Source: Clostridiales bacterium
GTDB lineage: Bacteria > Bacillota > Clostridia > Tissierellales > GPF-1
Assembly: GCA_013619125.1 (NCBI GenBank)
Contig: JABXKS010000049.1
Coordinates: forward strand, 1 to 56,259
Reading direction: 5' to 3'
Length of the DNA stretch: 56,259 nucleotides
Under the pieces are notes generated by a model. That model was given only the letters and a program-made list of their open reading frames with translations. It had not been told where the DNA came from and ran no database searches. Both the position numbers and the translations under genes were made by a program. Shown one piece after another: positions 1-56,259 of the stretch (position 1 is its first letter; each line of letters opens with the position of its first letter).

Positions 1-1
1 C

Positions 2-285
2 CGTACGATTATCAGGTGGCGCCAACAAGGCGGCGGTCAAGATCAACGCAAGGGGCCTTCGGCAGCACCTGTAAACAAGCTCAGTGAGCAGGAGCGGCAA
101 CAGGTACTGGATATATCCAACAGTGCGCCGTTTCGGGATCTTTCTCCCAAGCAGATCGTCCCCAAGCTCGCCGACCAGGGTGTTTATCTGGCCTCTGAAT
201 CGACTTTTTACCGTGTTCTCAAAGAGCATAAAATGCTGACCCACCGTCAGGCTTCCAAACCTGCAGTAACTCATCGTCCAAAACG
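2..285 (+). mobile_element. IS3-family transposase (OrfB) remnant
   Basis: An open frame from base 2 encodes the N-terminal part of an IS3-type OrfB: the helix-turn-helix region with LSPKQIVPKLADQGVYLASE followed by STFYRVLKEHKMLTHRQ. In intact IS3 elements this precedes the DDE integrase core, which is absent here: similarity fades between about 260 and 300 and the frame stops at 310. The left part lies outside the window. The segment is richer in GC than the genes to its right, which fits an acquired element. It is a dead fragment in the visible part. The right breakpoint is estimated by eye. Confidence 0.8.
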
Positions 286-380
286 GCACCGACTCTTGGC
301 GTTCCTTTGATTTCACTAATTTCATGTCTTGTACCCGCATCGGTAAAGACAAATGGATGATTGATAAATTCGATCTTCAT
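286..380 (-). pseudogene. 5' stub of a small gene cut by the IS3 relic
   Basis: An ATG at 380 is preceded by a good ribosome binding site (GGGGGATATC) and opens a frame beginning MKIEFINHPFVFTDAGTRHE. After about 30-40 residues the frame runs into DNA that reads as IS3 transposase on the other strand, so the original 3' end has been replaced. I do not recognise the product. It could alternatively be a short intact protein that happens to read through the IS junction. Confidence 0.35.
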
Positions 381-482
381 GATATCCCCCTTGCTTCTAT
401 AATGGCATAAGCATATCACGATCATTTTACAAACATAAGCCTTGACTTTTTCAGGCAAACCACATCGCTTGCAACTTCTGTT

Positions 483-1169
483 TCAAATCAGTTTTTCAAT
501 AATATATTCGTAGGCAGCAACTGCTTCTTTGCCACCTTCACTCAATTCATAATGCCCTTTTGTTACGCGATTAAAGTATCCATAATAGTCCTTCTGCAAG
601 ATAGATCCCGTCTTTTCTCCCGCCAGTCCACGAATTTCCGCTACTTTCATCATTCCATTTTTTGAAAGCAAACCAGCAATCAACAAGGCGTTCTCTCGAT
701 ACGCCGTAATTTTCTTCCCTCTTTGTCCACCCAGATTATAATCACCGCTGCGCATAGATTTTTCCTTGAGCGCCCTCTCTCGTATCTTTTTATTCAACCG
801 TTGCGACTGTTTCAAATCAAAAATCGTCGGCTCCTCTTCAATGGTTGCAACCGTACCGCTTTCTTTGAAATGCACAAAAATTAAACCGATCCCAAGACGT
901 TTCAACAAATATGTTTTCTCTAAAAAGGTTTGAGACATTCGAACCTTATAACTCGGCTTTTTAATTGCAACATAGACCACCTCACTGATTTTCTGGCGCT
1001 GGGCACCTTGTACAATCAGCTTCAAATTGAGTTCCTTTTTTAGTTCAATCACGATCATATCATCATTCTTCGTCGCAAGCACGTCGATATCCAGGACTTC
1101 GGATTGCACCTCATATCCAAGCAATTCAAACAATTCTTTTACCGGTGCATACAATGCTGTTTCTTTCAT
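483..1169 (-). CDS. DUF2161 family putative PD-(D/E)XK phosphodiesterase
   Basis: A 228-residue protein. The N-terminal third has the PD-(D/E)XK nuclease fold signature: Asp29 in VLDIDVLA, a beta strand, then Glu42-x-Lys44 in IVIELKKE. The C-terminal half (about 150-228) is basic and looks like a winged-helix domain (KNGMMKVAEIRGLAGEKTG). Both halves match my memory of the DUF2161 family, annotated as a putative PD-(D/E)XK phosphodiesterase of unknown substrate. The ATG at 1169 has an AAGGGAG site upstream. It stands alone, separated from the two-component region, and has no restriction or toxin partner nearby. The family call is fairly sure; the biological role is unknown. Confidence 0.75.
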   Translation of the reverse strand: MKETALYAPVKELFELLGYEVQSEVLDIDVLATKNDDMIVIELKKELNLKLIVQGAQRQKISEVVYVAIKKPSYKVRMSQTFLEKTYLLKRLGIGLIFVHFKESGTVATIEEEPTIFDLKQSQRLNKKIRERALKEKSMRSGDYNLGGQRGKKITAYRENALLIAGLLSKNGMMKVAEIRGLAGEKTGSILQKDYYGYFNRVTKGHYELSEGGKEAVAAYEYIIEKLI

Positions 1170-1605
1170 AACGCCGCTCCCTTATCCGTAGGCGATCCGC
1201 CAGATCTTCTTTTCTTCCATTTTAGTTATGAGAAGGGCTTGTGTCAAATCTCCGATGTGCTTTGACAGGCGAGAGAGCGTCATAAAAAACGCGTTCTCGA
1301 CAATAAATCAAGAATACATTGATTTTGCGACTGCATGTCATGTATCTCTTCACGAATGAAGATTGTCGTTCTCCAAGAGATTGCCGCCGCATTCAAGACC
1401 TGGTCCGAAACAGTCTTCACTTTAAGCAATTTCAAGTATTGATTCCGACGCCTTTCCAAAAAAAACAGCCTGGTTTTAGAACTCAATAACCCATCCACTA
1501 TCCCTTTATGAAAAACATGGCACTATGTTGTCATCCACCCCGTCATCATCCAGCTTCCCTCCATAGACAATTTGCCCATTCCCCATGTACTGGGCAACCA
1601 AAATA
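1170..1605. other. Gene-poor stretch with one weak ORF
   Basis: Apart from the doubtful 72-codon frame at 1280-1498 I see no gene, RNA or repeat here. The stretch separates the DUF2161 gene from the terminator of the FMN-lipoprotein gene. Confidence 0.4.
1280..1498 (-). CDS. Doubtful small ORF, 72 codons
   Basis: An ATG at 1498 has an AAAGGGA element seven bases upstream and opens a 72-residue basic, mostly helical frame (RLFFLERRRNQYLKLLKVK near the start). It has no recognisable domain, signal peptide or membrane segment. It could be a real small protein or a chance frame. Only the ribosome binding site argues for it. Confidence 0.25.
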   Translation of the reverse strand: MDGLLSSKTRLFFLERRRNQYLKLLKVKTVSDQVLNAAAISWRTTIFIREEIHDMQSQNQCILDLLSRTRFL

Positions 1606-1637
1606 GAGCACATTATCGCATTCGCGATAACGTGCTC
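1606..1637 (-). terminator. Intrinsic terminator of the FMN-lipoprotein gene
   Basis: Arms GAGCACATTATCGC and GCGATAACGTGCTC pair with one mismatch around an ATTC loop. On the minus strand the hairpin is followed by TATTTTGG. It lies about 70 bases past the stop at 1706. Confidence 0.7.
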
Positions 1638-1705
1638 CTCACTTAGTTATTACTTGGATTTGCTCTGCTTTCTAACCAGTTCTTTACCGATTATATTTGA
1701 TGCTA

Positions 1706-2758
1706 TTAGAATCTACCTTTAACGACTTCTTCTTCTGAAATAATTCCCGCTGCCACTAAAGCTCTTTGAAATGATGTGTTTTCTCGAGAGATTCTTACAG
1801 TCGCCCCTGAGATCGAATCATAAGACTTTTGAATCGTTTTAGTTGCGCCTGAAACTTCGTCACTATTGATACCAAAGAAATTGTCTTCGTTGATGCCCAA
1901 TTTGTACGCTTCCCCTTCATGATTGGTACCGGCATAATCTGTTAATCCAGTTAACTCTGTCGCATTTTTGCCGATCATGAACGCAGCAATATTTTTATAG
2001 TTGCCATCCCAACCGCCTGCTGAATGAAAACCATAAGATGCTTCGAGTGGTTGAGGTTTCCCATCCGCAAAAATAACACCAGAAAGTTTCAAGAATTCTT
2101 CTACAGTCGTATCGTCGGTAACTGTTTCATAGATGCCACGAAGATTGATAACATGTGAATAGATGCTTACATCCAATACTGAAAGCTCATCGAGTTCTTC
2201 TAGGCTTTTGGGTTTCATCAAACCGGAAGTTGATGTTAATACCGTGGGAATAAAGTGTTCATTAATTTTCAATTCGCCAAATTTCATGTCGAAATCAAAT
2301 CCGCTTTCAAACTTCACTTCCATCAAATATCTTGTAATCGGATCCACGATACCGTAGGCTACTGTTCCCTCATCATCGACACCCACTACATAAAGTGACA
2401 TCTTATCGTTTGTTTTGATTTCGAACATTGACTGTCCGCTTTCAACTTTTTCAGCGCCAATTGTCGCTTGAGTTGGTATAACGCTGGTATCAAAGGAAAC
2501 TGTTGCTGCAGGATTATTTCTCTTGATCCATTCATCGTCTTTAAGCTTTAAAAAATCCATTTCAACATCTGTTACAATACCGTTTTTATCCAATGTTAAT
2601 TTGGTAACAATTTTTTGAGTCGCATCTTCGAGAACAACACCTTTCGATTCGCCCTTCCAAGAAGTACCTGTATAAACGCCCGAGTAATCAGTACCCTTAC
2701 ACGCTGTAAATGATACAAGCATCATTAGAACCAGCACTACAGTTATTAGTTTTTTCAT
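1706..2758 (-). CDS. FMN-binding domain lipoprotein
   Basis: A secreted lipoprotein of 350 residues from the ATG at 2758, chosen over an in-frame ATG 33 bases upstream because GGAGG lies just before it. The signal peptide MKKLITVVLVLMMLVSFTAC ends in a lipobox cysteine. The C-terminal third carries two SGAT motifs (DEVSGATKT and DSISGATVR). The S/TGAT motif of FMN_bind proteins such as RnfG and NqrC is where FMN is attached covalently through the threonine. The first part (about 30-190) resembles a repeat of lipocalin-like strands without a family I can name. It sits downstream of the NarL-type two-component genes on the same strand, which may control it. A role in extracytoplasmic electron transfer is inferred; two SGAT motifs so close together is unusual. 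Confidence 0.75.
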   Translation of the reverse strand: MKKLITVVLVLMMLVSFTACKGTDYSGVYTGTSWKGESKGVVLEDATQKIVTKLTLDKNGIVTDVEMDFLKLKDDEWIKRNNPAATVSFDTSVIPTQATIGAEKVESGQSMFEIKTNDKMSLYVVGVDDEGTVAYGIVDPITRYLMEVKFESGFDFDMKFGELKINEHFIPTVLTSTSGLMKPKSLEELDELSVLDVSIYSHVINLRGIYETVTDDTTVEEFLKLSGVIFADGKPQPLEASYGFHSAGGWDGNYKNIAAFMIGKNATELTGLTDYAGTNHEGEAYKLGINEDNFFGINSDEVSGATKTIQKSYDSISGATVRISRENTSFQRALVAAGIISEEEVVKGRF

Positions 2759-2838
2759 GTTTTCCTCCAAAGTCATTGTTAAATTAATCACACTAATTCT
2801 TCTTAATCTTACCCCAGAGTCCTTCTGCTAACAATTGT

Positions 2839-2870
2839 CAAATGTCCCATTCTCGAGGGACATTTGTCCC
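2839..2870. promoter_or_regulatory. Triple GGGACA/TGTCCC element between response regulator and lipoprotein gene
   Basis: CAAATGTCCC (2839-2848) and GGGACATTTG (2857-2866) are perfect 10-bp arms around an 8-base spacer. GGGACA at 2857-2862 also pairs with TGTCCC at 2865-2870, so three half-sites overlap. There is no U-tract after the hairpin on either strand, so a terminator is less likely than a binding site, possibly for the adjacent LuxR-type regulator. It lies directly after the regulator's stop and about 80 bases before the lipoprotein start. Confidence 0.45.
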
Positions 2871-3496
2871 TAATGTTTATGCTCCACCCAAAAAAGTGCC
2901 GCTTCCGTGCGATTGTTGACATTGATTTTTTCGAAGATCCTCGTTAAATAATTTCTGACCGTTTTTTCTGAAATAAATAATTCTTTGCTTATTTCTTTGT
3001 TTTTTAGTCCTTTTGCCAGAAGATTTAAAATGTCTTTCTCTTTAACCGTCAAATCATACAGTTTCGTATCCCCTTTTACTGCATCTACAAGTGAGGAAAG
3101 CAGGCTCGGATCAACGCTTTTTTCACCCCCTAAAACCTTTTCAATCGCATTCATAATTGCATTTTTATCAATCGTTTTCATCAAATAACCATCGGCGCCC
3201 GCTTGCAATGCCTCTCTAATCATGAATTCATCACAAAATGCCGATAAAATAATGATTTTTATCTCGGGATAAGTTCTCTTTATTTCGTGACACATGGTAA
3301 CGCCATCTCCATCTGGCAACTTATAGTCAAGTAGAATTAAATCAGGTTTGCACCTCTCAATTTTTCTAAAAGCCTCAGCACTACTTCCAGCATCACAATG
3401 AACCTCATACTCTGTATTATTTTCAATAATCGCCGTCAACCCTAACCGTACAACTGCGTGATCATCGACAATCATAATTTTAATTTTATCGTCCAT
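2870..3496 (-). CDS. NarL/FixJ-type LuxR response regulator
   Basis: A 208-residue response regulator. The receiver domain (1-120) has the acidic pair Asp11-Asp12 (IMIVDDHAVVRLG), the phosphoacceptor Asp57 (LILLDYKLPDGDG) and the conserved Lys107. A LuxR-type helix-turn-helix fills about 145-205 (LTVKEKDILNLLAKGLKNKE). Its start codon directly follows the stop codon of the histidine kinase (TAA-ATG), so translation is coupled and the two are partners. It should bind DNA after phosphorylation. The GGGACA repeats just downstream are candidate targets. Confidence 0.93.
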   Translation of the reverse strand: MDDKIKIMIVDDHAVVRLGLTAIIENNTEYEVHCDAGSSAEAFRKIERCKPDLILLDYKLPDGDGVTMCHEIKRTYPEIKIIILSAFCDEFMIREALQAGADGYLMKTIDKNAIMNAIEKVLGGEKSVDPSLLSSLVDAVKGDTKLYDLTVKEKDILNLLAKGLKNKEISKELFISEKTVRNYLTRIFEKINVNNRTEAALFWVEHKH

Positions 3497-4822
3497 TTAA
3501 TCCCCCCAAGGCAAATAAAGTTCAATTTGCGTGCCCGCCTCACTGCTTTTAAAATGTATTTCGCCTGATACTATATTCATTCGTTCTATCATAGCTGTTA
3601 TACCCATTCCGCCTTTGCTTTCAAGCTCAGAAACATTAAACCCGCACCCATCATCACTTATCGTAATTCTTAGCCCGGTAATTGTTGACTTCATATTTAT
3701 TAAAACAATCGTACATCCACTGTGTTTAAGCGCATTAATAACACTTTCTCTAACGATGTAGTAAATATGGTTTACTTCTTCCAATTCAAGAAAACCATAT
3801 TCGATCTCGGTTTCTGGATTCTTTAGTACGATCTTTGCCAAATGGTTATCTTGTAAACTCATTACCATCGATTGAAGCTTGACATACAAATCGCTGATAT
3901 CATTCTTTTCAAACATTGACGTTTTTATAAAGCCTCGAATACTTTCCATCGTTCCATTCAAACTGAATTTGAGTTGCCCAATTATGTTTATCGGTTTTCC
4001 AGCTGAACGAGCTTGCTCTTCGAGTTGTTCAAGTTGCAGTCCAATCGAAAATAAATCCTGCAAAACGACATCATGCATTTCTCTTGCTATTCGCTTTTGT
4101 TCTTCTCCAATCCCTTGTCTGGCAATGAGATAAGACATCCTCTTCTCATTTTCCCATTTAATGATTCTTATCACACTGACAAATGAGATTGTCAGTAGAA
4201 CCGCTAATATTGTTCGTCCCAGCTCTATCCGCAACCCAAACCATCTTTGAAATAAATTTTGAGTCATTAACTGTGTTGCCCCATAGACAATCAACAGTCC
4301 AGCCATAGCATACAGTCGATTGCGTATTCCTTTTAGTTTCCCATAATATTTGTCTTTCGTAATGACAATAAGACCTAATCCTGCGCTTATCGCGCTTGGC
4401 CCCCCCATTAAAATACGTACTGACAAACTCAAATCCCAAAACGCGATTCCAAACACATGAGTCGCAACTGACACAACAACTACCAGAAAAGATATAAACT
4501 TAAAGTTCTGATGCGAGACTCTGCGGAACACAAGCTTTGCCGCAAAAAGCCATAGAAATGCAAATGAAGCCGTTCCCAAAATGCCAATGATGGTCCTGAT
4601 ACTATTGTAATTCGAAGCAAATAAGCTGGTGTACGACAACATGATTAACCACTCTAATATACCGTGAAAGAGTCCAAATAACCCCAAAAATGGAATTGCT
4701 TCAACCAGCGGATATGCTTTATACCGATTATTCGCTTGAAGGATCGCCCCAATTCCAAGGGTATAGAATGCAAGGCCATAAATAAAATAGATTAATATAA
4801 GAGTACTTAAAGAGTCGTTCAT
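3497..4822 (-). CDS. Membrane sensor histidine kinase, NarX/LiaS-like (HisKA_3)
   Basis: A 441-residue sensor kinase. About seven hydrophobic segments occupy residues 1-220 with almost no extracytoplasmic domain, so it probably senses a membrane or intramembrane signal. The HisKA_3 dimerisation box has phospho-acceptor His250 (IAREMHDVVLQDLFSIGLQL), followed by an HATPase_c domain with DDGCGFN and GGMGITAMIERM. This layout matches the kinase class that partners LuxR-type regulators. The ATG at 4822 follows GAGGTGATGGG. It is first in an operon with the regulator. The signal cannot be told from the sequence. Confidence 0.92.
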   Translation of the reverse strand: MNDSLSTLILIYFIYGLAFYTLGIGAILQANNRYKAYPLVEAIPFLGLFGLFHGILEWLIMLSYTSLFASNYNSIRTIIGILGTASFAFLWLFAAKLVFRRVSHQNFKFISFLVVVVSVATHVFGIAFWDLSLSVRILMGGPSAISAGLGLIVITKDKYYGKLKGIRNRLYAMAGLLIVYGATQLMTQNLFQRWFGLRIELGRTILAVLLTISFVSVIRIIKWENEKRMSYLIARQGIGEEQKRIAREMHDVVLQDLFSIGLQLEQLEEQARSAGKPINIIGQLKFSLNGTMESIRGFIKTSMFEKNDISDLYVKLQSMVMSLQDNHLAKIVLKNPETEIEYGFLELEEVNHIYYIVRESVINALKHSGCTIVLINMKSTITGLRITISDDGCGFNVSELESKGGMGITAMIERMNIVSGEIHFKSSEAGTQIELYLPWGD

Positions 4823-5074
4823 CCCATCACCTCATCTTTAACACTATCAGCATCATGCGTGCACTGAGTCTGACATTTTTCAGCTGTTTTTAGAAAGCGC
4901 CTTCTCTTTTGCAAATTAGAATTAACATTGTTTTCTATAAAAGTGCATCAATACCCAACGATGGATCAGGTTTCCTTTTGTCGAGTACTCCAACAATAAT
5001 CTTAATGATAACGATTGTCAACTAGAAGCTATAAAGGGTTGATTGCCACATTAGTCAACTCATAAATCATAAAA
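4823..5074. other. Intergenic region upstream of the two-component operon
   Basis: It should contain the promoter of the kinase-regulator operon, but I see no convincing -35/-10 pair. It holds no small gene, RNA or repeat that I can support. Confidence 0.4.
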
Positions 5075-5106
5075 GGAGGAATCCTCTTTGAACGAAGGAT
5101 TCCTCC
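5075..5106. terminator. Bidirectional hairpin terminator after the 5'-nucleotidase gene
   Basis: Arms GGAGGAATCCT and AGGATTCCTCC are perfectly complementary. U-rich tails occur on both sides (ACTTTTTTAG on plus, TTTTATGATTT on minus). It lies 23 bases past the minus-strand stop at 5129. Confidence 0.85.
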
Positions 5107-5128
5107 ACTTTTTTAGTTTGCCCCAGTC

Positions 5129-7075
5129 TTATTGTGCAACTGGGAAATACAGCATCTGATCCACATAAATCAAGTTAGGATTTGCCAATGCATTGATTAG
5201 CGCCGCATCCTTCCACGTCACTCCGTATTTTTGGGAGATTCTCCAAAGAACATCACCAGACTTGACCTTATACGCCTCTGACTTCAAATCCCCTGATTTC
5301 ATCAAGCTAATCAGATTCAACGCTTCCACATTGAGTGTCCTTCCATCTTCCGATGTAGGAATCGCGATTTCGCCGTTGCGAACCATTGCAAATACCGCTT
5401 CTCGCGCTGGAATATCAAGCTCTGCGCCAATTAGTTTCCAGTTATTGTCCACGGTTGGCATCAAGACTCCATTTTTCTCTTCAATTGTGTATTTGATGAT
5501 CAAGTCACGTATACGGCCAGCATCCTGCATCAATGTATACGAGTTGTAGTACTCATCGTCCAAATCAACTAAACCAAGACTGATCAAGGTTCCGAATCTG
5601 TAGTTGTTTACAGCCAACTTGTATATTTTGTTCATATCCAACGGTTCTCCGCCGACCAACACGTTCTTAACACGATTTCCCGCTTCTTTTGTAATGTCGA
5701 TCTCGTATGTCATTCCCGAGAACATATCATAGTTATATCCGCGAATCTCAGGATTGAAACTGATTGTCACATCACCAGGCGTATATGTGTTGTAGTAGGT
5801 TACCGACCACTCCATATACTTCAGCATATTTTCTCCAGAGATGTTGACGCCTGAAAGCGTATTCGGATACTTGTAGATGAAGGCAACATCCTTCCTCATA
5901 AAGTCACCGCCAGTCAAGTTTGAACCGAAGTTAAACAATGCTGCAGAAGAAAGATCCGCATCTGTATAAAACATCTGTACTTCATTGATCAAATCAATAA
6001 CTGCTGTATCTTCAACTTGAGCAGTAGGCAGCGTCGTGATCTTCGCTTCCCCCGTAATATAGTCCGGTCGTTCGATAAAGTCATTCGAAATCTTGCCGAC
6101 TACCGTGTTCGCATCTTCGATCGATGTATCATGTACGTCCGCAAATGTATCCAAAATCTCTTGATCAGGCTCAACCTCATAAGTCTCAAGGTTTGTTGCC
6201 TGAACACCTAAAACCTCTCCAGCTTTTGAAACCTTGATTTCTAGCTTGCCTAAAGCCCAGCCATATTTTCCAGGTTCAATCAACTGCACACCGTTCACCA
6301 CTTCATTGATTTTCGAGTGCGCATGTCCCATCATAATTGCATCGAATTGTGGATAGGTTTCCGCCACTAAACGACCGCCTTCATATCCATGTTCGCCTTC
6401 AGGTCCAATATGATACGCGCCGATCAGCACGTCATACTGCCCTTCGATTTCATCCAAAACCTTGCCGGTCTCTTCAAGGACCCCTTTGAATTCCAATCCG
6501 TCAAAATGGCTTGGACTTGATGCCTCCCATATAGGGATATGCGGGGGAATCATACCGATTACCGCAACTCTAACCCCATCGATTTCAAAAATTTGATAGC
6601 CGTCCAACCATCTTTCACCGGTTGCTTTCTTATAAATATTTGCAGCAAGCACGGTGCCTTCAAACGCTTCCACATTTTTCTTCAAGAAATCCAACTCGAA
6701 GTTGAACTCATGATTCCCAAGGGTCCAAAGATCATAACCCATCATATTCATTGCCTCAACCATCGGATGAACATCCCTGTCATTAAACAACTCCGCACTG
6801 TTATCCTGAACCGTATCTCCTGTATCAATCAGAATCAGATTCGGATTCTTCGCCCTTTCCTCCTTGATCAACGCATAGATCTTTGCAAATCCTGCATCCT
6901 TGTCCACTTCATCAACCGCATAATCATGGGCATAAATTCGTCCATGCATATCTGTAGTTTGAAGGATGGTGATTGTGATATCCTCATCAGCTGCAAAACC
7001 AGTCCACATGGTAGTCATCATCATAAGTAAAACCAACACTAATGCCAATGATTTCCGTGTCGTTCCATTCATCAT
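5129..7075 (-). CDS. Secreted 5'-nucleotidase/cyclic phosphodiesterase with C-terminal LysM
   Basis: A 648-residue exported metallophosphoesterase. A signal peptide (1-29) ends near GFAADE. The catalytic domain has the calcineurin-like motifs TTDMHGRI (Asp42, His44), DTGDTVQ (Asp84), GNHEFNF (Asn121-His122) and GHAHSKI. A 5'-nucleotidase C-terminal domain follows at about 330-560. The last 45 residues are a LysM module (YKVKSGDVLWRISQKYGV), which binds cell-wall glycan. It probably releases phosphate and nucleosides from extracellular nucleotides while held in the wall. The ATG at 7075 follows GGGAGG by eight bases; a second ATG follows directly. A TATAAT at 7143-7148 on this strand is a candidate -10. 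It is transcribed alone. Confidence 0.92.
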   Translation of the reverse strand: MMNGTTRKSLALVLVLLMMMTTMWTGFAADEDITITILQTTDMHGRIYAHDYAVDEVDKDAGFAKIYALIKEERAKNPNLILIDTGDTVQDNSAELFNDRDVHPMVEAMNMMGYDLWTLGNHEFNFELDFLKKNVEAFEGTVLAANIYKKATGERWLDGYQIFEIDGVRVAVIGMIPPHIPIWEASSPSHFDGLEFKGVLEETGKVLDEIEGQYDVLIGAYHIGPEGEHGYEGGRLVAETYPQFDAIMMGHAHSKINEVVNGVQLIEPGKYGWALGKLEIKVSKAGEVLGVQATNLETYEVEPDQEILDTFADVHDTSIEDANTVVGKISNDFIERPDYITGEAKITTLPTAQVEDTAVIDLINEVQMFYTDADLSSAALFNFGSNLTGGDFMRKDVAFIYKYPNTLSGVNISGENMLKYMEWSVTYYNTYTPGDVTISFNPEIRGYNYDMFSGMTYEIDITKEAGNRVKNVLVGGEPLDMNKIYKLAVNNYRFGTLISLGLVDLDDEYYNSYTLMQDAGRIRDLIIKYTIEEKNGVLMPTVDNNWKLIGAELDIPAREAVFAMVRNGEIAIPTSEDGRTLNVEALNLISLMKSGDLKSEAYKVKSGDVLWRISQKYGVTWKDAALINALANPNLIYVDQMLYFPVAQ

Positions 7076-7348
7076 ATGTAAATCCTCCCATAAGATTTTT
7101 TACAGTCTGTATCGATCATGAAAACGGTACAACTGTATTTTCATTATATAATTAATAAATGGTACCGCGCAAACATAATGCGACAAATTTCCGTATAGTT
7201 GCATGAATCATTCTATATTTTTGGTAAATATAAGCAAATGATATGAATTCCAATTAAACTTATATTACAAAATAACAACTCATCCAAAGAAGAAATGCCG
7301 CCAGAACCCTCCTTTCTTTGTTAGATTCGGTAATAATCATTCGCGAAG

Positions 7349-8341
7349 TTACCCATCATGATTCAACACGTGAAGAGCCTTTAAGGTAATCCATTTCGAT
7401 GGCTCTCCCTTTTTCTCAATATCCACGATCATCTTTCCATTGTACGTGTTTTCAAGTTTCCACTTCCCATCGGATAATTGTTTTGCCTCTAGCAACTTTG
7501 TCGCTTCTTTCATTCTCTCGTCTTTCACGTTTAGATCCATAAGAATCGTAAGAATTTCAAGAATATCAGTCTGATACATAAGGGGAAATCCCAATCGTTT
7601 CCAACCTGGTTTAGACTCCTTTTTCAAATCATGACTTTGTTTGAAGATATGATGAATCAATATGAATTCTACAAGCTCATCAACTTTTGTTTTGACTGCA
7701 TCGCTACGCTGTTTTTCAGGTATCGCAGCCAACGCTTTGAGCGATTTGACGATCCCCATCAAACAGGTATGGCTGCTAAAGCACGCAACACGATTTTCAT
7801 ACTCCCATTCTGATAATGTAGGCTTGTCACCATCATCTGCCCTTTGATTTTTTACAATCCAATCAATTGAAGCCTGCACCCTCTTATCGTTTAGATGCCC
7901 CAGTTTTATTAACGCCCATGTCATGTTCCCTGTCAGACACGGAATCACTTTACTTGGTAATCCAGCATCCGATTTTTTCCCATACTCGATTGAAAATCCT
8001 CCATTTTCTGATGCCTGAGACATTCTAAAAACGAATTCACAGGCACGCTGTATCCGGTACTCTCCAGGGTCTGCTCCCAATTCTGCTAAAATCAGGAGTT
8101 GCCAAATTGTTCCTGTGTATTTCATTGTATAGAATTTCTTGGGATCCTCCCAAGACCCATCGTCATTCTGCTTATTTAAAATGTCTGGTACAATTCCAGA
8201 TTTCATAATCTGCTTTTGTGCGTTTATGAGCTCGGAATCCCCCTCCTCCAATCCCAATAAATATTTCATGGTATAGTATCTCACAGAAGGATTATCCTCT
8301 TCCAACAGCCATTTCACTAATTTTTCATTCCTCTTCATCAT
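7349..8341 (-). CDS. Terpene-cyclase-like alpha/alpha-toroid protein
   Basis: A soluble protein of 330 residues built of repeats typical of the prenyltransferase/squalene-cyclase alpha/alpha toroid: QNDDGSWED, ENGGFSIEYG, RADDGDKPT and LSDGKWKLE are QW-like or related repeat turns. It has no signal peptide and no obvious catalytic DxDD motif, so it is unlikely to be a real terpene cyclase. Many clostridial genomes carry such proteins without known function. The start at 8341 follows GGGAG; a second ATG follows at once. It is divergent from the tryptophan T-box. Confidence 0.65.
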   Translation of the reverse strand: MMKRNEKLVKWLLEEDNPSVRYYTMKYLLGLEEGDSELINAQKQIMKSGIVPDILNKQNDDGSWEDPKKFYTMKYTGTIWQLLILAELGADPGEYRIQRACEFVFRMSQASENGGFSIEYGKKSDAGLPSKVIPCLTGNMTWALIKLGHLNDKRVQASIDWIVKNQRADDGDKPTLSEWEYENRVACFSSHTCLMGIVKSLKALAAIPEKQRSDAVKTKVDELVEFILIHHIFKQSHDLKKESKPGWKRLGFPLMYQTDILEILTILMDLNVKDERMKEATKLLEAKQLSDGKWKLENTYNGKMIVDIEKKGEPSKWITLKALHVLNHDG

Positions 8342-8438
8342 GCATATCTCCCATTTGCTTCCTTTTTATCAGTTACCCATTTTCTATCCTCCAAAATCCC
8401 GTTCATTTGGACTATATTTTGAAAATTCAAAAAAACTA

Positions 8439-8467
8439 TTGACAAATCATCGAAAATTACATAGAAT
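8439..8467 (+). promoter_or_regulatory. Sigma-A promoter of trpB
   Basis: TTGACA at 8439-8444 and TAGAAT at 8462-8467, separated by exactly 17 bases, directly upstream of the T-box leader. Transcription should begin near 8474. Confidence 0.85.
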
Positions 8468-8474
8468 CAGCACA

Positions 8475-8755
8475 ATAATATAAATGTAAAACGTTGAGTA
8501 AGAAGAGTAGGTATACTTAAAAATCGTAGAGAGTCGGCAATGGTGAGAATCCGACATTTGAAGGTATGCTGAATGGGCTTATGAGTGGACGCTGAAAGAA
8601 TTCGAGTAGGCAACACGGGCATCTCCCGTTACAGAGATAGGATATCGGTTTTACCCGTATCTGAAAGAGTGGGTTATCATTGTGATAACCAATTGAGGTG
8701 GCACCACGCTAATTGCGTCCTCTATATGTTTATAAACATGTAGAGGGCTTTTTTT
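8475..8755 (+). ncRNA. Tryptophan T-box riboswitch leader
   Basis: The leader has a T-box Stem I (AGAGAGTCGGC onward) with a specifier loop GAATGGGC in which the codon after GAA is TGG (8574-8576), that is tryptophan. The conserved T-box AGGTGGCACCACG lies at 8696-8708 and is followed by a strong terminator hairpin. By family knowledge, uncharged tRNA-Trp pairs with the specifier and the T-box bulge and favours the antiterminator, so trpB is made when tryptophan is short. The TGG specifier agrees with the downstream gene. Confidence 0.93.
8719..8755 (+). terminator. Regulated terminator of the T-box
   Basis: CCTCTA and TAGAGG arms extended by a near-perfect ATGTTTATAAACAT stem, followed by seven T residues at 8749-8755. 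Part of the 5' arm can pair instead with the T-box region to form the antiterminator. Confidence 0.9.
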
Positions 8756-8867
8756 ATTGCTAAAAAGTAGGAATCTCGGTTTTCTTGATCATTCATTCCT
8801 TGATTCCATGAAGCGTCCCCCTGCATTGTTATTTCTTTACGAACTGGAACAATAAGGAGGCTTTATC

Positions 8868-10064
8868 ATGATCACGAACAACAACGGTTATTTTGGAGAA
8901 TTTGGCGGAAGATTTGTGCCTGAGCCCTTAAAGGTAGTCTTGCAAGAAGTGGAAGAAAATTTCTATCATTTTATCAACGATGCTGAATTTCTTAAGGAAT
9001 TGGCTTATTATCAGAAACAATATATTGGACGAGAAAGCCCTCTCTATTTTGCCGAGCAATTAACCAATCAACTTGGTGGCGCAAAAATATATCTAAAACG
9101 AGAAGACTTGAATCACACGGGCGCTCATAAGATCAATAACACCATTGGACAAGCGCTTTTAGCAAAAAGAATGGGGAAAAAAAGAATTATTGCTGAAACC
9201 GGAGCAGGTCAGCATGGCGTTGCGACCGCAACCGTTTGTGCCTTATTTGGAATGGACTGTACGGTTTACATGGGTGCCATTGATATTGAAAGACAGAAGT
9301 TGAACGTGTTTCGCATGGAGCTTCTGGGTGCAAAAGTAGTTCCAGTAACAGACGGCACTGCCACCTTGAAAGACGCAGTCGATGCAGCCCTAAACGATTT
9401 CGTTATAAACGCATCCGATACATTCTATCTATTGGGTTCTGCCGTTGGACCTCATCCTTACCCTACCATGGTAAGAGAATTCCAAAGCGTCATAGGTCTG
9501 GAAGCACGAGAGCAGATTCTGGAAGCAGAAGGAAAGCTACCAGACTATCTCGTTGCCTGTGTAGGTGGCGGATCCAATGCCATCGGACTCTTTCACCCAT
9601 TTGTAGATGACAAAGATGTAAAAATTGTAGGTGTGGAGCCTGCCGGTAAAGGGCTAGACACACCCGACCATGCCGCTTCCATCAGCAAGGGCAGCATCGG
9701 CATCATTCATGGCTTTAAATGCTATACTCTGCAAGATGAAAAGGGCGAACCCCTTCCTGTTCATTCCGTTGCAGCCGGTCTTGATTACCCTGGTGTTGGT
9801 CCCGAGCATAGCTACTACAAGTCAATTGGAAGAGCGGATTATGTTGGGATAACCGACAAGGAAAGCCTAGATGCCTTCTTTGTCTTATCACAAACAGAAG
9901 GGATCATTCCCGCAATCGAAAGCGCCCATGCAATCGCGTACGCAATGAAGCTTGCCAAGACACTGAATCAGGATCAAACGATCATTGTCAATCTTTCAGG
10001 CCGCGGTGACAAGGATGTCAATCAAATCATAGAAATGATGCAATCGCCTCCCGCAAATGATTAA
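8868..10064 (+). CDS. trpB: Tryptophan synthase beta chain
   Basis: A 398-residue PLP enzyme that joins indole and serine to make tryptophan. It has the TrpB1-type opening [13 protein letters not shown], the PLP lysine Lys88 in HTGAHKINN, the catalytic Glu110 in AETGAGQHG, and the phosphate-binding GGGSN (233-237). Length is normal. The ATG at 8868 follows AAGGAGG. No other trp gene is beside it: trpA and the anthranilate branch must be elsewhere or missing, in which case it would salvage external indole. It is controlled by the tryptophan T-box upstream and ended by a strong hairpin. Confidence 0.97.
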
Positions 10065-10100
10065 ACCCGCCATAGTTTCATTCATTTGATTAAATAAGCA

Positions 10101-10132
10101 AACAATACGGCAGCCTAGGCTGCCGTATTGTT
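10101..10132. terminator. Terminator of trpB, perfect 32-bp palindrome
   Basis: AACAATACGGCAGCCT pairs with AGGCTGCCGTATTGTT without a mismatch, followed by ATGTTTTA. A closely related stem (AATACGG-AGC) ends the gene at 14524. Confidence 0.85.
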
Positions 10133-10199
10133 ATGTTTTAGAACACTCTTCAACATGTGAAAATTCTCATGTTACTTTCTATTCTACAACGCACACATT

Positions 10200-10544
10200 T
10201 TATTCTTCCTCACGAATCATCTCGCAAATTTTGCTATAAATCAAATACCACTTCTGAACCATATTTTCCAATCTGTAATAATGGATGATGTATGACACTT
10301 CCAAAACAGCAAGAAGAAGGTCCAGTAAAAACATCAGTATAACGGGCAGAAAATACGTCACAGCAAATGCGATAATCATAAGAAAAGTGAAGGCTAGGGT
10401 GACAAACAAATGAGCAAGCCTCTCTTGCTGGAGAAATCCAATCTGAACCCAATGATAATCCCTGAGTTCATTCAGATCCATCCCCTTCGAATCATTCATG
10501 ATTTCTTCCATATAGATCTCATGCTCTTTCATACTTCGAATCAT
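10200..10544 (-). CDS. Small two-helix membrane protein, unknown function
   Basis: A 114-residue protein with two adjacent transmembrane helices at about 45-85 flanked by charged cytoplasmic ends (MIRSMKEHEIYMEEIMNDSK, and a C-terminus ending MIREEE). The ATG at 10544 follows GGAG with good spacing. I do not recognise a family. A damaged second copy of its 3' end lies at 17719-17822, so it belongs to a gene that was duplicated or transferred within this region. Confidence 0.6.
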   Translation of the reverse strand: MIRSMKEHEIYMEEIMNDSKGMDLNELRDYHWVQIGFLQQERLAHLFVTLAFTFLMIIAFAVTYFLPVILMFLLDLLLAVLEVSYIIHYYRLENMVQKWYLIYSKICEMIREEE

Positions 10545-10795
10545 GATCTACTCCTTGTTCTGATTTTTCCTCATTCTGTTTTCAAAAACACTCCTTGAAG
10601 ACATATCTCATTTGTGGATTTTAACAAGTACTCAAACCCAATATGGAGTATACCCCAGAAATAAGAGAATCATCACGCATGCATCTTGGTCCGAATGTAG
10701 ATCCACCCAACTCCCATCAACTAGACATAGAAAGAAACCTGTTATATCCTAATCGGGTAAGCGAACGTAATTTTACCGAGAAGGAAGGGATCTTC

Positions 10796-11356
10796 ATGTC
10801 GCATATTTTTGATCAAAATAAATTCAAAAAACTGGATAGTCCAGCGCGGAGAAAGGCTTTGCCCCCGCATGCTGTCATCAATCACTTGGCACTAACACCA
10901 AACATGACAATTGCAGATGTCGGATGCGGGATTGGATATTTCACCTTTCCATTTGCAAAAATAGTTAAGCAAATCTACGCCATTGATATCAGTTCCATCA
11001 TGATCAACGAACTTGATAAGCGAATCACCACTGAAAGCAACATCACCACGACTGTCGGGAATTTTCAATCCGTGCTTGATAAAGGTTCTATGGACTTGTT
11101 TTTTACAGCCACAGTGATCCATGAGCTAGACAATCTTGACGAATTTACGCGTTCCGCCATCGATACGTTAAAAACCGGAGGCAGGCTCGCAACCTTGGAT
11201 TTTGAAAAAAAAGAATCCGATTTTGGTCCGCCCATAGACAAGCGAATCTCTTCTGAAACCGTTGAGGAGATGTTTAGATCCAACGGTTTGACAAATTTAG
11301 TCACCCACTCAATCAATGAAAATTTCTATTTGGTTATTGGGACGAAATCCATTTAG
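10796..11356 (+). CDS. Class I SAM-dependent methyltransferase
   Basis: A 186-residue soluble methyltransferase. Motif I is IADVGCGIGYFTFPFA, the acidic end of strand 2 is IYAIDISSIM, and the motif IV region reads DLFFTATVIHEL. The ATG at 10796 is preferred over one 153 bases upstream, because GAAGGAAGGGA precedes it and the longer N-terminus does not look like protein. Such short Methyltransf_11/25-type enzymes methylate small molecules or metals; the substrate cannot be read from the sequence. Transcribed alone, convergent with the YjbQ gene. Confidence 0.85.
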   Translation: MSHIFDQNKFKKLDSPARRKALPPHAVINHLALTPNMTIADVGCGIGYFTFPFAKIVKQIYAIDISSIMINELDKRITTESNITTTVGNFQSVLDKGSMDLFFTATVIHELDNLDEFTRSAIDTLKTGGRLATLDFEKKESDFGPPIDKRISSETVEEMFRSNGLTNLVTHSINENFYLVIGTKSI

Positions 11357-11728
11357 CAAGGAGTCTACTTTCCCCAAAATACATTTGCATAGTAAGAATG
11401 AATCACTATCCGATTGAATGGTATGCCCCCTTTGGATAGATACTTTACTAAGGAGAGTGGCATGGCCAAACCTTGATTCCAATCATGGATATGCTATTCG
11501 TCTGGGGCGATAAAAATAGACCCAAAATTTTTTTTAATCATAAAGAATTCACAAAAAAACGTTCAAACAAAAAAACAAGCAATCAATGGATTGCTTGTCT
11601 TTTTGTTTGGTTAAATAGTCGTGAAGACTTCTTCTTCGTTCAGTCGAAATTTCGGCAATATGCGACAACTCCACGAATGAATGTTGACGAGATTCTACGC
11701 TTTATTTAGTACGCACTAGAAGAACTCG
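11357..11728. other. Convergent intergenic region
   Basis: Contains the bidirectional terminator at 11575-11604. A 78-codon plus-strand frame across it is A-rich, lacks a ribosome binding site and contains the hairpin, so I do not call a gene. Confidence 0.5.
11575..11604. terminator. Bidirectional terminator between methyltransferase and YjbQ genes
   Basis: ACAAGCAATC and GATTGCTTGT flank AATG; CTTTTTG follows on plus and TTTTTTTG on minus. It sits between convergent genes and can serve both. Confidence 0.85.
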
Positions 11729-12268
11729 CTACTCGCCAACTACCTGCACATAGCATTTCCTGTTGCGCTCTCGGTTTTGATCCCAGTCGATGAAGTAAAT
11801 CGATCCAACGAGTCCAATTGCCATAACACCATCACAAAGAATGAAGGTCTCACTGCATCCAAACAAAGATCCTCGAATATGCGCATCACCGTTCAACAAG
11901 GTCTTAAATGCCTCCTCTACGGTCAGCGGATTTGCTTTATCGACATCATTTTCCGTATATTCCTTTACAAATGCCAAATGTTCCGGACCTGGATACTTGT
12001 AATTAAAATTATTCGTCAATTCGCGCGGTACAATACGTTCCAAGATATTATTTAAATCCGTTTGTAAAAAATCATTTCCAGTAATATCACGATCATGTAC
12101 AAATTCTTCAAAAATCACGGAACAAGTGGTATGCGGGGATTGAACAATTACATGACCATTCTCGATACCCGACTCCTCGATAATCTTCTTAATCTCATCG
12201 GTGATGTTCAAATACGTCACGCGACCGGCATCCGTTGCCAGCTTGATAATTTTTGTGAACATTTTCAT
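11729..12268 (-). CDS. YjbQ/UPF0047 family protein
   Basis: A 179-residue protein of the UPF0047 (YjbQ) family, recognisable by HTTCSVIFEE, the DLNNILERIVP stretch, HIRGSLFG, and the C-terminal IYFIDWDQNRERNRKCYVQV. The family is annotated as a secondary thiamine-phosphate synthase from in-vivo complementation; its natural reaction is not settled. The conserved His and acidic residues look intact. The gene starts 12 bases after a triosephosphate-isomerase-like gene and forms an operon with it. No thiamine gene is near, so a different role linked to a sugar phosphate is possible. Confidence 0.88.
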   Translation of the reverse strand: MKMFTKIIKLATDAGRVTYLNITDEIKKIIEESGIENGHVIVQSPHTTCSVIFEEFVHDRDITGNDFLQTDLNNILERIVPRELTNNFNYKYPGPEHLAFVKEYTENDVDKANPLTVEEAFKTLLNGDAHIRGSLFGCSETFILCDGVMAIGLVGSIYFIDWDQNRERNRKCYVQVVGE

Positions 12269-12280
12269 CCTTCTGTCTCC

Positions 12281-12982
12281 TTATTTATAAAAATCATTTT
12301 TCGCTTTCTGCAATGATTGAATCATCTTTTCCAAGGTGCCGTACATGTCCTCTGCGCAAACAATTCCACTGGTTCCGCCCGATCCTTCTGAGCCGAGTTG
12401 GATGGAATGGTAGACATCTTCAGGCGCTCTCAATCCGGTGCCCGATACAACGATCGTATCTGGAGAAATTGCCGCAACGATTCTTTTATTTTCTTTAATA
12501 AACGAGGCATCGGGTTGAATTCCTTTTCCAATTGCCGCCGTCTCTTCATAACAGATCACATCAGGATGAAGCGTCGCAATGGCTTTTGTATCCGTTAAGC
12601 TATCCGCTAACACGAATGTCAGAATACCCATTTCGTTTGCTCTTTCAATTGCAGCAGAAAGCTCGTGAATGCTCAAAGGACGTTCGCAATGGTTTAACAT
12701 CACTGCGCCAACTCCAGCTTCTAGGTAGGCTTCAGGAAGTGCATTGCCCATCCCTCGGCCCGGTTTTACCCCGTCCATATGCTGTGCGGTAACGATCAAA
12801 TGCTTGGTTTGTCTTGCGATATCCTTTAAATCAATATCCTTCCCTGAAAACAAGATATCCACATCATATTTTTCAGCTAAAGTGTCTGCAAAAATCGCAA
12901 AATCGATGGACGCTTTGCCATACAAATACGATTTTGGATTGATCGTAAAAATTGGTAGTCTCAGTTTCCTTTTCAAATTCAT
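12281..12982 (-). CDS. Triosephosphate-isomerase-like protein, archaeal type
   Basis: A 233-residue TIM barrel. The catalytic triad of triosephosphate isomerase is present: Asn15-x-Lys17 (INPKSY), His98 (LNHCERP) and Glu146 (CYEETAAIGKG), and the phosphate-binding loop is GSGGTSGIV. Length and the GVKPGRGMGNALPE region fit the shorter archaeal-type TIMs better than the ~250-residue bacterial glycolytic enzyme. It is therefore more likely a specialised isomerase than the glycolytic TpiA. GGAGG lies five bases before the ATG. It is first in a two-gene operon with YjbQ; an inverted repeat upstream may be an operator. Confidence 0.8.
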   Translation of the reverse strand: MNLKRKLRLPIFTINPKSYLYGKASIDFAIFADTLAEKYDVDILFSGKDIDLKDIARQTKHLIVTAQHMDGVKPGRGMGNALPEAYLEAGVGAVMLNHCERPLSIHELSAAIERANEMGILTFVLADSLTDTKAIATLHPDVICYEETAAIGKGIQPDASFIKENKRIVAAISPDTIVVSGTGLRAPEDVYHSIQLGSEGSGGTSGIVCAEDMYGTLEKMIQSLQKAKNDFYK

Positions 12983-13052
12983 TTTGTCCTCCTTAGAAGA
13001 ATCTACATACGTTGAATGTTATCCGATTTACTCTTGAAGTGTAACATATCCA

Positions 13053-13067
13053 CCGTTCTCTGAACGG
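13053..13067. promoter_or_regulatory. Palindrome upstream of the TIM-like/YjbQ operon
   Basis: CCGTTC-TCT-GAACGG is a perfect inverted repeat about 70 bases before the start at 12982. Position fits an operator; no regulator gene lies beside it. Confidence 0.4.
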
Positions 13068-13147
13068 AATAGAACAATATTCGACTGTTTTTTTCGTTTC
13101 TTATTCCTCGCTCTTCTCAATCGAATGAAAAGTGTCAAACTATAAAA

Positions 13148-13173
13148 TAAGCGCCTCAGATTTGAGGCGCTTA
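13148..13173 (-). terminator. Terminator of the PD-(D/E)XK nuclease gene
   Basis: TAAGCGCCTCA pairs with TGAGGCGCTTA, followed on the minus strand by TTTTATAG. It lies about 105 bases past the stop at 13279. Confidence 0.65.
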
Positions 13174-13278
13174 CTTTGCTTATTCGAGGCATCTTTATCT
13201 ATTGATTGAAGGCTTACATGATTTTTCTAGTCATGCCCAGCAATACCAATGGAAATAGACCCTCACAGTATTTGCTTT

Positions 13279-14361
13279 CTATCCTATAACACTTTTGATC
13301 AGGTCTTCTTTATGCATCATCAGTAGTCGATACTCCTGTAACAAGAGATCGATCAACTCCTCAAATTCATATTCCCAGATATTCTTAGCCATTTTCTTTG
13401 ACATCGATATATACGCGTGTCTCTTTGGTTTGTTGACTCTTTTGTATGCCATCAGATCTTTGAGTTCTTCCATTTTCTCAATTACAGCTTGGGAAATCCA
13501 CTCTTTCTTGGATAAATGATACGTCTCTGTTGCAGCCTGGAAAACAAATTTCATCGTATTCCCTTGAATTTGATAACCGATTTCAAAAGGGCGTCCCTCG
13601 TAAACAAGCTCTTCTACGATGATGTGAATCAATGCATTGCCACGTGTTTCGTCCACTCTTCCTGTTACTTCATATTTCTCGCCGAACGCCTTTAAAATCC
13701 TGGAAAAAAATCGTTTCTGTAGGAGTGTCTCCAATTGGTTGGTTTGAACATACTTCTGCGCCATAGAATACTCATGGCTCTGGCTTTTTTCTATTTTTTC
13801 ATGTTTCTTTAGTCCACCATCCGTAAATACATTCTCAAATTTCATATGGTCCAATTCGAATTCCGAAACAACCTTTGCTAATGATTTTATTGTGCTGAGG
13901 TACTCAACAAAAATCACTCCATCCGTTGTTTTCCTCTCCCCATCTCTTCTGTACTGCTCTTCCATTTCCTCGGAAAGCGATTGATAAGAGATGTTCTTCC
14001 ACCCACTTGATTTGGGGACTTCTGGCACAAGGGTTAAAAACAGATATACCTTGTCTTTTTCTATAAAATCCTCACACAATATAGTTTTGTAGCGCTCCAG
14101 TTGATTGGAGTGCTGATTGGATTTGATTTTATTTTCAATGGCAATAACTTGGCGGTCTGTTTCAATCACAATATCAATACTCTTGTATTCCGTATACACA
14201 TTCTTAATTGCTGATATGTTGGTCCCTGAAAGAATGGAAGACAATATCCGTTCTTTCCCTGCTGAACTCATCGCATTACAATCGCTCGAAAAAAGCCAGG
14301 CGATTGTTTGTGAATGTATCTTCTCCATATCTGCCATCCCTATTGATTCAAAAAAACTCAT
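13279..14361 (-). CDS. PD-(D/E)XK nuclease superfamily protein (PDDEXK_4 type)
   Basis: A 360-residue protein. The nuclease signature is Asp63 (YKSIDIVIET) followed by Glu76-Asn-Lys78 (VIAIENKIKS) and QLERYKTIL, the typical layout of the PDDEXK_4 family (PF14281). The C-terminal half is helical with no family I can name. These proteins are often found in defence or mobile contexts, but the neighbours here are metabolic genes. The ATG at 14361 follows GGGGG. It is transcribed alone with its own terminator. Confidence 0.8.
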   Translation of the reverse strand: MSFFESIGMADMEKIHSQTIAWLFSSDCNAMSSAGKERILSSILSGTNISAIKNVYTEYKSIDIVIETDRQVIAIENKIKSNQHSNQLERYKTILCEDFIEKDKVYLFLTLVPEVPKSSGWKNISYQSLSEEMEEQYRRDGERKTTDGVIFVEYLSTIKSLAKVVSEFELDHMKFENVFTDGGLKKHEKIEKSQSHEYSMAQKYVQTNQLETLLQKRFFSRILKAFGEKYEVTGRVDETRGNALIHIIVEELVYEGRPFEIGYQIQGNTMKFVFQAATETYHLSKKEWISQAVIEKMEELKDLMAYKRVNKPKRHAYISMSKKMAKNIWEYEFEELIDLLLQEYRLLMMHKEDLIKSVIG

Positions 14362-14474
14362 ACTCGATTCCCCCTATTACATGACTCTTGTTTTCCATTC
14401 TTTTCCTATCCTATCACGTTGTCACCTTGAAGTAATCCCCACCCCTCATCTTTCTAGTTTTCTTGTGCGAAACA

Positions 14475-14506
14475 AAGAATACGGCAGCATAAGCTACCGT
14501 ATTCTT
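14475..14506 (-). terminator. Terminator of the CDGSH-glutamate synthase fusion gene
   Basis: AAGAATACGGCAGC and GCTACCGTATTCTT pair with one wobble around ATAA; TTTGTTTC follows on the minus strand. The stem is related to the trpB terminator. Confidence 0.75.
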
Positions 14507-14523
14507 ATCGATCCATATAGGCT

Positions 14524-16374
14524 TTAAACATGCGAAACCTTGGTATTGGCAGACACTTCATTGCTAATGGTTACCAAATCCTCTACTTGCAATTGATGTA
14601 TGTCATCTTTCCCGTTTGATCGCGCAAAAACACGCAACTCTTTTGCCGTGCCTTGATAGAAATTTTGAAACTGTCGCAAGGCTTTTTCTTCATCAAACAA
14701 GGCTCTCAACGTTTCATCCTGTGTTGCAATTCCCGCAGGACAAGTTCCTGTATGACAAACCTTCGACTGCATGCACCCTATGGCAATCAAGGAAGCTGTT
14801 GCAAGGGCAATCGCATCTGCACCCAAGGCCAATCCCTTTGCAATGTCTGCTGCATCTCGAAATCCTCCAGTCATGCAGAGACTTACCTCGCTTTTTACAG
14901 AATCCAGATACTTTCTTGCCCGTGCGGTTGCATAAATGGCAGGGACGCCAACATGATCCTTCAAAAATTTAGGGGAAGAACCCGTCGCACCGCCTCTGCA
15001 GTCTATGGTAATAAAGTCAGGGTTCGCTTGCAGCGCTCGTTCGATATCCGCTTCGATATGCCCGGCTGAAAACTTAATGCCTACAGGAACACCACCTGTC
15101 AATTCCCGTATATGCGCAACCATTTCGATTAAATCTTCGATTTTGTCCACACCCGAAAGCCGGCCTGGAGATACCGATGCTTCTCCAGGCTTTAATCCTC
15201 TGATTTTCGCAATCTCAGGCGTGATCTTCTCGATTGGCAAATGACCGCCAAGCCCCGGCTTTACCGCTTGGCCGATTTTTATCTCGACAGCGTCCGCTTG
15301 GCATATCACGTCATCATCGTGGGAGAATGCCGCTGTGCCCAGTTCATAGATATACATCTTTGCAGCCTCTCTCGATTCAGGCAGCATGCCGCCTTCCCCG
15401 GAGCACATCGCCGTATCGACCAGCGTCGTTCCTTTTGCTAGGGCAATTTTTGCCTCTCTCGATATGGCGCCAAAGGACATATGGGAAACATAAAACGGCA
15501 GAGATAAATGTAAGGGCTTCTTCGCTCGTTTACCAATAACCGTTGTGAGATTCACTTCCACATCACCATTTAGCGGCATCGGATCTAGTTGTGCCCCTTT
15601 AAACAGAATGGCTTTAAAATCTGGAAATGACTCCAGCGTTCGCATCGCGGAATTCTCACTCTTCCCAGTTTTCGCTAAACGTTGAATCGCTCCGACCTTA
15701 TTGTCAAAGCCTTCTTCCTCCGTACAAGTACATGCATGAGGCTCCTCAATAATCCCATTATCTTCAAACATTTTAACCCAATGCTGGCCTGTGCAAAATG
15801 GCTTGTTATTGGAATGGCCACACCTGCATAGGGCATAATGATTCATGGTTTGGGGCTGATCACTGTCGACCAGTTCAATATCCCCCCGCACATAATAGGG
15901 TCCATCTTCTCTCATTTGAATCTCTGGCTGATCCGAAAATGCATCTACTTTACTTCCATTGATTGTATAGCTGAGAGCCCCTGAAGGGCATTTTTGTATG
16001 GTCTCTATAATTTTTTCGATTCCTTCTCCATCAGGGTCAATCCAAGGTTCTATTCCTATGCGAAAAACTTTCGGCAATCCATCGGTGCAATACCCGGCAT
16101 GGGAGCATATGCCTCGATCATCGTGAATCGTGATTTCTTTTCCAATATATGCTTCGAGCAGCCTAGGAATCCGCTCCTCCTTTTTCGCAGAATCAAATGC
16201 AATTTTCCCGTGGGTGCCATCACAAAATGGCTTGCTCTTCGACTTTCCACAGCGACACAAAGCGATGGCTTGATCCTTGATTGGAACCGCTGATCCTCTT
16301 GATTCTGTCAAATTCTTTACATATTGCACGACGTAGGGTCCATTTTTACTCGTACGAATAACGGGCTTCTTCAC
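14524..16374 (-). CDS. CDGSH / ferredoxin-like / CDGSH / glutamate synthase FMN-domain fusion
   Basis: A 616-residue multidomain redox protein from a GTG at 16374, chosen because AAAGGAG lies six bases before it; an ATG at 16428 adds 18 residues and has no ribosome binding site. Order: CDGSH [2Fe-2S] domain (about 1-60) with complete ligands in CRCGKSKSKPFCDGTH; a single-cluster ferredoxin-like domain (about 75-140) with CSHAGYC and CPSGALSY; a second CDGSH motif CRCGHSNNKPFCTGQH (about 183-198); then a GltB2-type glutamate synthase FMN barrel (about 250-610) with FYVSHMSFGAIS, GRLSG and the cluster motif CMQSKVCHTGTCPAG. No glutaminase domain is present. The clusters probably pass electrons to the FMN. 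The substrate may not be oxoglutarate/glutamine; an old-yellow-enzyme gene lies upstream on the same strand. Confidence 0.9.
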   Translation of the reverse strand: MKKPVIRTSKNGPYVVQYVKNLTESRGSAVPIKDQAIALCRCGKSKSKPFCDGTHGKIAFDSAKKEERIPRLLEAYIGKEITIHDDRGICSHAGYCTDGLPKVFRIGIEPWIDPDGEGIEKIIETIQKCPSGALSYTINGSKVDAFSDQPEIQMREDGPYYVRGDIELVDSDQPQTMNHYALCRCGHSNNKPFCTGQHWVKMFEDNGIIEEPHACTCTEEEGFDNKVGAIQRLAKTGKSENSAMRTLESFPDFKAILFKGAQLDPMPLNGDVEVNLTTVIGKRAKKPLHLSLPFYVSHMSFGAISREAKIALAKGTTLVDTAMCSGEGGMLPESREAAKMYIYELGTAAFSHDDDVICQADAVEIKIGQAVKPGLGGHLPIEKITPEIAKIRGLKPGEASVSPGRLSGVDKIEDLIEMVAHIRELTGGVPVGIKFSAGHIEADIERALQANPDFITIDCRGGATGSSPKFLKDHVGVPAIYATARARKYLDSVKSEVSLCMTGGFRDAADIAKGLALGADAIALATASLIAIGCMQSKVCHTGTCPAGIATQDETLRALFDEEKALRQFQNFYQGTAKELRVFARSNGKDDIHQLQVEDLVTISNEVSANTKVSHV

Positions 16375-16602
16375 ACTTTGCTCCTTTCTCACACATCTTT
16401 TTTCAGGACATTCTTTAAGCATGCTCATTTCGACTCATGCCTTGCTTTCGGAGTCGCGATCAACCGATTGCTCCTCCAAAGCAATTCAAAGTATGAATAC
16501 CCATTATTTCTCAACCTCTTTGCCAAAGTAAGGAAGGACGGCAGACTATCGATTGCTAAAAGGGACAGAAATTCAATATGACCTATTTGGAACATACAAG
16601 CA

Positions 16603-16642
16603 AAAAAAGTGATGCCAATCAGTTCATTGACATCACTTTTTT
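16603..16642 (-). terminator. Terminator overlapping the end of the OYE gene
   Basis: AAAAAAGTGATG and CATCACTTTTTT flank a 16-base loop. The 5' arm on the minus strand is the last codons of the OYE-like gene (stop at 16619). TTTTTTTGC follows, a strong U-tract. Confidence 0.85.
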
Positions 16643-17620
16643 CATCGCATTTTCTGCCCAATTTGAATCAAGTAAAATGGCGCGCCCAACCCCAATCAAG
16701 TCTGTTTTCTCGTCCTTTAACAATTGTTCCGCCGCCTTCGCCTCGGTGATCCCGCCCGTCAGAATCACGGGGATCTCCACTGCCGATTTAATCGCTTGCG
16801 AACACTCGGAAAAGTAACCTTGCTCGGTTCTTCCAGGGATCTTATACCCGCAAAAGCCTCCAGAAATGTCCAACATATCCACGCCCGCCTGTTCAAATGC
16901 TTTAGCAGCAATGATAGCATCCTCGATCGTGGAGCCGCCCGCCATATAGTCGGATGCGCCCAATCGCAATAAGATCGGAAACGATTCTCCAACTGCAAGG
17001 CGAACCGAGTGAATGATATCCAGATGAATTTTTATTCTTCCGTAAATATCACCCCCATACTCATCTGTTCTGATATTTGAAAGGGGCGAATAAAATTGAT
17101 TGAGTAGGTAGCCGTGGGCAGAGTGCAGTTCAACCCCGTCAAATCCTGCTTTCTTTACCCGGAGCGCCGCTGCTGTAAATTCATTGACGATCTCCTGAAT
17201 TCCCTTTTTGTCCAGTTCCAGAGGAATTTCGCCAACTCGTGGGTTGGCTACAGCAGACGGTCCCACTTGATCAAAACCTGTAATGCTTCGATTTGTTGCG
17301 CTTCCCGCATGGTTAATCTGCATCACGGTCTTGGATCCGTTTTTGTGAATCAAGTGGGATAGTCTTTTCAATTCTTCCACAACACTGTCTTTTGCAATGG
17401 AAACTTGCCTCGCACTCGCCATCCCTCGTTTCGAGATATAGCTGTGTTCAATAATCACCAAAGACAAATAACCGCCTTTTGTTTTTTCCTCATAAAACGC
17501 CAAAACATCCTCGTTGATTTTCCCATCGACTTCTGATTTAGAAGTTGCCAATGGAGGTAGGATTAACCTGTTTTTCAACTTCAACTTTCCCTGATCCAGT
17601 GCTTTCAATAAATATGCCAT
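16619..17620 (-). CDS. NADH:flavin oxidoreductase, old yellow enzyme family
   Basis: A 333-residue single-domain FMN TIM barrel of the old yellow enzyme family. Signatures are NRLILPPLAT near the N-terminus, QINHAGSA, the active-site stretch ELHSAHGYLLNQFYSP, NIRTDEYGG, and the phosphate-binding region GVGRAILLD. It lacks the C-terminal [4Fe-4S]/FAD-NAD module of 2,4-dienoyl-CoA reductase. The ATG at 17620 is preferred to a TTG 27 bases upstream, since AAAGGCGG precedes it and OYE proteins start near this point. It probably reduces an activated alkene. It is followed by its own terminator, so it is not strictly co-transcribed with the glutamate-synthase-like gene. Confidence 0.9.
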   Translation of the reverse strand: MAYLLKALDQGKLKLKNRLILPPLATSKSEVDGKINEDVLAFYEEKTKGGYLSLVIIEHSYISKRGMASARQVSIAKDSVVEELKRLSHLIHKNGSKTVMQINHAGSATNRSITGFDQVGPSAVANPRVGEIPLELDKKGIQEIVNEFTAAALRVKKAGFDGVELHSAHGYLLNQFYSPLSNIRTDEYGGDIYGRIKIHLDIIHSVRLAVGESFPILLRLGASDYMAGGSTIEDAIIAAKAFEQAGVDMLDISGGFCGYKIPGRTEQGYFSECSQAIKSAVEIPVILTGGITEAKAAEQLLKDEKTDLIGVGRAILLDSNWAENAMKKVMSMN

Positions 17621-17718
17621 ATTAACCACCGCCTTTGATTTAGTCAAAACTTTTCTTTGATTTTTGTTGCGTACATGTTCTGATTATATCGGATTCATAC
17701 AACATAAGAAACCGCCAT

Positions 17719-17822
17719 TCCTCTACCTCAAATATCATCCTACAAATTTTACTGTATCTGACATACCACCTTTGGACCATGTTTTCCAACCTGTAATAAT
17801 GAAGGGTGTATGCAACTTCCCT
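17719..17822 (-). pseudogene. 3' fragment of a second copy of the 10200-10544 membrane-protein gene
   Basis: On the minus strand the frame reads HYYRLENMVQRWYVRYSKIC, which matches HYYRLENMVQKWYLIYSKIC in the C-terminus of the protein encoded at 10200-10544. DNA similarity runs for about 100 bases. The membrane helices and the start are missing and the normal stop is lost, so this is a relic of a duplicated or recombined gene. Confidence 0.75.
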
Positions 17823-17840
17823 ACTTTTAACCGGAATGAC

Positions 17841-17869
17841 TTCAAATTCTAATCAAGTCAGGGTATAGT
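17841..17869 (+). promoter_or_regulatory. Probable promoter of the DUF503 gene
   Basis: TATAGT at 17864-17869 with TTCAAA 17 bases upstream (17841-17846). The -35 is weak; position 34 bases before the ATG is reasonable. Confidence 0.4.
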
Positions 17870-17902
17870 GAAAGTAACCAAAAACGAATTAGAGGTGAAA
17901 AA

Positions 17903-18187
17903 ATGTTTGTAGAGTCAAATAAAATCGAGATTCGGATTTTCGATTCATTCTCACTAAAAGATAAGAGAAACATCGTTAAAAGCATCATTGCAAAGACGCA
18001 TCATAAATTTAATGTAAGCATCTCAGAAGTTGAAGACTACGATCTTTTGAACAAGGCTACTTTAGGCATATCGATTGTAAGCAACAGCAATCAATTAAAC
18101 CAGCAAATTTTTGATAGCATCATTCGTTTTATCGAGGATAACTACGAGGTGGAAATCATATCCATAGAAAACTATGATCAAATATAA
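17903..18187 (+). CDS. DUF503 (YlxP-like) protein
   Basis: A 94-residue protein of the DUF503/YlxP family: SLKDKRNIVKSIIAK followed by FNVSISEVEDYDLLNKATLGI and a C-terminal FIEDNYEVEII match the family from end to end. In most Firmicutes ylxP lies in the nusA-infB-rbfA translation cluster, but here it stands alone between an OYE gene and flavodoxin-like genes, so it may be a second copy. An AGAGGTG ribosome binding site precedes the ATG. Function in the family is not established. Confidence 0.85.
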   Translation: MFVESNKIEIRIFDSFSLKDKRNIVKSIIAKTHHKFNVSISEVEDYDLLNKATLGISIVSNSNQLNQQIFDSIIRFIEDNYEVEIISIENYDQI

Positions 18188-18201
18188 AAAGCTTTTACTA
18201 T

Positions 18202-18290
18202 TCAAGAAGAGCCTCAAAAGGTACCGACCCCCAAAGATTAGATTTCACTCTAACTTTTGGGGTTAAGCACCAAATTGAGGCTCTTCTTGA
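18202..18290. repeat. Nested palindrome, probably IS-end relic inside a terminator hairpin
   Basis: The outer arms TCAAGAAGAGCCTCAA (18202-18217) and their exact complement (18275-18290) enclose a second palindrome of two 23-base arms (18220-18242 and 18249-18271; 17 of 23 positions complementary) around TTTCAC. The inner arms begin GGTACCGACCCCCAAA and GGTGCTTAACCCCAAAAG read inward, which resembles the terminal inverted repeats of IS150-group IS3 elements. The outer hairpin probably terminates the DUF503 gene and the convergent reductase gene. Confidence 0.6.
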
Positions 18291-18335
18291 TCTAGTTTCT
18301 TATATAAAAATGAGTTTCTCAGAAAGCCCCTTCCC

Positions 18336-18989
18336 TTACATTTTGCTATAAGGCGCATCAAACCGTTTATCAAAGGCATTGTTTTTCTTTAGCTGTCGAT
18401 CCCAGTAGAGATTAGTAAGTCCTAGTTTTTGCAATATTTTAAAGTACGCTGCCTTTGCTTTGGAGTGCACCAAAGGTCCTTCCAGTGCCACTTTCGCTTC
18501 TTTCTGGAAGGGTATGTTTCTCTGATAATCACGACCAATGGCAGCAACTTGCTTCGCTTTTTTAGCTGTCATTCTAGGAGGCATCATTCTAAATCCTTCA
18601 CTGCCCGGTATAATAAAAACACCATACATTTTCATTTCCATGATGTCTGCAAATCGGGTTAGATATTTTTCCAGATTTTTAGAATGAATGGCTTCTGAAA
18701 ATCCAGAATGGATAATAAACAACACTTCCTTGTCCTTAAAAACCTCTTTATGCTGACTCATCCGTTCAAAGAAATGCTTCACTTGAGCGGGCATTCCATC
18801 CACATAAAGTGGAAACACAAATAACAGTTGATCAAATGATTTTGCCTCTTCAATCATACTTTCATGTTGCTTTACTTTTTTTAGGTAAGCCGTTGTTGTA
18901 GATTCAAATTCTTCTATAAACCATGAAATAATGATATTGGAATTACTGTTTTCTCCTCTGGGACTGCCATTAAATATCAGTAAGGACAT
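18336..18989 (-). CDS. Flavodoxin-fold NAD(P)H-dependent reductase
   Basis: A 217-residue flavodoxin-like protein. SLLIFNGSPRGENSNSN is the FMN phosphate loop, and LLFVFPLYVDGMPAQVKHFFER is the typical family motif. The C-terminus is basic and less conserved. The ATG at 18989 is used; a TTG six bases earlier has better spacing to the GGAG site and may be the true start. It overlaps the end of the preceding flavodoxin-fold gene by about 20 bases, so the two are co-translated and may form a pair. The electron acceptor is unknown. Confidence 0.78.
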   Translation of the reverse strand: MSLLIFNGSPRGENSNSNIIISWFIEEFESTTTAYLKKVKQHESMIEEAKSFDQLLFVFPLYVDGMPAQVKHFFERMSQHKEVFKDKEVLFIIHSGFSEAIHSKNLEKYLTRFADIMEMKMYGVFIIPGSEGFRMMPPRMTAKKAKQVAAIGRDYQRNIPFQKEAKVALEGPLVHSKAKAAYFKILQKLGLTNLYWDRQLKKNNAFDKRFDAPYSKM

Positions 18990-19497
18990 GCTCAAATTCA
19001 GCTCCTTTCTTAACTCGGACAACCTCAATCAGTTCATTTCTAAGGTTTAACGAGGTTCTTTTATAAAGCTCTGTAAGTGTGGCAATATCTTCATCCGTTG
19101 TATCTTCATCCTCAAGTACAATCACCTTTATATCTGGAGTTTTACCGTATCTCTGTCTATGATGCTGTTCTCCTTTATAAATCTCAATGTATGGATGAAT
19201 CATCGGGATCAGCCTGTCTTTAAACTTCTTAATCAAAGAAGATTCATATCCGGCAAGGATCGGTGTAATAATTGTAAGTTGATCTGCTGAAGGAATTCGG
19301 GACAGAATCTGCTCATAGTCATCTTTTATGGCGCATATCCCCGGTGTCTTCACCCAACAATCCCAGCATCCCTGACAATAGTTGATCTGTAAATCCCTTA
19401 GCTTAAAGTACACCGAATCCTTATGATCCATCTGCTCCAATTGCGTTTCAAACTCACTGAAACTGGAATTCGTTATGCCATTAATTATCAGATTCAT
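18970..19497 (-). CDS. Flavodoxin-fold oxidoreductase with CxxC pair
   Basis: A 175-residue protein with a degenerate N-terminal flavin loop (LIINGITNSSFSEFE) and the NADPH-dependent FMN reductase/iron-sulfur flavoprotein motif YCQGCWDCWVKTPGICAIKDD, then a strand-loop ITPILAGYESSLIKKFKDRL where most relatives have a TPVYW/F motif. The ATG at 19497 is preceded by GGAGG. The missing SGS-type phosphate loop suggests weak or altered flavin binding, possibly with FMN supplied by the overlapping partner gene downstream. Function unknown beyond redox. Confidence 0.72.
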   Translation of the reverse strand: MNLIINGITNSSFSEFETQLEQMDHKDSVYFKLRDLQINYCQGCWDCWVKTPGICAIKDDYEQILSRIPSADQLTIITPILAGYESSLIKKFKDRLIPMIHPYIEIYKGEQHHRQRYGKTPDIKVIVLEDEDTTDEDIATLTELYKRTSLNLRNELIEVVRVKKGAEFEHVLTDI

Positions 19498-19734
19498 CTT
19501 CAACACGCCTCCTTTTATCCCTATCAACACTTTTAATGATTCAACAGCATGCAAATCACAATACCATTTCTTTAATCTCCGCTAAACAACCCGCTCTTTT
19601 CTCTCTTTAAACATACCCTACTCCCACACGTAAAATCGCCTTCATCAAAATCGAAGGGTTCGGTTATCCGAAGAATCTTGCCTACCCACATGCTTTCAGA
19701 GAATGAATATGATAGAAGATTGAATGTATTGCTT

Positions 19735-20301
19735 CTATGACCGCCTTGCTTCAATTGCGTTTCGTAAGAATTCTACACTCTCCTCCATTGCTTCATCAAA
19801 ACGATGACTCGTATCAATAAATGGAAGTCCTAGGTTTTCACATTGTTGCGCCATCTGAACGCCCTCTTTCAAGAATCCGCCTAAAATTTTCTTCATCTCA
19901 TCATCTTGGACATCTCTCGTCCAATCTTTTTCACGCTCAAAGCATCTAAGATCCTCTAATTTCTTTTCACAGCTTAAATTTGGCGAACCCACGTAGAGAA
20001 TCACCGTCTCGTGTTTATTCTTCATGCCTGCATAGTCTTCTGGAAACAATTGATACAAATCAATAACCGCATCCACCTCCTCATAAGAAAGATGAGAAAT
20101 AAATTCGTCCACAAAAGCAGCTAGCTTTCTACTGAATACTCGATTGTCATCCATATGTTTGATTCCAATCTCTGGATACAGATTCTCCAACGTAGAAATC
20201 ATGCTGTCAAACGGAATATAATTCATTTGCATCTCCGCTGCAATTCTTTTCGCAATCGTTGACTTCCCAGACCTTGAATGACCTGCGATGATGATGACCA
20301 T
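19735..20301 (-). CDS. P-loop kinase/AAA family ATPase
   Basis: A 188-residue P-loop NTPase starting at the ATG at 20301 (GGAGGAAAAGTT upstream); an open frame extends 63 codons further but has no start signal. Walker A is GHSRSGKST; the size and the EVDAVIDLYQLFPED segment resemble small nucleoside/uridine-type or tunicamycin-resistance-like kinases. No lid or substrate motif allows a firm name. Its promoter reads away from the GntR gene, so the two are divergent. Confidence 0.7.
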   Translation of the reverse strand: MVIIIAGHSRSGKSTIAKRIAAEMQMNYIPFDSMISTLENLYPEIGIKHMDDNRVFSRKLAAFVDEFISHLSYEEVDAVIDLYQLFPEDYAGMKNKHETVILYVGSPNLSCEKKLEDLRCFEREKDWTRDVQDDEMKKILGGFLKEGVQMAQQCENLGLPFIDTSHRFDEAMEESVEFLRNAIEARRS

Positions 20302-20398
20302 AACTTTTCCTCCTATCGATTCCCACGCATCTAGACCATTTAATCCCATGCAGATGTACAACTGGCAATCCATGAGCTGTCTTTTTTGCGTTTCATTT

Positions 20399-20428
20399 AT
20401 TATATTCCGACAAAATAAGTTTTTGCAA
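20399..20428 (-). promoter_or_regulatory. Promoter of the P-loop kinase gene
   Basis: On the minus strand TTGCAA (20423-20428) and TATAAT (20399-20404) are 18 bases apart, about 100 bases before the kinase start. Confidence 0.55.
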
Positions 20429-20442
20429 GGTTTTGAATATTC

Positions 20443-20471
20443 TTGACGACTAATTATTTTTGACATAAAAT
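20443..20471 (+). promoter_or_regulatory. Promoter of the GntR operon
   Basis: TTGACG (20443-20448) and TAAAAT (20466-20471) are separated by 17 bases. The expected start of transcription, near 20478, falls inside the operator at 20477-20491. Confidence 0.65.
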
Positions 20472-20476
20472 TACAG

Positions 20477-20491
20477 TGTGGTAATACCACA
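20477..20491. promoter_or_regulatory. GntR (FadR-type) operator
   Basis: TGTGGTAATACCACA is a perfect palindrome and fits the TNGTNNNACNA consensus known for FadR-subfamily regulators. It covers the predicted transcription start and abuts the ribosome binding site of the GntR gene, so autorepression is likely. Confidence 0.75.
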
Positions 20492-20501
20492 GGAGGAGAT
20501 C

Positions 20502-21134
20502 ATGTCAAAAGAATTGCAAGTGGAGCAACTAATCTTGAATGAAATTTTATCCGAACAATTAAAGCCTGGTGAGATGATGCAGCCCGAACGGCAATTGGCG
20601 ATCAAGTACGATTGCAGTCGCCCAGTGGTTCACAAGGCCATCATTCGCCTTGAAGATAAAGGAGTCTTGAAAATCAGACCACGTAAAGGAATCCGGATTC
20701 TGGACTTCAAAGTGTCAGGCCGATTAAGCCTGATCGAAGACATCAGCCAGCAAAGCAAGGAAGCCCTGTCTAGAAAGTTCAATCGTGACATGCTCCTCTT
20801 TATCAAGGACAATTTTAAGAATGTCCTACGATGCTTCGAATCTGTTCAAAAGCAACCGACTCCGATCCTATTAAATAAATCAGAAGACTATTTTGATCTC
20901 ATTTCCGACTACTGCCGTCAATGCGGCAATGGCGTCTATCCCATGCTGATGAATGAATTCCGAATTGGCATTTTAAATGTTGCCAAGTGCTGTACCGATT
21001 CGGAGGAGGTTAGTCGAATGTTTCAAGCGATTGAAAATAGCATCATGCAAAACAAGTTGAATCAAGCCATTTGTTTGGTGGACGAATGTTTCGAAAAGAT
21101 AGAAAATCTTTGGATTGGAGGAATGGATGTTTAA
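20502..21134 (+). CDS. GntR-family (FadR subfamily) regulator
   Basis: A 210-residue regulator. The N-terminal winged helix (1-70) has LKPGEMMQPERQLAIKYDCSRPVVHKAI followed by GVLKIRPRKGIRI. The helical C-terminal part is like FCD/FadR effector domains but the usual metal histidines are not evident. The ATG at 20502 follows AGGAGG. It is the first gene of a four-gene operon; its last bases overlap the DUF5058 start. It should repress its own operon through the palindrome at 20477-20491 and respond to a substrate of the M20 peptidase or transporter. Confidence 0.88.
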   Translation: MSKELQVEQLILNEILSEQLKPGEMMQPERQLAIKYDCSRPVVHKAIIRLEDKGVLKIRPRKGIRILDFKVSGRLSLIEDISQQSKEALSRKFNRDMLLFIKDNFKNVLRCFESVQKQPTPILLNKSEDYFDLISDYCRQCGNGVYPMLMNEFRIGILNVAKCCTDSEEVSRMFQAIENSIMQNKLNQAICLVDECFEKIENLWIGGMDV

Positions 21135-21849
21135 TTTAAACAGTGTATTTTTATTTGTAGTATCTGGCACTTTCATCGTATTTGTTTTATGTCAGGCAAT
21201 ATTTTTCCTGATCAGGGCGTACCGGGAAGGCATGAAGATGGGCATGGAGAAGAAAGTCTTAATGCGAACGGTAAAAACCAGTATCGCATTTACAATTGCG
21301 CCCGCCGTGTCGATTTTACTTGGGGTGATTACACTATCCAAATTTTTGGGACTGCCACTCCCCTGGTTACGCTTGTCGATCCTTGGGGCGATTACCTATG
21401 AGTTGACAGCAGCGGCATCTGCCGCCGCTACAATGGGAATTTCCATTTCAGAAGCCATCACTTCCGGTCAAATCTATGTGACCATTCTTTGGGTCATGAC
21501 CTTGGGGATCATCCCCAGCATGGTGTTGATTCCTTTGTTCTTGAAGAAATTTCAAAGCGGCATGTCCGTCATCAAAAAGCGGGACCCAATCTGGAGCGAG
21601 CACTTTATGACCGCACTGTTCATGGGCATGATCAGCGCGTTTTTAGGGGTTGTTTTCAAGGACGTTTCAAAAGGATTGGTCGGCTTTATCAGTGTGTTTA
21701 TCATGATGTTTTCAGCAGCAGTCATGATTGTAATCGGCCTGCTCCTCAAAAAATATAAAATTAAAGCGCTGGAAGATTATGCCTTGCCCATCTCCATGTT
21801 GAGTGGGATGGCTTTCTCCATCTTCATCACCGGTGTAATAGGAGGATAA
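21127..21849 (+). CDS. DUF5058 family membrane protein
   Basis: A 240-residue integral membrane protein with about six to seven helices. The stretch QAIFFLIRAYREGMKMGMEKK followed by TLSKFLGLPLPWLRLSILGAITYEL fits my memory of the DUF5058 family. The function of DUF5058 is unknown; its pairing with a second membrane protein and a peptidase suggests a transporter half. The ATG at 21127 lies within the end of the GntR gene with GGAGG five bases upstream, so translation is coupled. Confidence 0.75.
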   Translation: MFNLNSVFLFVVSGTFIVFVLCQAIFFLIRAYREGMKMGMEKKVLMRTVKTSIAFTIAPAVSILLGVITLSKFLGLPLPWLRLSILGAITYELTAAASAAATMGISISEAITSGQIYVTILWVMTLGIIPSMVLIPLFLKKFQSGMSVIKKRDPIWSEHFMTALFMGMISAFLGVVFKDVSKGLVGFISVFIMMFSAAVMIVIGLLLKKYKIKALEDYALPISMLSGMAFSIFITGVIGG

Positions 21850-21850
21850 T

Positions 21851-22561
21851 ATGAAAAACACAGCAGAACTGAGAAAAACCATAGACGTACAAGAGGCCGT
21901 TGTAACGAGTGATCCCTTTATTGAAAATACCCATCGATATGGCCGCTTGTGGATGGGGCTAACCTTTCTGTTTATGTTGGCGGTACCGATAGTCGTGGGC
22001 ACCTATTATGACGTGCATCCGGTCTTCAAGGATGTTGCAAAAGGACTCCTCGGCGTCGCACCGATTTTCTGGACGGTCGCTTTGATCGAAATTATCACCT
22101 TCACCCCGATGCTGGGGACAGGCGGTTCGTACCTGGGATTTGTGACAGGTAATCTGACAAACTTAAAGGTTCCATGCACCTTGATGGCGCTGGAGAATTC
22201 GGGATTCAAACAGGGCACAAAAGAAGGCGAAATCATTTCTACCCTTGCGGTTGCCACCAGTTCCATCGTGACGGTAATCATCATCGCAATTGGGGTCTTT
22301 ATGATGGCGCCCCTTACGCCGATCCTAAACTCAGAATTCTTAAAACCCGCATTCGATCAAATTCTACCGGCTTTGTTCGGCGGCTTGGCCGTCGTCTACG
22401 TCAGCAAGAATGCGAAAATTGCAGCCGTACCATTGATCTTTATGGTCGTAATTTTCTCTTTGATCCCTTCCTTGGCTTCCGCCGTTTCCATGTTTGTCCC
22501 TGTCGGGGCGATCATCGCGATCATTAGCGCAAGGATCATGTATAAGCGAGGTGTCTTATGA
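21851..22561 (+). CDS. Membrane protein, probable partner of DUF5058
   Basis: A 236-residue protein with a short charged N-terminus (about 1-30) and some seven hydrophobic segments. I recognise the GTGGSYLGFVTGNLTNLKVP segment only as a conserved-looking loop between helices. It starts two bases after the DUF5058 stop and overlaps the next start by four bases (ATGA), so it is certainly co-expressed. The two membrane proteins may form a two-subunit carrier for a substrate or product of the M20 enzyme. That role is inferred from operon structure only. Confidence 0.7.
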   Translation: MKNTAELRKTIDVQEAVVTSDPFIENTHRYGRLWMGLTFLFMLAVPIVVGTYYDVHPVFKDVAKGLLGVAPIFWTVALIEIITFTPMLGTGGSYLGFVTGNLTNLKVPCTLMALENSGFKQGTKEGEIISTLAVATSSIVTVIIIAIGVFMMAPLTPILNSEFLKPAFDQILPALFGGLAVVYVSKNAKIAAVPLIFMVVIFSLIPSLASAVSMFVPVGAIIAIISARIMYKRGVL

Positions 22562-23985
22562 TTCCTCTGCTATTACTCGGCATTCTGATTGTCGTTATTC
22601 TGGCACGAGCAATCCTGTTTCAACCCTATCAAGTGGCAGTCGACCAAACGCCAAAGGAAGTCTTGAATCAAGAAAAAACCATTGGAAATTTCAGAGTGTT
22701 GTTGCGTCATCAAACCGTTTCTCATCCTGATAAAGACAAAATGGATATGTCCGTCTTTAAAGCCTTCCAGCAATCACTCGTTTCGCTGTACCCGGAAGTT
22801 CATAAAACCTGTACATGCGAATATCTCGGCGATACCGGCATTCTTTATCACTGGAAAGGCAAAACACAAGACGAGCCTATCGTTTTAATGTCCCATTATG
22901 ATGTGGTGCCTGCCGAGGAAACCGCATGGGATGTCCCACCCTTTGAAGCAACCGTTCTTGATGGTGTTGTGTGGGGTAGGGGAACCCTCGATACAAAATG
23001 CACCCTGTTGGGTGTGATGGAATCCGCCGAGCATTTAATCAAGGAAGGGTTTGTTCCTAAGCACGACATCTACTTCTCATTCTCTGGCGATGAAGAAGTC
23101 AGTGGAGAATCTGCACCCGCCATCGTCTCCCACTTAAAAGCCAAGGGTGTTAAACCGCAAATGGTTCTCGATGAAGGTGGCGTCGTTATAGAGGACGGCA
23201 TATTCCCTGGAGTTAATAAACAGACCGCTGTCATTGGGGTCGGAGAAAAAGGCTATATCGATTTGGAAGTACAATTTGAGAGCCAAGGCGGTCACGCTTC
23301 CGCTCCGCCTCGCCATGGCATAACAGGCGCAATGGGCCGCTTGATGTCGGATTTGGAAAACAAAACAATGAAACCGGTATTTATGGAACCCGTATTGGAG
23401 ATGTTTAACCGTTTGGGGCGTCATTCAAGTTTTGGCTACAAGATTATCTTTGCCAACATGTGGCTATTCAAACCCCTCTTGACGACCCTTTTCAAAAAAC
23501 AAGGCGGACAAATGAATGCCCTGATTCGAACCACGACAGCCGTCACCGTCTTGGAAGGTTCAAAAGCATATAATGTGCTTCCCCCGAAAGGCAAGGTCGG
23601 AATCAATGCGCGGGTGTTGAATACCGACACCATGGATTCAACAGTGAAGCATATCAGTGGGTTTGTGAAAGTACCTCACAAGATTCAAGTACTCAACGGA
23701 AGAGAAGCCTCCCCGATTTCACCGGTACAATCGCATGCATTTGAAACCCTCGAAAAGACGATTTTGGATATATGGCCGGAAGCGGTGGTCTCCCCCTATT
23801 TGATGATCGCGGGAACCGACTCTAGGCATTTTCATGCAATCTGTGAAAATGTGCTGCGCTTTGCACCCATGGAGATTACCAAGGAAGAATTAAACCTGAT
23901 TCACAGCAACAATGAGAGGATACGAGTATCCTCCGTTCTCAAATGTGTCGAATGTTACGTTAAACTCATCCGGAGATTGGGATAA
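22558..23985 (+). CDS. M20 peptidase, PM20D1/CPS-like, membrane-anchored
   Basis: A 475-residue zinc carboxypeptidase-type enzyme. An N-terminal helix (LLLLGILIVVILARAILF) anchors it in the membrane. The M20 metal sites are SHYDVVP, WGRGTLDTKCT and SGDEEVSGES (catalytic Glu-Glu). The long spacing and anchor resemble yeast carboxypeptidase S and vertebrate PM20D1, which hydrolyses or forms N-fatty-acyl amino acids. It may cleave N-acyl amino acids or dipeptides outside or inside the membrane. Last gene of the GntR operon, ending at a strong terminator. Confidence 0.85.
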   Translation: MIPLLLLGILIVVILARAILFQPYQVAVDQTPKEVLNQEKTIGNFRVLLRHQTVSHPDKDKMDMSVFKAFQQSLVSLYPEVHKTCTCEYLGDTGILYHWKGKTQDEPIVLMSHYDVVPAEETAWDVPPFEATVLDGVVWGRGTLDTKCTLLGVMESAEHLIKEGFVPKHDIYFSFSGDEEVSGESAPAIVSHLKAKGVKPQMVLDEGGVVIEDGIFPGVNKQTAVIGVGEKGYIDLEVQFESQGGHASAPPRHGITGAMGRLMSDLENKTMKPVFMEPVLEMFNRLGRHSSFGYKIIFANMWLFKPLLTTLFKKQGGQMNALIRTTTAVTVLEGSKAYNVLPPKGKVGINARVLNTDTMDSTVKHISGFVKVPHKIQVLNGREASPISPVQSHAFETLEKTILDIWPEAVVSPYLMIAGTDSRHFHAICENVLRFAPMEITKEELNLIHSNNERIRVSSVLKCVECYVKLIRRLG

Positions 23986-24089
23986 CTCCAACAAATAGAA
24001 ACCAACACTATGTCTTTCATCAGGTTCATTTGATATAAAATATAGCAATCTGCCTGCACACATCTTTTAGGCGTTTCTAATTGTAAAAA

Positions 24090-24127
24090 AAAGGCCCAAT
24101 AAGACGAATTCGTCTTATTGGGCCTTT
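24090..24127. terminator. Perfect 38-bp palindromic terminator between convergent operons
   Basis: AAAGGCCCAATAAGACGAA pairs with its exact complement across the centre. A-runs upstream and TTTCCC downstream allow use by both the M20 gene and tctA. Confidence 0.85.
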
Positions 24128-24151
24128 CCCTATTAACCATTCAATTCCTCG

Positions 24152-25648
24152 TTATTTCTTTTCTTTATTTCTCTCGAATATCAGTTCTCTAAAAGATATG
24201 AAATTTGACAGCACCGAGAATACAATCAAGAGTGTCAACACCATGCTGATCGGACTTAAAAACAAGTCCTTGATAGGCGAATCCGACGATTGAAGCAAAG
24301 ACATCGTCCGTCTGAAATTGTCATCCATCAAGCCACCCAATACCAAACCAAGAACCAAAGGTGCAACGGAGTATTCTCTTTTTCTCATAATAAATCCGAG
24401 TATGCCAAATCCAATCATCAGCCACACATCAAAGAAGTTATTGCTTGTCGCAAAGGCTCCGACAACACAAAGGGTCGCTACAATTGGGAACAAATGCCGC
24501 TCTTTGACAGCTGCAACTTTAGACAACAATGGTGCTACGGTATAACCAAGCACAAGAATCATCAGGCACGCGATAAAACCTGCCGCCAGAATAACCGAAA
24601 ACATTTCCGGCGTCTGGGTAAATAGAAGCGGTCCTGGTCGCAAGCCATGAATATAAAACGCCGACAGGATTACCGCTGTAACAGCATCCCCGGGTACTGC
24701 AAGGGTCAGCATTGGGATTAACGCGCCACCTATGCATCCGTTGTTGGCCGCCTCGCTTGCTACAATCCCCTCTATCGCCCCTTCTCCGAAAGGTACCTCT
24801 GGATCCTTGGTGATCCTTTTCGCCTGATCATAGGCAATCAGCGCGGCAACCGGGCCGCCAGCGCCAGGAAGTGCACCGATCAGCGCACCCAGGACAGAAG
24901 AATAGATGCCCAAAGGCCAATGTTTCAAGATTTTCATGGTGCTAACTTTCTCATCCGTAATCGCGACGCTTACCGATTCCGTTTTCTTTTTGGATACTTG
25001 AATCAAGATCTCAGAAAAACCAAACAATCCGATCAATGCAGCCACGATTGGAATGCCTCTTTGCAAGTTCGTAATTCCAAAGGTAAATCTGCCGATCCCA
25101 AACATGGAATCCATGCCTACCGTACTCAAGAACACCCCCATTGCAGCGCTCAACAAACCCTTTACATAACTCTTGGATGTTAGAGAACCGATGGTCGTCA
25201 ATCCAAAAAAGGCAAGCAAAAAATAATCAAACCTTGTGAATTGTAGGGCTAATTTCGTAACAGGACCTGCGCTGACCATCAAGATAATCAGGCCAATCAC
25301 ACTTCCTATAAATGAATAAATCGTAGCGGTTCTAAGGGCAAGCAACGCCTTCCCTCTTTTCGCCATGGGATACCCGTCCAAGGTGGTCGATACCGATGAC
25401 GGCGCTCCTGGAATATTGATGAGGATTGCTGTAATGGCTCCGGAATAAACACCCACCACATAGACACCCATAATCAAGCCCATTGCAAGATTGGTGTCCC
25501 ACGTATAAGTAATACTTACAAGGAGTGCCGTAGCCATGGTGACGGACAAACCGGGCATGGATCCGACAAAAAGGCCGGATACAGCGCCTAAACATATAAC
25601 GCCGATAAACGGCAAAGTAATGATAGAACTCATATCTGCTAACATCAT
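24152..25648 (-). CDS. tctA: Tripartite tricarboxylate transporter permease
   Basis: A 498-residue, roughly twelve-helix permease of the TctA family. Typical are VGSMPGLSVTMATALL, LINIPGAPSSVSTTLDGYPMAKRG and the repeat IGALPGAGGPVAALIAYDQAKR. It is the large membrane subunit that imports a carboxylate captured by the TctC-type protein using the ion gradient. The start is 25648 or the next ATG (25645), which has better spacing from AGGAG. It follows tctB by a 153-base gap with a possible RNA hairpin. The substrate is a di- or tricarboxylate by family; not resolvable here. Confidence 0.93.
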   Translation of the reverse strand: MMLADMSSIITLPFIGVICLGAVSGLFVGSMPGLSVTMATALLVSITYTWDTNLAMGLIMGVYVVGVYSGAITAILINIPGAPSSVSTTLDGYPMAKRGKALLALRTATIYSFIGSVIGLIILMVSAGPVTKLALQFTRFDYFLLAFFGLTTIGSLTSKSYVKGLLSAAMGVFLSTVGMDSMFGIGRFTFGITNLQRGIPIVAALIGLFGFSEILIQVSKKKTESVSVAITDEKVSTMKILKHWPLGIYSSVLGALIGALPGAGGPVAALIAYDQAKRITKDPEVPFGEGAIEGIVASEAANNGCIGGALIPMLTLAVPGDAVTAVILSAFYIHGLRPGPLLFTQTPEMFSVILAAGFIACLMILVLGYTVAPLLSKVAAVKERHLFPIVATLCVVGAFATSNNFFDVWLMIGFGILGFIMRKREYSVAPLVLGLVLGGLMDDNFRRTMSLLQSSDSPIKDLFLSPISMVLTLLIVFSVLSNFISFRELIFERNKEKK

Positions 25649-25702
25649 ACACTCCTAACTGATCCACTCTGATGCAATGCCATTTTCTCTAAAACAAGCC
25701 AC

Positions 25703-25759
25703 TGGCGTCATCGCCGGTTCAATCGTTATGAAAAACAATGATCCGAATCAATGACGCCA
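25703..25759 (-). promoter_or_regulatory. Intercistronic inverted repeat between tctB and tctA
   Basis: TGGCGTCAT (25703-25711) and ATGACGCCA (25751-25759) are perfect arms, with a smaller stem possible inside. On the minus strand GTGGCTTGTTTTAG follows. It may act as a partial attenuator or mRNA processing site lowering permease expression. Confidence 0.4.
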
Positions 25760-25801
25760 ATTGGTCGTGTTTCATCTCAACCGCTCTGTTGGTTTGTCTT
25801 C

Positions 25802-26245
25802 CTAAGGCAATCTAACACCTAACAGGATCGCAAACAGACCGTATAAAGACAACGGTATTACAACAGAAATCAGTCCAATATTCAGAAATTTTCTTTCTCC
25901 AAGAATCATCATCATGACCACAAGATATCCGCATGAGGCAATCAGAAAATGCAGTATCGGCAGCAGTGCCAGATACAAAACGGTAAGTGCGATAACCGCC
26001 GCCGGACTTTTCATGGCTTCCCATGAAAAAATGCCCGCTTCCTCTTCTTCGCTCTTGATTGCAGGAATGATCATTGCCAGAGACAAGAGGATGATCACAC
26101 AAGAGATTCCAATGGGTATTAACGAAGGCGACAATGCCCATGAACCATACTTATGATAATTCAATGCCTCTTTGATAATAAGTCCCGACAAGATGATCAA
26201 AAATACGCCATCTTGAACTTTACTCTTCTTTAAATTAGAAATCAT
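25802..26245 (-). CDS. tctB: Tripartite tricarboxylate transporter TctB family protein
   Basis: A 147-residue protein with four transmembrane helices, the size and topology of the small TctB subunit. FLIILSGLIIKEALNYHKYG at the start and LIASCGYLVVMMMILGERK later fit the family. It lies between the binding-protein and permease genes in standard order C-B-A. The ribosome binding site is weak (AGGCG). Confidence 0.85.
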   Translation of the reverse strand: MISNLKKSKVQDGVFLIILSGLIIKEALNYHKYGSWALSPSLIPIGISCVIILLSLAMIIPAIKSEEEEAGIFSWEAMKSPAAVIALTVLYLALLPILHFLIASCGYLVVMMMILGERKFLNIGLISVVIPLSLYGLFAILLGVRLP

Positions 26246-26261
26246 TCTTCATTCGCCTGCC

Positions 26262-27350
26262 TTATTTTTCGTATCGTGCAATGCCGTAATCTTCTGGGTT
26301 ATTGACTGTCGCGCCTGCATCATGAAGCAACCATGAAGTAACGGATGTGTATTTATCCCAGTATGCTACGATCTCATCGTGTGAGAAATCATGCAATGTT
26401 TCATAGTTTCTGTTTGCAACAAACTCCGTCCAAACTTCGTTCTGAATCGCTTCTTCAGCCGCTGCTCGGATCACAGCCTTAACTTCGTCCGGTGTTCCTT
26501 GTTTCACCATAACACAGTTCGGGAAGTAAAGTGGGAAGATACTTTTCAATTCTGGAAGCGCATCCGTCATCGGCGGCACCTCTGGAAGAAATTCCACTTG
26601 ATTGTCTGTAAAGGAAGCCAACGCTCTCAATTCGCCTGACTCCAGATAATCTTTTACCGTACCATAATTTCCAAATGTAAAATCGACTTCACCGGAGATA
26701 CAAGCAATCATCGCATCGCTTCCGCCGCCGTATGGCGTCATATTTACATCGATGTCAGCCAAATTCAATGTCAGACCTTGAATATGTCCACTGGCGCCAG
26801 GACTAGAATAAGACAATTTGATCTTTCCTGGATTTTCCTTCATATCCGCAACCAATTGCTCAAAAGTTTCATAAGGAGAATCCGCCGCTACAACAACGAT
26901 CTTCGTATCCTGAACCATCATCATAATCGGATCAAAGTCAGAGAAGTTCAGATCGCTTGTTCCCATTACATTGAAAACACCAGGTGTTTCCGCTGAGAAT
27001 AGAATTGTATATCCGTCAGCTTCTTCAGCAAACGCGCTTTCCGTACCGATCGCCCCTGATGCACCAGACATGTTAACGACTGTCACAGACTGGCCCAGCG
27101 CTTCTTCAAATGCAGTTGTAAATGTTCTGGCAACTGTGTCGGTAATTCCACCGGCACCCCAAGGAACGATTACTGTAACGTCCTTCTCTGGGTATGAAGT
27201 GACTTCTGATCCATTCTCTTCAGCGGCAGCCGTCTCTTGACCGTTTGCCGGCTCATTTGCGCTGGTTCCTTCATTACTGTCAGCACATCCCGAAAATCCT
27301 AAAACGGCAATCATCATTATACTCAGAACTGTAATTAACCTCTTCTTCAT
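26262..27350 (-). CDS. tctC: TctC/Bug-family solute-binding lipoprotein
   Basis: A 362-residue lipoprotein. The signal peptide ends at the lipobox FSGC (Cys22). The mature part has YPEKDVTVIVPWGAGGITDT, the Bug/TctC signature, GASGAIGTESAFAEEADGYT and LSYSSPGASGHIQGL. It captures a carboxylate and passes it to the TctB-TctA permease. AAAGGAG precedes the ATG. A good sigma-A promoter lies at 27424-27452, with two repeats of a putative LacI-family site between promoter and gene. Confidence 0.93.
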   Translation of the reverse strand: MKKRLITVLSIMMIAVLGFSGCADSNEGTSANEPANGQETAAAEENGSEVTSYPEKDVTVIVPWGAGGITDTVARTFTTAFEEALGQSVTVVNMSGASGAIGTESAFAEEADGYTILFSAETPGVFNVMGTSDLNFSDFDPIMMMVQDTKIVVVAADSPYETFEQLVADMKENPGKIKLSYSSPGASGHIQGLTLNLADIDVNMTPYGGGSDAMIACISGEVDFTFGNYGTVKDYLESGELRALASFTDNQVEFLPEVPPMTDALPELKSIFPLYFPNCVMVKQGTPDEVKAVIRAAAEEAIQNEVWTEFVANRNYETLHDFSHDEIVAYWDKYTSVTSWLLHDAGATVNNPEDYGIARYEK

Positions 27351-27378
27351 CTAAACCTCTCCTTTAAAAACGATTGAA

Positions 27379-27415
27379 GATTACGTTATCTTGAATTTTC
27401 TAGACTACGTTTTCT
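27379..27415. promoter_or_regulatory. Two tandem candidate LacI-family operators downstream of the tctC promoter
   Basis: GATTACGTTATCT (27379-27391) and GACTACGTTTTCT (27403-27415) share a central ACGTT and are spaced 24 bases centre to centre. The first lies within a near-palindrome AAGATTACGTTATCTT with a central CG, as usual for LacI-family sites. They cover about +2 to +38 of the predicted tctC transcript, so binding would block transcription. Confidence 0.5.
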
Positions 27416-27423
27416 TTCCACAA

Positions 27424-27452
27424 ATCGTACTACAATTATTACCAGTTGTCAA
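27424..27452 (-). promoter_or_regulatory. Promoter of the tctCBA operon
   Basis: On the minus strand TTGACA (27447-27452) and TACGAT (27424-27429) are separated by exactly 17 bases. Transcription should start near 27417. Confidence 0.75.
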
Positions 27453-27746
27453 TGTAATATAGAGTCGTCAAGCATAAAAATTTATAGACTCTCAATCGCA
27501 TGAAATCAACACTTACAACTTTCATATCACTAAAAAAAATAACTTGATTTCTTATCGAACAAGGTATAACATTATCATCACGAAGTTGTGAACACGTTAT
27601 CTCAAGATAGAAATTACGTGCCCGTTCTTAGAAAACATACTCATATGCAAAGAAGTATAAGACACTGCAGCCATTTTTTTCATCATGAATCGGCCTGATG
27701 CCTTTCATTCGTTTATAGCGATTAATGATCCGCAAGGAGAACCCTT
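27453..27746. other. Regulatory region between tct operon and LacI gene
   Basis: AT-rich and without ORFs I would support. It contains the third candidate operator at 27590-27602 and should hold the promoter of the regulator gene, which I could not place. Confidence 0.5.
27590..27602. promoter_or_regulatory. Third candidate LacI-family operator
   Basis: GAACACGTTATCT shares GA--ACGTTATCT with the two sites near tctC and lies about 150 bases before the LacI-family start, where autoregulation would act. Confidence 0.4.
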
Positions 27747-28832
27747 ATGACACAAAGAAAATCGAATCCAACAATTAAAACCGTAGCTCTCGAAGCTGGC
27801 GTATCCCCGTCCACTGTTTCGCGCGTGCTGAACGACAACGATCGCGTTGACCCGCAGTTGCGGGAAAAAGTGCAGAATGCCATTAAGAAGACTAGATACA
27901 CCCCCAATTTGGCAGCTCGAAGCATGAAAGGGCAAAAATCCAAAATCATTGGTTGCGTTGTTCCAGATTTGGCAATGTCATATTTCAAAGAATTTCTGGC
28001 CAGCACAGTCGAGGAAGCCCGAAAACACGATTACAATATCCTGGCTGCTTCCTCAGCCAGTTCCCTGATGGAAGAACAGCGTATTCTACAAAGCTTTGCA
28101 AACTCGATGATTGACGGTGTCATCTTCTTCCCCATCTCACATTCTTCTATGACTGAAGACCTGTCAATGTTTGCGCAGACGCCGGTTCTCATCGGCTACC
28201 GGACAAATCCATACAGCAATTATCCCCATATCACCTACGACAACAAACACGGCGGCTATATCGCCACAAAATACCTTCTAAGCTTAAATCGCCGTAGGAT
28301 CGCCTTTGTTGCTGGATTGTTCGAAGAAATCATCGACAAGGACGAATTCTTGTTTCAGGCTAAGAATGGACCTTTTGGCAGATATGCCAGCATCGATCGC
28401 CTGAACGGATATATAAAAGCGCATAAAGAATTTAATCTTGAAATCGATCCCGACTTATTGTACTTTTCGAAAAACAGCGATAAAGACGGGGCTATGGTTG
28501 CAAATAAGATTGTTTCTGAAAATCTTGATGTTGACGGTTTGGTCAGTTTCAGCGATACAATTGCGATTGGCGCCATGAACTTTTTTAAAAACCAAAATAT
28601 TCGCGTCCCAGAAGATATTTCAATTGTCGGCTATGACGACAGTCCCATTTGCAGCCAGGTCCAGCCGACCTTGACATCCGTCAATCAAGATGCTCTCAAA
28701 CTTGGAGTGGAGTGCGTATCATCTATGCTAAAAATGATCGATCACGAAGAGGTATCAAGCAAATCCTTGGATGTATTTTTGAATATCAAAGATTCCACCT
28801 GCAAGAAGCAGATTGATGACAACGAATCATAG
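27747..28832 (+). CDS. LacI-family transcriptional regulator
   Basis: A 361-residue regulator. The N-terminal helix-turn-helix and hinge read TIKTVALEAGVSPSTVSRVLN and YTPNLAARSMKG; the rest is a periplasmic-binding-protein-like effector domain (IIGCVVPDLAMSYF, VDGLVSFSDTIAIGAMNFF, ISIVGYDDSPI). It is divergent from tctCBA and most likely controls it in response to the imported carboxylate or a related sugar acid. CAAGGAGAA precedes the ATG. Confidence 0.92.
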   Translation: MTQRKSNPTIKTVALEAGVSPSTVSRVLNDNDRVDPQLREKVQNAIKKTRYTPNLAARSMKGQKSKIIGCVVPDLAMSYFKEFLASTVEEARKHDYNILAASSASSLMEEQRILQSFANSMIDGVIFFPISHSSMTEDLSMFAQTPVLIGYRTNPYSNYPHITYDNKHGGYIATKYLLSLNRRRIAFVAGLFEEIIDKDEFLFQAKNGPFGRYASIDRLNGYIKAHKEFNLEIDPDLLYFSKNSDKDGAMVANKIVSENLDVDGLVSFSDTIAIGAMNFFKNQNIRVPEDISIVGYDDSPICSQVQPTLTSVNQDALKLGVECVSSMLKMIDHEEVSSKSLDVFLNIKDSTCKKQIDDNES

Positions 28833-28886
28833 AATAGTATTGATCCGCACAAACGATCTGCCTGCACATAACGGAAAGGATGCTCA

Positions 28887-29249
28887 ATGAAAAAAGCGAG
28901 ATTCACAACCTTTGCATGGATATGCCTAACGATCCTATTGGGATTGGTTTCGAGAAAGATTTCCTATCTGCCCTTATGGATTGGCGATATGCTCTGGGGT
29001 ATCATGATCTTCTTTATTATAAAATTCATCTATATAAACAAACCGAATCGCATCGTGGCTGCAAGAAGCCTTGTATTGTGCTTTATCGTCGAGTTTAGCC
29101 AAAACTATCAGGCCGAATGGATTACCACGATCAGAAAAACATTGCCCGGAAGACTCGTGCTCGGTCAGGGCTTTTTGTGGAGTGATCTCCTGGCATACAC
29201 CGTGGGCATTCTTCTTGTTTGGGCGATCCTCAACCATTATAAGAAGTAA
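28887..29249 (+). CDS. DUF2809 family membrane protein
   Basis: A 120-residue protein with about four helices. The family marks LLGLVSRK, IGDMLWGIMIFF, VEFSQNYQAEWI and GFLWSDLLAYTVGI identify DUF2809. Function unknown in the family. GAAAGGATG precedes the ATG. It lies 54 bases past the LacI gene and may be read from the same transcript; a terminator follows. Confidence 0.85.
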   Translation: MKKARFTTFAWICLTILLGLVSRKISYLPLWIGDMLWGIMIFFIIKFIYINKPNRIVAARSLVLCFIVEFSQNYQAEWITTIRKTLPGRLVLGQGFLWSDLLAYTVGILLVWAILNHYKK

Positions 29250-29266
29250 TTGAATATTTCTCAATC

Positions 29267-29313
29267 AAATGAACCAGAAACCGCCCTGACTGGGAAGTTC
29301 CTGGTTCATTTTT
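29267..29313 (+). terminator. Terminator of the DUF2809 gene
   Basis: AAATGAACCAGAAAC pairs with GTTCCTGGTTCATTT with one bulge; TTTTT runs from the end of the stem. Confidence 0.75.
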
Positions 29314-29331
29314 ACATCAACCTCAAGCTCA

Positions 29332-29466
29332 TCAAAGGCAACAGATTCCACCAGAAATCAACTCATACCTGGATTCTGCCTTTGCAGATATCTCCAAAAA
29401 CTCCTCATAGGTGACACTTTTTCGAACGAAATACTCTGCCTCCTTGCTGTTATAGCTATTATTTAG
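29332..29466 (-). pseudogene. Broken Uma2-family (DUF820) endonuclease gene
   Basis: On the minus strand an open stretch without a start codon encodes KSVTYEEFLEISAKAESRYE followed by LISGG, the N-terminal signature of Uma2/DUF820 PD-(D/E)XK proteins. It then meets a stop, and a second frame just beyond reads VAFDELEVDVKM, like the usual C-terminus. The central catalytic domain (about 120 residues) is deleted and the first codons are lost. Clearly a relic. Confidence 0.7.
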
Positions 29467-29474
29467 CGCAAGTC

Positions 29475-30479
29475 TTAGCTAAGCAAAATCCTTTCAATCT
29501 CATTTGTTATCGTACCAAATGTATCACGATCATTGACGTTGGATATCACCGTGATCGTTAGCTGATCATCCGGCAAATATGTATTCATGGAACGGACTCC
29601 CACGCCCCCGCCAGCGTGATATTGCCTATGTCTGTCCTTGCCAAAATGTTCTCCGTACTGCAAGAAAATTCCATACCCGGAATGAACCCCTTCAGCAATC
29701 TCGAATTGATTGCCAAACATCAAACCAACGGAGTTGGGACTTATGATCTTGGCCACTTTTAGCGCATGATTAAAGAGCTGCAAATCTTCAATCGTAGAAT
29801 ACAACCCTCCACCCGCTCCGGCAATTCGCATATCAATAAAGTCGGCATTTACAATCACGCCATCCTTCATTTCATATGGACTTGCACGATTTTCCACAAG
29901 TTCTTGCCAATGATCAAATCCTGAATTTGTCATGCCCAAAGGTTCAAATATATGCTTCTTTATGTAATCCTCGTATTTCAATCCCGTGATCTTTTCAATG
30001 ACAAATCCGAGCACCAAGAAACCGGAGATTGAATAGGCGAACTGCATTCCTGGCTCAAATTGCAAGGACTCAAACTTGAATAAATCGATCAATGCATCCT
30101 GAACAGATTCCGCATGTAAAACATCATAAAAGTCGGTTTCAAGGGCAAAATTACTGATCCCTGAAGTATGAGTGAGAATGTGATGAATGGTAATTTTATC
30201 GCCGTTTGGATAATCAGGTATGTATTGGTCGACAGTATCGTCCAAATGAAGCAACCCTTTGTCCAGCAATTGGAGAATTGCCGTTGCAGTAAATTGTTTG
30301 GTGATGGAGGCAATTCGAAATCGCGTCTTCGTCGTGTTTGGAACATCGTGTTCAAAATTTGCCTTCCCGAATCCCTCAGATAAAATGATTTCAGCATCAT
30401 TTACAATCGACACCACACCGTTAAAATGACTGTCATGAATGACTCCTTTTATTTCTTGTACTTTGTTGTTACTGATCAC
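29475..30479 (-). CDS. Serine beta-lactamase-like hydrolase (class C/PBP fold)
   Basis: A 334-residue protein starting at a GTG (30479) with AAGGAGG eight bases upstream; an upstream ATG at 30527 has no such site. The SxxK nucleophile motif is SITK in FRIASITKQFTATA, the second motif is YSIS (usually YxN), and the third is HAGGG in place of KTG. No signal peptide is seen, so it is cytoplasmic. Proteins of this type are esterases, D-aminopeptidases or amidases as often as beta-lactamases. Monocistronic. Confidence 0.82.
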   Translation of the reverse strand: MISNNKVQEIKGVIHDSHFNGVVSIVNDAEIILSEGFGKANFEHDVPNTTKTRFRIASITKQFTATAILQLLDKGLLHLDDTVDQYIPDYPNGDKITIHHILTHTSGISNFALETDFYDVLHAESVQDALIDLFKFESLQFEPGMQFAYSISGFLVLGFVIEKITGLKYEDYIKKHIFEPLGMTNSGFDHWQELVENRASPYEMKDGVIVNADFIDMRIAGAGGGLYSTIEDLQLFNHALKVAKIISPNSVGLMFGNQFEIAEGVHSGYGIFLQYGEHFGKDRHRQYHAGGGVGVRSMNTYLPDDQLTITVISNVNDRDTFGTITNEIERILLS

Positions 30480-30610
30480 TAGCAACCCCTCCTTCTTTAT
30501 TCTCCTAGAAACTAATACCTCGCTCACCTCACTGATTGAAACCCAATAATTTACTACCCATTCCCTCCATCAAAAAAACAGAGCCAACCGTTTCACATCA
30601 CAGAACAAAA

Positions 30611-30655
30611 AACCTAGAAGAGTAAATACACTTTATCGTGTCTACTTTCTAGGTT
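30611..30655 (-). terminator. Terminator closing the peptide-uptake operon
   Basis: AACCTAGAAGAGTA and TACTTTCTAGGTT form the stem with an inner ACAC/GTGT pair; TTTTTTG follows on the minus strand. It lies 55 bases past the stop at 30711. Confidence 0.8.
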
Positions 30656-30710
30656 CAAGTTCAGGCCGTTACCCAATATTCGGAGTGTACTTCTTAATAC
30701 TCTCACTCCC

Positions 30711-31892
30711 TTATTTTTCAAGCAAAGCTAGAATCCCCTCAATTTCAATCGTTACACCATATCTTATACATTCTTCGTCCACATTAAATCTCCGATTATG
30801 AAGAGGCTCTACAATTCCCAAAATCTTATTTCCGCAACCTAAATGGAAAAATGCAGATGGAACTTTTTCTGCAAAATAAGAGAAATCTTCCCCCCCTAGA
30901 CTTGGAAACTCCTTATAAACTATATTTTCATTCCCTATGATCTTAATAGCTGTTTCTTCAATAACTTGAACTACCTCACGGTCATTAATCAACTCAATAT
31001 ATCCATCATGAAAAGTTACTTCAGCCCTTCCGCCAAGTCCTTCAGCTACCTTTGTTGCATTTTGTGCAATTATCTTCTTTACAGTCTCTCTCGTCTCTGT
31101 ATCAAGCGTTCTTAGTGTTCCTTCCATAACTACTTGATCTGTAATAATATTTGCTTTTTCCCCACCGTATATTTTACCAAACGTCAATACAACAGAATTC
31201 AACGGTGATACATTCCGACTAACCACCATCTGTAGACTGGTCAGTATATTTCCTGCGATTGCAATCGCATCAACCGTAGTATCCGGATATGCAGCATGCC
31301 CGGATTTTCCACGAATCACAATCCTCACCATCCCTGAATTACCATTAAGCTTTCCATACCTTAATTCTACTTTCCCTGTAGGAATATTTGGCATGACATG
31401 AAGACCAATCACATGATCGACTTGTGGATTCTCCAAGCATCCATCCTCAATCATCCGCTTAGCGCCACCAATCGCTTCTTCTGCAGGTTGGAAAAAGAGT
31501 TTTACATTTCCCTTTAGTTCATTTTCCATTTCCTTCAAGAGTTTACCCACCCCTAATAGTATTGTCGTATGAACATCATGGCCACAAGCATGCATCACAC
31601 CTTCATTCTCAGAGCTGTAATGACATCCTGTGGCTTCCTGAATAGGCAGCGCATCGATATCCGCTCTGACAGCAATCGTCTTCCCGTTTCCTTTTTTGCC
31701 GCGAATAATTCCAACAATGCCTGTTTCCGCATACCCGGTTTCATACTCAATATTCCACTGCTTGAGATACTCACAAATCTTCCTTCCCGTACGAATTTCC
31801 TTCCCGCTCAATTCAGGGTATTGATGAAAATCACGTCTTATTCGCACCAAACTTTCAAAGATTTCAGTTACCTTCTCTTTCGTTGTCCGCAT
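30711..31892 (-). CDS. M20 amidohydrolase (N-acyl-amino-acid/hippurate hydrolase type)
   Basis: A 393-residue cytoplasmic zinc amidohydrolase of the M20D group. Metal-binding HACGHDVHTT, the PAEEAIGGAKRMIEDG segment with the catalytic glutamates, and GLHVMPNIPTG are all present. Relatives release amino acids from N-acyl, N-benzoyl or indole-acetyl conjugates. It is the last gene of the sigma-54 operon and may finish degradation of the product left by the upstream transferases. GGGAG precedes the ATG. Confidence 0.9.
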   Translation of the reverse strand: MRTTKEKVTEIFESLVRIRRDFHQYPELSGKEIRTGRKICEYLKQWNIEYETGYAETGIVGIIRGKKGNGKTIAVRADIDALPIQEATGCHYSSENEGVMHACGHDVHTTILLGVGKLLKEMENELKGNVKLFFQPAEEAIGGAKRMIEDGCLENPQVDHVIGLHVMPNIPTGKVELRYGKLNGNSGMVRIVIRGKSGHAAYPDTTVDAIAIAGNILTSLQMVVSRNVSPLNSVVLTFGKIYGGEKANIITDQVVMEGTLRTLDTETRETVKKIIAQNATKVAEGLGGRAEVTFHDGYIELINDREVVQVIEETAIKIIGNENIVYKEFPSLGGEDFSYFAEKVPSAFFHLGCGNKILGIVEPLHNRRFNVDEECIRYGVTIEIEGILALLEK

Positions 31893-31968
31893 AGGAGTTC
31901 TCCCAATCCAAATAATTTTTCACTTTGCTAATTTCTCCGTTTTGTCTATAGATTCTCAATGTCGTTCT

Positions 31969-32109
31969 TTACAACATGCTCCAAGTTTCCATTTGCCGTA
32001 TATCCCATAATAAAATCGAATGCTTAAGATACCGTTTCCGTAATTCAAGCGCTTCGATCAATGTGGCAACCGCAACCTTTTTTCCCACATATTTCCGGAT
32101 ATTTTTCAT
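31969..32109 (-). CDS. Possible 46-residue small protein after the first GGT gene
   Basis: An ATG one base past the stop of the upstream gamma-glutamyltransferase gene (TAA-T-ATG) opens a 46-codon frame beginning MKNIRKYVGKKVAVATLIEA, helical and basic. Coupled start and coding-like composition favour it; there is no separate ribosome binding site and I recognise no family. It may be a real small protein or the relic of a gene once present in this 218-base gap. Confidence 0.35.
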   Translation of the reverse strand: MKNIRKYVGKKVAVATLIEALELRKRYLKHSILLWDIRQMETWSML

Positions 32110-32110
32110 A

Positions 32111-33712
32111 TTATATACCGAATGCTTGACCATCCCGCCTTGGATCAGCGCCGCCCGTTATCAGATTGTTCGCCAGGAATTTGATCCCATTCACCCCACC
32201 CATCTTATGATCCCAAGCCTGCCGCTCAAATACTTCGTGCCCCATCTGTAACAGCCGCTCAATCGACTCCGCTTGAAGACGGTTTTCATAATAAATCACA
32301 TTAGAAGTATTTTGTGTGATGCGAGGTGAATTAACCGCTTCTTGAATATCCATATCGTGATCGATTAATTTGGAAATCACCTGAACAACGATATTGATGA
32401 TTCGCGCACCCCCGGGTGAACCCACCACTGCAAATGGTTTCTTGTCTTTCAATATAATTGTTGGCGCCATCGTACTTAGTGGTTTCTTCCGCTTGTCGAC
32501 AGAGTTGATATCGTATCGCTTTGTCGAGAAGTCCGCCATTGTATCATTTAACAGAATACCGGTTCCCTCCGCAACCATACACGATCCAAAAAAATGATTA
32601 ATGGTTTTGGTTACCGAAACCAAATTGCCAAATTGATCGCCAATCGAATAATGGGTTGTATCTTCATGCTCATAATTCCACGGATCATAGCAGTCTGGAT
32701 TTCGTGCAACATTCATATCGATTTTTTCGGATAGAATTCGTGCGTATTCTTTTGATCGAATCCCCTTCACTGGTACATCAACAAAATCTGTATCTCCCAT
32801 AAATTTTGATCGATCTTCATAAACCAATTTAAAAGTTTCAGAGAACAGATGAAGGTACTCAGCCGAATTCACTTCAAGTGTACGAATGTCGTAATTCTCC
32901 AAAATATTGAGCGCCTGAATGATATGAGCGCCACCTGAACTTGGGGGCGGAGAAGAAATGATCGTGTACCCCCGATATTCGCCTACAATCGGTTTCCGAA
33001 ATTCCACCTTGTATTCTTTTAAATCACGATGGGTAATCAGCCCGCCCTGCTGCCGAATCGTCTTAATAATTGCATCCGCGATTTCCCCTTCATAAAAGGC
33101 GTCTCGCCCCTCTTTCCCAATCTTTTTCAAACTCTCTGCCAGATCGGGATTTTTAAAGAGGTCTCCCGCTTTATAACCGCTGCCGCCATTAAGAAAAATC
33201 CGCTTCGCATCCTCACATTTTTCAAGATGTTCGGCATAATCCACGAGCATCTTTTCCATCATCTTGGATACAATGATTCCCTCTTCAGCCAAACGAATGG
33301 CAGGTGCAATCACATCTTCTAAACACATCGTTCCATAGCGCTTTAAAGCTTCAATCATACCCGCTACTTCACCTGGTACACTGACTGATTTTGCACCTAT
33401 GACGTTTTCCTTATTCCTCACGGTCCCATTTTGATTCACTTGCCACATATCCGGTGTCGCATTTTCTGGTGCAAATTCTCGAAAATCGATAAAAACCGCT
33501 TCCTCTTCATCAGTGGGCTTAATCGTCATAAATCCACCCCCGCCGATACCCGATGTGGCTGGTTCAGCCACTCCAATTGCAAACCCAACAGCGACAGCGG
33601 CATCAATTGCATTCCCGCCCTTCTCAAGGATTTCAATACCAACCTGCGAGGCTTCTGATTTTCCACTTGAAACCATGGCTTTCATACCTAAATTTTTCAT
33701 ATGTTTGTTCAT
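32111..33712 (-). CDS. Gamma-glutamyltransferase, cytoplasmic (paralogue 1)
   Basis: A 533-residue Ntn-hydrolase of the gamma-glutamyltransferase family. The precursor is expected to cleave itself before Thr in DTTHYSIGDQFGN, whose threonine becomes the nucleophile; the oxyanion/substrate loop is VVGSPGGARI and the glycine-rich GIGGGGFMTI is intact. Unlike most GGTs it has no signal peptide, so it would work inside the cell on imported gamma-glutamyl compounds. The ATG at 33712 is preferred to a GTG 12 bases upstream. It lies 22 bases after its paralogue in the operon. Confidence 0.9.
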   Translation of the reverse strand: MNKHMKNLGMKAMVSSGKSEASQVGIEILEKGGNAIDAAVAVGFAIGVAEPATSGIGGGGFMTIKPTDEEEAVFIDFREFAPENATPDMWQVNQNGTVRNKENVIGAKSVSVPGEVAGMIEALKRYGTMCLEDVIAPAIRLAEEGIIVSKMMEKMLVDYAEHLEKCEDAKRIFLNGGSGYKAGDLFKNPDLAESLKKIGKEGRDAFYEGEIADAIIKTIRQQGGLITHRDLKEYKVEFRKPIVGEYRGYTIISSPPPSSGGAHIIQALNILENYDIRTLEVNSAEYLHLFSETFKLVYEDRSKFMGDTDFVDVPVKGIRSKEYARILSEKIDMNVARNPDCYDPWNYEHEDTTHYSIGDQFGNLVSVTKTINHFFGSCMVAEGTGILLNDTMADFSTKRYDINSVDKRKKPLSTMAPTIILKDKKPFAVVGSPGGARIINIVVQVISKLIDHDMDIQEAVNSPRITQNTSNVIYYENRLQAESIERLLQMGHEVFERQAWDHKMGGVNGIKFLANNLITGGADPRRDGQAFGI

Positions 33713-33734
33713 ATCGTCACCCACATTAATTGTA

Positions 33735-35366
33735 TTAATATCCTATGGCGATACCCTCTCTTCTAGGATCCGCGGCACCCGTAATGTTTCCATCTTCACC
33801 ATACCGAATGCCCTGAACGCCACCCATTCTTCGATCATATTCCGATAGTTCACTCACTGCATGTCCCAACTGCATCAACTCATCAATCACGTTCCTGCTG
33901 ATCCGTCGCTCATAGTTCAAAACGCCATTGCTATCATTTGAAATACGCGGACTATTGATCGCCTCTTTGATCGTCATCTGATGATCAATTAATTTTGAAA
34001 TCACCTGAACAATCGTGGTAATAATGCGATTGCCGCCTGGAGAGCCTAAAACTGCAAAAGGATGCCCCTCTTTCATAACAAGCGTAGGGCTCATGGAACT
34101 AAGCGGTTTCTTCCCCGGCCCAACCGAGTTTACTTGGTTAGACTCTCGTACAAACCCCCGCATCTGGCAATTAAGAACAACCCCCGTATTTTCAGGTATC
34201 ACTCCAGAACCAAAAAACGCACTAATTGTCTTCGTCACAGAAACCATATTCCCCGCCTGATCAGCAATGGAATAATGCGTCGTATCTTTCGATTCATATT
34301 CAAATGGGTTGCTGCCATCACACTGACTCACACCGCTCATGCTGATCTTAGTGGCAAGTTCTCTGGCATACGCCTTAGAAACAAGGCCTTTCATGGGAAC
34401 TTTTACAAAATTTGGATCTCCCATATATTTCTTGCGATCATCGAAAACCATTTTAAAAACTTCAGACAGAAGATGCAAATATTCAACCGAATTGACAGGG
34501 TACTTCCCCATGTCGAAATTTTCGAGAACATTTAAACTTTGAATAATATGTGTCCCACCCGAACTCGGCAGTGGCGAGGAAATGATCTCGTAGCCTCTGT
34601 ACGTCCCTCTAAGAGGCTCAAGTTCCTGTACACGATACGCCATTAAGTCTTCCAATTCCAGCCGACCCCCGTAGTGTCGAACAGATCGTACAATTTGTTC
34701 TGCAATCTTCCCATGGTAGAATTCTTGTTTTCCGTGTACTGCAATTGCCTTCAAAGTTTCTGCCAGCGGCTTGTTTGTTAAAATATCCCCCACTTGATAT
34801 GTGTCAAGAAACACATTTCCCGTTTCCTGATAGCGCAGCAGTTTATCACGAAATTCTGAAAGGTCATTTTTCAAGCCTTCAGTCACTTTAAAACCATTTT
34901 CTGCCAGGCGAATGGCAGGCATTAGTACCTCTTTTAACGGCAATGTCCCATAGGTTTCCAGCGCGTAGATCAAACCATCCACTTCACCCGGAATACAGAT
35001 TGATTCACCACCTTGAGATTTAGCGTCTTCCACAACTTCCCTTTGACTGTCCAATTGCCACATCAAAGGCGAAACTTTCTTCGGAGCTGTTTCTCTAAAA
35101 TCAAGAAATCGAATTTCACCAGTGGTTCCAGTACGAATTGTCATAAATCCACCACCTCCGATTCCCGAAGCATTCGGTTCACACACACCAAGTGCAAACC
35201 CTACTGCGACTGCAGCATCGATGGCATTCCCACCACTTCTGATAATATCAATTCCAATTTTTGTCGCATCATACTTTGCCGCCGCAACCATACCGTTTCT
35301 TCCTGTATCCGCACGATTCTCTCGATTGACAAACCCGTTGTGATCGGTTAATTCGAATCCCTTCAT
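33735..35366 (-). CDS. Gamma-glutamyltransferase, cytoplasmic (paralogue 2)
   Basis: A 543-residue GGT with the processing site DTTHYSIADQAGN, substrate loop VLGSPGGNRI and GIGGGGFMTI. The layout is the same as in the adjacent paralogue but with many differences, so the tandem duplication is old and the two may form a heteromer or handle different substrates. No signal peptide. GAGGAGCGACC precedes the ATG at 35366. Part of the sigma-54 peptide-uptake operon. Confidence 0.9.
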   Translation of the reverse strand: MKGFELTDHNGFVNRENRADTGRNGMVAAAKYDATKIGIDIIRSGGNAIDAAVAVGFALGVCEPNASGIGGGGFMTIRTGTTGEIRFLDFRETAPKKVSPLMWQLDSQREVVEDAKSQGGESICIPGEVDGLIYALETYGTLPLKEVLMPAIRLAENGFKVTEGLKNDLSEFRDKLLRYQETGNVFLDTYQVGDILTNKPLAETLKAIAVHGKQEFYHGKIAEQIVRSVRHYGGRLELEDLMAYRVQELEPLRGTYRGYEIISSPLPSSGGTHIIQSLNVLENFDMGKYPVNSVEYLHLLSEVFKMVFDDRKKYMGDPNFVKVPMKGLVSKAYARELATKISMSGVSQCDGSNPFEYESKDTTHYSIADQAGNMVSVTKTISAFFGSGVIPENTGVVLNCQMRGFVRESNQVNSVGPGKKPLSSMSPTLVMKEGHPFAVLGSPGGNRIITTIVQVISKLIDHQMTIKEAINSPRISNDSNGVLNYERRISRNVIDELMQLGHAVSELSEYDRRMGGVQGIRYGEDGNITGAADPRREGIAIGY

Positions 35367-35387
35367 GGTCGCTCCTCACATCAACAA

Positions 35388-36143
35388 TTAAAAAATGATC
35401 TTATCGATAAAATTGGTAATTTTCGTAATCACCAAATCATTCATTTCTTTACCAAATTCAACACTAGCCTTCGTCGCATCACCTAAGGCTCCATTTTCAG
35501 ACACTTCATGATAATCCCAAAAAACACCTCCATCATAGGCAAATGCTTTATCAAAATATTTTGTGTCTTCTCTGAACTTCGCCGCCTCTAGCGACTCGTA
35601 CCGAACATGATCAGGAGCTAGAACCATCATTTGCGAAGTCTCCACTTCACAAGCATGCCCTTTAAACTCACCGAATCCATGGGCTTCACTCAGTTCCCGA
35701 ACGAGACTTCCACCCATACTGGAAATATAGATATCCATATCAAAATCCCGCTTCGCTTCCGTTGCAAATTCGTGAATCGGTCTTTTATTGCCACCATGTC
35801 CCGTGATAAAAAGGATTTTATTCATCCCATGTTGCTTGAAACTCCAGCAAATATCCCTTGCAATTTTCAAATAGGTATCTAATGTGAACGTGATGGTTCC
35901 TGGAAATTTCATATGGTGATAAGAGAGTCCAATCGGCAGAGTTGGTGCAATCAACACACGGTCCCCATAAATCTCTCCGATCATTCGTGCCATTTCCCGC
36001 GCACGAACCGTGTCCGTTGCGAGTGTGGTATTTGGTCCGTGTTGCTCTGTTGATCCCAAAGGAACAATGACCAATTCGATATTTTCTTTCTTGTCTTCCA
36101 ATTCAACCCAAGTCAACTCTTCCATAATCAATGCTTTACTCAT
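35388..36143 (-). CDS. Creatininase-family amidohydrolase
   Basis: A 251-residue metal-dependent amidohydrolase. Metal ligands are in PLGSTEQHGPNTTLATD (Glu, His, Asp), GHGGN and HACEVETSQM. Family members open creatinine or other lactams and cleave formamides (for example FAPy deformylase and mycofactocin protein MftE). The ATG at 36143 is chosen because GGAGGAGC precedes it; it overlaps the end of the OppF-like gene by eight bases. Its presence beside two GGTs suggests the imported substrate has a lactam or blocked amide. The exact reaction cannot be read from sequence. Confidence 0.87.
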   Translation of the reverse strand: MSKALIMEELTWVELEDKKENIELVIVPLGSTEQHGPNTTLATDTVRAREMARMIGEIYGDRVLIAPTLPIGLSYHHMKFPGTITFTLDTYLKIARDICWSFKQHGMNKILFITGHGGNKRPIHEFATEAKRDFDMDIYISSMGGSLVRELSEAHGFGEFKGHACEVETSQMMVLAPDHVRYESLEAAKFREDTKYFDKAFAYDGGVFWDYHEVSENGALGDATKASVEFGKEMNDLVITKITNFIDKIIF

Positions 36144-37143
36144 TCCCAGCTCCTCCATACAAATGACACATCACCATATGTCCCTCTTCAATTTCAATTT
36201 CTTTTGGTTCAACTTCTTTACAGATTTCCATGCACTTAGGGCATCGAGGATGAAACCTGCAACCGGACGGAATATCAACAGCATTCGGTGCCTCGCCTTT
36301 TATTTTCTCCAAACTAAACTTCACTTCAGGATCCGGATTCGGTGCCGCCTCAAGCAGGGCTTCAGAATATGGATGATACCGTTTTTTAATCAAAGCTTCG
36401 GTATTGGCCTGCTCAACAATTTTGCCAAGATACATGACTGCTGTTCGATCACTGATATACCGGATTAGCGAGATATCATGAGAAATCACAATCCCGGCTA
36501 ATTTCCTTTCTGCGATCATACTTCTCAAAAGTTTTAATATTCCAGCGCGAATCGAAACATCAAGCATGGATACAGGCTCATCCGCAATCAGAAAAGTTGG
36601 CTCCAATACGAGAGCTCGAGCGATAGCGACTCTTTGTCTCTGCCCTCCGCTCATTTCATGCGGGAACCGCTCCATAAATTGTTCCGCTGGTCGAAGACCG
36701 GCTTCCCCCAAAATCTTCTTTGCCATTTCGTATCTTTCTTTTTTGTTTTTTCCAATCCCATGGATCTCGAGAGGCTCCATCAATGTGTGTTTAATCTTAA
36801 ACCTCGGATTCAAGGATTCATACGGGTCCTGAAAAACCATTTGCGCTTGTTTTCTAAAACTCTTCATTTGCGATCTGTTCAGATGGGAAATATCGTCTCC
36901 CTCAAGCATGATTTTTCCACTGGATGGCGGATATAAGCCCAAGAGCACCTTCGCTGTAGTCGTCTTGCCACAACCACTTTCACCAACAAGACCAAGCGTC
37001 TCACCCTCGTAGACATGAAGATTAATTCCATCAATCGCTTTCAATACTCGAGTCTCTCTGATTTTCCCTTTATTTTTCACTTTCACTGAGAATTCTTTTT
37101 TCAAGTTGATCGTTTCAATGACTTTGCTTCCATTCTCATTCAT
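36136..37143 (-). CDS. Oligopeptide/dipeptide ABC transporter ATP-binding protein (OppF/DppF type)
   Basis: A 335-residue ATPase: Walker A GESGCGKTTT, signature MSGGQRQRVAIARAL, Walker B TFLIADEP, and the C-terminal oligo_HPY region with a cysteine cluster CRFHPRCPKCMEIC typical of these subunits and able to bind an Fe-S cluster. It pairs with the OppD-like gene 11 bases upstream. GGAGAATGACGG precedes the ATG. Confidence 0.93.
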   Translation of the reverse strand: MNENGSKVIETINLKKEFSVKVKNKGKIRETRVLKAIDGINLHVYEGETLGLVGESGCGKTTTAKVLLGLYPPSSGKIMLEGDDISHLNRSQMKSFRKQAQMVFQDPYESLNPRFKIKHTLMEPLEIHGIGKNKKERYEMAKKILGEAGLRPAEQFMERFPHEMSGGQRQRVAIARALVLEPTFLIADEPVSMLDVSIRAGILKLLRSMIAERKLAGIVISHDISLIRYISDRTAVMYLGKIVEQANTEALIKKRYHPYSEALLEAAPNPDPEVKFSLEKIKGEAPNAVDIPSGCRFHPRCPKCMEICKEVEPKEIEIEEGHMVMCHLYGGAGNE

Positions 37144-37154
37144 CCGTCATTCTC

Positions 37155-38162
37155 CTATACCTCTGATTCCCAAGTCTCGGGCAAATCAGCTCGTTTTCTT
37201 AGCTCTTCTTTTTCTGCATGGCGAATGCAGTAAAAATATCCATTCTCAACTTCCGTTTTCTCAAGGCTCATACCCTTGCAGCGCTCTATGACAAATGGGC
37301 ATCTTTCAGCAAACCGACAACCCAAAATCTCCTTTGAAAGGTCTGGTGGGGTTCCGGAAATCGAAACCAATTCCCTTTTCTCTCCGATCAAAGAAGGAAA
37401 CGCATTCTTTAGTCCCATCGTATAGGGATGGTTGGGCTTTTTAAGCACCTGGACGACATCGCCGTACTCGACAATCTTACCTCCATACATCACTGCAACT
37501 TTTGTACAAGTCTGGGCAACGACCGAAACATCATGAGTAACAAGAATCATCGATCCGCTGTACCCCTTAAGAAGATTATTCATTCTTTCAAGGATTTGCG
37601 ACTGAACAATCACATCCAATGCGGTGGTTGGTTCATCGGCAATAATCAACTTTGGATTAAGTGCCAACGACATCGCGATAATCGCTCGTTGCTTCATCCC
37701 GCCACTAAACTGATGCGGATAATCTTGCAGCCGTCCTCGATCAAGCCCCACAAGATCAAAGAGTTCTTCCGCTTTTTCCATCGCGGATCTTTTACCGACT
37801 TTTTCATGCTCAATAATCACTTCTGCAATCTGATCGCCAACTCGGTATACCGGGTTTAACGAGTTCATCGCACTCTGCGTGATTAATGAGATTTCCTTCC
37901 ACCGTTTTTTTCGCATCGATTCTTTTGAAAGCTTGTTTAAAACAACATCCTCGAAAACAATATCTCCCTCAATAATTCTTCCGTTTGACGGCAAAAGATT
38001 GATAATTCCTTTGACCAAGGTGCTCTTACCACATCCACTTTCTCCAACCAAACCCAAAACATCTCCACTTTCCAACTTCAAGGAGACCTGATCAACTGCC
38101 CGTAATTTGCCATCCGACAACCTGTATTCAATTGATAGTTTTTGCACATCAAGCAATGTCAT
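37155..38162 (-). CDS. Oligopeptide/dipeptide ABC transporter ATP-binding protein (OppD/DppD type)
   Basis: A 335-residue ATPase with Walker A GESGCGKSTL, signature FSGGMKQRAIIAMSL, Walker B LIIADEPTTALD, and the C-terminal CRFAERCPFVIERC cluster. It begins two bases after the permease stop, so it is translationally coupled. Powers import together with the OppF-like subunit. Confidence 0.93.
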   Translation of the reverse strand: MTLLDVQKLSIEYRLSDGKLRAVDQVSLKLESGDVLGLVGESGCGKSTLVKGIINLLPSNGRIIEGDIVFEDVVLNKLSKESMRKKRWKEISLITQSAMNSLNPVYRVGDQIAEVIIEHEKVGKRSAMEKAEELFDLVGLDRGRLQDYPHQFSGGMKQRAIIAMSLALNPKLIIADEPTTALDVIVQSQILERMNNLLKGYSGSMILVTHDVSVVAQTCTKVAVMYGGKIVEYGDVVQVLKKPNHPYTMGLKNAFPSLIGEKRELVSISGTPPDLSKEILGCRFAERCPFVIERCKGMSLEKTEVENGYFYCIRHAEKEELRKRADLPETWESEV

Positions 38163-38164
38163 AC

Positions 38165-39016
38165 TTATCTCTCCCTTAGCTTAGGATTTGCAATTTCTTC
38201 AAATGCTCTCCCCATCATATATCCAGACAAGACCAATAATGTGATTGCAATACCTGGAGGAAGAACCCACCAAGGTGCTTTAAACATCGCTTGCGATTGA
38301 TAACAGGTAAATAGGATTCTGCCCCAGCTCACCTGCATCGGATCACCAAGACCTAAAAAACTGATACTCGATTCCGACATAATCGCCGAAGCCATTGAGG
38401 TAGAAACGTAAATCAAAGATACTGGCACCACATTGGGCGCGATATGTTTATACAATATTCGAAAATCACTGGCACCACTTAATTTTGCGGCTTCAATAAA
38501 GGTTCTATTCTTAAGAGATAATACCTGCGCTCGTATCACCCGGGAAGAATTCCGCCATGTAATCAAGACGATAGCCAAAATCACATTCTGGACACCCGGA
38601 CCTAAAACAGAAACTAAAATTAATGCAAAGGGCAAAAATGGTATTCCATACATGACATCCACGATTCCCATAAGGATTCTCTCAACAATGCCGCCAAAGT
38701 ATCCAGCAATCAACCCAATATTCGTTCCAATAAAGGCCACACAAACTGCAGAAATAACGCCGACAAGCACAGCGATTCGCGTGCCGATCACCATCTGAGA
38801 AAAAATATCTCTTCCCATATAAGTCGTTCCCAGCAAATGCCCCATGGATGGTGACAAAAGTCGTTTCACGCCACCCTCTGCAAAGAATTGAATTTCCATT
38901 GGGTCATAGGGAGCAAGCTGATCGGCAAAGATTGCCACCAACACAAAAAACATGAATATCGACAATCCAATGATCCCGATAATATTTTTCTTGAACAATT
39001 TAAATATGTTCTTCAT
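38165..39016 (-). CDS. Peptide ABC transporter permease, DppC/OppC type
   Basis: A 283-residue permease with the OppC N-terminal domain (LAPYDPMEIQFFAEG), then the inner-membrane domain with the ATPase-docking EAA loop EAAKLSGASDFRILYKHIAPN. About six helices. GGAGGAGCGGG precedes the ATG. It is 10 bases past dppB-like. Confidence 0.93.
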   Translation of the reverse strand: MKNIFKLFKKNIIGIIGLSIFMFFVLVAIFADQLAPYDPMEIQFFAEGGVKRLLSPSMGHLLGTTYMGRDIFSQMVIGTRIAVLVGVISAVCVAFIGTNIGLIAGYFGGIVERILMGIVDVMYGIPFLPFALILVSVLGPGVQNVILAIVLITWRNSSRVIRAQVLSLKNRTFIEAAKLSGASDFRILYKHIAPNVVPVSLIYVSTSMASAIMSESSISFLGLGDPMQVSWGRILFTCYQSQAMFKAPWWVLPPGIAITLLVLSGYMMGRAFEEIANPKLRER

Positions 39017-39026
39017 CCCGCTCCTC

Positions 39027-40004
39027 CTATCCTAACGACACTCTTGGGTCAAGGTATGCATACAAAACATCAGCAATCAGATTAAAAACAATCGTTGCAA
39101 ACCCAATAAATAGAAATGCGCCTTGTGCCATCGGATAATCCCTAGAGCTTACTGCAAGAACAATTTCTCTTCCCATTCCAGGCCATCGAAATACAGTTTC
39201 AACCAATACTGAACCACCAATAGCAAGGCCTGCCTGCACGGCAAAAATCGTTACAACAGGTAATAATGCCGTTCTCATCGCATGTCGTCTTCGCACCTTC
39301 TTCTCTGGAATGCCTTTTGCATAAGCAAGTTCGATATAATCTTCCTTAATCACTTCCAGCATTGAGGTTCTCATTAATAATGTTGGTGTCGCCATGGAAT
39401 ATAAAGCAGAGGTAATTGCAGGTAATATCAAGTGCTTTAAAAAGTCCAAACTCAAAATTTTATCCCAGAATCCTGTGAAATTTTGACCCACACTCGTCAT
39501 TCCACCAAGTGGCAACCATTCTAGTTTAAAGGCAAAAATCGAGAGTAGAATCATCCCGGTCCAAAAAACCGGCGCACACCGCACAATCAACGCTAAAATT
39601 GTTCCAACCAAATCAATCTTGGAATTGCGATGCCAAGCAAGAAAACTTCCAGTTTTTATTCCCAGTGTAAAAGCAATCATTAATGATGTAAGCGTCAGAA
39701 CCAATGTGTTTAAAAATCGCTCAGAGATCACTTCAACAACGGATTTTCCATAGGTAAATGAATTCCCCAAATCTCCACGAAAGAGATTTTTCATATAAAT
39801 GATATACTGCTCTGGAATCGGCTTATCCAATCCATAAAGCTTCATCATCAATTGCTGTGATTCGGCATCAAGCCCCGAATCGATAAACATACTAACAGGA
39901 TCGCCCGGAATGACTCTGAACATCAAGAAGACAATAGATACAAGTATGAACAATGTGATAAATACAATAATGAGTCTTTTAAATAAATATTTGGCTAATC
40001 TCAT
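39027..40004 (-). CDS. Peptide ABC transporter permease, DppB/OppB type
   Basis: A 325-residue permease: LRIVFRVIPGDPV-like start (VFLMFRVIPGDPVSMFIDSG), then YIELAYAKGIPEKKVRRRHA as the EAA loop and GGSVLVETVFRWPGMGR near the end. About six helices. It lies 86 bases past the binding-protein gene, with an RNA hairpin between them. Confidence 0.93.
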   Translation of the reverse strand: MRLAKYLFKRLIIVFITLFILVSIVFLMFRVIPGDPVSMFIDSGLDAESQQLMMKLYGLDKPIPEQYIIYMKNLFRGDLGNSFTYGKSVVEVISERFLNTLVLTLTSLMIAFTLGIKTGSFLAWHRNSKIDLVGTILALIVRCAPVFWTGMILLSIFAFKLEWLPLGGMTSVGQNFTGFWDKILSLDFLKHLILPAITSALYSMATPTLLMRTSMLEVIKEDYIELAYAKGIPEKKVRRRHAMRTALLPVVTIFAVQAGLAIGGSVLVETVFRWPGMGREIVLAVSSRDYPMAQGAFLFIGFATIVFNLIADVLYAYLDPRVSLG

Positions 40005-40040
40005 AAGCTCTCCATTCCAATCGCGTATTTATGTCTTTTT

Positions 40041-40083
40041 TAAATCGACCAGACTGATTTAACCCATCAATCTGGTCGATTTA
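40041..40083 (-). promoter_or_regulatory. Intercistronic hairpin between binding-protein and permease genes
   Basis: TAAATCGACCAGA and TCTGGTCGATTTA are perfect 13-bp arms with a 17-base loop. A-rich, not U-rich, sequence follows on the minus strand, so it looks like an mRNA-stabilising stem that protects the binding-protein message rather than a terminator. Confidence 0.5.
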
Positions 40084-40090
40084 ATCATTC

Positions 40091-41800
40091 TTATTCAGGC
40101 ATAATTGGAGTGACTTGGAAATTTTCAGGGTAGTATAATCTCCCTTTGTCATCCCAGCGATATCCTGCGTTTTCCAATTCTTTTCTTGCAGCATCCAAAT
40201 TGAAGTCCAATTGTTCAACATCTGGATTAAACCAAAACTCATTCGTCTCAGAGATCAAACTAAAAGTTGAAAGTCCACCACCATCAAGAACAACATCTAT
40301 GATTTTTTGGCGTGGAATCGCCATCGTTAAAGCACGACGTGCATATACATCATCAAATGGCGCTGTTCTCATATTGTAATGAATTATATAGCTTCCTTCA
40401 TCCGGTAGCTCAACAATGGCAATATCCGGATTCTTTGCAACTGCTTCCAAGTCTAGTGGCAACATGTTGGCCGATGTTAATTCAACTTCGCCCGCTACAA
40501 GCCCTTGAACCAATCCAATCGCCTGGGCATATGGGGTTCTAATAATCGCATCAATTTTAGGTTTCTGGAAGTATTCTTTATTGGTTTTTAAAGCGAATTC
40601 TTCATTTGGTCTCCAATAATCAAAGACAAACGGTCCCGATCCAATCGCTGGTAAATTATCCCAAGTAAGAACGCCTTCAGCACCTTTTTCCTCGTATGCT
40701 TTACTCCAAATATGTTTAGGTAAAATTAGGCATTGTGACAATGTGTTTGATATAAACGGCGCATACGGTTCGAATAATTTGAACGTAACGGTATTCTCTC
40801 CGGTGATCTCCACGGATTCAATGCTCTTCACATGCCCCTTATACGTTGGAGAATTCACTTCTTTCGCAAAATCAAAAGTGAATTTAACATCCTCCACAGT
40901 AAGCGGCTCTCCGTCATGGAATTTCACATCATCTCGAATCGTAATCTCAATCGTTGTGTCATCAATCTCATTAAGCTCTGTGGCTAACCACAAAACCGCT
41001 TCCCCTTTCACATCAAGTCTGACCAAAGGATCATAGATGTTTTTAAGCATATAAATATCTTGTCCCGTTTTTGTTGCCAAAGGATTTAGTAGATTAATAT
41101 CATTGACCTGCCCTAAGTTTAGAATCTTATCATCAGTTTTCGGTGTGATGTTCATGAAATTCCAAAAACTATATACACCTAAACCAACACCTGGTGTAAC
41201 ATTTGTGAATTTCGCTTGATTATACGCGTTTTTTAATTCCAGTTTGAACATTGGTGGTTGTGGAACATCACGAGCAAGCAATTCTTGCATTTCCATCGCA
41301 GCAGATTGTCGTGCTTCTAAATCAAGATTCGTCGCAAATTCTTCTGCAAGCGCGTCATATACTGGATTAATATACCCCGCAATATTATAACCACCTTCAT
41401 CGGCTGCGGATGAATGATGCATGGAGTAGAGCCAATGATAGGGATCGACTCGTTCAGGCTTTCCGCCCCATTTCACCATAAAAGCATCATGTTCATGTGC
41501 TTTCATGCCTTCTGCAGACATCGATGCCCACTCACGAGTCTGTGCGTCAACTTCAAATCCAAGTTCTTTCCAACTTTCCGCAACCATCAATCCCGCTTCA
41601 TAGCGGATTGGATCAGCCGCTTGCGTTTGAATCCAAAACTCTATCGCTGGAACTTGATCTGCCGGGTCCAATTGATTTGTCACTGCTTCGTCGCCTGATG
41701 CAGGTTCTTCCGTTGAGGCGACGAATTGCGTACATCCTACAGAACTCAGAAGCATCATCGCAACAAGTAGCAACACCAGAATTTGCCGATAGCTTTTCAT
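40091..41800 (-). CDS. Peptide-binding lipoprotein with circularly permuted SBP_bac_5 domain
   Basis: A 569-residue lipoprotein; signal peptide with lipobox SVGC (Cys23). Residues about 52-220 resemble the C-terminal part of family 5 binding proteins: AEGMKAHEHDAFMVKWGG, DPYHWLYSMHHSS, GYINPVYDALAEE and ARDVPQPPMFKLEL. Only then, from about 224, come the features that normally open the mature protein (NDINLLNP, IYDPLVRLD, DDVKFHDGEPLTVEDVKFTF), running through GSGPFVFDYWRPNEEF to LENAGYRWDDKGRLYYPENF near the end. The sequence that would ordinarily follow that point is exactly what sits at the N-terminus, so all parts are present once in permuted order. Start codon has GGAGGAG. First gene of the sigma-54 operon; likely binds the substrate for the downstream hydrolases. 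Confidence 0.9.
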   Translation of the reverse strand: MKSYRQILVLLLVAMMLLSSVGCTQFVASTEEPASGDEAVTNQLDPADQVPAIEFWIQTQAADPIRYEAGLMVAESWKELGFEVDAQTREWASMSAEGMKAHEHDAFMVKWGGKPERVDPYHWLYSMHHSSAADEGGYNIAGYINPVYDALAEEFATNLDLEARQSAAMEMQELLARDVPQPPMFKLELKNAYNQAKFTNVTPGVGLGVYSFWNFMNITPKTDDKILNLGQVNDINLLNPLATKTGQDIYMLKNIYDPLVRLDVKGEAVLWLATELNEIDDTTIEITIRDDVKFHDGEPLTVEDVKFTFDFAKEVNSPTYKGHVKSIESVEITGENTVTFKLFEPYAPFISNTLSQCLILPKHIWSKAYEEKGAEGVLTWDNLPAIGSGPFVFDYWRPNEEFALKTNKEYFQKPKIDAIIRTPYAQAIGLVQGLVAGEVELTSANMLPLDLEAVAKNPDIAIVELPDEGSYIIHYNMRTAPFDDVYARRALTMAIPRQKIIDVVLDGGGLSTFSLISETNEFWFNPDVEQLDFNLDAARKELENAGYRWDDKGRLYYPENFQVTPIMPE

Positions 41801-41844
41801 TTATTCTCCTCCTATTTTCGTTTAGTATATTCACTTCTATCCTT

Positions 41845-41861
41845 TGCAAGTCTTGTGCCAA
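41845..41861 (-). promoter_or_regulatory. Sigma-54 (-24/-12) promoter
   Basis: The minus strand reads TTGGCACAAGACTTGCA: GG and GC are 10 bases apart, the canonical -24/-12 spacing. Transcription would start near 41833, about 33 bases before the binding-protein start. A sigma-54 activator gene lies directly upstream. Confidence 0.85.
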
Positions 41862-41918
41862 TAAAAAATCACTATGGACCGACCAATTTCATGCTCTATT
41901 TCGCATAATTGCACCAAA

Positions 41919-41960
41919 CAAATGGTTTAATTGTATACGCTCATACAATTAAACCATTTG
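41919..41960. promoter_or_regulatory. Perfect 18-bp inverted repeat: activator site and/or terminator
   Basis: CAAATGGTTTAATTGTAT (41919-41936) and its exact complement (41943-41960) flank ACGCTC. It starts seven bases past the stop of the activator gene and lies about 86 to 127 bases before the sigma-54 start, where enhancer sites of such activators are found. TTTG-TTT after the stem on the minus strand would also allow weak termination. Both uses are possible. Confidence 0.6.
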
Positions 41961-41966
41961 ATTCCT

Positions 41967-43973
41967 TTAATGATTCAAATACACAATCCCCTTTTTAGTA
42001 ATTTTTGTTCCACCCCGCCCTAAAGCAATCTCCACACATCCCAATTCCTGCAATCGAATCAATTCTTTTCGCACCTCTTGCTCACTCATAAAAATTTTTT
42101 GGATTCCCAGCTCAGCTGAAATCGATTTTCGACCTGTTTTCTTTCCTTTTTCACTACGATCATAGATAATTTGAAGAATCAGTTCTTCGATTAGTTTGTC
42201 ATTAATTGGAATTTGATTCGTCCGCTCAACAAAATCCTGATCTATTTTCATGTTGTCTGGTAAATCAGCCATGCCAATGACAGGTTTCTGAAGATTCAAC
42301 AGATACTCAATACAATTACTTAATTCGCGAACATTGCCGTCCCAATTGTAAGAGAGAAAAAACTGATGAACAGCTTCGTCTATTTGTAAATTCGCTCGCC
42401 GCTCTGCAAGCAAACTATTAAATATCTCAAATACATCTCCCCCTCGCTGCCTGAGTGGTGGAATCGTAATCGGCAGAACACTCAAACGATAATAGAGGTC
42501 CTTGCGAAACTTGCCAACCTCCACTTGTTTCTTTAAATTGATATTCGTTGCAGCAATAATCCGAACATCAATATTTATAATTGTATTGCCTCCAACTCGC
42601 ATGATTTCTTTTTCTTGTAGAACCCGTAATAATCGATTTTGCAGATGGAGTGGAACCTCAGCAATTTCGTCTAGGAATAGAGTTCCTCCATTGGCAATTT
42701 CGAACAGCCCGCGTTTTCCGCCTTTTTTTGCACCCGTAAACGCGCCATCTTCATACCCGAACAATTCACTTTCGAGTAAATTCTCTGGAATCGCCGAACA
42801 ATTGACCGCAACAAATTGTTCCTTGCTTCTCTTCGAATTATTATGAATCACATGTGCAAAGAGTTCTTTTCCAGTCCCGCTTTCACCCATAATCAGTACG
42901 GTCGAATCACTCTTCGCCATCCGCACTGCAATGTTTTTGATTTTCTGGATCGCGCCGCTCGAGCCGACAATATCGTTTAGCCGATATTTTGATACATGTC
43001 CCTTATCCATTAACTCCTTTTTATAGACATGCATCTTCATCTCTGCATCGTTAAATTTTTTTAATATAACCAACCCATAGTCATTGTTTCCAAAAGTCAT
43101 TTTCGGCATAATATTGCAAATCATCGGATCGTGATTCACCTTTATCATGGACTCCACAGATTCGCTTCCGAAAATATGATCGAGTTCTACCGGAAGCACC
43201 TCGCTGATTTTCTTCCCCAGGATATTTTGTGTTGATTTGGCTAGCAATTTTTGCACACTATCACTACTTGATGTAACAACGCCACCGCTGTTATAAATCA
43301 ACACACCTTCTTTTAAGTTTTCGAACAATACGTTGATGATATTGTCAAGCATGTACCTTTCACTAATGACAAAAGAAACCGCATCCACACTTTCACTTTT
43401 AATGCTTGTGCGGTTCATCAACTTACTAAGAAACTTCTTGTTATCCAGATTGAAATAAGAAATAATTTCCAAGAATATTCTTGTATCAATTGTCGTATTA
43501 TAGATATCAACAATCGTCCCCCCATATTGCGGAACGATATCCAACTCGCCTTGTGTCAAAATATAGTCCAGCTCTTTGTAATTCTCAATTCCAGGATAAT
43601 AAGGATGAAGTTCCAAGTCCGTTCTTCCATATGAATAGATTAGATAGATACTTTCTGATACCGTCTTTGGACCTACATTAACAACGAGAGCCTCAGACCC
43701 ATAGGGAATTTTATTGATTCTCTCAATTCCTTTTGGATTGATATTTTTAACGATCTTGAATATTTTACAAGTCTCATTTACGTACGGCATAATCTTGTCA
43801 ATAATAGTATGCGTCGTAATCATAATCATGTTGTATTGGCTAATGACCTTGATATTGTCATCCGAAGCCATAATATAATCGATTTGAATTTCGTCATCAA
43901 AAAAACTTTTCAATTCTCCACAATGGTATTTTGCTATTTTTTCTGCAATCGCAATCACAATTACTCTTTTCAT
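41967..43973 (-). CDS. Sigma-54-dependent activator with winged-helix C-terminus
   Basis: A 668-residue activator. N-terminal sensory region (1-200) with no family I can name, a PAS-like domain (about 212-310), a flexible linker, and an AAA+ domain (332-560) with Walker A GESGTGKE (363-370), GAFTGA sigma-54 loop (410-415) and LFLDEIAEVP. The C-terminus (600-668) is basic and looks like a winged helix (ISAELGIQKIFMSEQEVRKE, then LGRGGTKITKKG) and not the usual Fis-type helix-turn-helix. Gene order and the adjacent -24/-12 promoter show that it activates the peptide-uptake operon. Confidence 0.9.
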   Translation of the reverse strand: MKRVIVIAIAEKIAKYHCGELKSFFDDEIQIDYIMASDDNIKVISQYNMIMITTHTIIDKIMPYVNETCKIFKIVKNINPKGIERINKIPYGSEALVVNVGPKTVSESIYLIYSYGRTDLELHPYYPGIENYKELDYILTQGELDIVPQYGGTIVDIYNTTIDTRIFLEIISYFNLDNKKFLSKLMNRTSIKSESVDAVSFVISERYMLDNIINVLFENLKEGVLIYNSGGVVTSSSDSVQKLLAKSTQNILGKKISEVLPVELDHIFGSESVESMIKVNHDPMICNIMPKMTFGNNDYGLVILKKFNDAEMKMHVYKKELMDKGHVSKYRLNDIVGSSGAIQKIKNIAVRMAKSDSTVLIMGESGTGKELFAHVIHNNSKRSKEQFVAVNCSAIPENLLESELFGYEDGAFTGAKKGGKRGLFEIANGGTLFLDEIAEVPLHLQNRLLRVLQEKEIMRVGGNTIINIDVRIIAATNINLKKQVEVGKFRKDLYYRLSVLPITIPPLRQRGGDVFEIFNSLLAERRANLQIDEAVHQFFLSYNWDGNVRELSNCIEYLLNLQKPVIGMADLPDNMKIDQDFVERTNQIPINDKLIEELILQIIYDRSEKGKKTGRKSISAELGIQKIFMSEQEVRKELIRLQELGCVEIALGRGGTKITKKGIVYLNH

Positions 43974-44331
43974 GATTCACCTTCCATTCAATGAGTGATT
44001 TCTCTGAATTTTCCATTAATTTAATTATACCTTTAAATAAATCTTGATACAAATCACAACGCCCCCCTCTCTCATCTTATTTCATCGATTTTCTTATGCT
44101 GAATTCTCAAGCAAATCTCCTGATTCAACTTCTTCACTAAATTCGCGCCTATCGAGTAGCTAGAACTTCAGATAATTAAGTATGCTTCACCTGCTAGAAA
44201 ACGACCATTCGAACGGTTATCCTACTTACCCGCCAACTCTGGTTTACTCCGGCCCTATAACCACCATCAGCTTCATTCGGACTTCTCCATCGCCGGAGAC
44301 GCCCTTGCTTACAACATGCCACGCAAACAAA
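43974..44331. other. Gene-free stretch with a GC-richer, unexplained part
   Basis: About 44140-44330 differs from the neighbouring AT-rich spacer (GCCGGAGACGCCC, CCCGCCAACTCTGG). Short frames exist on both strands but none has a start signal or a domain I recognise. It could be the relic of a mobile element. The rest should hold the promoter of the sigma-54 activator gene, not identified. Confidence 0.35.
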
Positions 44332-44357
44332 AAAGCCAATCATCTCTGATTGACTTT
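44332..44357 (-). terminator. Terminator of the kefF-kefB operon
   Basis: AAAGCCAATCA and TGATTGACTTT form the stem with one mismatch around TCTC; TTTTTTG follows on the minus strand, 13 bases past the stop at 44370. Confidence 0.8.
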
Positions 44358-44369
44358 CTTAAATAACGA

Positions 44370-46226
44370 TTATTGCACTGGTTTTTTTGCCGTCCATGCC
44401 TTATCCATTTCAGCCATGTCGGCCGCCATATCAAGTCCCATCAACTCTTCCAAGTTCGCCATATGCTGCTGGTAGTGCGAGATATAATTGTCTTCATCTT
44501 CCTGGTACCTCTTATACAATTCCTGCAACATTGCCTCGTCCATTTTCCTGAAGATCCTCATTAAACGATACGCTTCATAGGGATCCTTACCCAAGATTTT
44601 CAAAACATCTTCACCCAAGGCAAGGGCGCTCCCGAAGGTTTCCCGACGAATATGCGCAACACCCAGATCCATCATTTGATAGACAGAAGACCAATCGGAC
44701 GCAGTGACGGCGATTTCAAGGTTCGGATAGTGCTTCCTCGCCAGTTCGACAAGCTTTCTCGACACGTCGATATCTCCCATCGTTACAATCAATAGCTCGG
44801 CTTCCGCCGCTCCAGCAGCTTCAAGGAGATCTAAGCGGGTGATGTCTCCATAATACACTTCAAACCCAAACTTTCTCAGCACTTCAACATTTGCAATATC
44901 GTGATCAATGATCACCGGTCTGATGCCCACTGAAATTAAAAATCTACCCAGATCTGTTCCCAACCGTCCAAAACCAGCAAGAATCACTCTCTGCCCCTTA
45001 CGATCAATCGCGTCGGCTTTGGGTTGTTGTTTTTCTTCCGTCTGGTTCTTGTCGTTTAACTTCTCATACAAGCTGAATAAAAGCGGGGCTAAAAACATCG
45101 AGATGGCGACAGCCGAGATAAAAGGCTCTACGATAGAATCAGGCAATACCCCGTTCGCCTTTGAAAACTGGAACAAAACAAAGGCAAATTCTCCGCCTTG
45201 CGCCAGCGCAACCGCAAACATGGTATTCTCTTCTTTTCGCATTCGAAAGACCCGTCCGATGATCGTAAGTACGAGCCATTTGCTACCAATCAAGCCGATT
45301 GTGATTCCTCCAATTAATAGGATTTTCTCTCCGATTAATATGAAATTCAGACTGGCCCCAATGGAGATAAAAAAGATGCCCAAAAGCAATCCTTTAAACG
45401 GTTCGATGTCACTTTCCAACTCATGACGATATTCGCTATCGGCCAATACGACCCCAGCAAGAAAGGTACCAAGCGCTGGGGAAAGCCCCACAGCAGTCAT
45501 TAACAATGAGATCCCTACGACCAAGGCAAGCGCGGTTGCCACAAAAATCTCACGCACCCTTGTCGCCGCAATGATTCGAAGAATCGGACGACTGGCAAAT
45601 TTACCAAGAAAGAAGACCGCAAAGACCGCCAGCACGGTCACAATAAACTGTAAATAGTCTGGCAACAAAGCGAGATCCACCAACGCCGTCTCCGCATGAC
45701 CTTGTTCATGCACCGCCGTAGTCGCTAATAACGGCAATAGCGCCAACATCGGGATAACGGCCAAGTCTTGAAACAAAAGGACAGAAAATATTGATCGTCC
45801 TGGTGGCGTATTCATCAAGCCCTTCTCTTGCAGGGTCTGCAAAACAATTGCCGTAGAAGATAAGGATAGAATCAACCCAACGGCCACGGCTTGCTGCCAT
45901 GGCAGAAAATACAAGGCAACCGAAGAGATCAATAGGCTGGAAAATACCACCTGGCTACCGCCCATCCCCAAAATCGAGGTGCGCATCTCCCGGAGCATGG
46001 ATGGTTTCAGTTCAAGACCTACTAAAAACAGCATCATGACAACGCCGAACTCCGTAAAGTGCATAACAACTTCAACATCCGCAATCAGCGATAATCCAAA
46101 GGGTCCAATGACAATCCCCGCGATTAAATATCCGAGCACCGATCCGAGACCCAATTTCTTGGCAATGGGGACCGCTATGGCCGCTGATGCCAAAAAGATA
46201 AAAAGTTGCAAAAGAAAACTTTCCAT
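44370..46226 (-). CDS. CPA2 potassium/proton antiporter, KefB/KefC-like
   Basis: A 618-residue membrane antiporter. About twelve helices (1-385) of the sodium/hydrogen exchanger CPA2 fold ([32 protein letters not shown]), then an RCK_N (TrkA-N) Rossmann domain (about 395-520) with [18 protein letters not shown] and VIIDHD. In KefB/KefC this domain senses glutathione conjugates and NAD(H), and KefF/KefG is the soluble activator; the gene one base upstream encodes such a protein. It probably protects against electrophiles by potassium efflux. GGAGGGGATAGC precedes the ATG. Confidence 0.9.
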
Positions 46227-46227
46227 G

Positions 46228-46836
46228 CTATCCCCTCCTAATCACCTGATCCAAATCTCTGTTGATATATTCTTCGCATAGCGCTTTCTCCATATCACAC
46301 ATCCCGTCCCGTAACGCAATAATTGCACGGCGATAGTTTTCAGCGTGAAATGTCACTTCATCCTCCGGTAAACCACGATGGATGCCATGGACAACAAAAG
46401 GCGGAAGCCAATTCATTTTACAAAGATTCACCATCGCGCGATACGGAGAAATCAGTTCACCAATCGTAAAGTAATTCAATCCCTCTCTCTGGTACGTGCC
46501 TTTATCTCCGCCAGCTGTTATGGCTTGCATAAAGTACTTTCCTTCAAGCACATTGATCCCTGAACCATACGCCCAACCATGCTCTAAAACCAAATCCAGC
46601 CATTCTTTCATAATCGCCGGTGTTTGATACCAATAAAACGGGTGCTGGAAAACAATGATATCGTGACTCATACAAAGTGCTTGCTCTCTTTTGACATCAA
46701 TCAGAAAATCCGGATAATTTGCGTACAGATCATTAATCGTCACACCTTCAATATTCTCCACCGCTGCCCGCAAAGCGTGATTAATTCGCGATCGGGATAC
46801 TGCAGGATGTGCAAAATTTATAAGTATTTTCTTCAT
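46228..46836 (-). CDS. KefF/KefG-like quinone reductase, antiporter subunit
   Basis: A 202-residue flavodoxin-fold NAD(P)H reductase. [15 protein letters not shown] is the flavin loop, [33 protein letters not shown] is the family signature. The ATG at 46836 is chosen since CGAGGGG precedes it. It is cotranscribed with the antiporter, whose start lies one base beyond its stop. A clear promoter lies at 46940-46968. Confidence 0.9.
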
Positions 46837-46939
46837 TCTAACCCCTCGTCTCATCTTATTGAAAGTCATTCGTAAAAACCCAGAACGAGCCATCCTCAGC
46901 TCGATTACAAATTATTCAGTTATTTAGTTCACTGAGTTT

Positions 46940-46968
46940 ATCGTAGCCCGTTCCGGCGAGTCCGTCAA
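46940..46968 (-). promoter_or_regulatory. Promoter of the kefF-kefB operon
   Basis: On the minus strand TTGACG (46963-46968) and TACGAT (46940-46945) are 17 bases apart. The -35 lies within a DJ-1/PfpI gene relic. Confidence 0.65.
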
Positions 46969-47003
46969 CCTCTTTCGCACGAATGAATCCAAGCGCGCCA
47001 GGA
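46960..47003 (-). pseudogene. Relic of a DJ-1/PfpI-type gene
   Basis: The minus strand encodes GALGFIRAKEVDG, identical to residues in the protein from 52632-53462, and 32 of 34 bases match that gene here. Nothing else of the gene remains on either side. It is a scar of a deleted or recombined copy. Confidence 0.7.
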
Positions 47004-47092
47004 CCTCGCATCTCCAGAATTGAACTCATCAATTAAATGAAATCTTTTTACTTTCTCCCATCCGATTCACCTATTGGCGCAATATAAACCGC

Positions 47093-47151
47093 CCCTTAGA
47101 AGGACAAACCATTGAAAAATATCTATCCTCTAAGGGGCGGTTTCGTTTATA
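47093..47151. repeat. Repeated hairpin element, copy 1
   Basis: A stem with arms ATAAACCGCCCCTTAGA and a near-complementary arm ending AAGGGGCGGTTTCGTTTAT. A similar block in the same orientation lies at 55439-55507. It lies 35 bases past the SGNH-hydrolase stop and probably ends that transcript. Confidence 0.75.
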
Positions 47152-47185
47152 AGAGTATACTTCCGCTTTTTCTTCTCTATTTTCC

Positions 47186-47986
47186 CTATTTCAGCTTTCC
47201 CACAACCTCATAAATCCGGTTCGCAATAGCATCGTACCCTTCTTCATTCGGATGAAAATCATCCAAAAACAGGTACGTATCTTGATGATATTTGAACAGA
47301 TCATAAAGCGGGACATACACACGATTCACTTTCTCATCGACTCGTAATTGAGTTTCATGATTCCACTCAAGCAACAATTGGATTTTTTGCTCGCCGATCG
47401 ACGCACCATATGGATTATAAAGTCCTATAAATACGACTTGTGTATCCGTGTTCAATTCATTTATTGCATTCATGATGGTTTGAATCTCAGACAAATAATC
47501 ATTGAGCACCTCTTCATATTCCATCAATCCTGCAACCGATTCCTCCTGATAAATCTCCTTGATATTGTTGCCTCCTATAGAAAGAAAAATCAGGTCTGCG
47601 GTTCGCAGAGAGTCCACATAGAAATCATCTTGCAGCAACCGAACCCAGTCATTTGTTTGGGAACCAGGCACAGAAAGATTGACAACCTTCCATTCGATTA
47701 CATCTGTTTCATTTTTAGTCAGTTCCACATACCGCTCTCCCAGGTTTCTCCCAAACTCATCCCCGATACCCATTGCCATGGAGTCCCCTATCAATAAGAG
47801 TTCATAATAATCGTCCTCCTGTGTCACCATTGGTTTTCCCGTTTGCTGTTTTTCTTGGGCAGGCGTCTCATCGATTCTTTCTTGTGCGGAAGTAATAATC
47901 AGAGATGCGACGAGTCCACCGATAAAAACAACACTCAGCACCAGAGAACTGATAAACAGCACAGGCCAAACAACCCGCTTGAACAT
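47186..47986 (-). CDS. Membrane-anchored SGNH/GDSL hydrolase
   Basis: A 266-residue esterase-like protein. An N-terminal helix (about 5-30) anchors it outside the cell. Catalytic blocks: LLLIGDSMAMGIG (Ser), a block with GSQTNDWV, LSIGGNNIKE (Asn) and DDFHPNEEGY (Asp-His). It may deacylate or deacetylate a surface polymer or lipid. The ATG at 47986 is preferred to one 30 bases upstream since AAAGGACTG precedes it. It follows an ABC exporter pair by 16 bases and is probably in that operon. Confidence 0.85.
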   Translation of the reverse strand: MFKRVVWPVLFISSLVLSVVFIGGLVASLIITSAQERIDETPAQEKQQTGKPMVTQEDDYYELLLIGDSMAMGIGDEFGRNLGERYVELTKNETDVIEWKVVNLSVPGSQTNDWVRLLQDDFYVDSLRTADLIFLSIGGNNIKEIYQEESVAGLMEYEEVLNDYLSEIQTIMNAINELNTDTQVVFIGLYNPYGASIGEQKIQLLLEWNHETQLRVDEKVNRVYVPLYDLFKYHQDTYLFLDDFHPNEEGYDAIANRIYEVVGKLK

Positions 47987-48002
47987 AAGACTCAGTCCTT
48001 TC

Positions 48003-49004
48003 TTATACCAATACATCTTCCTTGATAAATACGATGAAGCTGATCAGAAGTGAAACAGCGGCCCAAGATAGCAGGACACCGATGGAAAAAACAAGGCTCA
48101 TCCCTTCTATCGGCTGATAGGACCCGGTCATGTATTTCGAAAGATCCAAATTGGAAACAAAAAAATATTTTGCGATGGGCCACTCCGAAAGAAAGTATTG
48201 GAGAAACTGTCCTCCAATCAAGGTAGCCATGATAATTCCGATGGCAGAAGCCGTTGTTTTGACCAAAACAGAAACCATCATGATGATGGTCGCAATCACA
48301 ACCGAAACGACCCATGCCAACGCGTAAATCAATACCATATATTGGCTTCTTGTAATCATGATGACGTTTCGCGCATCAAGTGAGCCATTGATCAACCTGA
48401 ATCCTGTTGCAATGGGTTCATTAAACCCCCAATAGCGAAAATAGATCCCCGATACCAACGTTGCGATTAGACCCATCAACAGCAGAACGAGAGTCGTCAT
48501 CATAAGTAGGGCGATATATTTGCTGAGTAGAATTTTCCATCTTGGAACAGCGCGCGTCAAAAGAACTTTGATCGTCCTTTTTGAAAATTCTCCCGAAACC
48601 AGATCAGCACCCAGAATTAATATCAAGAGCGGAATAAACAGAACAAGGGATTGTTCCGCAAAGTCAACTGTAAATCGGGCTGCGCTCGGTGTGATGGGAT
48701 TGATGTTGTTTTCAATAAAATACTCAAGTTGTTCGATTTGAATCTCAATGGATTGCAATCCACTTTCTGGAATATACGCACTGTCCAACCGCTCGTTCAA
48801 TCTCGTAATTTGCTGTTCGGTGAGAATGCGCCAATCGAAAGTACCATTTTCTGCCATGGTTTCGAATCGCTCAACTGCGCTTCTGTACACGTATTGCTCC
48901 CCATAAACGAATAATCCGATAAAAGCAATCAGCAAGACCACGATCAAGATCATTTTCTTCTTTAGCAGCATTTTAAATATTTCGTTTTGAATAAGTGCTA
49001 TCAT
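48003..49004 (-). CDS. ABC-2 type exporter permease
   Basis: A 333-residue permease with six helices and a large loop after the first (about 35-110). LGADLVSGEFSKRTIKVLLT is the typical ABC-2/BcrB-like motif. It works with the ATPase encoded 17 bases upstream. AAGGTGGGA precedes the ATG. Confidence 0.88.
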   Translation of the reverse strand: MIALIQNEIFKMLLKKKMILIVVLLIAFIGLFVYGEQYVYRSAVERFETMAENGTFDWRILTEQQITRLNERLDSAYIPESGLQSIEIQIEQLEYFIENNINPITPSAARFTVDFAEQSLVLFIPLLILILGADLVSGEFSKRTIKVLLTRAVPRWKILLSKYIALLMMTTLVLLLMGLIATLVSGIYFRYWGFNEPIATGFRLINGSLDARNVIMITRSQYMVLIYALAWVVSVVIATIIMMVSVLVKTTASAIGIIMATLIGGQFLQYFLSEWPIAKYFFVSNLDLSKYMTGSYQPIEGMSLVFSIGVLLSWAAVSLLISFIVFIKEDVLV

Positions 49005-49021
49005 CGTATCCCACCTTATAC

Positions 49022-49933
49022 TTACATGATCTTTTGATGCCCTGTAAGTCCCAAGAAAAGTGATTCCAAGGATTGATGTGCCGAACTCACGGTTTTCAAT
49101 TCAAATCCAGCAGCAATCAATGCAGCATTGATCGAAGCCAACTCCTTGAGATCGACGACCGCTTTTAATCGACCGTCCACAATGAGAGCGGCAATATTGA
49201 ATCGAGATGCAAGAAAAGCTTGTCCCTTTTCCAACTCTACAATTTCCCAAGAAATTTCACTGGAAGGAATCAATTCATGTATCGGCATATCTTTGATAAT
49301 TAAGCCGTCATTGATAATAGCCACACGATCACATAAAAGCTGTACCTCTGAAATCAAGTGTGAAGAGATCAGTACCGCGATTTGCTCTTTTTCAGCCAGT
49401 CTTTTAATCAAAGTTCTGAACATATAGATTCCCTGCGGATCCAAGCCGTTCATCGGCTCATCCAGCACCAACAATTCAGGATGATGCATCAGTGCTTGCG
49501 CGAGCCCCAGCCGCTGTTTCATCCCCAGAGAATAGGTACTGACCTTGTCATAAATTCGATTTTCCATGCCGACATTTACAACGGTCTCCATGATGTCATC
49601 ATGATGAACACCTTTTGACATCGCCGCCAGCATCTCTAAATTCTTGTATCCACTGATATAGTCATATAAATCCGGATTTTCTATAATGCAACCAACATGT
49701 TGCATCGCAGATATATAATTGTTACGAATCGAATGCCCGCAGATGGTGATCCGACCGGTCGTTGGTTTGGAAAGTCCAACAATCATTCGAAGTGTAGTCG
49801 ACTTCCCTGCGCCGTTCGGTCCGAGAAAACCAAAGATTTCTCCTGCTTTAATCTTGAAATCGATGCCTTTGATAATGGATTTTCCTTTGATCGTTTTTGT
49901 CACATTTTCGATTTGCAGAACATCATTTTCCAC
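49022..49933 (-). CDS. ABC transporter ATP-binding protein, BcrA/NatA-like
   Basis: A 303-residue ATPase. Walker A GPNGAGKSTT, signature YSLGMKQRLGLAQAL, Walker B ELLVLDEPMNGLDP, H-loop region ISSHLISEVQ. GTG at 49933 is chosen as start (GGAG nine bases upstream); ATGs at 49942 or 49948 are possible, and the longer frame to 50026 has no start signal. With the ABC-2 permease it exports an unknown compound, as in peptide-antibiotic resistance systems. Confidence 0.9.
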   Translation of the reverse strand: MENDVLQIENVTKTIKGKSIIKGIDFKIKAGEIFGFLGPNGAGKSTTLRMIVGLSKPTTGRITICGHSIRNNYISAMQHVGCIIENPDLYDYISGYKNLEMLAAMSKGVHHDDIMETVVNVGMENRIYDKVSTYSLGMKQRLGLAQALMHHPELLVLDEPMNGLDPQGIYMFRTLIKRLAEKEQIAVLISSHLISEVQLLCDRVAIINDGLIIKDMPIHELIPSSEISWEIVELEKGQAFLASRFNIAALIVDGRLKAVVDLKELASINAALIAAGFELKTVSSAHQSLESLFLGLTGHQKIM

Positions 49934-50044
49934 GAATTTCATCTCCATCCACTTGAAAATAGCCATGAAACTTAGCAACGTATATATACCCTTGAATGAT
50001 GGCGTATCAGTGTACCACTGGTTCAAGTCTATTCACGGCAAAAG

Positions 50045-50476
50045 CTACTCGCTTTTTTTGATATGCGTAGCAAGATTCGCAATAAGCTGGATGACAAAGA
50101 GTCCCAATACAACGCTCCCTTGCATCCTTGAATTTTTCCATGGCATTACAATAAATCCATAATTCATAGACCAATAAAGCATCAAATATGGCGTTAGCAA
50201 CTTTATGCTCTTTCGAAAAGGCACTTTTAATACAAACTCGTATACGCCCTCTAACAAAAGAAACGCTAAAAAAATCAGAAGAAATATGCTGTATTGAATC
50301 GGTTTTTGCAATTGCTGTGCAAGCCATAGCCCGTAAATCGTAGGAATAGCAAGAAACAAATAAGCAAGCCCCACTCGCTTCGCCTTCGCTGTTTCAGAAA
50401 CTTTAACCAGCAAAAAGATTGTGATTAAAAATAAATTATTGACGACCCCAAGAAGAAAATAATAGTTTTCAAACAT
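50045..50476 (-). CDS. Four-helix membrane protein, unknown
   Basis: A 143-residue protein, almost entirely of four transmembrane helices in a layout like small Firmicutes membrane proteins. ATG at 50476 with GGAGGAATTGAGG upstream. It lies between DUF302 and the ABC ATPase genes on the same strand and may be in one transcript. No family recognised. Confidence 0.6.
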   Translation of the reverse strand: MFENYYFLLGVVNNLFLITIFLLVKVSETAKAKRVGLAYLFLAIPTIYGLWLAQQLQKPIQYSIFLLIFLAFLLLEGVYEFVLKVPFRKSIKLLTPYLMLYWSMNYGFIVMPWKNSRMQGSVVLGLFVIQLIANLATHIKKSE

Positions 50477-50505
50477 CCTCAATTCCTCCAAAATATTGAT
50501 CTTAA

Positions 50506-50889
50506 TCAGATGCTTTCATCAATCGACTTCATTAATATCGCCTCAACCTGATTTGCCATGTCCCTGAATGACGGATCAACCAAATCCACTAAAGCTGTTG
50601 GTTTGATAAGCCCGATATAATTGTTCCCCTCTTTCTCATACACGACAACTTTGCATGGCAAAATATAACCAACTTCGATATTTTCCTGCAAAATTTTACT
50701 CGCGATATAAGGATTGCAAACTTCGAGCAAAATAAAGTTGTCATTGATCTCAAGTCCTTTTTCCTTAACTTTATCTTTAAAATTCAATTCAAATAATGTC
50801 CCAAAACCATTCTCTAGCAGCTTTGTTTTCACATCTTCTACCGCACCCTCTAGGGATTTCCTTGTCTGCACTTTATAAATTGAATCCAT
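50506..50889 (-). CDS. DUF302 domain protein
   Basis: A 127-residue single-domain protein: an opening strand YKVQTRKSLEGAVEDVKTKL, then FNFK-like LFELNFKDKVKEKG, EVCNPYIASKIL and the LPCKVVVYEKEGNNYIGL segment with the conserved Pro-Cys. The function of DUF302 is unknown; many members have a conserved Cys and appear in stress or sulfur contexts. AGGGGGC precedes the ATG. A 25-bp box upstream is repeated before the gene at 53730-54095. Confidence 0.85.
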   Translation of the reverse strand: MDSIYKVQTRKSLEGAVEDVKTKLLENGFGTLFELNFKDKVKEKGLEINDNFILLEVCNPYIASKILQENIEVGYILPCKVVVYEKEGNNYIGLIKPTALVDLVDPSFRDMANQVEAILMKSIDESI

Positions 50890-50910
50890 GTAAGCCCCCT
50901 GTTTTAATTT

Positions 50911-50935
50911 CGTTCATTTTCTCTACTACTAAATA
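50911..50935 (-). repeat. 25-bp upstream box, copy 1
   Basis: Identical over 25 bases with 54177-54201, both on the minus strand and upstream of a gene start (22 bases before DUF302). It reads TATTTAGTAGTAGAGAAAAT followed by GAACG. Weaker similarity extends about 30 bases further upstream in both. Confidence 0.75.
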
Positions 50936-50999
50936 GATTTCCTTTTCTCCCAATGATAAACATTCCTGAGTCTGCAAAAGTGATAGGTCTTCACAAAAA

Positions 51000-51028
51000 A
51001 AGAAAACCAGCATTGAACTGGTTTTCTT
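51000..51028 (-). terminator. Terminator of the propeller-like protein gene
   Basis: AAGAAAACCAG and CTGGTTTTCTT around a 7-base loop; TTTTTTTG follows on the minus strand. It lies 48 bases past the stop at 51076. Confidence 0.85.
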
Positions 51029-51075
51029 CTTGAATCGATAGTATTTTTCGATTGTAATTTTCACTTCTTCAAATT

Positions 51076-52425
51076 TCACTTCATTTCTTCATCGTCTTTT
51101 TTGTTTCTTTTGAAAACAAAGAAGATCACGATCAGGACAACCACTGCGCCTCCAAAAATCAAAATAGCAGATGAAAGACCCGGCTCAGACTCTGGCTCTT
51201 CCACAGGTTGTTCGGTTTCCGGCTCAGACGTTATTTCATCCACCGATTCATCAGGCTTTTCAGCCTCTGGAACACCAACCCCGGCTTCTACTTCTCCGAT
51301 CTCCATTTTCAGGATATGGCCTTCCGTGCTCATCTCGGGTAGGAGTATGAACGGCACGTCTTCTTTGTCAATCCCGGCGAATACCGTATAAATTTCCTGC
51401 GGCGAAAATCCCCGGCTGCCAAGATATTCCCATTTTGTCCCATCGTATCGCATGGAACTGATTTTCTTCTCATATTCATAGTCATTGAAAAATACAATCG
51501 GCCATCCATTTGAATCCGTTGCCAGTTTAAACATGGTGCCCAACATTGGCGAAAACGGATATGGCTCCATCGTTGTCCATGTTCCTTCATCATAGATCAA
51601 GCCAAATGCCTTCCATTCCTGATCCGTATCCATATAAACCAAAATTGGCCTATCCTGGTTTCCCATAGCCATCTTCGTCCAGTACGGATATCCTGCTTCG
51701 ATCATGCTGGTATCTGTCGCTTCCCAGCCGGTGTCATCCGTGAATTTCCAAACCTCAACAACATTTCGTTGAATGATCATCCCTGCATAAACAAGTTCCT
51801 TCGAATCGTCAACAGCAAGACTGATGTAACTGGCAGTATCCTCCGTAAAACCTGGTTCTCCAAGAATTGACCAATGGTCATTCCGATAAACCTTTGCCGT
51901 TATTCTACCGTCTTCCTCGCTGTCAACATATGCGACCATCGGCGCTCCATCCGGCATCAACTGAAAATCGTAATACATGAATTGCGAGTCGATTCGAATC
52001 AGTCTTCCGGTGTAAGGCAGTTCCGTCCATTCATCATCCTCGAACGCATAAATGTGAATAATCCCATTGATTGTGAGCATTCCCATGTACAATTTTCCTG
52101 TCATTTCATCATATCTGAGGATGCATTGTCCAACATTCGCTTCAGCAATGAAGCCTGAACCAAGCTCTTCCCACGTACTTCCGTCATACTTCAGTGCCAT
52201 GGGAAACGGCATAATCCCACCCGTTGGATCACTAATCGAATAAACCATATACACATTGCCTTCGTGGTCCGTGGTAAAACCGCTTACTGACGTCTTCATA
52301 TCCGCATAACCCGGGAGTTCAACAGGTTTCCAATCCTCTGCTGCATGCGCAGGCATTGAAAAGGTCAATAGGCATATAGAAGACAGTAAGAGGATTAGTA
52401 TGTTTCGAAGCCCCTTTCTCTTCAT
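51076..52425 (-). CDS. Exported, membrane-anchored beta-propeller-like protein
   Basis: A 449-residue surface protein. A signal peptide (about 1-29) ends at MPAHAAED. The main part (30-370) has repeated strand motifs with W/Y-rich turns (VYMVYSI, YMGMLTI, VYAGMII, PILVYMDTD, PIVFFNDYE) as in beta-propellers. A Pro/Glu-rich linker (EPETEQPVEEPESEPG) leads to a single C-terminal helix and a basic tail (FKRNKKDDEEMK), so the domain is held outside. Start at 52425 has GGAGGG upstream. No enzyme motif; ligand or wall binding is a guess. Confidence 0.7.
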   Translation of the reverse strand: MKRKGLRNILILLLSSICLLTFSMPAHAAEDWKPVELPGYADMKTSVSGFTTDHEGNVYMVYSISDPTGGIMPFPMALKYDGSTWEELGSGFIAEANVGQCILRYDEMTGKLYMGMLTINGIIHIYAFEDDEWTELPYTGRLIRIDSQFMYYDFQLMPDGAPMVAYVDSEEDGRITAKVYRNDHWSILGEPGFTEDTASYISLAVDDSKELVYAGMIIQRNVVEVWKFTDDTGWEATDTSMIEAGYPYWTKMAMGNQDRPILVYMDTDQEWKAFGLIYDEGTWTTMEPYPFSPMLGTMFKLATDSNGWPIVFFNDYEYEKKISSMRYDGTKWEYLGSRGFSPQEIYTVFAGIDKEDVPFILLPEMSTEGHILKMEIGEVEAGVGVPEAEKPDESVDEITSEPETEQPVEEPESEPGLSSAILIFGGAVVVLIVIFFVFKRNKKDDEEMK

Positions 52426-52583
52426 CTTATTCCCTCCTTTCAACATCTTTGAATATTTTTTTTACGCGAAGAGTCAAGGTCTGTTCGTATTATATATACC
52501 CGGCAGTACGCTTTACCGCATGAACAAAGTGGGCGACTTAAATTACCCATAATCCACCAAGTAAAAGTTCCCCCAAACCCAAT

Positions 52584-52615
52584 AACAGACACACCCCCAT
52601 TGGGATGTGCCTGTT
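52584..52615 (-). terminator. Probable terminator of the DJ-1/PfpI gene
   Basis: AACAGACACACCCC and GGGATGTGCCTGTT pair with several mismatches around CATT. U-tract is poor on the minus strand (ATTGGG), stronger on plus. Confidence 0.45.
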
Positions 52616-52631
52616 TCATTTTCAGGACCCA

Positions 52632-53462
52632 TTACTTTTCTTTTTCTTCCAGCAATTGCATCATCGTTTGCGCTGTTGCCGCGCCTGCGTTTTGATTTTG
52701 CCCCGTTACAAGATTCCGATCAACAAGAATCAAATTTGCAAAGATATCTTTGAACGCTGTGTTACTCTTGAAATTCGCACCGAGCTTCCGCAATTCGGTT
52801 TCCGGATGCATCGGAGTACCCGTGACTTTTAGCTCTTTGACCTGCTTGTCTGTTACCGCCGTGATCACCTTGCCCTTTACCAGAGGCTCTCCATCCACCT
52901 CTTTCGCACGAATAAATCCAAGCGCGCCATGGCAAACGGAACCTAGAATGATTTTAGCCGCATTTGCTTGGGTTAACTTCTCGCCCAAGACTTCACTTTG
53001 AGCAAGATCATATGCCGCGCCCCAGCCTCCCGCCATAAAAATGAGGTCGTAGGACAAAAAATCCACTTCATCGATTTTCAACGAATGCTTGACCTTTTCT
53101 TTAAAGTTCTCATCCTTTGCGTATCTTCTGTCTTCTGGCGTTGCCACCGGATACCTCAGGCTCAATGGTTCAATCGGGATTTCGCCCCCCGCGATACTGG
53201 CTAGATCAACCTGCATCTTCGCATCATGAAACTGGTAATATGGTACCGTCATTTCAGAGGCATACACCCCGGTTTTCTTGCCGCCTTTTCCTAATGTCCC
53301 GTGACTAGTTGTAATAAGCAAGGCTTTCTTCCCAGAAAGATCATAGATTTCCCCTTGGTAGTGCGGGTGCAACCCGATTTTGTTTAATATTTTAGGAAAA
53401 AAACCGATCAATAACGCTGCTGCAAAAAAGACGCTGCCTCCAATAACAATCGCTTGGTTCAT
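52632..53462 (-). CDS. DJ-1/PfpI family protein with N-terminal membrane helix
   Basis: A 276-residue protein. An N-terminal helix (AIVIGGSVFFAAALLIGFF) anchors a DJ-1/PfpI class I glutamine-amidotransferase-like domain. The nucleophile elbow is GSVCHGALGF with Cys; LIFMAGGWGAAYDL supplies the conserved Gly-rich turn and the acidic residue lies in KTGVYASEM. Members are Hsp31-type glyoxalases, proteases or deglycases. GGAGG precedes the ATG at 53462. A relic of a second copy lies at 46960-47003. Confidence 0.85.
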   Translation of the reverse strand: MNQAIVIGGSVFFAAALLIGFFPKILNKIGLHPHYQGEIYDLSGKKALLITTSHGTLGKGGKKTGVYASEMTVPYYQFHDAKMQVDLASIAGGEIPIEPLSLRYPVATPEDRRYAKDENFKEKVKHSLKIDEVDFLSYDLIFMAGGWGAAYDLAQSEVLGEKLTQANAAKIILGSVCHGALGFIRAKEVDGEPLVKGKVITAVTDKQVKELKVTGTPMHPETELRKLGANFKSNTAFKDIFANLILVDRNLVTGQNQNAGAATAQTMMQLLEEKEK

Positions 53463-53729
53463 CTCTGCATTCCTCCTTTCCACTCATACTATCCATACCC
53501 GAAGAAAGAAATTCAACGTCAAACGAATCAACATTTTAAAAAGTGCAAAAGAAGGAGCATCACGCTTCTTCTAAAAACTACTCGTAAAAATCCTCTAACT
53601 TCCTTTATCGCTCAACTCGTCATTGGCAATATCTGAAGAATCGGTTGCTCCTCTCAACGATTCGCTTCCCGTTTTCAGCTATATTTCTCATATCCTTCCA
53701 GAAAAACAAAACAGCTTGAGTCTATCCCT

Positions 53730-54095
53730 TCAAATCACAAGATTCAAACCAATCAAAAAAGCTGATAGGCAGAAGATTGCAGGACATAACTTGAACGGAA
53801 GAAAATTCACCCGAAAACCGGTGAATAAAGAGATAATTGCCAATACGACAAGCATAACAATACTCATCATACTTACATAGTACACAACACTTCCCGTCAC
53901 GATGATCGATACGAGTAGCAGCAAGCCAAGAAATATGAGTGTAACACCTTCATTGATCCATTCCATTCGTATGATGTTTTTATTGTCCTCACTTAACTCG
54001 CCAAAACCCTTCACCACATTTTTCGTAGGGACCAAATGCGCCACACCCCAAAGCAACGTGAGCAAGGCACCAATAATTGTTAGCCAATTCGACAT
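53730..54095 (-). CDS. Four-helix membrane protein, unknown
   Basis: A 121-residue protein with four transmembrane helices; the motif GALLTLLWGVAHLVPTKNVVKGFG, with a His in the first helix, resembles small uncharacterised Firmicutes membrane proteins. ATG at 54095 has GGAGG six bases upstream. A 25-bp box shared with the DUF302 gene lies upstream at 54177. Confidence 0.6.
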   Translation of the reverse strand: MSNWLTIIGALLTLLWGVAHLVPTKNVVKGFGELSEDNKNIIRMEWINEGVTLIFLGLLLLVSIIVTGSVVYYVSMMSIVMLVVLAIISLFTGFRVNFLPFKLCPAIFCLSAFLIGLNLVI

Positions 54096-54176
54096 ATTCA
54101 CCCTCCTTCACATTCTTTCAAGCTCCGATTTAACATGCCATGACAATGAATCCTTGCAAGTCTCCTTCCTTCAATC

Positions 54177-54201
54177 CGTTCATTTTCTCTACTACTAAAT
54201 A
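54177..54201 (-). repeat. 25-bp upstream box, copy 2
   Basis: Identical to 50911-50935; here it lies 82 bases before the start of the membrane-protein gene. It may be a shared operator or part of a duplicated leader. Confidence 0.75.
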
Positions 54202-54525
54202 TATTGCCTACTTTTCCATGTATAAACGTTTCCGATTCACCAACTCTGAATCCTCGAGAATACAGCTTTGTCTGGTCATCGATGAACGCTTTGCCAATTG
54301 CCTTCATAGTCAAGCAATGGATTTGTATCTATTAGTCATCACTTCTTTACTTCCTGCACGTAATTTTCTCATAGAAACTACTTTGCATATCATGATAAAA
54401 GATAGGAAGGACTCTCAAAAAAGATATCTCCAAAAAACACGTATAATTTATATTTTTACCCACATTTCATTCGTGTTTAGTGATATAATGCCAGAGTAAT
54501 GAAAGACTTTGAATGGAGGCCACCC
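54202..54525. other. Intergenic region between divergent genes
   Basis: Short frames exist on both strands without start signals. TATAAT at 54484-54489 is a likely -10 for the PfkB gene, with a poor -35. The first 30 bases continue the weaker similarity of the duplicated leader. Confidence 0.45.
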
Positions 54526-55431
54526 TTGAAACAGACACTCATTATCGGTTCAACCGTCCTAGATATTATCATCGATGTTAACGCTTTACCCAGCACCACT
54601 GAAGATTTGCACGTGAAGCAGCAAACCATGTTACTTGGTGGATGCGCTTATAACGTACAGAATGTAGTCCAGTTATTTCAAGTTCCTCATCTCTTTTGCT
54701 CCCCAATTGGAACTGGAGTTTATGGAGATTATGTCGCAAAGCAATTGTCTGCAAGTGGCGTTGAACCCTTTATTAGAATCAAAGATCAGGATAGTGGTTG
54801 CTGCTACTGCTATGTGGAGCCAGGTGGAGAACGGACCTTTCTTTCCTACCACGGTGCCGAATATACCTTTCAGGAGAGTTGGCTGAAAGACCTAAATATG
54901 AATGACTATGACAGTGCCTATATATGCGGTTTGGAGATTGAGGAACCCACTGGCGATGAGATCATTTCATTTTTGAAGAAGAACAATGAATTGGAGATCT
55001 ACTTTGCACCAGGTCCTCGCATCAACAGAATTGAACAGCACAAACTGGATGAATTATTCAAACTCTCTCCAATCATTCACTTGAATCGAGATGAAATCAT
55101 GACCTTTACTCATAAAGAGACTCTGGAGCAAGCGGCACGCGCTCTATTCTCGAGAACAAACAATACAATCATTATCACCGATGGGGAAAATGGCTCGTAT
55201 TTTTACGACAATAACGGATTGCATCATGCCCCTGGCCATCCGACGAAAGTTGTGAATACCATTGGCGCCGGCGATTCTCATATTGGCGCAATCATGGCTT
55301 GCAAAAAACTAGGGTATTCTTACTTAAAAAGCCTACAGATTGCCAACCAAGTATCTGCGAAAGTTGTCGCAACAAAAGGAAGCATCATACCAAAAAAAGA
55401 ATTTCAACAACTTGAGATATTAACACCATAA
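54526..55431 (+). CDS. PfkB-family carbohydrate kinase
   Basis: A 301-residue ribokinase-type sugar kinase. The N-terminal TLIIGSTVLDIIIDVNALP, the GGCAYNVQNV signature 1 variant and NTIGAGDSHIGAI with the catalytic Asp (signature 2) are present. TTG at 54526 is chosen because GGAGG lies six bases before it; the ATG 27 bases upstream has none. It phosphorylates a sugar or nucleoside; the substrate cannot be told. Monocistronic, ended by the repeated hairpin. Confidence 0.87.
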   Translation: MKQTLIIGSTVLDIIIDVNALPSTTEDLHVKQQTMLLGGCAYNVQNVVQLFQVPHLFCSPIGTGVYGDYVAKQLSASGVEPFIRIKDQDSGCCYCYVEPGGERTFLSYHGAEYTFQESWLKDLNMNDYDSAYICGLEIEEPTGDEIISFLKKNNELEIYFAPGPRINRIEQHKLDELFKLSPIIHLNRDEIMTFTHKETLEQAARALFSRTNNTIIITDGENGSYFYDNNGLHHAPGHPTKVVNTIGAGDSHIGAIMACKKLGYSYLKSLQIANQVSAKVVATKGSIIPKKEFQQLEILTP

Positions 55432-55438
55432 TCCCTAA

Positions 55439-55507
55439 ATATAAACTGCCCCTTGGAAGACAGACAATTAAAAAATGTCTCTCCTCCAAGGGGCGGTTTC
55501 GTTTATA
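55439..55507. repeat. Repeated hairpin element, copy 2
   Basis: A 57-base hairpin (55443-55499) with arms AAACTGCCCCTTGGAAGA and TCCAAGGGGCGGTTT plus inner pairing AGACA/TGTCT, flanked by ATA and CGTTTATA. Similar to 47093-47151. It separates convergent genes and probably terminates both. Confidence 0.75.
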
Positions 55508-55510
55508 CGG

Positions 55511-56259
55511 TTATACGTTAGTTTTTTTCTTCTCGATCAGTACGATATCCCAAATCTCAAGCTTTGGCACGACAAACCGTAGTGCCTTCCCTTGTGAATG
55601 CTCAACATACACAAAGTCCAATTCGACCGGTTCCAAGTCCACATCGGGGCTCACCAAGGTAATAGATTCGATTTCATCATGGATCATCAACTCTACCTCG
55701 ATGTCTTCAACAGCCAACGGCCGCATATGCGGTACATTCCATGTATCATCCTTCACACCCAGCATGTTCATCAATTGCACCATGTAGGTATCCTGATTTC
55801 TAGTAAGCTGCACATGAATCTTCTCAGGCGCATACTCCCCGGAAAACGGATAGTTTTTCACCATCAACTCTTCATTGATGCCCCCCACAAAGTAACCGGT
55901 TAGATCCATAATCGTCGGATCCAACAGCCATTCTTCATAGGCCGTAATACAGTCATAATACCGTGCCAATTCATCTCCGAAGGACTTTTGATACTTCCCA
56001 TGGTTCACGTAGTAGGCTTCCGCTGACGCGCCATCGGTTTCACCTAACAGCAAATGTGATCCGCCCGATGAAAAGATTGTCGCCATGGTCAACAGCGCAG
56101 CCGTTTCTTTCTCTTCTTCTGAAACCTCTTGGTTAAAAGGATGAACATACGCCGACAAAACAATGGGCTTGTCTGCAGTCAGCATCCTCGACTCCCGCAC
56201 CAATTGGTGCAGATGGCGATAGGTACTGTGCGGATCCCACACTTCGATATACACCGCGT
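55511..56259 (-). CDS. Glycoside hydrolase family 66-like protein, C-terminal part
   Basis: The last 249 codons of a gene that runs off the right edge; it has no start in the window. YIEVWDPHSTYRHLHQLVRE, then KPIVLSAYVHPF and LLLGETDGASAEAYYVNHGKY resemble the C-terminal half of the catalytic barrel and following beta domain of GH66 dextranases and cycloisomaltooligosaccharide glucanotransferases. These cleave alpha-1,6 glucans. The name rests on memory of the motif pattern and needs the missing half for proof. Confidence 0.6.
   Translation of the reverse strand, partial: AVYIEVWDPHSTYRHLHQLVRESRMLTADKPIVLSAYVHPFNQEVSEEEKETAALLTMATIFSSGGSHLLLGETDGASAEAYYVNHGKYQKSFGDELARYYDCITAYEEWLLDPTIMDLTGYFVGGINEELMVKNYPFSGEYAPEKIHVQLTRNQDTYMVQLMNMLGVKDDTWNVPHMRPLAVEDIEVELMIHDEIESITLVSPDVDLEPVELDFVYVEHSQGKALRFVVPKLEIWDIVLIEKKKTNV

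Follow-up and report, generated by a model that had tools for sequence, protein, structure and literature searches.

Natural circular permutation of a bacterial binding protein has been described in Treponema pallidum, where the lipoprotein Tp0684 (TpMglB-2, classed as "Type Ic / Cluster Bc") serves an ABC importer (PMC4990184). According to that paper, the permutation moves strands of the N-terminal lobe and adds a fourth hinge crossover. Similar permutants are reported there from other bacteria, tethering is raised as a possible reason for the rearrangement, and an origin as a chimera is considered. The protein described in the present study resembles TpMglB-2 in being a permuted lipoprotein that would act as the binding protein of an ABC importer, but TpMglB-2 belongs to cluster B (glucose/galactose-binding, MglB-like proteins), which has another fold class, whereas the present protein is placed in cluster C by its sequence. 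Ordinary members of family 5 (SBP_bac_5), such as E. coli DppA and the oligopeptide-binding protein AppA (PDB 1dpp and 1xoc), share with it both segments over most of their length and a BCDF-type importer, but carry the segments in the reverse order. Among the titles and abstract openings listed by searches of one open-access library, no circular permutation in family 5 was found; the author of the earlier note on this DNA likewise knew of no described case. Natural permutation of a binding protein is already in print for cluster B; the family 5 case is new within the literature covered.

The window, meaning the whole stretch of 56,259 nucleotides that was analysed, contains a minus-strand gene (40091..41800) encoding a protein of 569 amino acids. 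SBP_bac_5 (PF00496, cluster C) is the sole Pfam family detected in it at E-values up to 1, with a score of 222.3 bits against a Pfam cut-off of 32.4; no sequence signature of cluster B (MglB type) was found in the same search. The score of the NCBIfam DppA equivalog, 72.6 bits, is below its cut-off of 1005. Residues 1–49 (41654..41800, minus strand) comprise a signal peptide, a lipobox and a linker. The lipobox-like SVGC at residues 20–23 (41732..41743, minus strand) matches the lipobox pattern, in keeping with the lipoprotein signal noted earlier, and Cys23 is presumably lipidated. Segment X (residues 50–221; 41138..41653, minus strand) corresponds to the C-terminal part of ordinary family 5 proteins, and segment Y (residues 222–560; 40121..41137, minus strand) to their N-terminal part.

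The swapped order is evident from profile comparisons. In the protein, Pfam aligned residues 269–556 with profile positions 3–287 and reported a separate second stretch. At the DNA level, the first match (40124–40996) covers profile positions 3–288 with 195.7 bits, and the second (41426–41644, residues 53–125) covers positions 288–360 with 29.7 bits and an E-value of 6.2e-7, a score that, taken alone, is below the curated Pfam cut-off. Positions 3–360 of the 368 in the profile are thus covered, but not in the usual order: the stretch that begins at position 288 lies upstream of the one that ends at 287, so that the swap falls at 287/288. Residue alignments with PDB entries 5u4o, 1xoc and 8efz are swapped in the same way, protein residues 225–551 corresponding to the front of these chains and residues 52–183 to their back. 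A single colinear full-length SBP_bac_5 match was sought in the protein and not found. HMM X (window protein residues 50–221) and HMM Y (222–560), both built from permuted relatives, each match the window protein once. The central claim of the earlier note, a family 5 lipoprotein with swapped segments and every part present once, is borne out by these results. Its boundaries needed small corrections, since the part placed in front extends over about residues 50–221 instead of 52–220 and the remainder begins at 222 instead of 224. The protein was also said to end at LYYPENF, which is incorrect: the chain ends with LYYPENFQVTPIMPE, eight residues past this motif.

Rotation of the sequence in silico gave a concordant result. 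When the window protein was rotated at the junction and compared with a profile made from ten ordinary proteins only, one colinear match of 319.5 bits was obtained over columns 38–499; the best match of the unrotated protein to the ordinary-only profile scored 253.2 bits over columns 35–357, with the second match separate. Of 22 proteins, 21 scored higher after rotation; L077, which is cut by a contig end, did not. The pseudogene L078 was excluded from this comparison.

The point at which the chain was opened was located by searching PDB chains with X and Y profiles built from 21 permuted proteins (L077 and L078 were left out). The X profile matched residues 356–481 of E. coli DppA (E-value 3.4e-17) and 360–495 of AppA; the Y profile matched DppA 12–341 (E-value 1.3e-47) and AppA 24–349. 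The two segments complement each other, and the opening is placed between DppA residues 341 and 356 because the matches end and start there. By the domain limits that we assume for DppA, this interval lies inside domain III, in lobe II, which agrees with the earlier placement of the new termini; a cut in lobe II would also distinguish this family from TpMglB-2. The expectation that the hinge connections differ was not quite right: on the same assumed limits both of the usual hinge segments are retained, and the chain passes through them in reverse order. The join of the old C-terminus to the old N-terminus, FWNFMNITPKTDDKILNLGQ, is direct, contains no long spacer and is conserved in close relatives.

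It is very probable that the window protein is a natural circular permutant of the family 5 (cluster C) solute-binding proteins, presumably a clamp tethered through lobe II that feeds its own importer. In the proposed course of events, the gene would have been opened in the loop after the "...AGYxWDxxGxLYYP" helix (DppA 341–356), the old termini joined without a long spacer (...FWNFMNITPKTDDKILNLGQ...), and the old C-terminal part provided at its front with a new signal peptide, which in the window protein includes a lipobox. The chain would then fold as the usual two-lobed clamp, tethered via lobe II instead of lobe I, and would hand its substrate to a co-inherited OppB-OppC-DppD-DppF importer. 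The fold is deduced from sequence because the AlphaFold2 prediction for the window protein with four relatives (five sequences) had a pLDDT of 41.8 and a pTM of 0.32; the model was not used.

The X-Y order was found in 47 loci, belonging to the window, its phylum, Alphaproteobacteria and haloarchaea, and in none of 59 other family 5 proteins. In the first set, all 23 permuted loci were X-Y with each segment present once, and the 35 ordinary proteins comprised 31 Y-X and four with Y only. Second copies of L012, L016, L013 and L014 (L065–L068) bring the ordinary reading frames to 39 (35 Y-X and four Y only), and L079, judged to be the same contig as L042 because both length and score are equal, was dropped. 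The second set (L107–L129) was X-Y in 23 of 23 loci. The third set, of 30 rows, contained six X-Y proteins, five of which repeat already counted loci (L117, L121, L127, L124 and L125) and one of which is new (L152); its 24 other proteins were 21 Y-X, two Y only and one with a split Y (L140). The permuted loci of the first two sets were retrieved by similarity to the permuted protein and L152 by a family search, and most of the 35 ordinary proteins were retrieved as matches to the Y part of the window protein; because of this retrieval by similarity, the counts demonstrate conservation of the order, not its frequency across family 5. The occurrence of the same order in 46 further loci indicates that the swap is more than chance, and the homologues for which the earlier note suggested a search do form a subfamily, falling into a single clade.

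Among 60 genomes, that of the window included, near-full-length matches to the permuted protein were present in its own genome and two others, among the matches listed; none of the remaining matches listed starts before residue 212, which places them in the Y part or only just ahead of it. In the order of the window, 13 of 249 genomes gave a match at E ≤1e-60, nine of them (its own included) with the permuted order and four with the Y part only. Matches were found in 2 of 391 genomes of the class and 8 of 398 of the phylum, its own again included in each; the best three to five candidates per genome were scored in the order, class and phylum surveys. One of the matches in the phylum is a pseudogene in genome G644 (L078:4707-6358): its signal peptide is interrupted by a stop codon, and a deletion has joined the beginning of segment Y to a DppF-like ATPase. 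The whole-genome surveys covered the window's own phylum and the class of genome G707, where 19 of 59 genomes matched and the order, verified in ten of these loci, was X-Y throughout.

Plasmid records yielded 26 matches at E ≤1e-40, each in one piece and 24 of them covering at least 80% of the protein. They come from haloarchaea (Halalkalicoccus, Haladaptatus, Halorussus, Halobaculum, Natrononativus and Haloprofundus) and Alphaproteobacteria (Nitratireductor, Roseomonas, Ketogulonicigenium, Microvirga, Neorhizobium and Maritalea); all 13 of the plasmid loci in which the order was verified are X-Y, and none of the 11 annotated loci examined carries any annotation hint of the permutation. A second, very divergent permuted binding protein is encoded by a plasmid of Haladaptatus pallidirubidus (L152:586-2505); it is the first branch of the permuted clade as drawn and has a long branch. 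Of two scans of viral contigs, one revealed one partial relative and the other none.

In the large tree, calculated from 32 of the 47 permuted proteins (rotated for alignment) and 39 ordinary rows, the permuted proteins form one side of a branch supported at 99/95 and found in 200 of 200 bootstrap trees. An earlier tree of 21 permuted and 35 ordinary proteins (L077 and L078 left out) gave 100/99 for the same branch. The clade spans the window's phylum, Alphaproteobacteria and Halobacteria, and the Halalkalicoccus protein adjoins the group of the window (98/90). The permuted genes have probably moved between lineages, since the haloarchaeal and alphaproteobacterial members are nested among those of the window's phylum. 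The OppB and OppC permeases follow the same pattern, those from 20 of the 23 first-set permuted loci forming one group (100/100) apart from those of 19 ordinary loci.

Separate trees of the two segments bear on the possibility that the protein is a chimera, in which a front part taken from another binding-protein gene was fused before an N-terminal fragment, so that the halves differ in history. Such an origin would accord with the X-only tree, which recovers the permuted group imperfectly (the permuted label needs two changes, not one), and with the Y-only tree, where L015 and L012, both ordinary, tie as nearest (mean path 3.08). Nevertheless, L015 also ranks first among the ordinary proteins in the X-only tree (mean path 3.02), and X and Y complement each other, overlapping nowhere and leaving at most a small gap. 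The short segment X is not decisive, given the two changes needed in its tree. The single-segment trees favour one permuted gene over a chimera, and fusion of two genes is considered unlikely; the description of the protein as a clean permutation holds with that small reserve, and truncation is contradicted by the profiles, the rotation, the conserved order and the single clade. L015 and its counterpart L020, from two genomes of the window's order, differ from the window protein in having the ordinary order and a signal without a lipobox. The C-termini of both contain a hydrophobic stretch and a basic tail that, by eye, resemble a membrane anchor.

It is very unlikely that the permuted protein is decayed or moonlighting, for example as a sensor only, and has ceased to be a transport binding protein. 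One relative, L078, is indeed a pseudogene; however, dS was unsaturated in 7 of 16 comparisons, which gave dN/dS of 0.05–0.07 for X and 0.06–0.13 for Y, values that are rough as dS exceeded 1 in all seven; all four comparisons with the window protein itself were saturated. Moreover, the permease group is co-inherited with the permuted protein, and the flanks examined contain no other recognisable family 5 binding protein next to the importer genes. Both segments are under purifying selection, which keeps the permuted protein at least in the relatives measured. An assembly or cloning artefact, with tandem binding-protein genes wrongly joined across a repeat in a single draft assembly, might be invited by a draft of 130 contigs with nine other SBP_bac_5 matches, but its probability is negligible and it is already refuted by independent records, because the same order occurs in separately assembled haloarchaeal and alphaproteobacterial plasmids described as complete sequence and in four genome records at 70–76% identity (Acidaminobacter sp. 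JC074, a Marinisporobacter MAG, Clostridiaceae bacterium HSG29 and Dethiosulfatibacter aminovorans). These named relatives identify the window's phylum as Bacillota. Since the same swap is present in other bacteria and in haloarchaea, the swapped order is apparently an old, working rearrangement and not a sequencing error.

The permuted gene is part of a run of minus-strand genes. It is preceded by a gene for a sigma-54 activator (41967..43973; Pfam Sigma54_activat), the probable regulator of the operon, and is followed, according to profile matches, by genes for OppB-type (39027..40004) and OppC-type (38165..39016) permeases, both also placed by the permease clade, and for DppD-type (37155..38162) and DppF-type (36136..37143) ATPases. 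Further on are a creatininase-family amidohydrolase (35388..36158; Pfam Creatininase), two gamma-glutamyltransferases (33735..35366 and 32111..33724) and, after a gap, an M20 peptidase/amidohydrolase (30711..31892). With the genes of an OppBCDF-type importer adjoining it, the permuted protein most likely serves this importer. The tandem gamma-glutamyltransferases (32111-35366) both have a TTHYS motif; no signal peptide was seen by eye in either, so both are probably cytoplasmic. In L039–L042 the same run extends from the activator, in the same place, to the second gamma-glutamyltransferase (for L041 no DppD reading frame was listed). Permease and ATPase genes directly follow the binding protein in all 11 annotated plasmid loci; the 14-kb contig of L076 contains no recognisable permease gene.

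A sigma-54-type promoter match, TTGGCAC-N5-TTGC (41846..41861, minus strand), begins 61 nt before the start codon. The window contains no other exact match; a search tolerating one mismatch gave two, against 0.94 expected by chance. The pattern occurs at the same place in three of the four closest relatives, L040 being without it. A sigma-54 promoter common to the subfamily was considered and rejected, because the strict pattern lies within 400 nt before only 4 of 23 permuted genes, and the promoter is regarded as local since all four carriers belong to the close group of the window. Between the end of the activator gene and the promoter there is a long inverted repeat (41900-41979, core TTTAATTGTAT...ATACAATTAAA), possibly an activator site or a terminator; inverted repeats with similar TACAATTAA-type letters occur at about the same place in L039, L040, L041 and L042. 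The activator is 56–67% identical in L039–L042, and its first 200 or so residues, which have no Pfam match at E-values up to 1, are possibly an undescribed sensor domain.

Genes for enzymes acting on amides, peptides or amino acids accompany the permuted gene in other loci as well. In Halalkalicoccus, creatininase and M20 genes come after the importer; L073 and L074 have an Asp/Glu racemase nearby, and L074 also an M19 dipeptidase. Near the plasmid genes are hydantoinase/oxoprolinase with M20 or M28 (three loci), a gamma-glutamylcyclotransferase family protein (one locus) and, some kilobases away, a dipeptide epimerase with a D-aminoacylase (one locus); no amide or peptide enzyme gene is present in the Nitratireductor stretch shown. 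A peptidase C26 gene (gamma-glutamyl hydrolase type) is situated just upstream in L043 and L080; it shares 11 bases (L043:12281-12291) and 14 bases (L080:3709-3722), respectively, with the start of the permuted gene, which suggests translational coupling.

The nature of the substrate can be approached through the binding site. In DppA, the carboxyl end of a bound dipeptide is held by R383 and its amino end by D436; an R383D+D436R double mutant binds no dipeptide (PMC12136057). D436 (precursor numbering), the amine-binding Asp, is absent in the window protein, where K114 occupies the site within the motif K114-P-E-R117-V-D-P120 of segment X (41441..41461, minus strand). In most permuted proteins, the stretch aligned with this region of DppA carries "W-x-G-[KR]-x-E-R-x-D-P" or a similar motif. 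In contrast to the ordinary proteins, 41 of the 47 permuted ones have Lys or Arg at the K114 site (one has Asp), and an extra Arg corresponds to R117 in 44 of 47, the exceptions being L123, L125 and L128. A comparable replacement is known in HbpA2 of Pasteurellaceae, where Asp408 (mature numbering) has become Arg and the authors call glutathione or dipeptide cargo "highly unlikely" (PMC3295651). The substrate of the window protein is, on this evidence, probably not an ordinary peptide; the designation "peptide-binding" in the earlier note was right as to a family 5 binding protein and is doubtful as to the peptide. The Lys/Arg and Arg motif, together with the neighbouring enzymes, suggests amides without a free amine in the usual place. 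The substrate proposed tentatively, with somewhat less than even confidence, is a small amide lacking a free alpha-amine there (gamma-glutamyl, pyroglutamyl, hydantoin-like or N-acyl amino acid), which the neighbouring enzymes would hydrolyse within the cell. The proposal draws on some neighbours and one motif, and of 20 neighbour proteins compared with Pfam seven are enzymes of amides or peptides or racemases of amino acids, while 13 do not fit, including electron-transfer flavoproteins, a sulfatase, a TRAP permease and one protein without any match. A charge swap in the scoop loop of OppB, answering the Lys/Arg of the binding protein, was also considered; an acidic residue is common there, but at least one ordinary OppB, that of L092, has one too, and no such swap is claimed.

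The tether varies within the subfamily. A lipobox pattern is present in 27 of the 47 permuted proteins and missing from 20 (the pseudogene L078 counted as having none), which is a further difference from TpMglB-2. By group, it was found in 7 of 7 haloarchaeal, 0 of 7 alphaproteobacterial and 20 of 33 proteins from the window's phylum. In 16 genomes with permuted genes searched for the outer-membrane marker Omp85, this protein was present in exactly the three whose permuted protein has no lipobox and absent from the other 13; the three form one branch, with two in one genus, and so represent one event, and 4 of the 13 negative genomes are less than 90% complete. Among L107–L116, from genomes outside this set, nine of ten have no lipobox, L107 being the one that does. 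It seems that lipidation follows the cell envelope while the permutation stays, which speaks against tethering as its purpose. A lipid tether as the reason for the permutation was rejected, the lipobox being absent and the permutation kept in all three genomes with Omp85.

A broader proposal, to which we give about an even chance, is that a single ancient permutation gave rise to a subfamily of cluster C ("Cluster Cc") that spans Bacteria and Archaea and in which no reversion was seen. Its members would have their own permease and would take up substrates that ordinary proteins hold badly, such as N-blocked, gamma-linked or cyclic amino-acid amides; they would be tethered in one-membrane cells and soluble in cells with an outer membrane, the permutation not having arisen for tethering. 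The occurrence of these proteins suggests that annotations reading "ABC transporter substrate-binding protein" hide a subfamily with substrates of its own. If the fold is as supposed, the common fold for larger substrates tolerates a cut in lobe II and has worked in this form through deep evolution, in bacteria and archaea alike, and the permuted family would offer a natural test of how the positions of the termini and of the lipid tether affect Venus-flytrap proteins.
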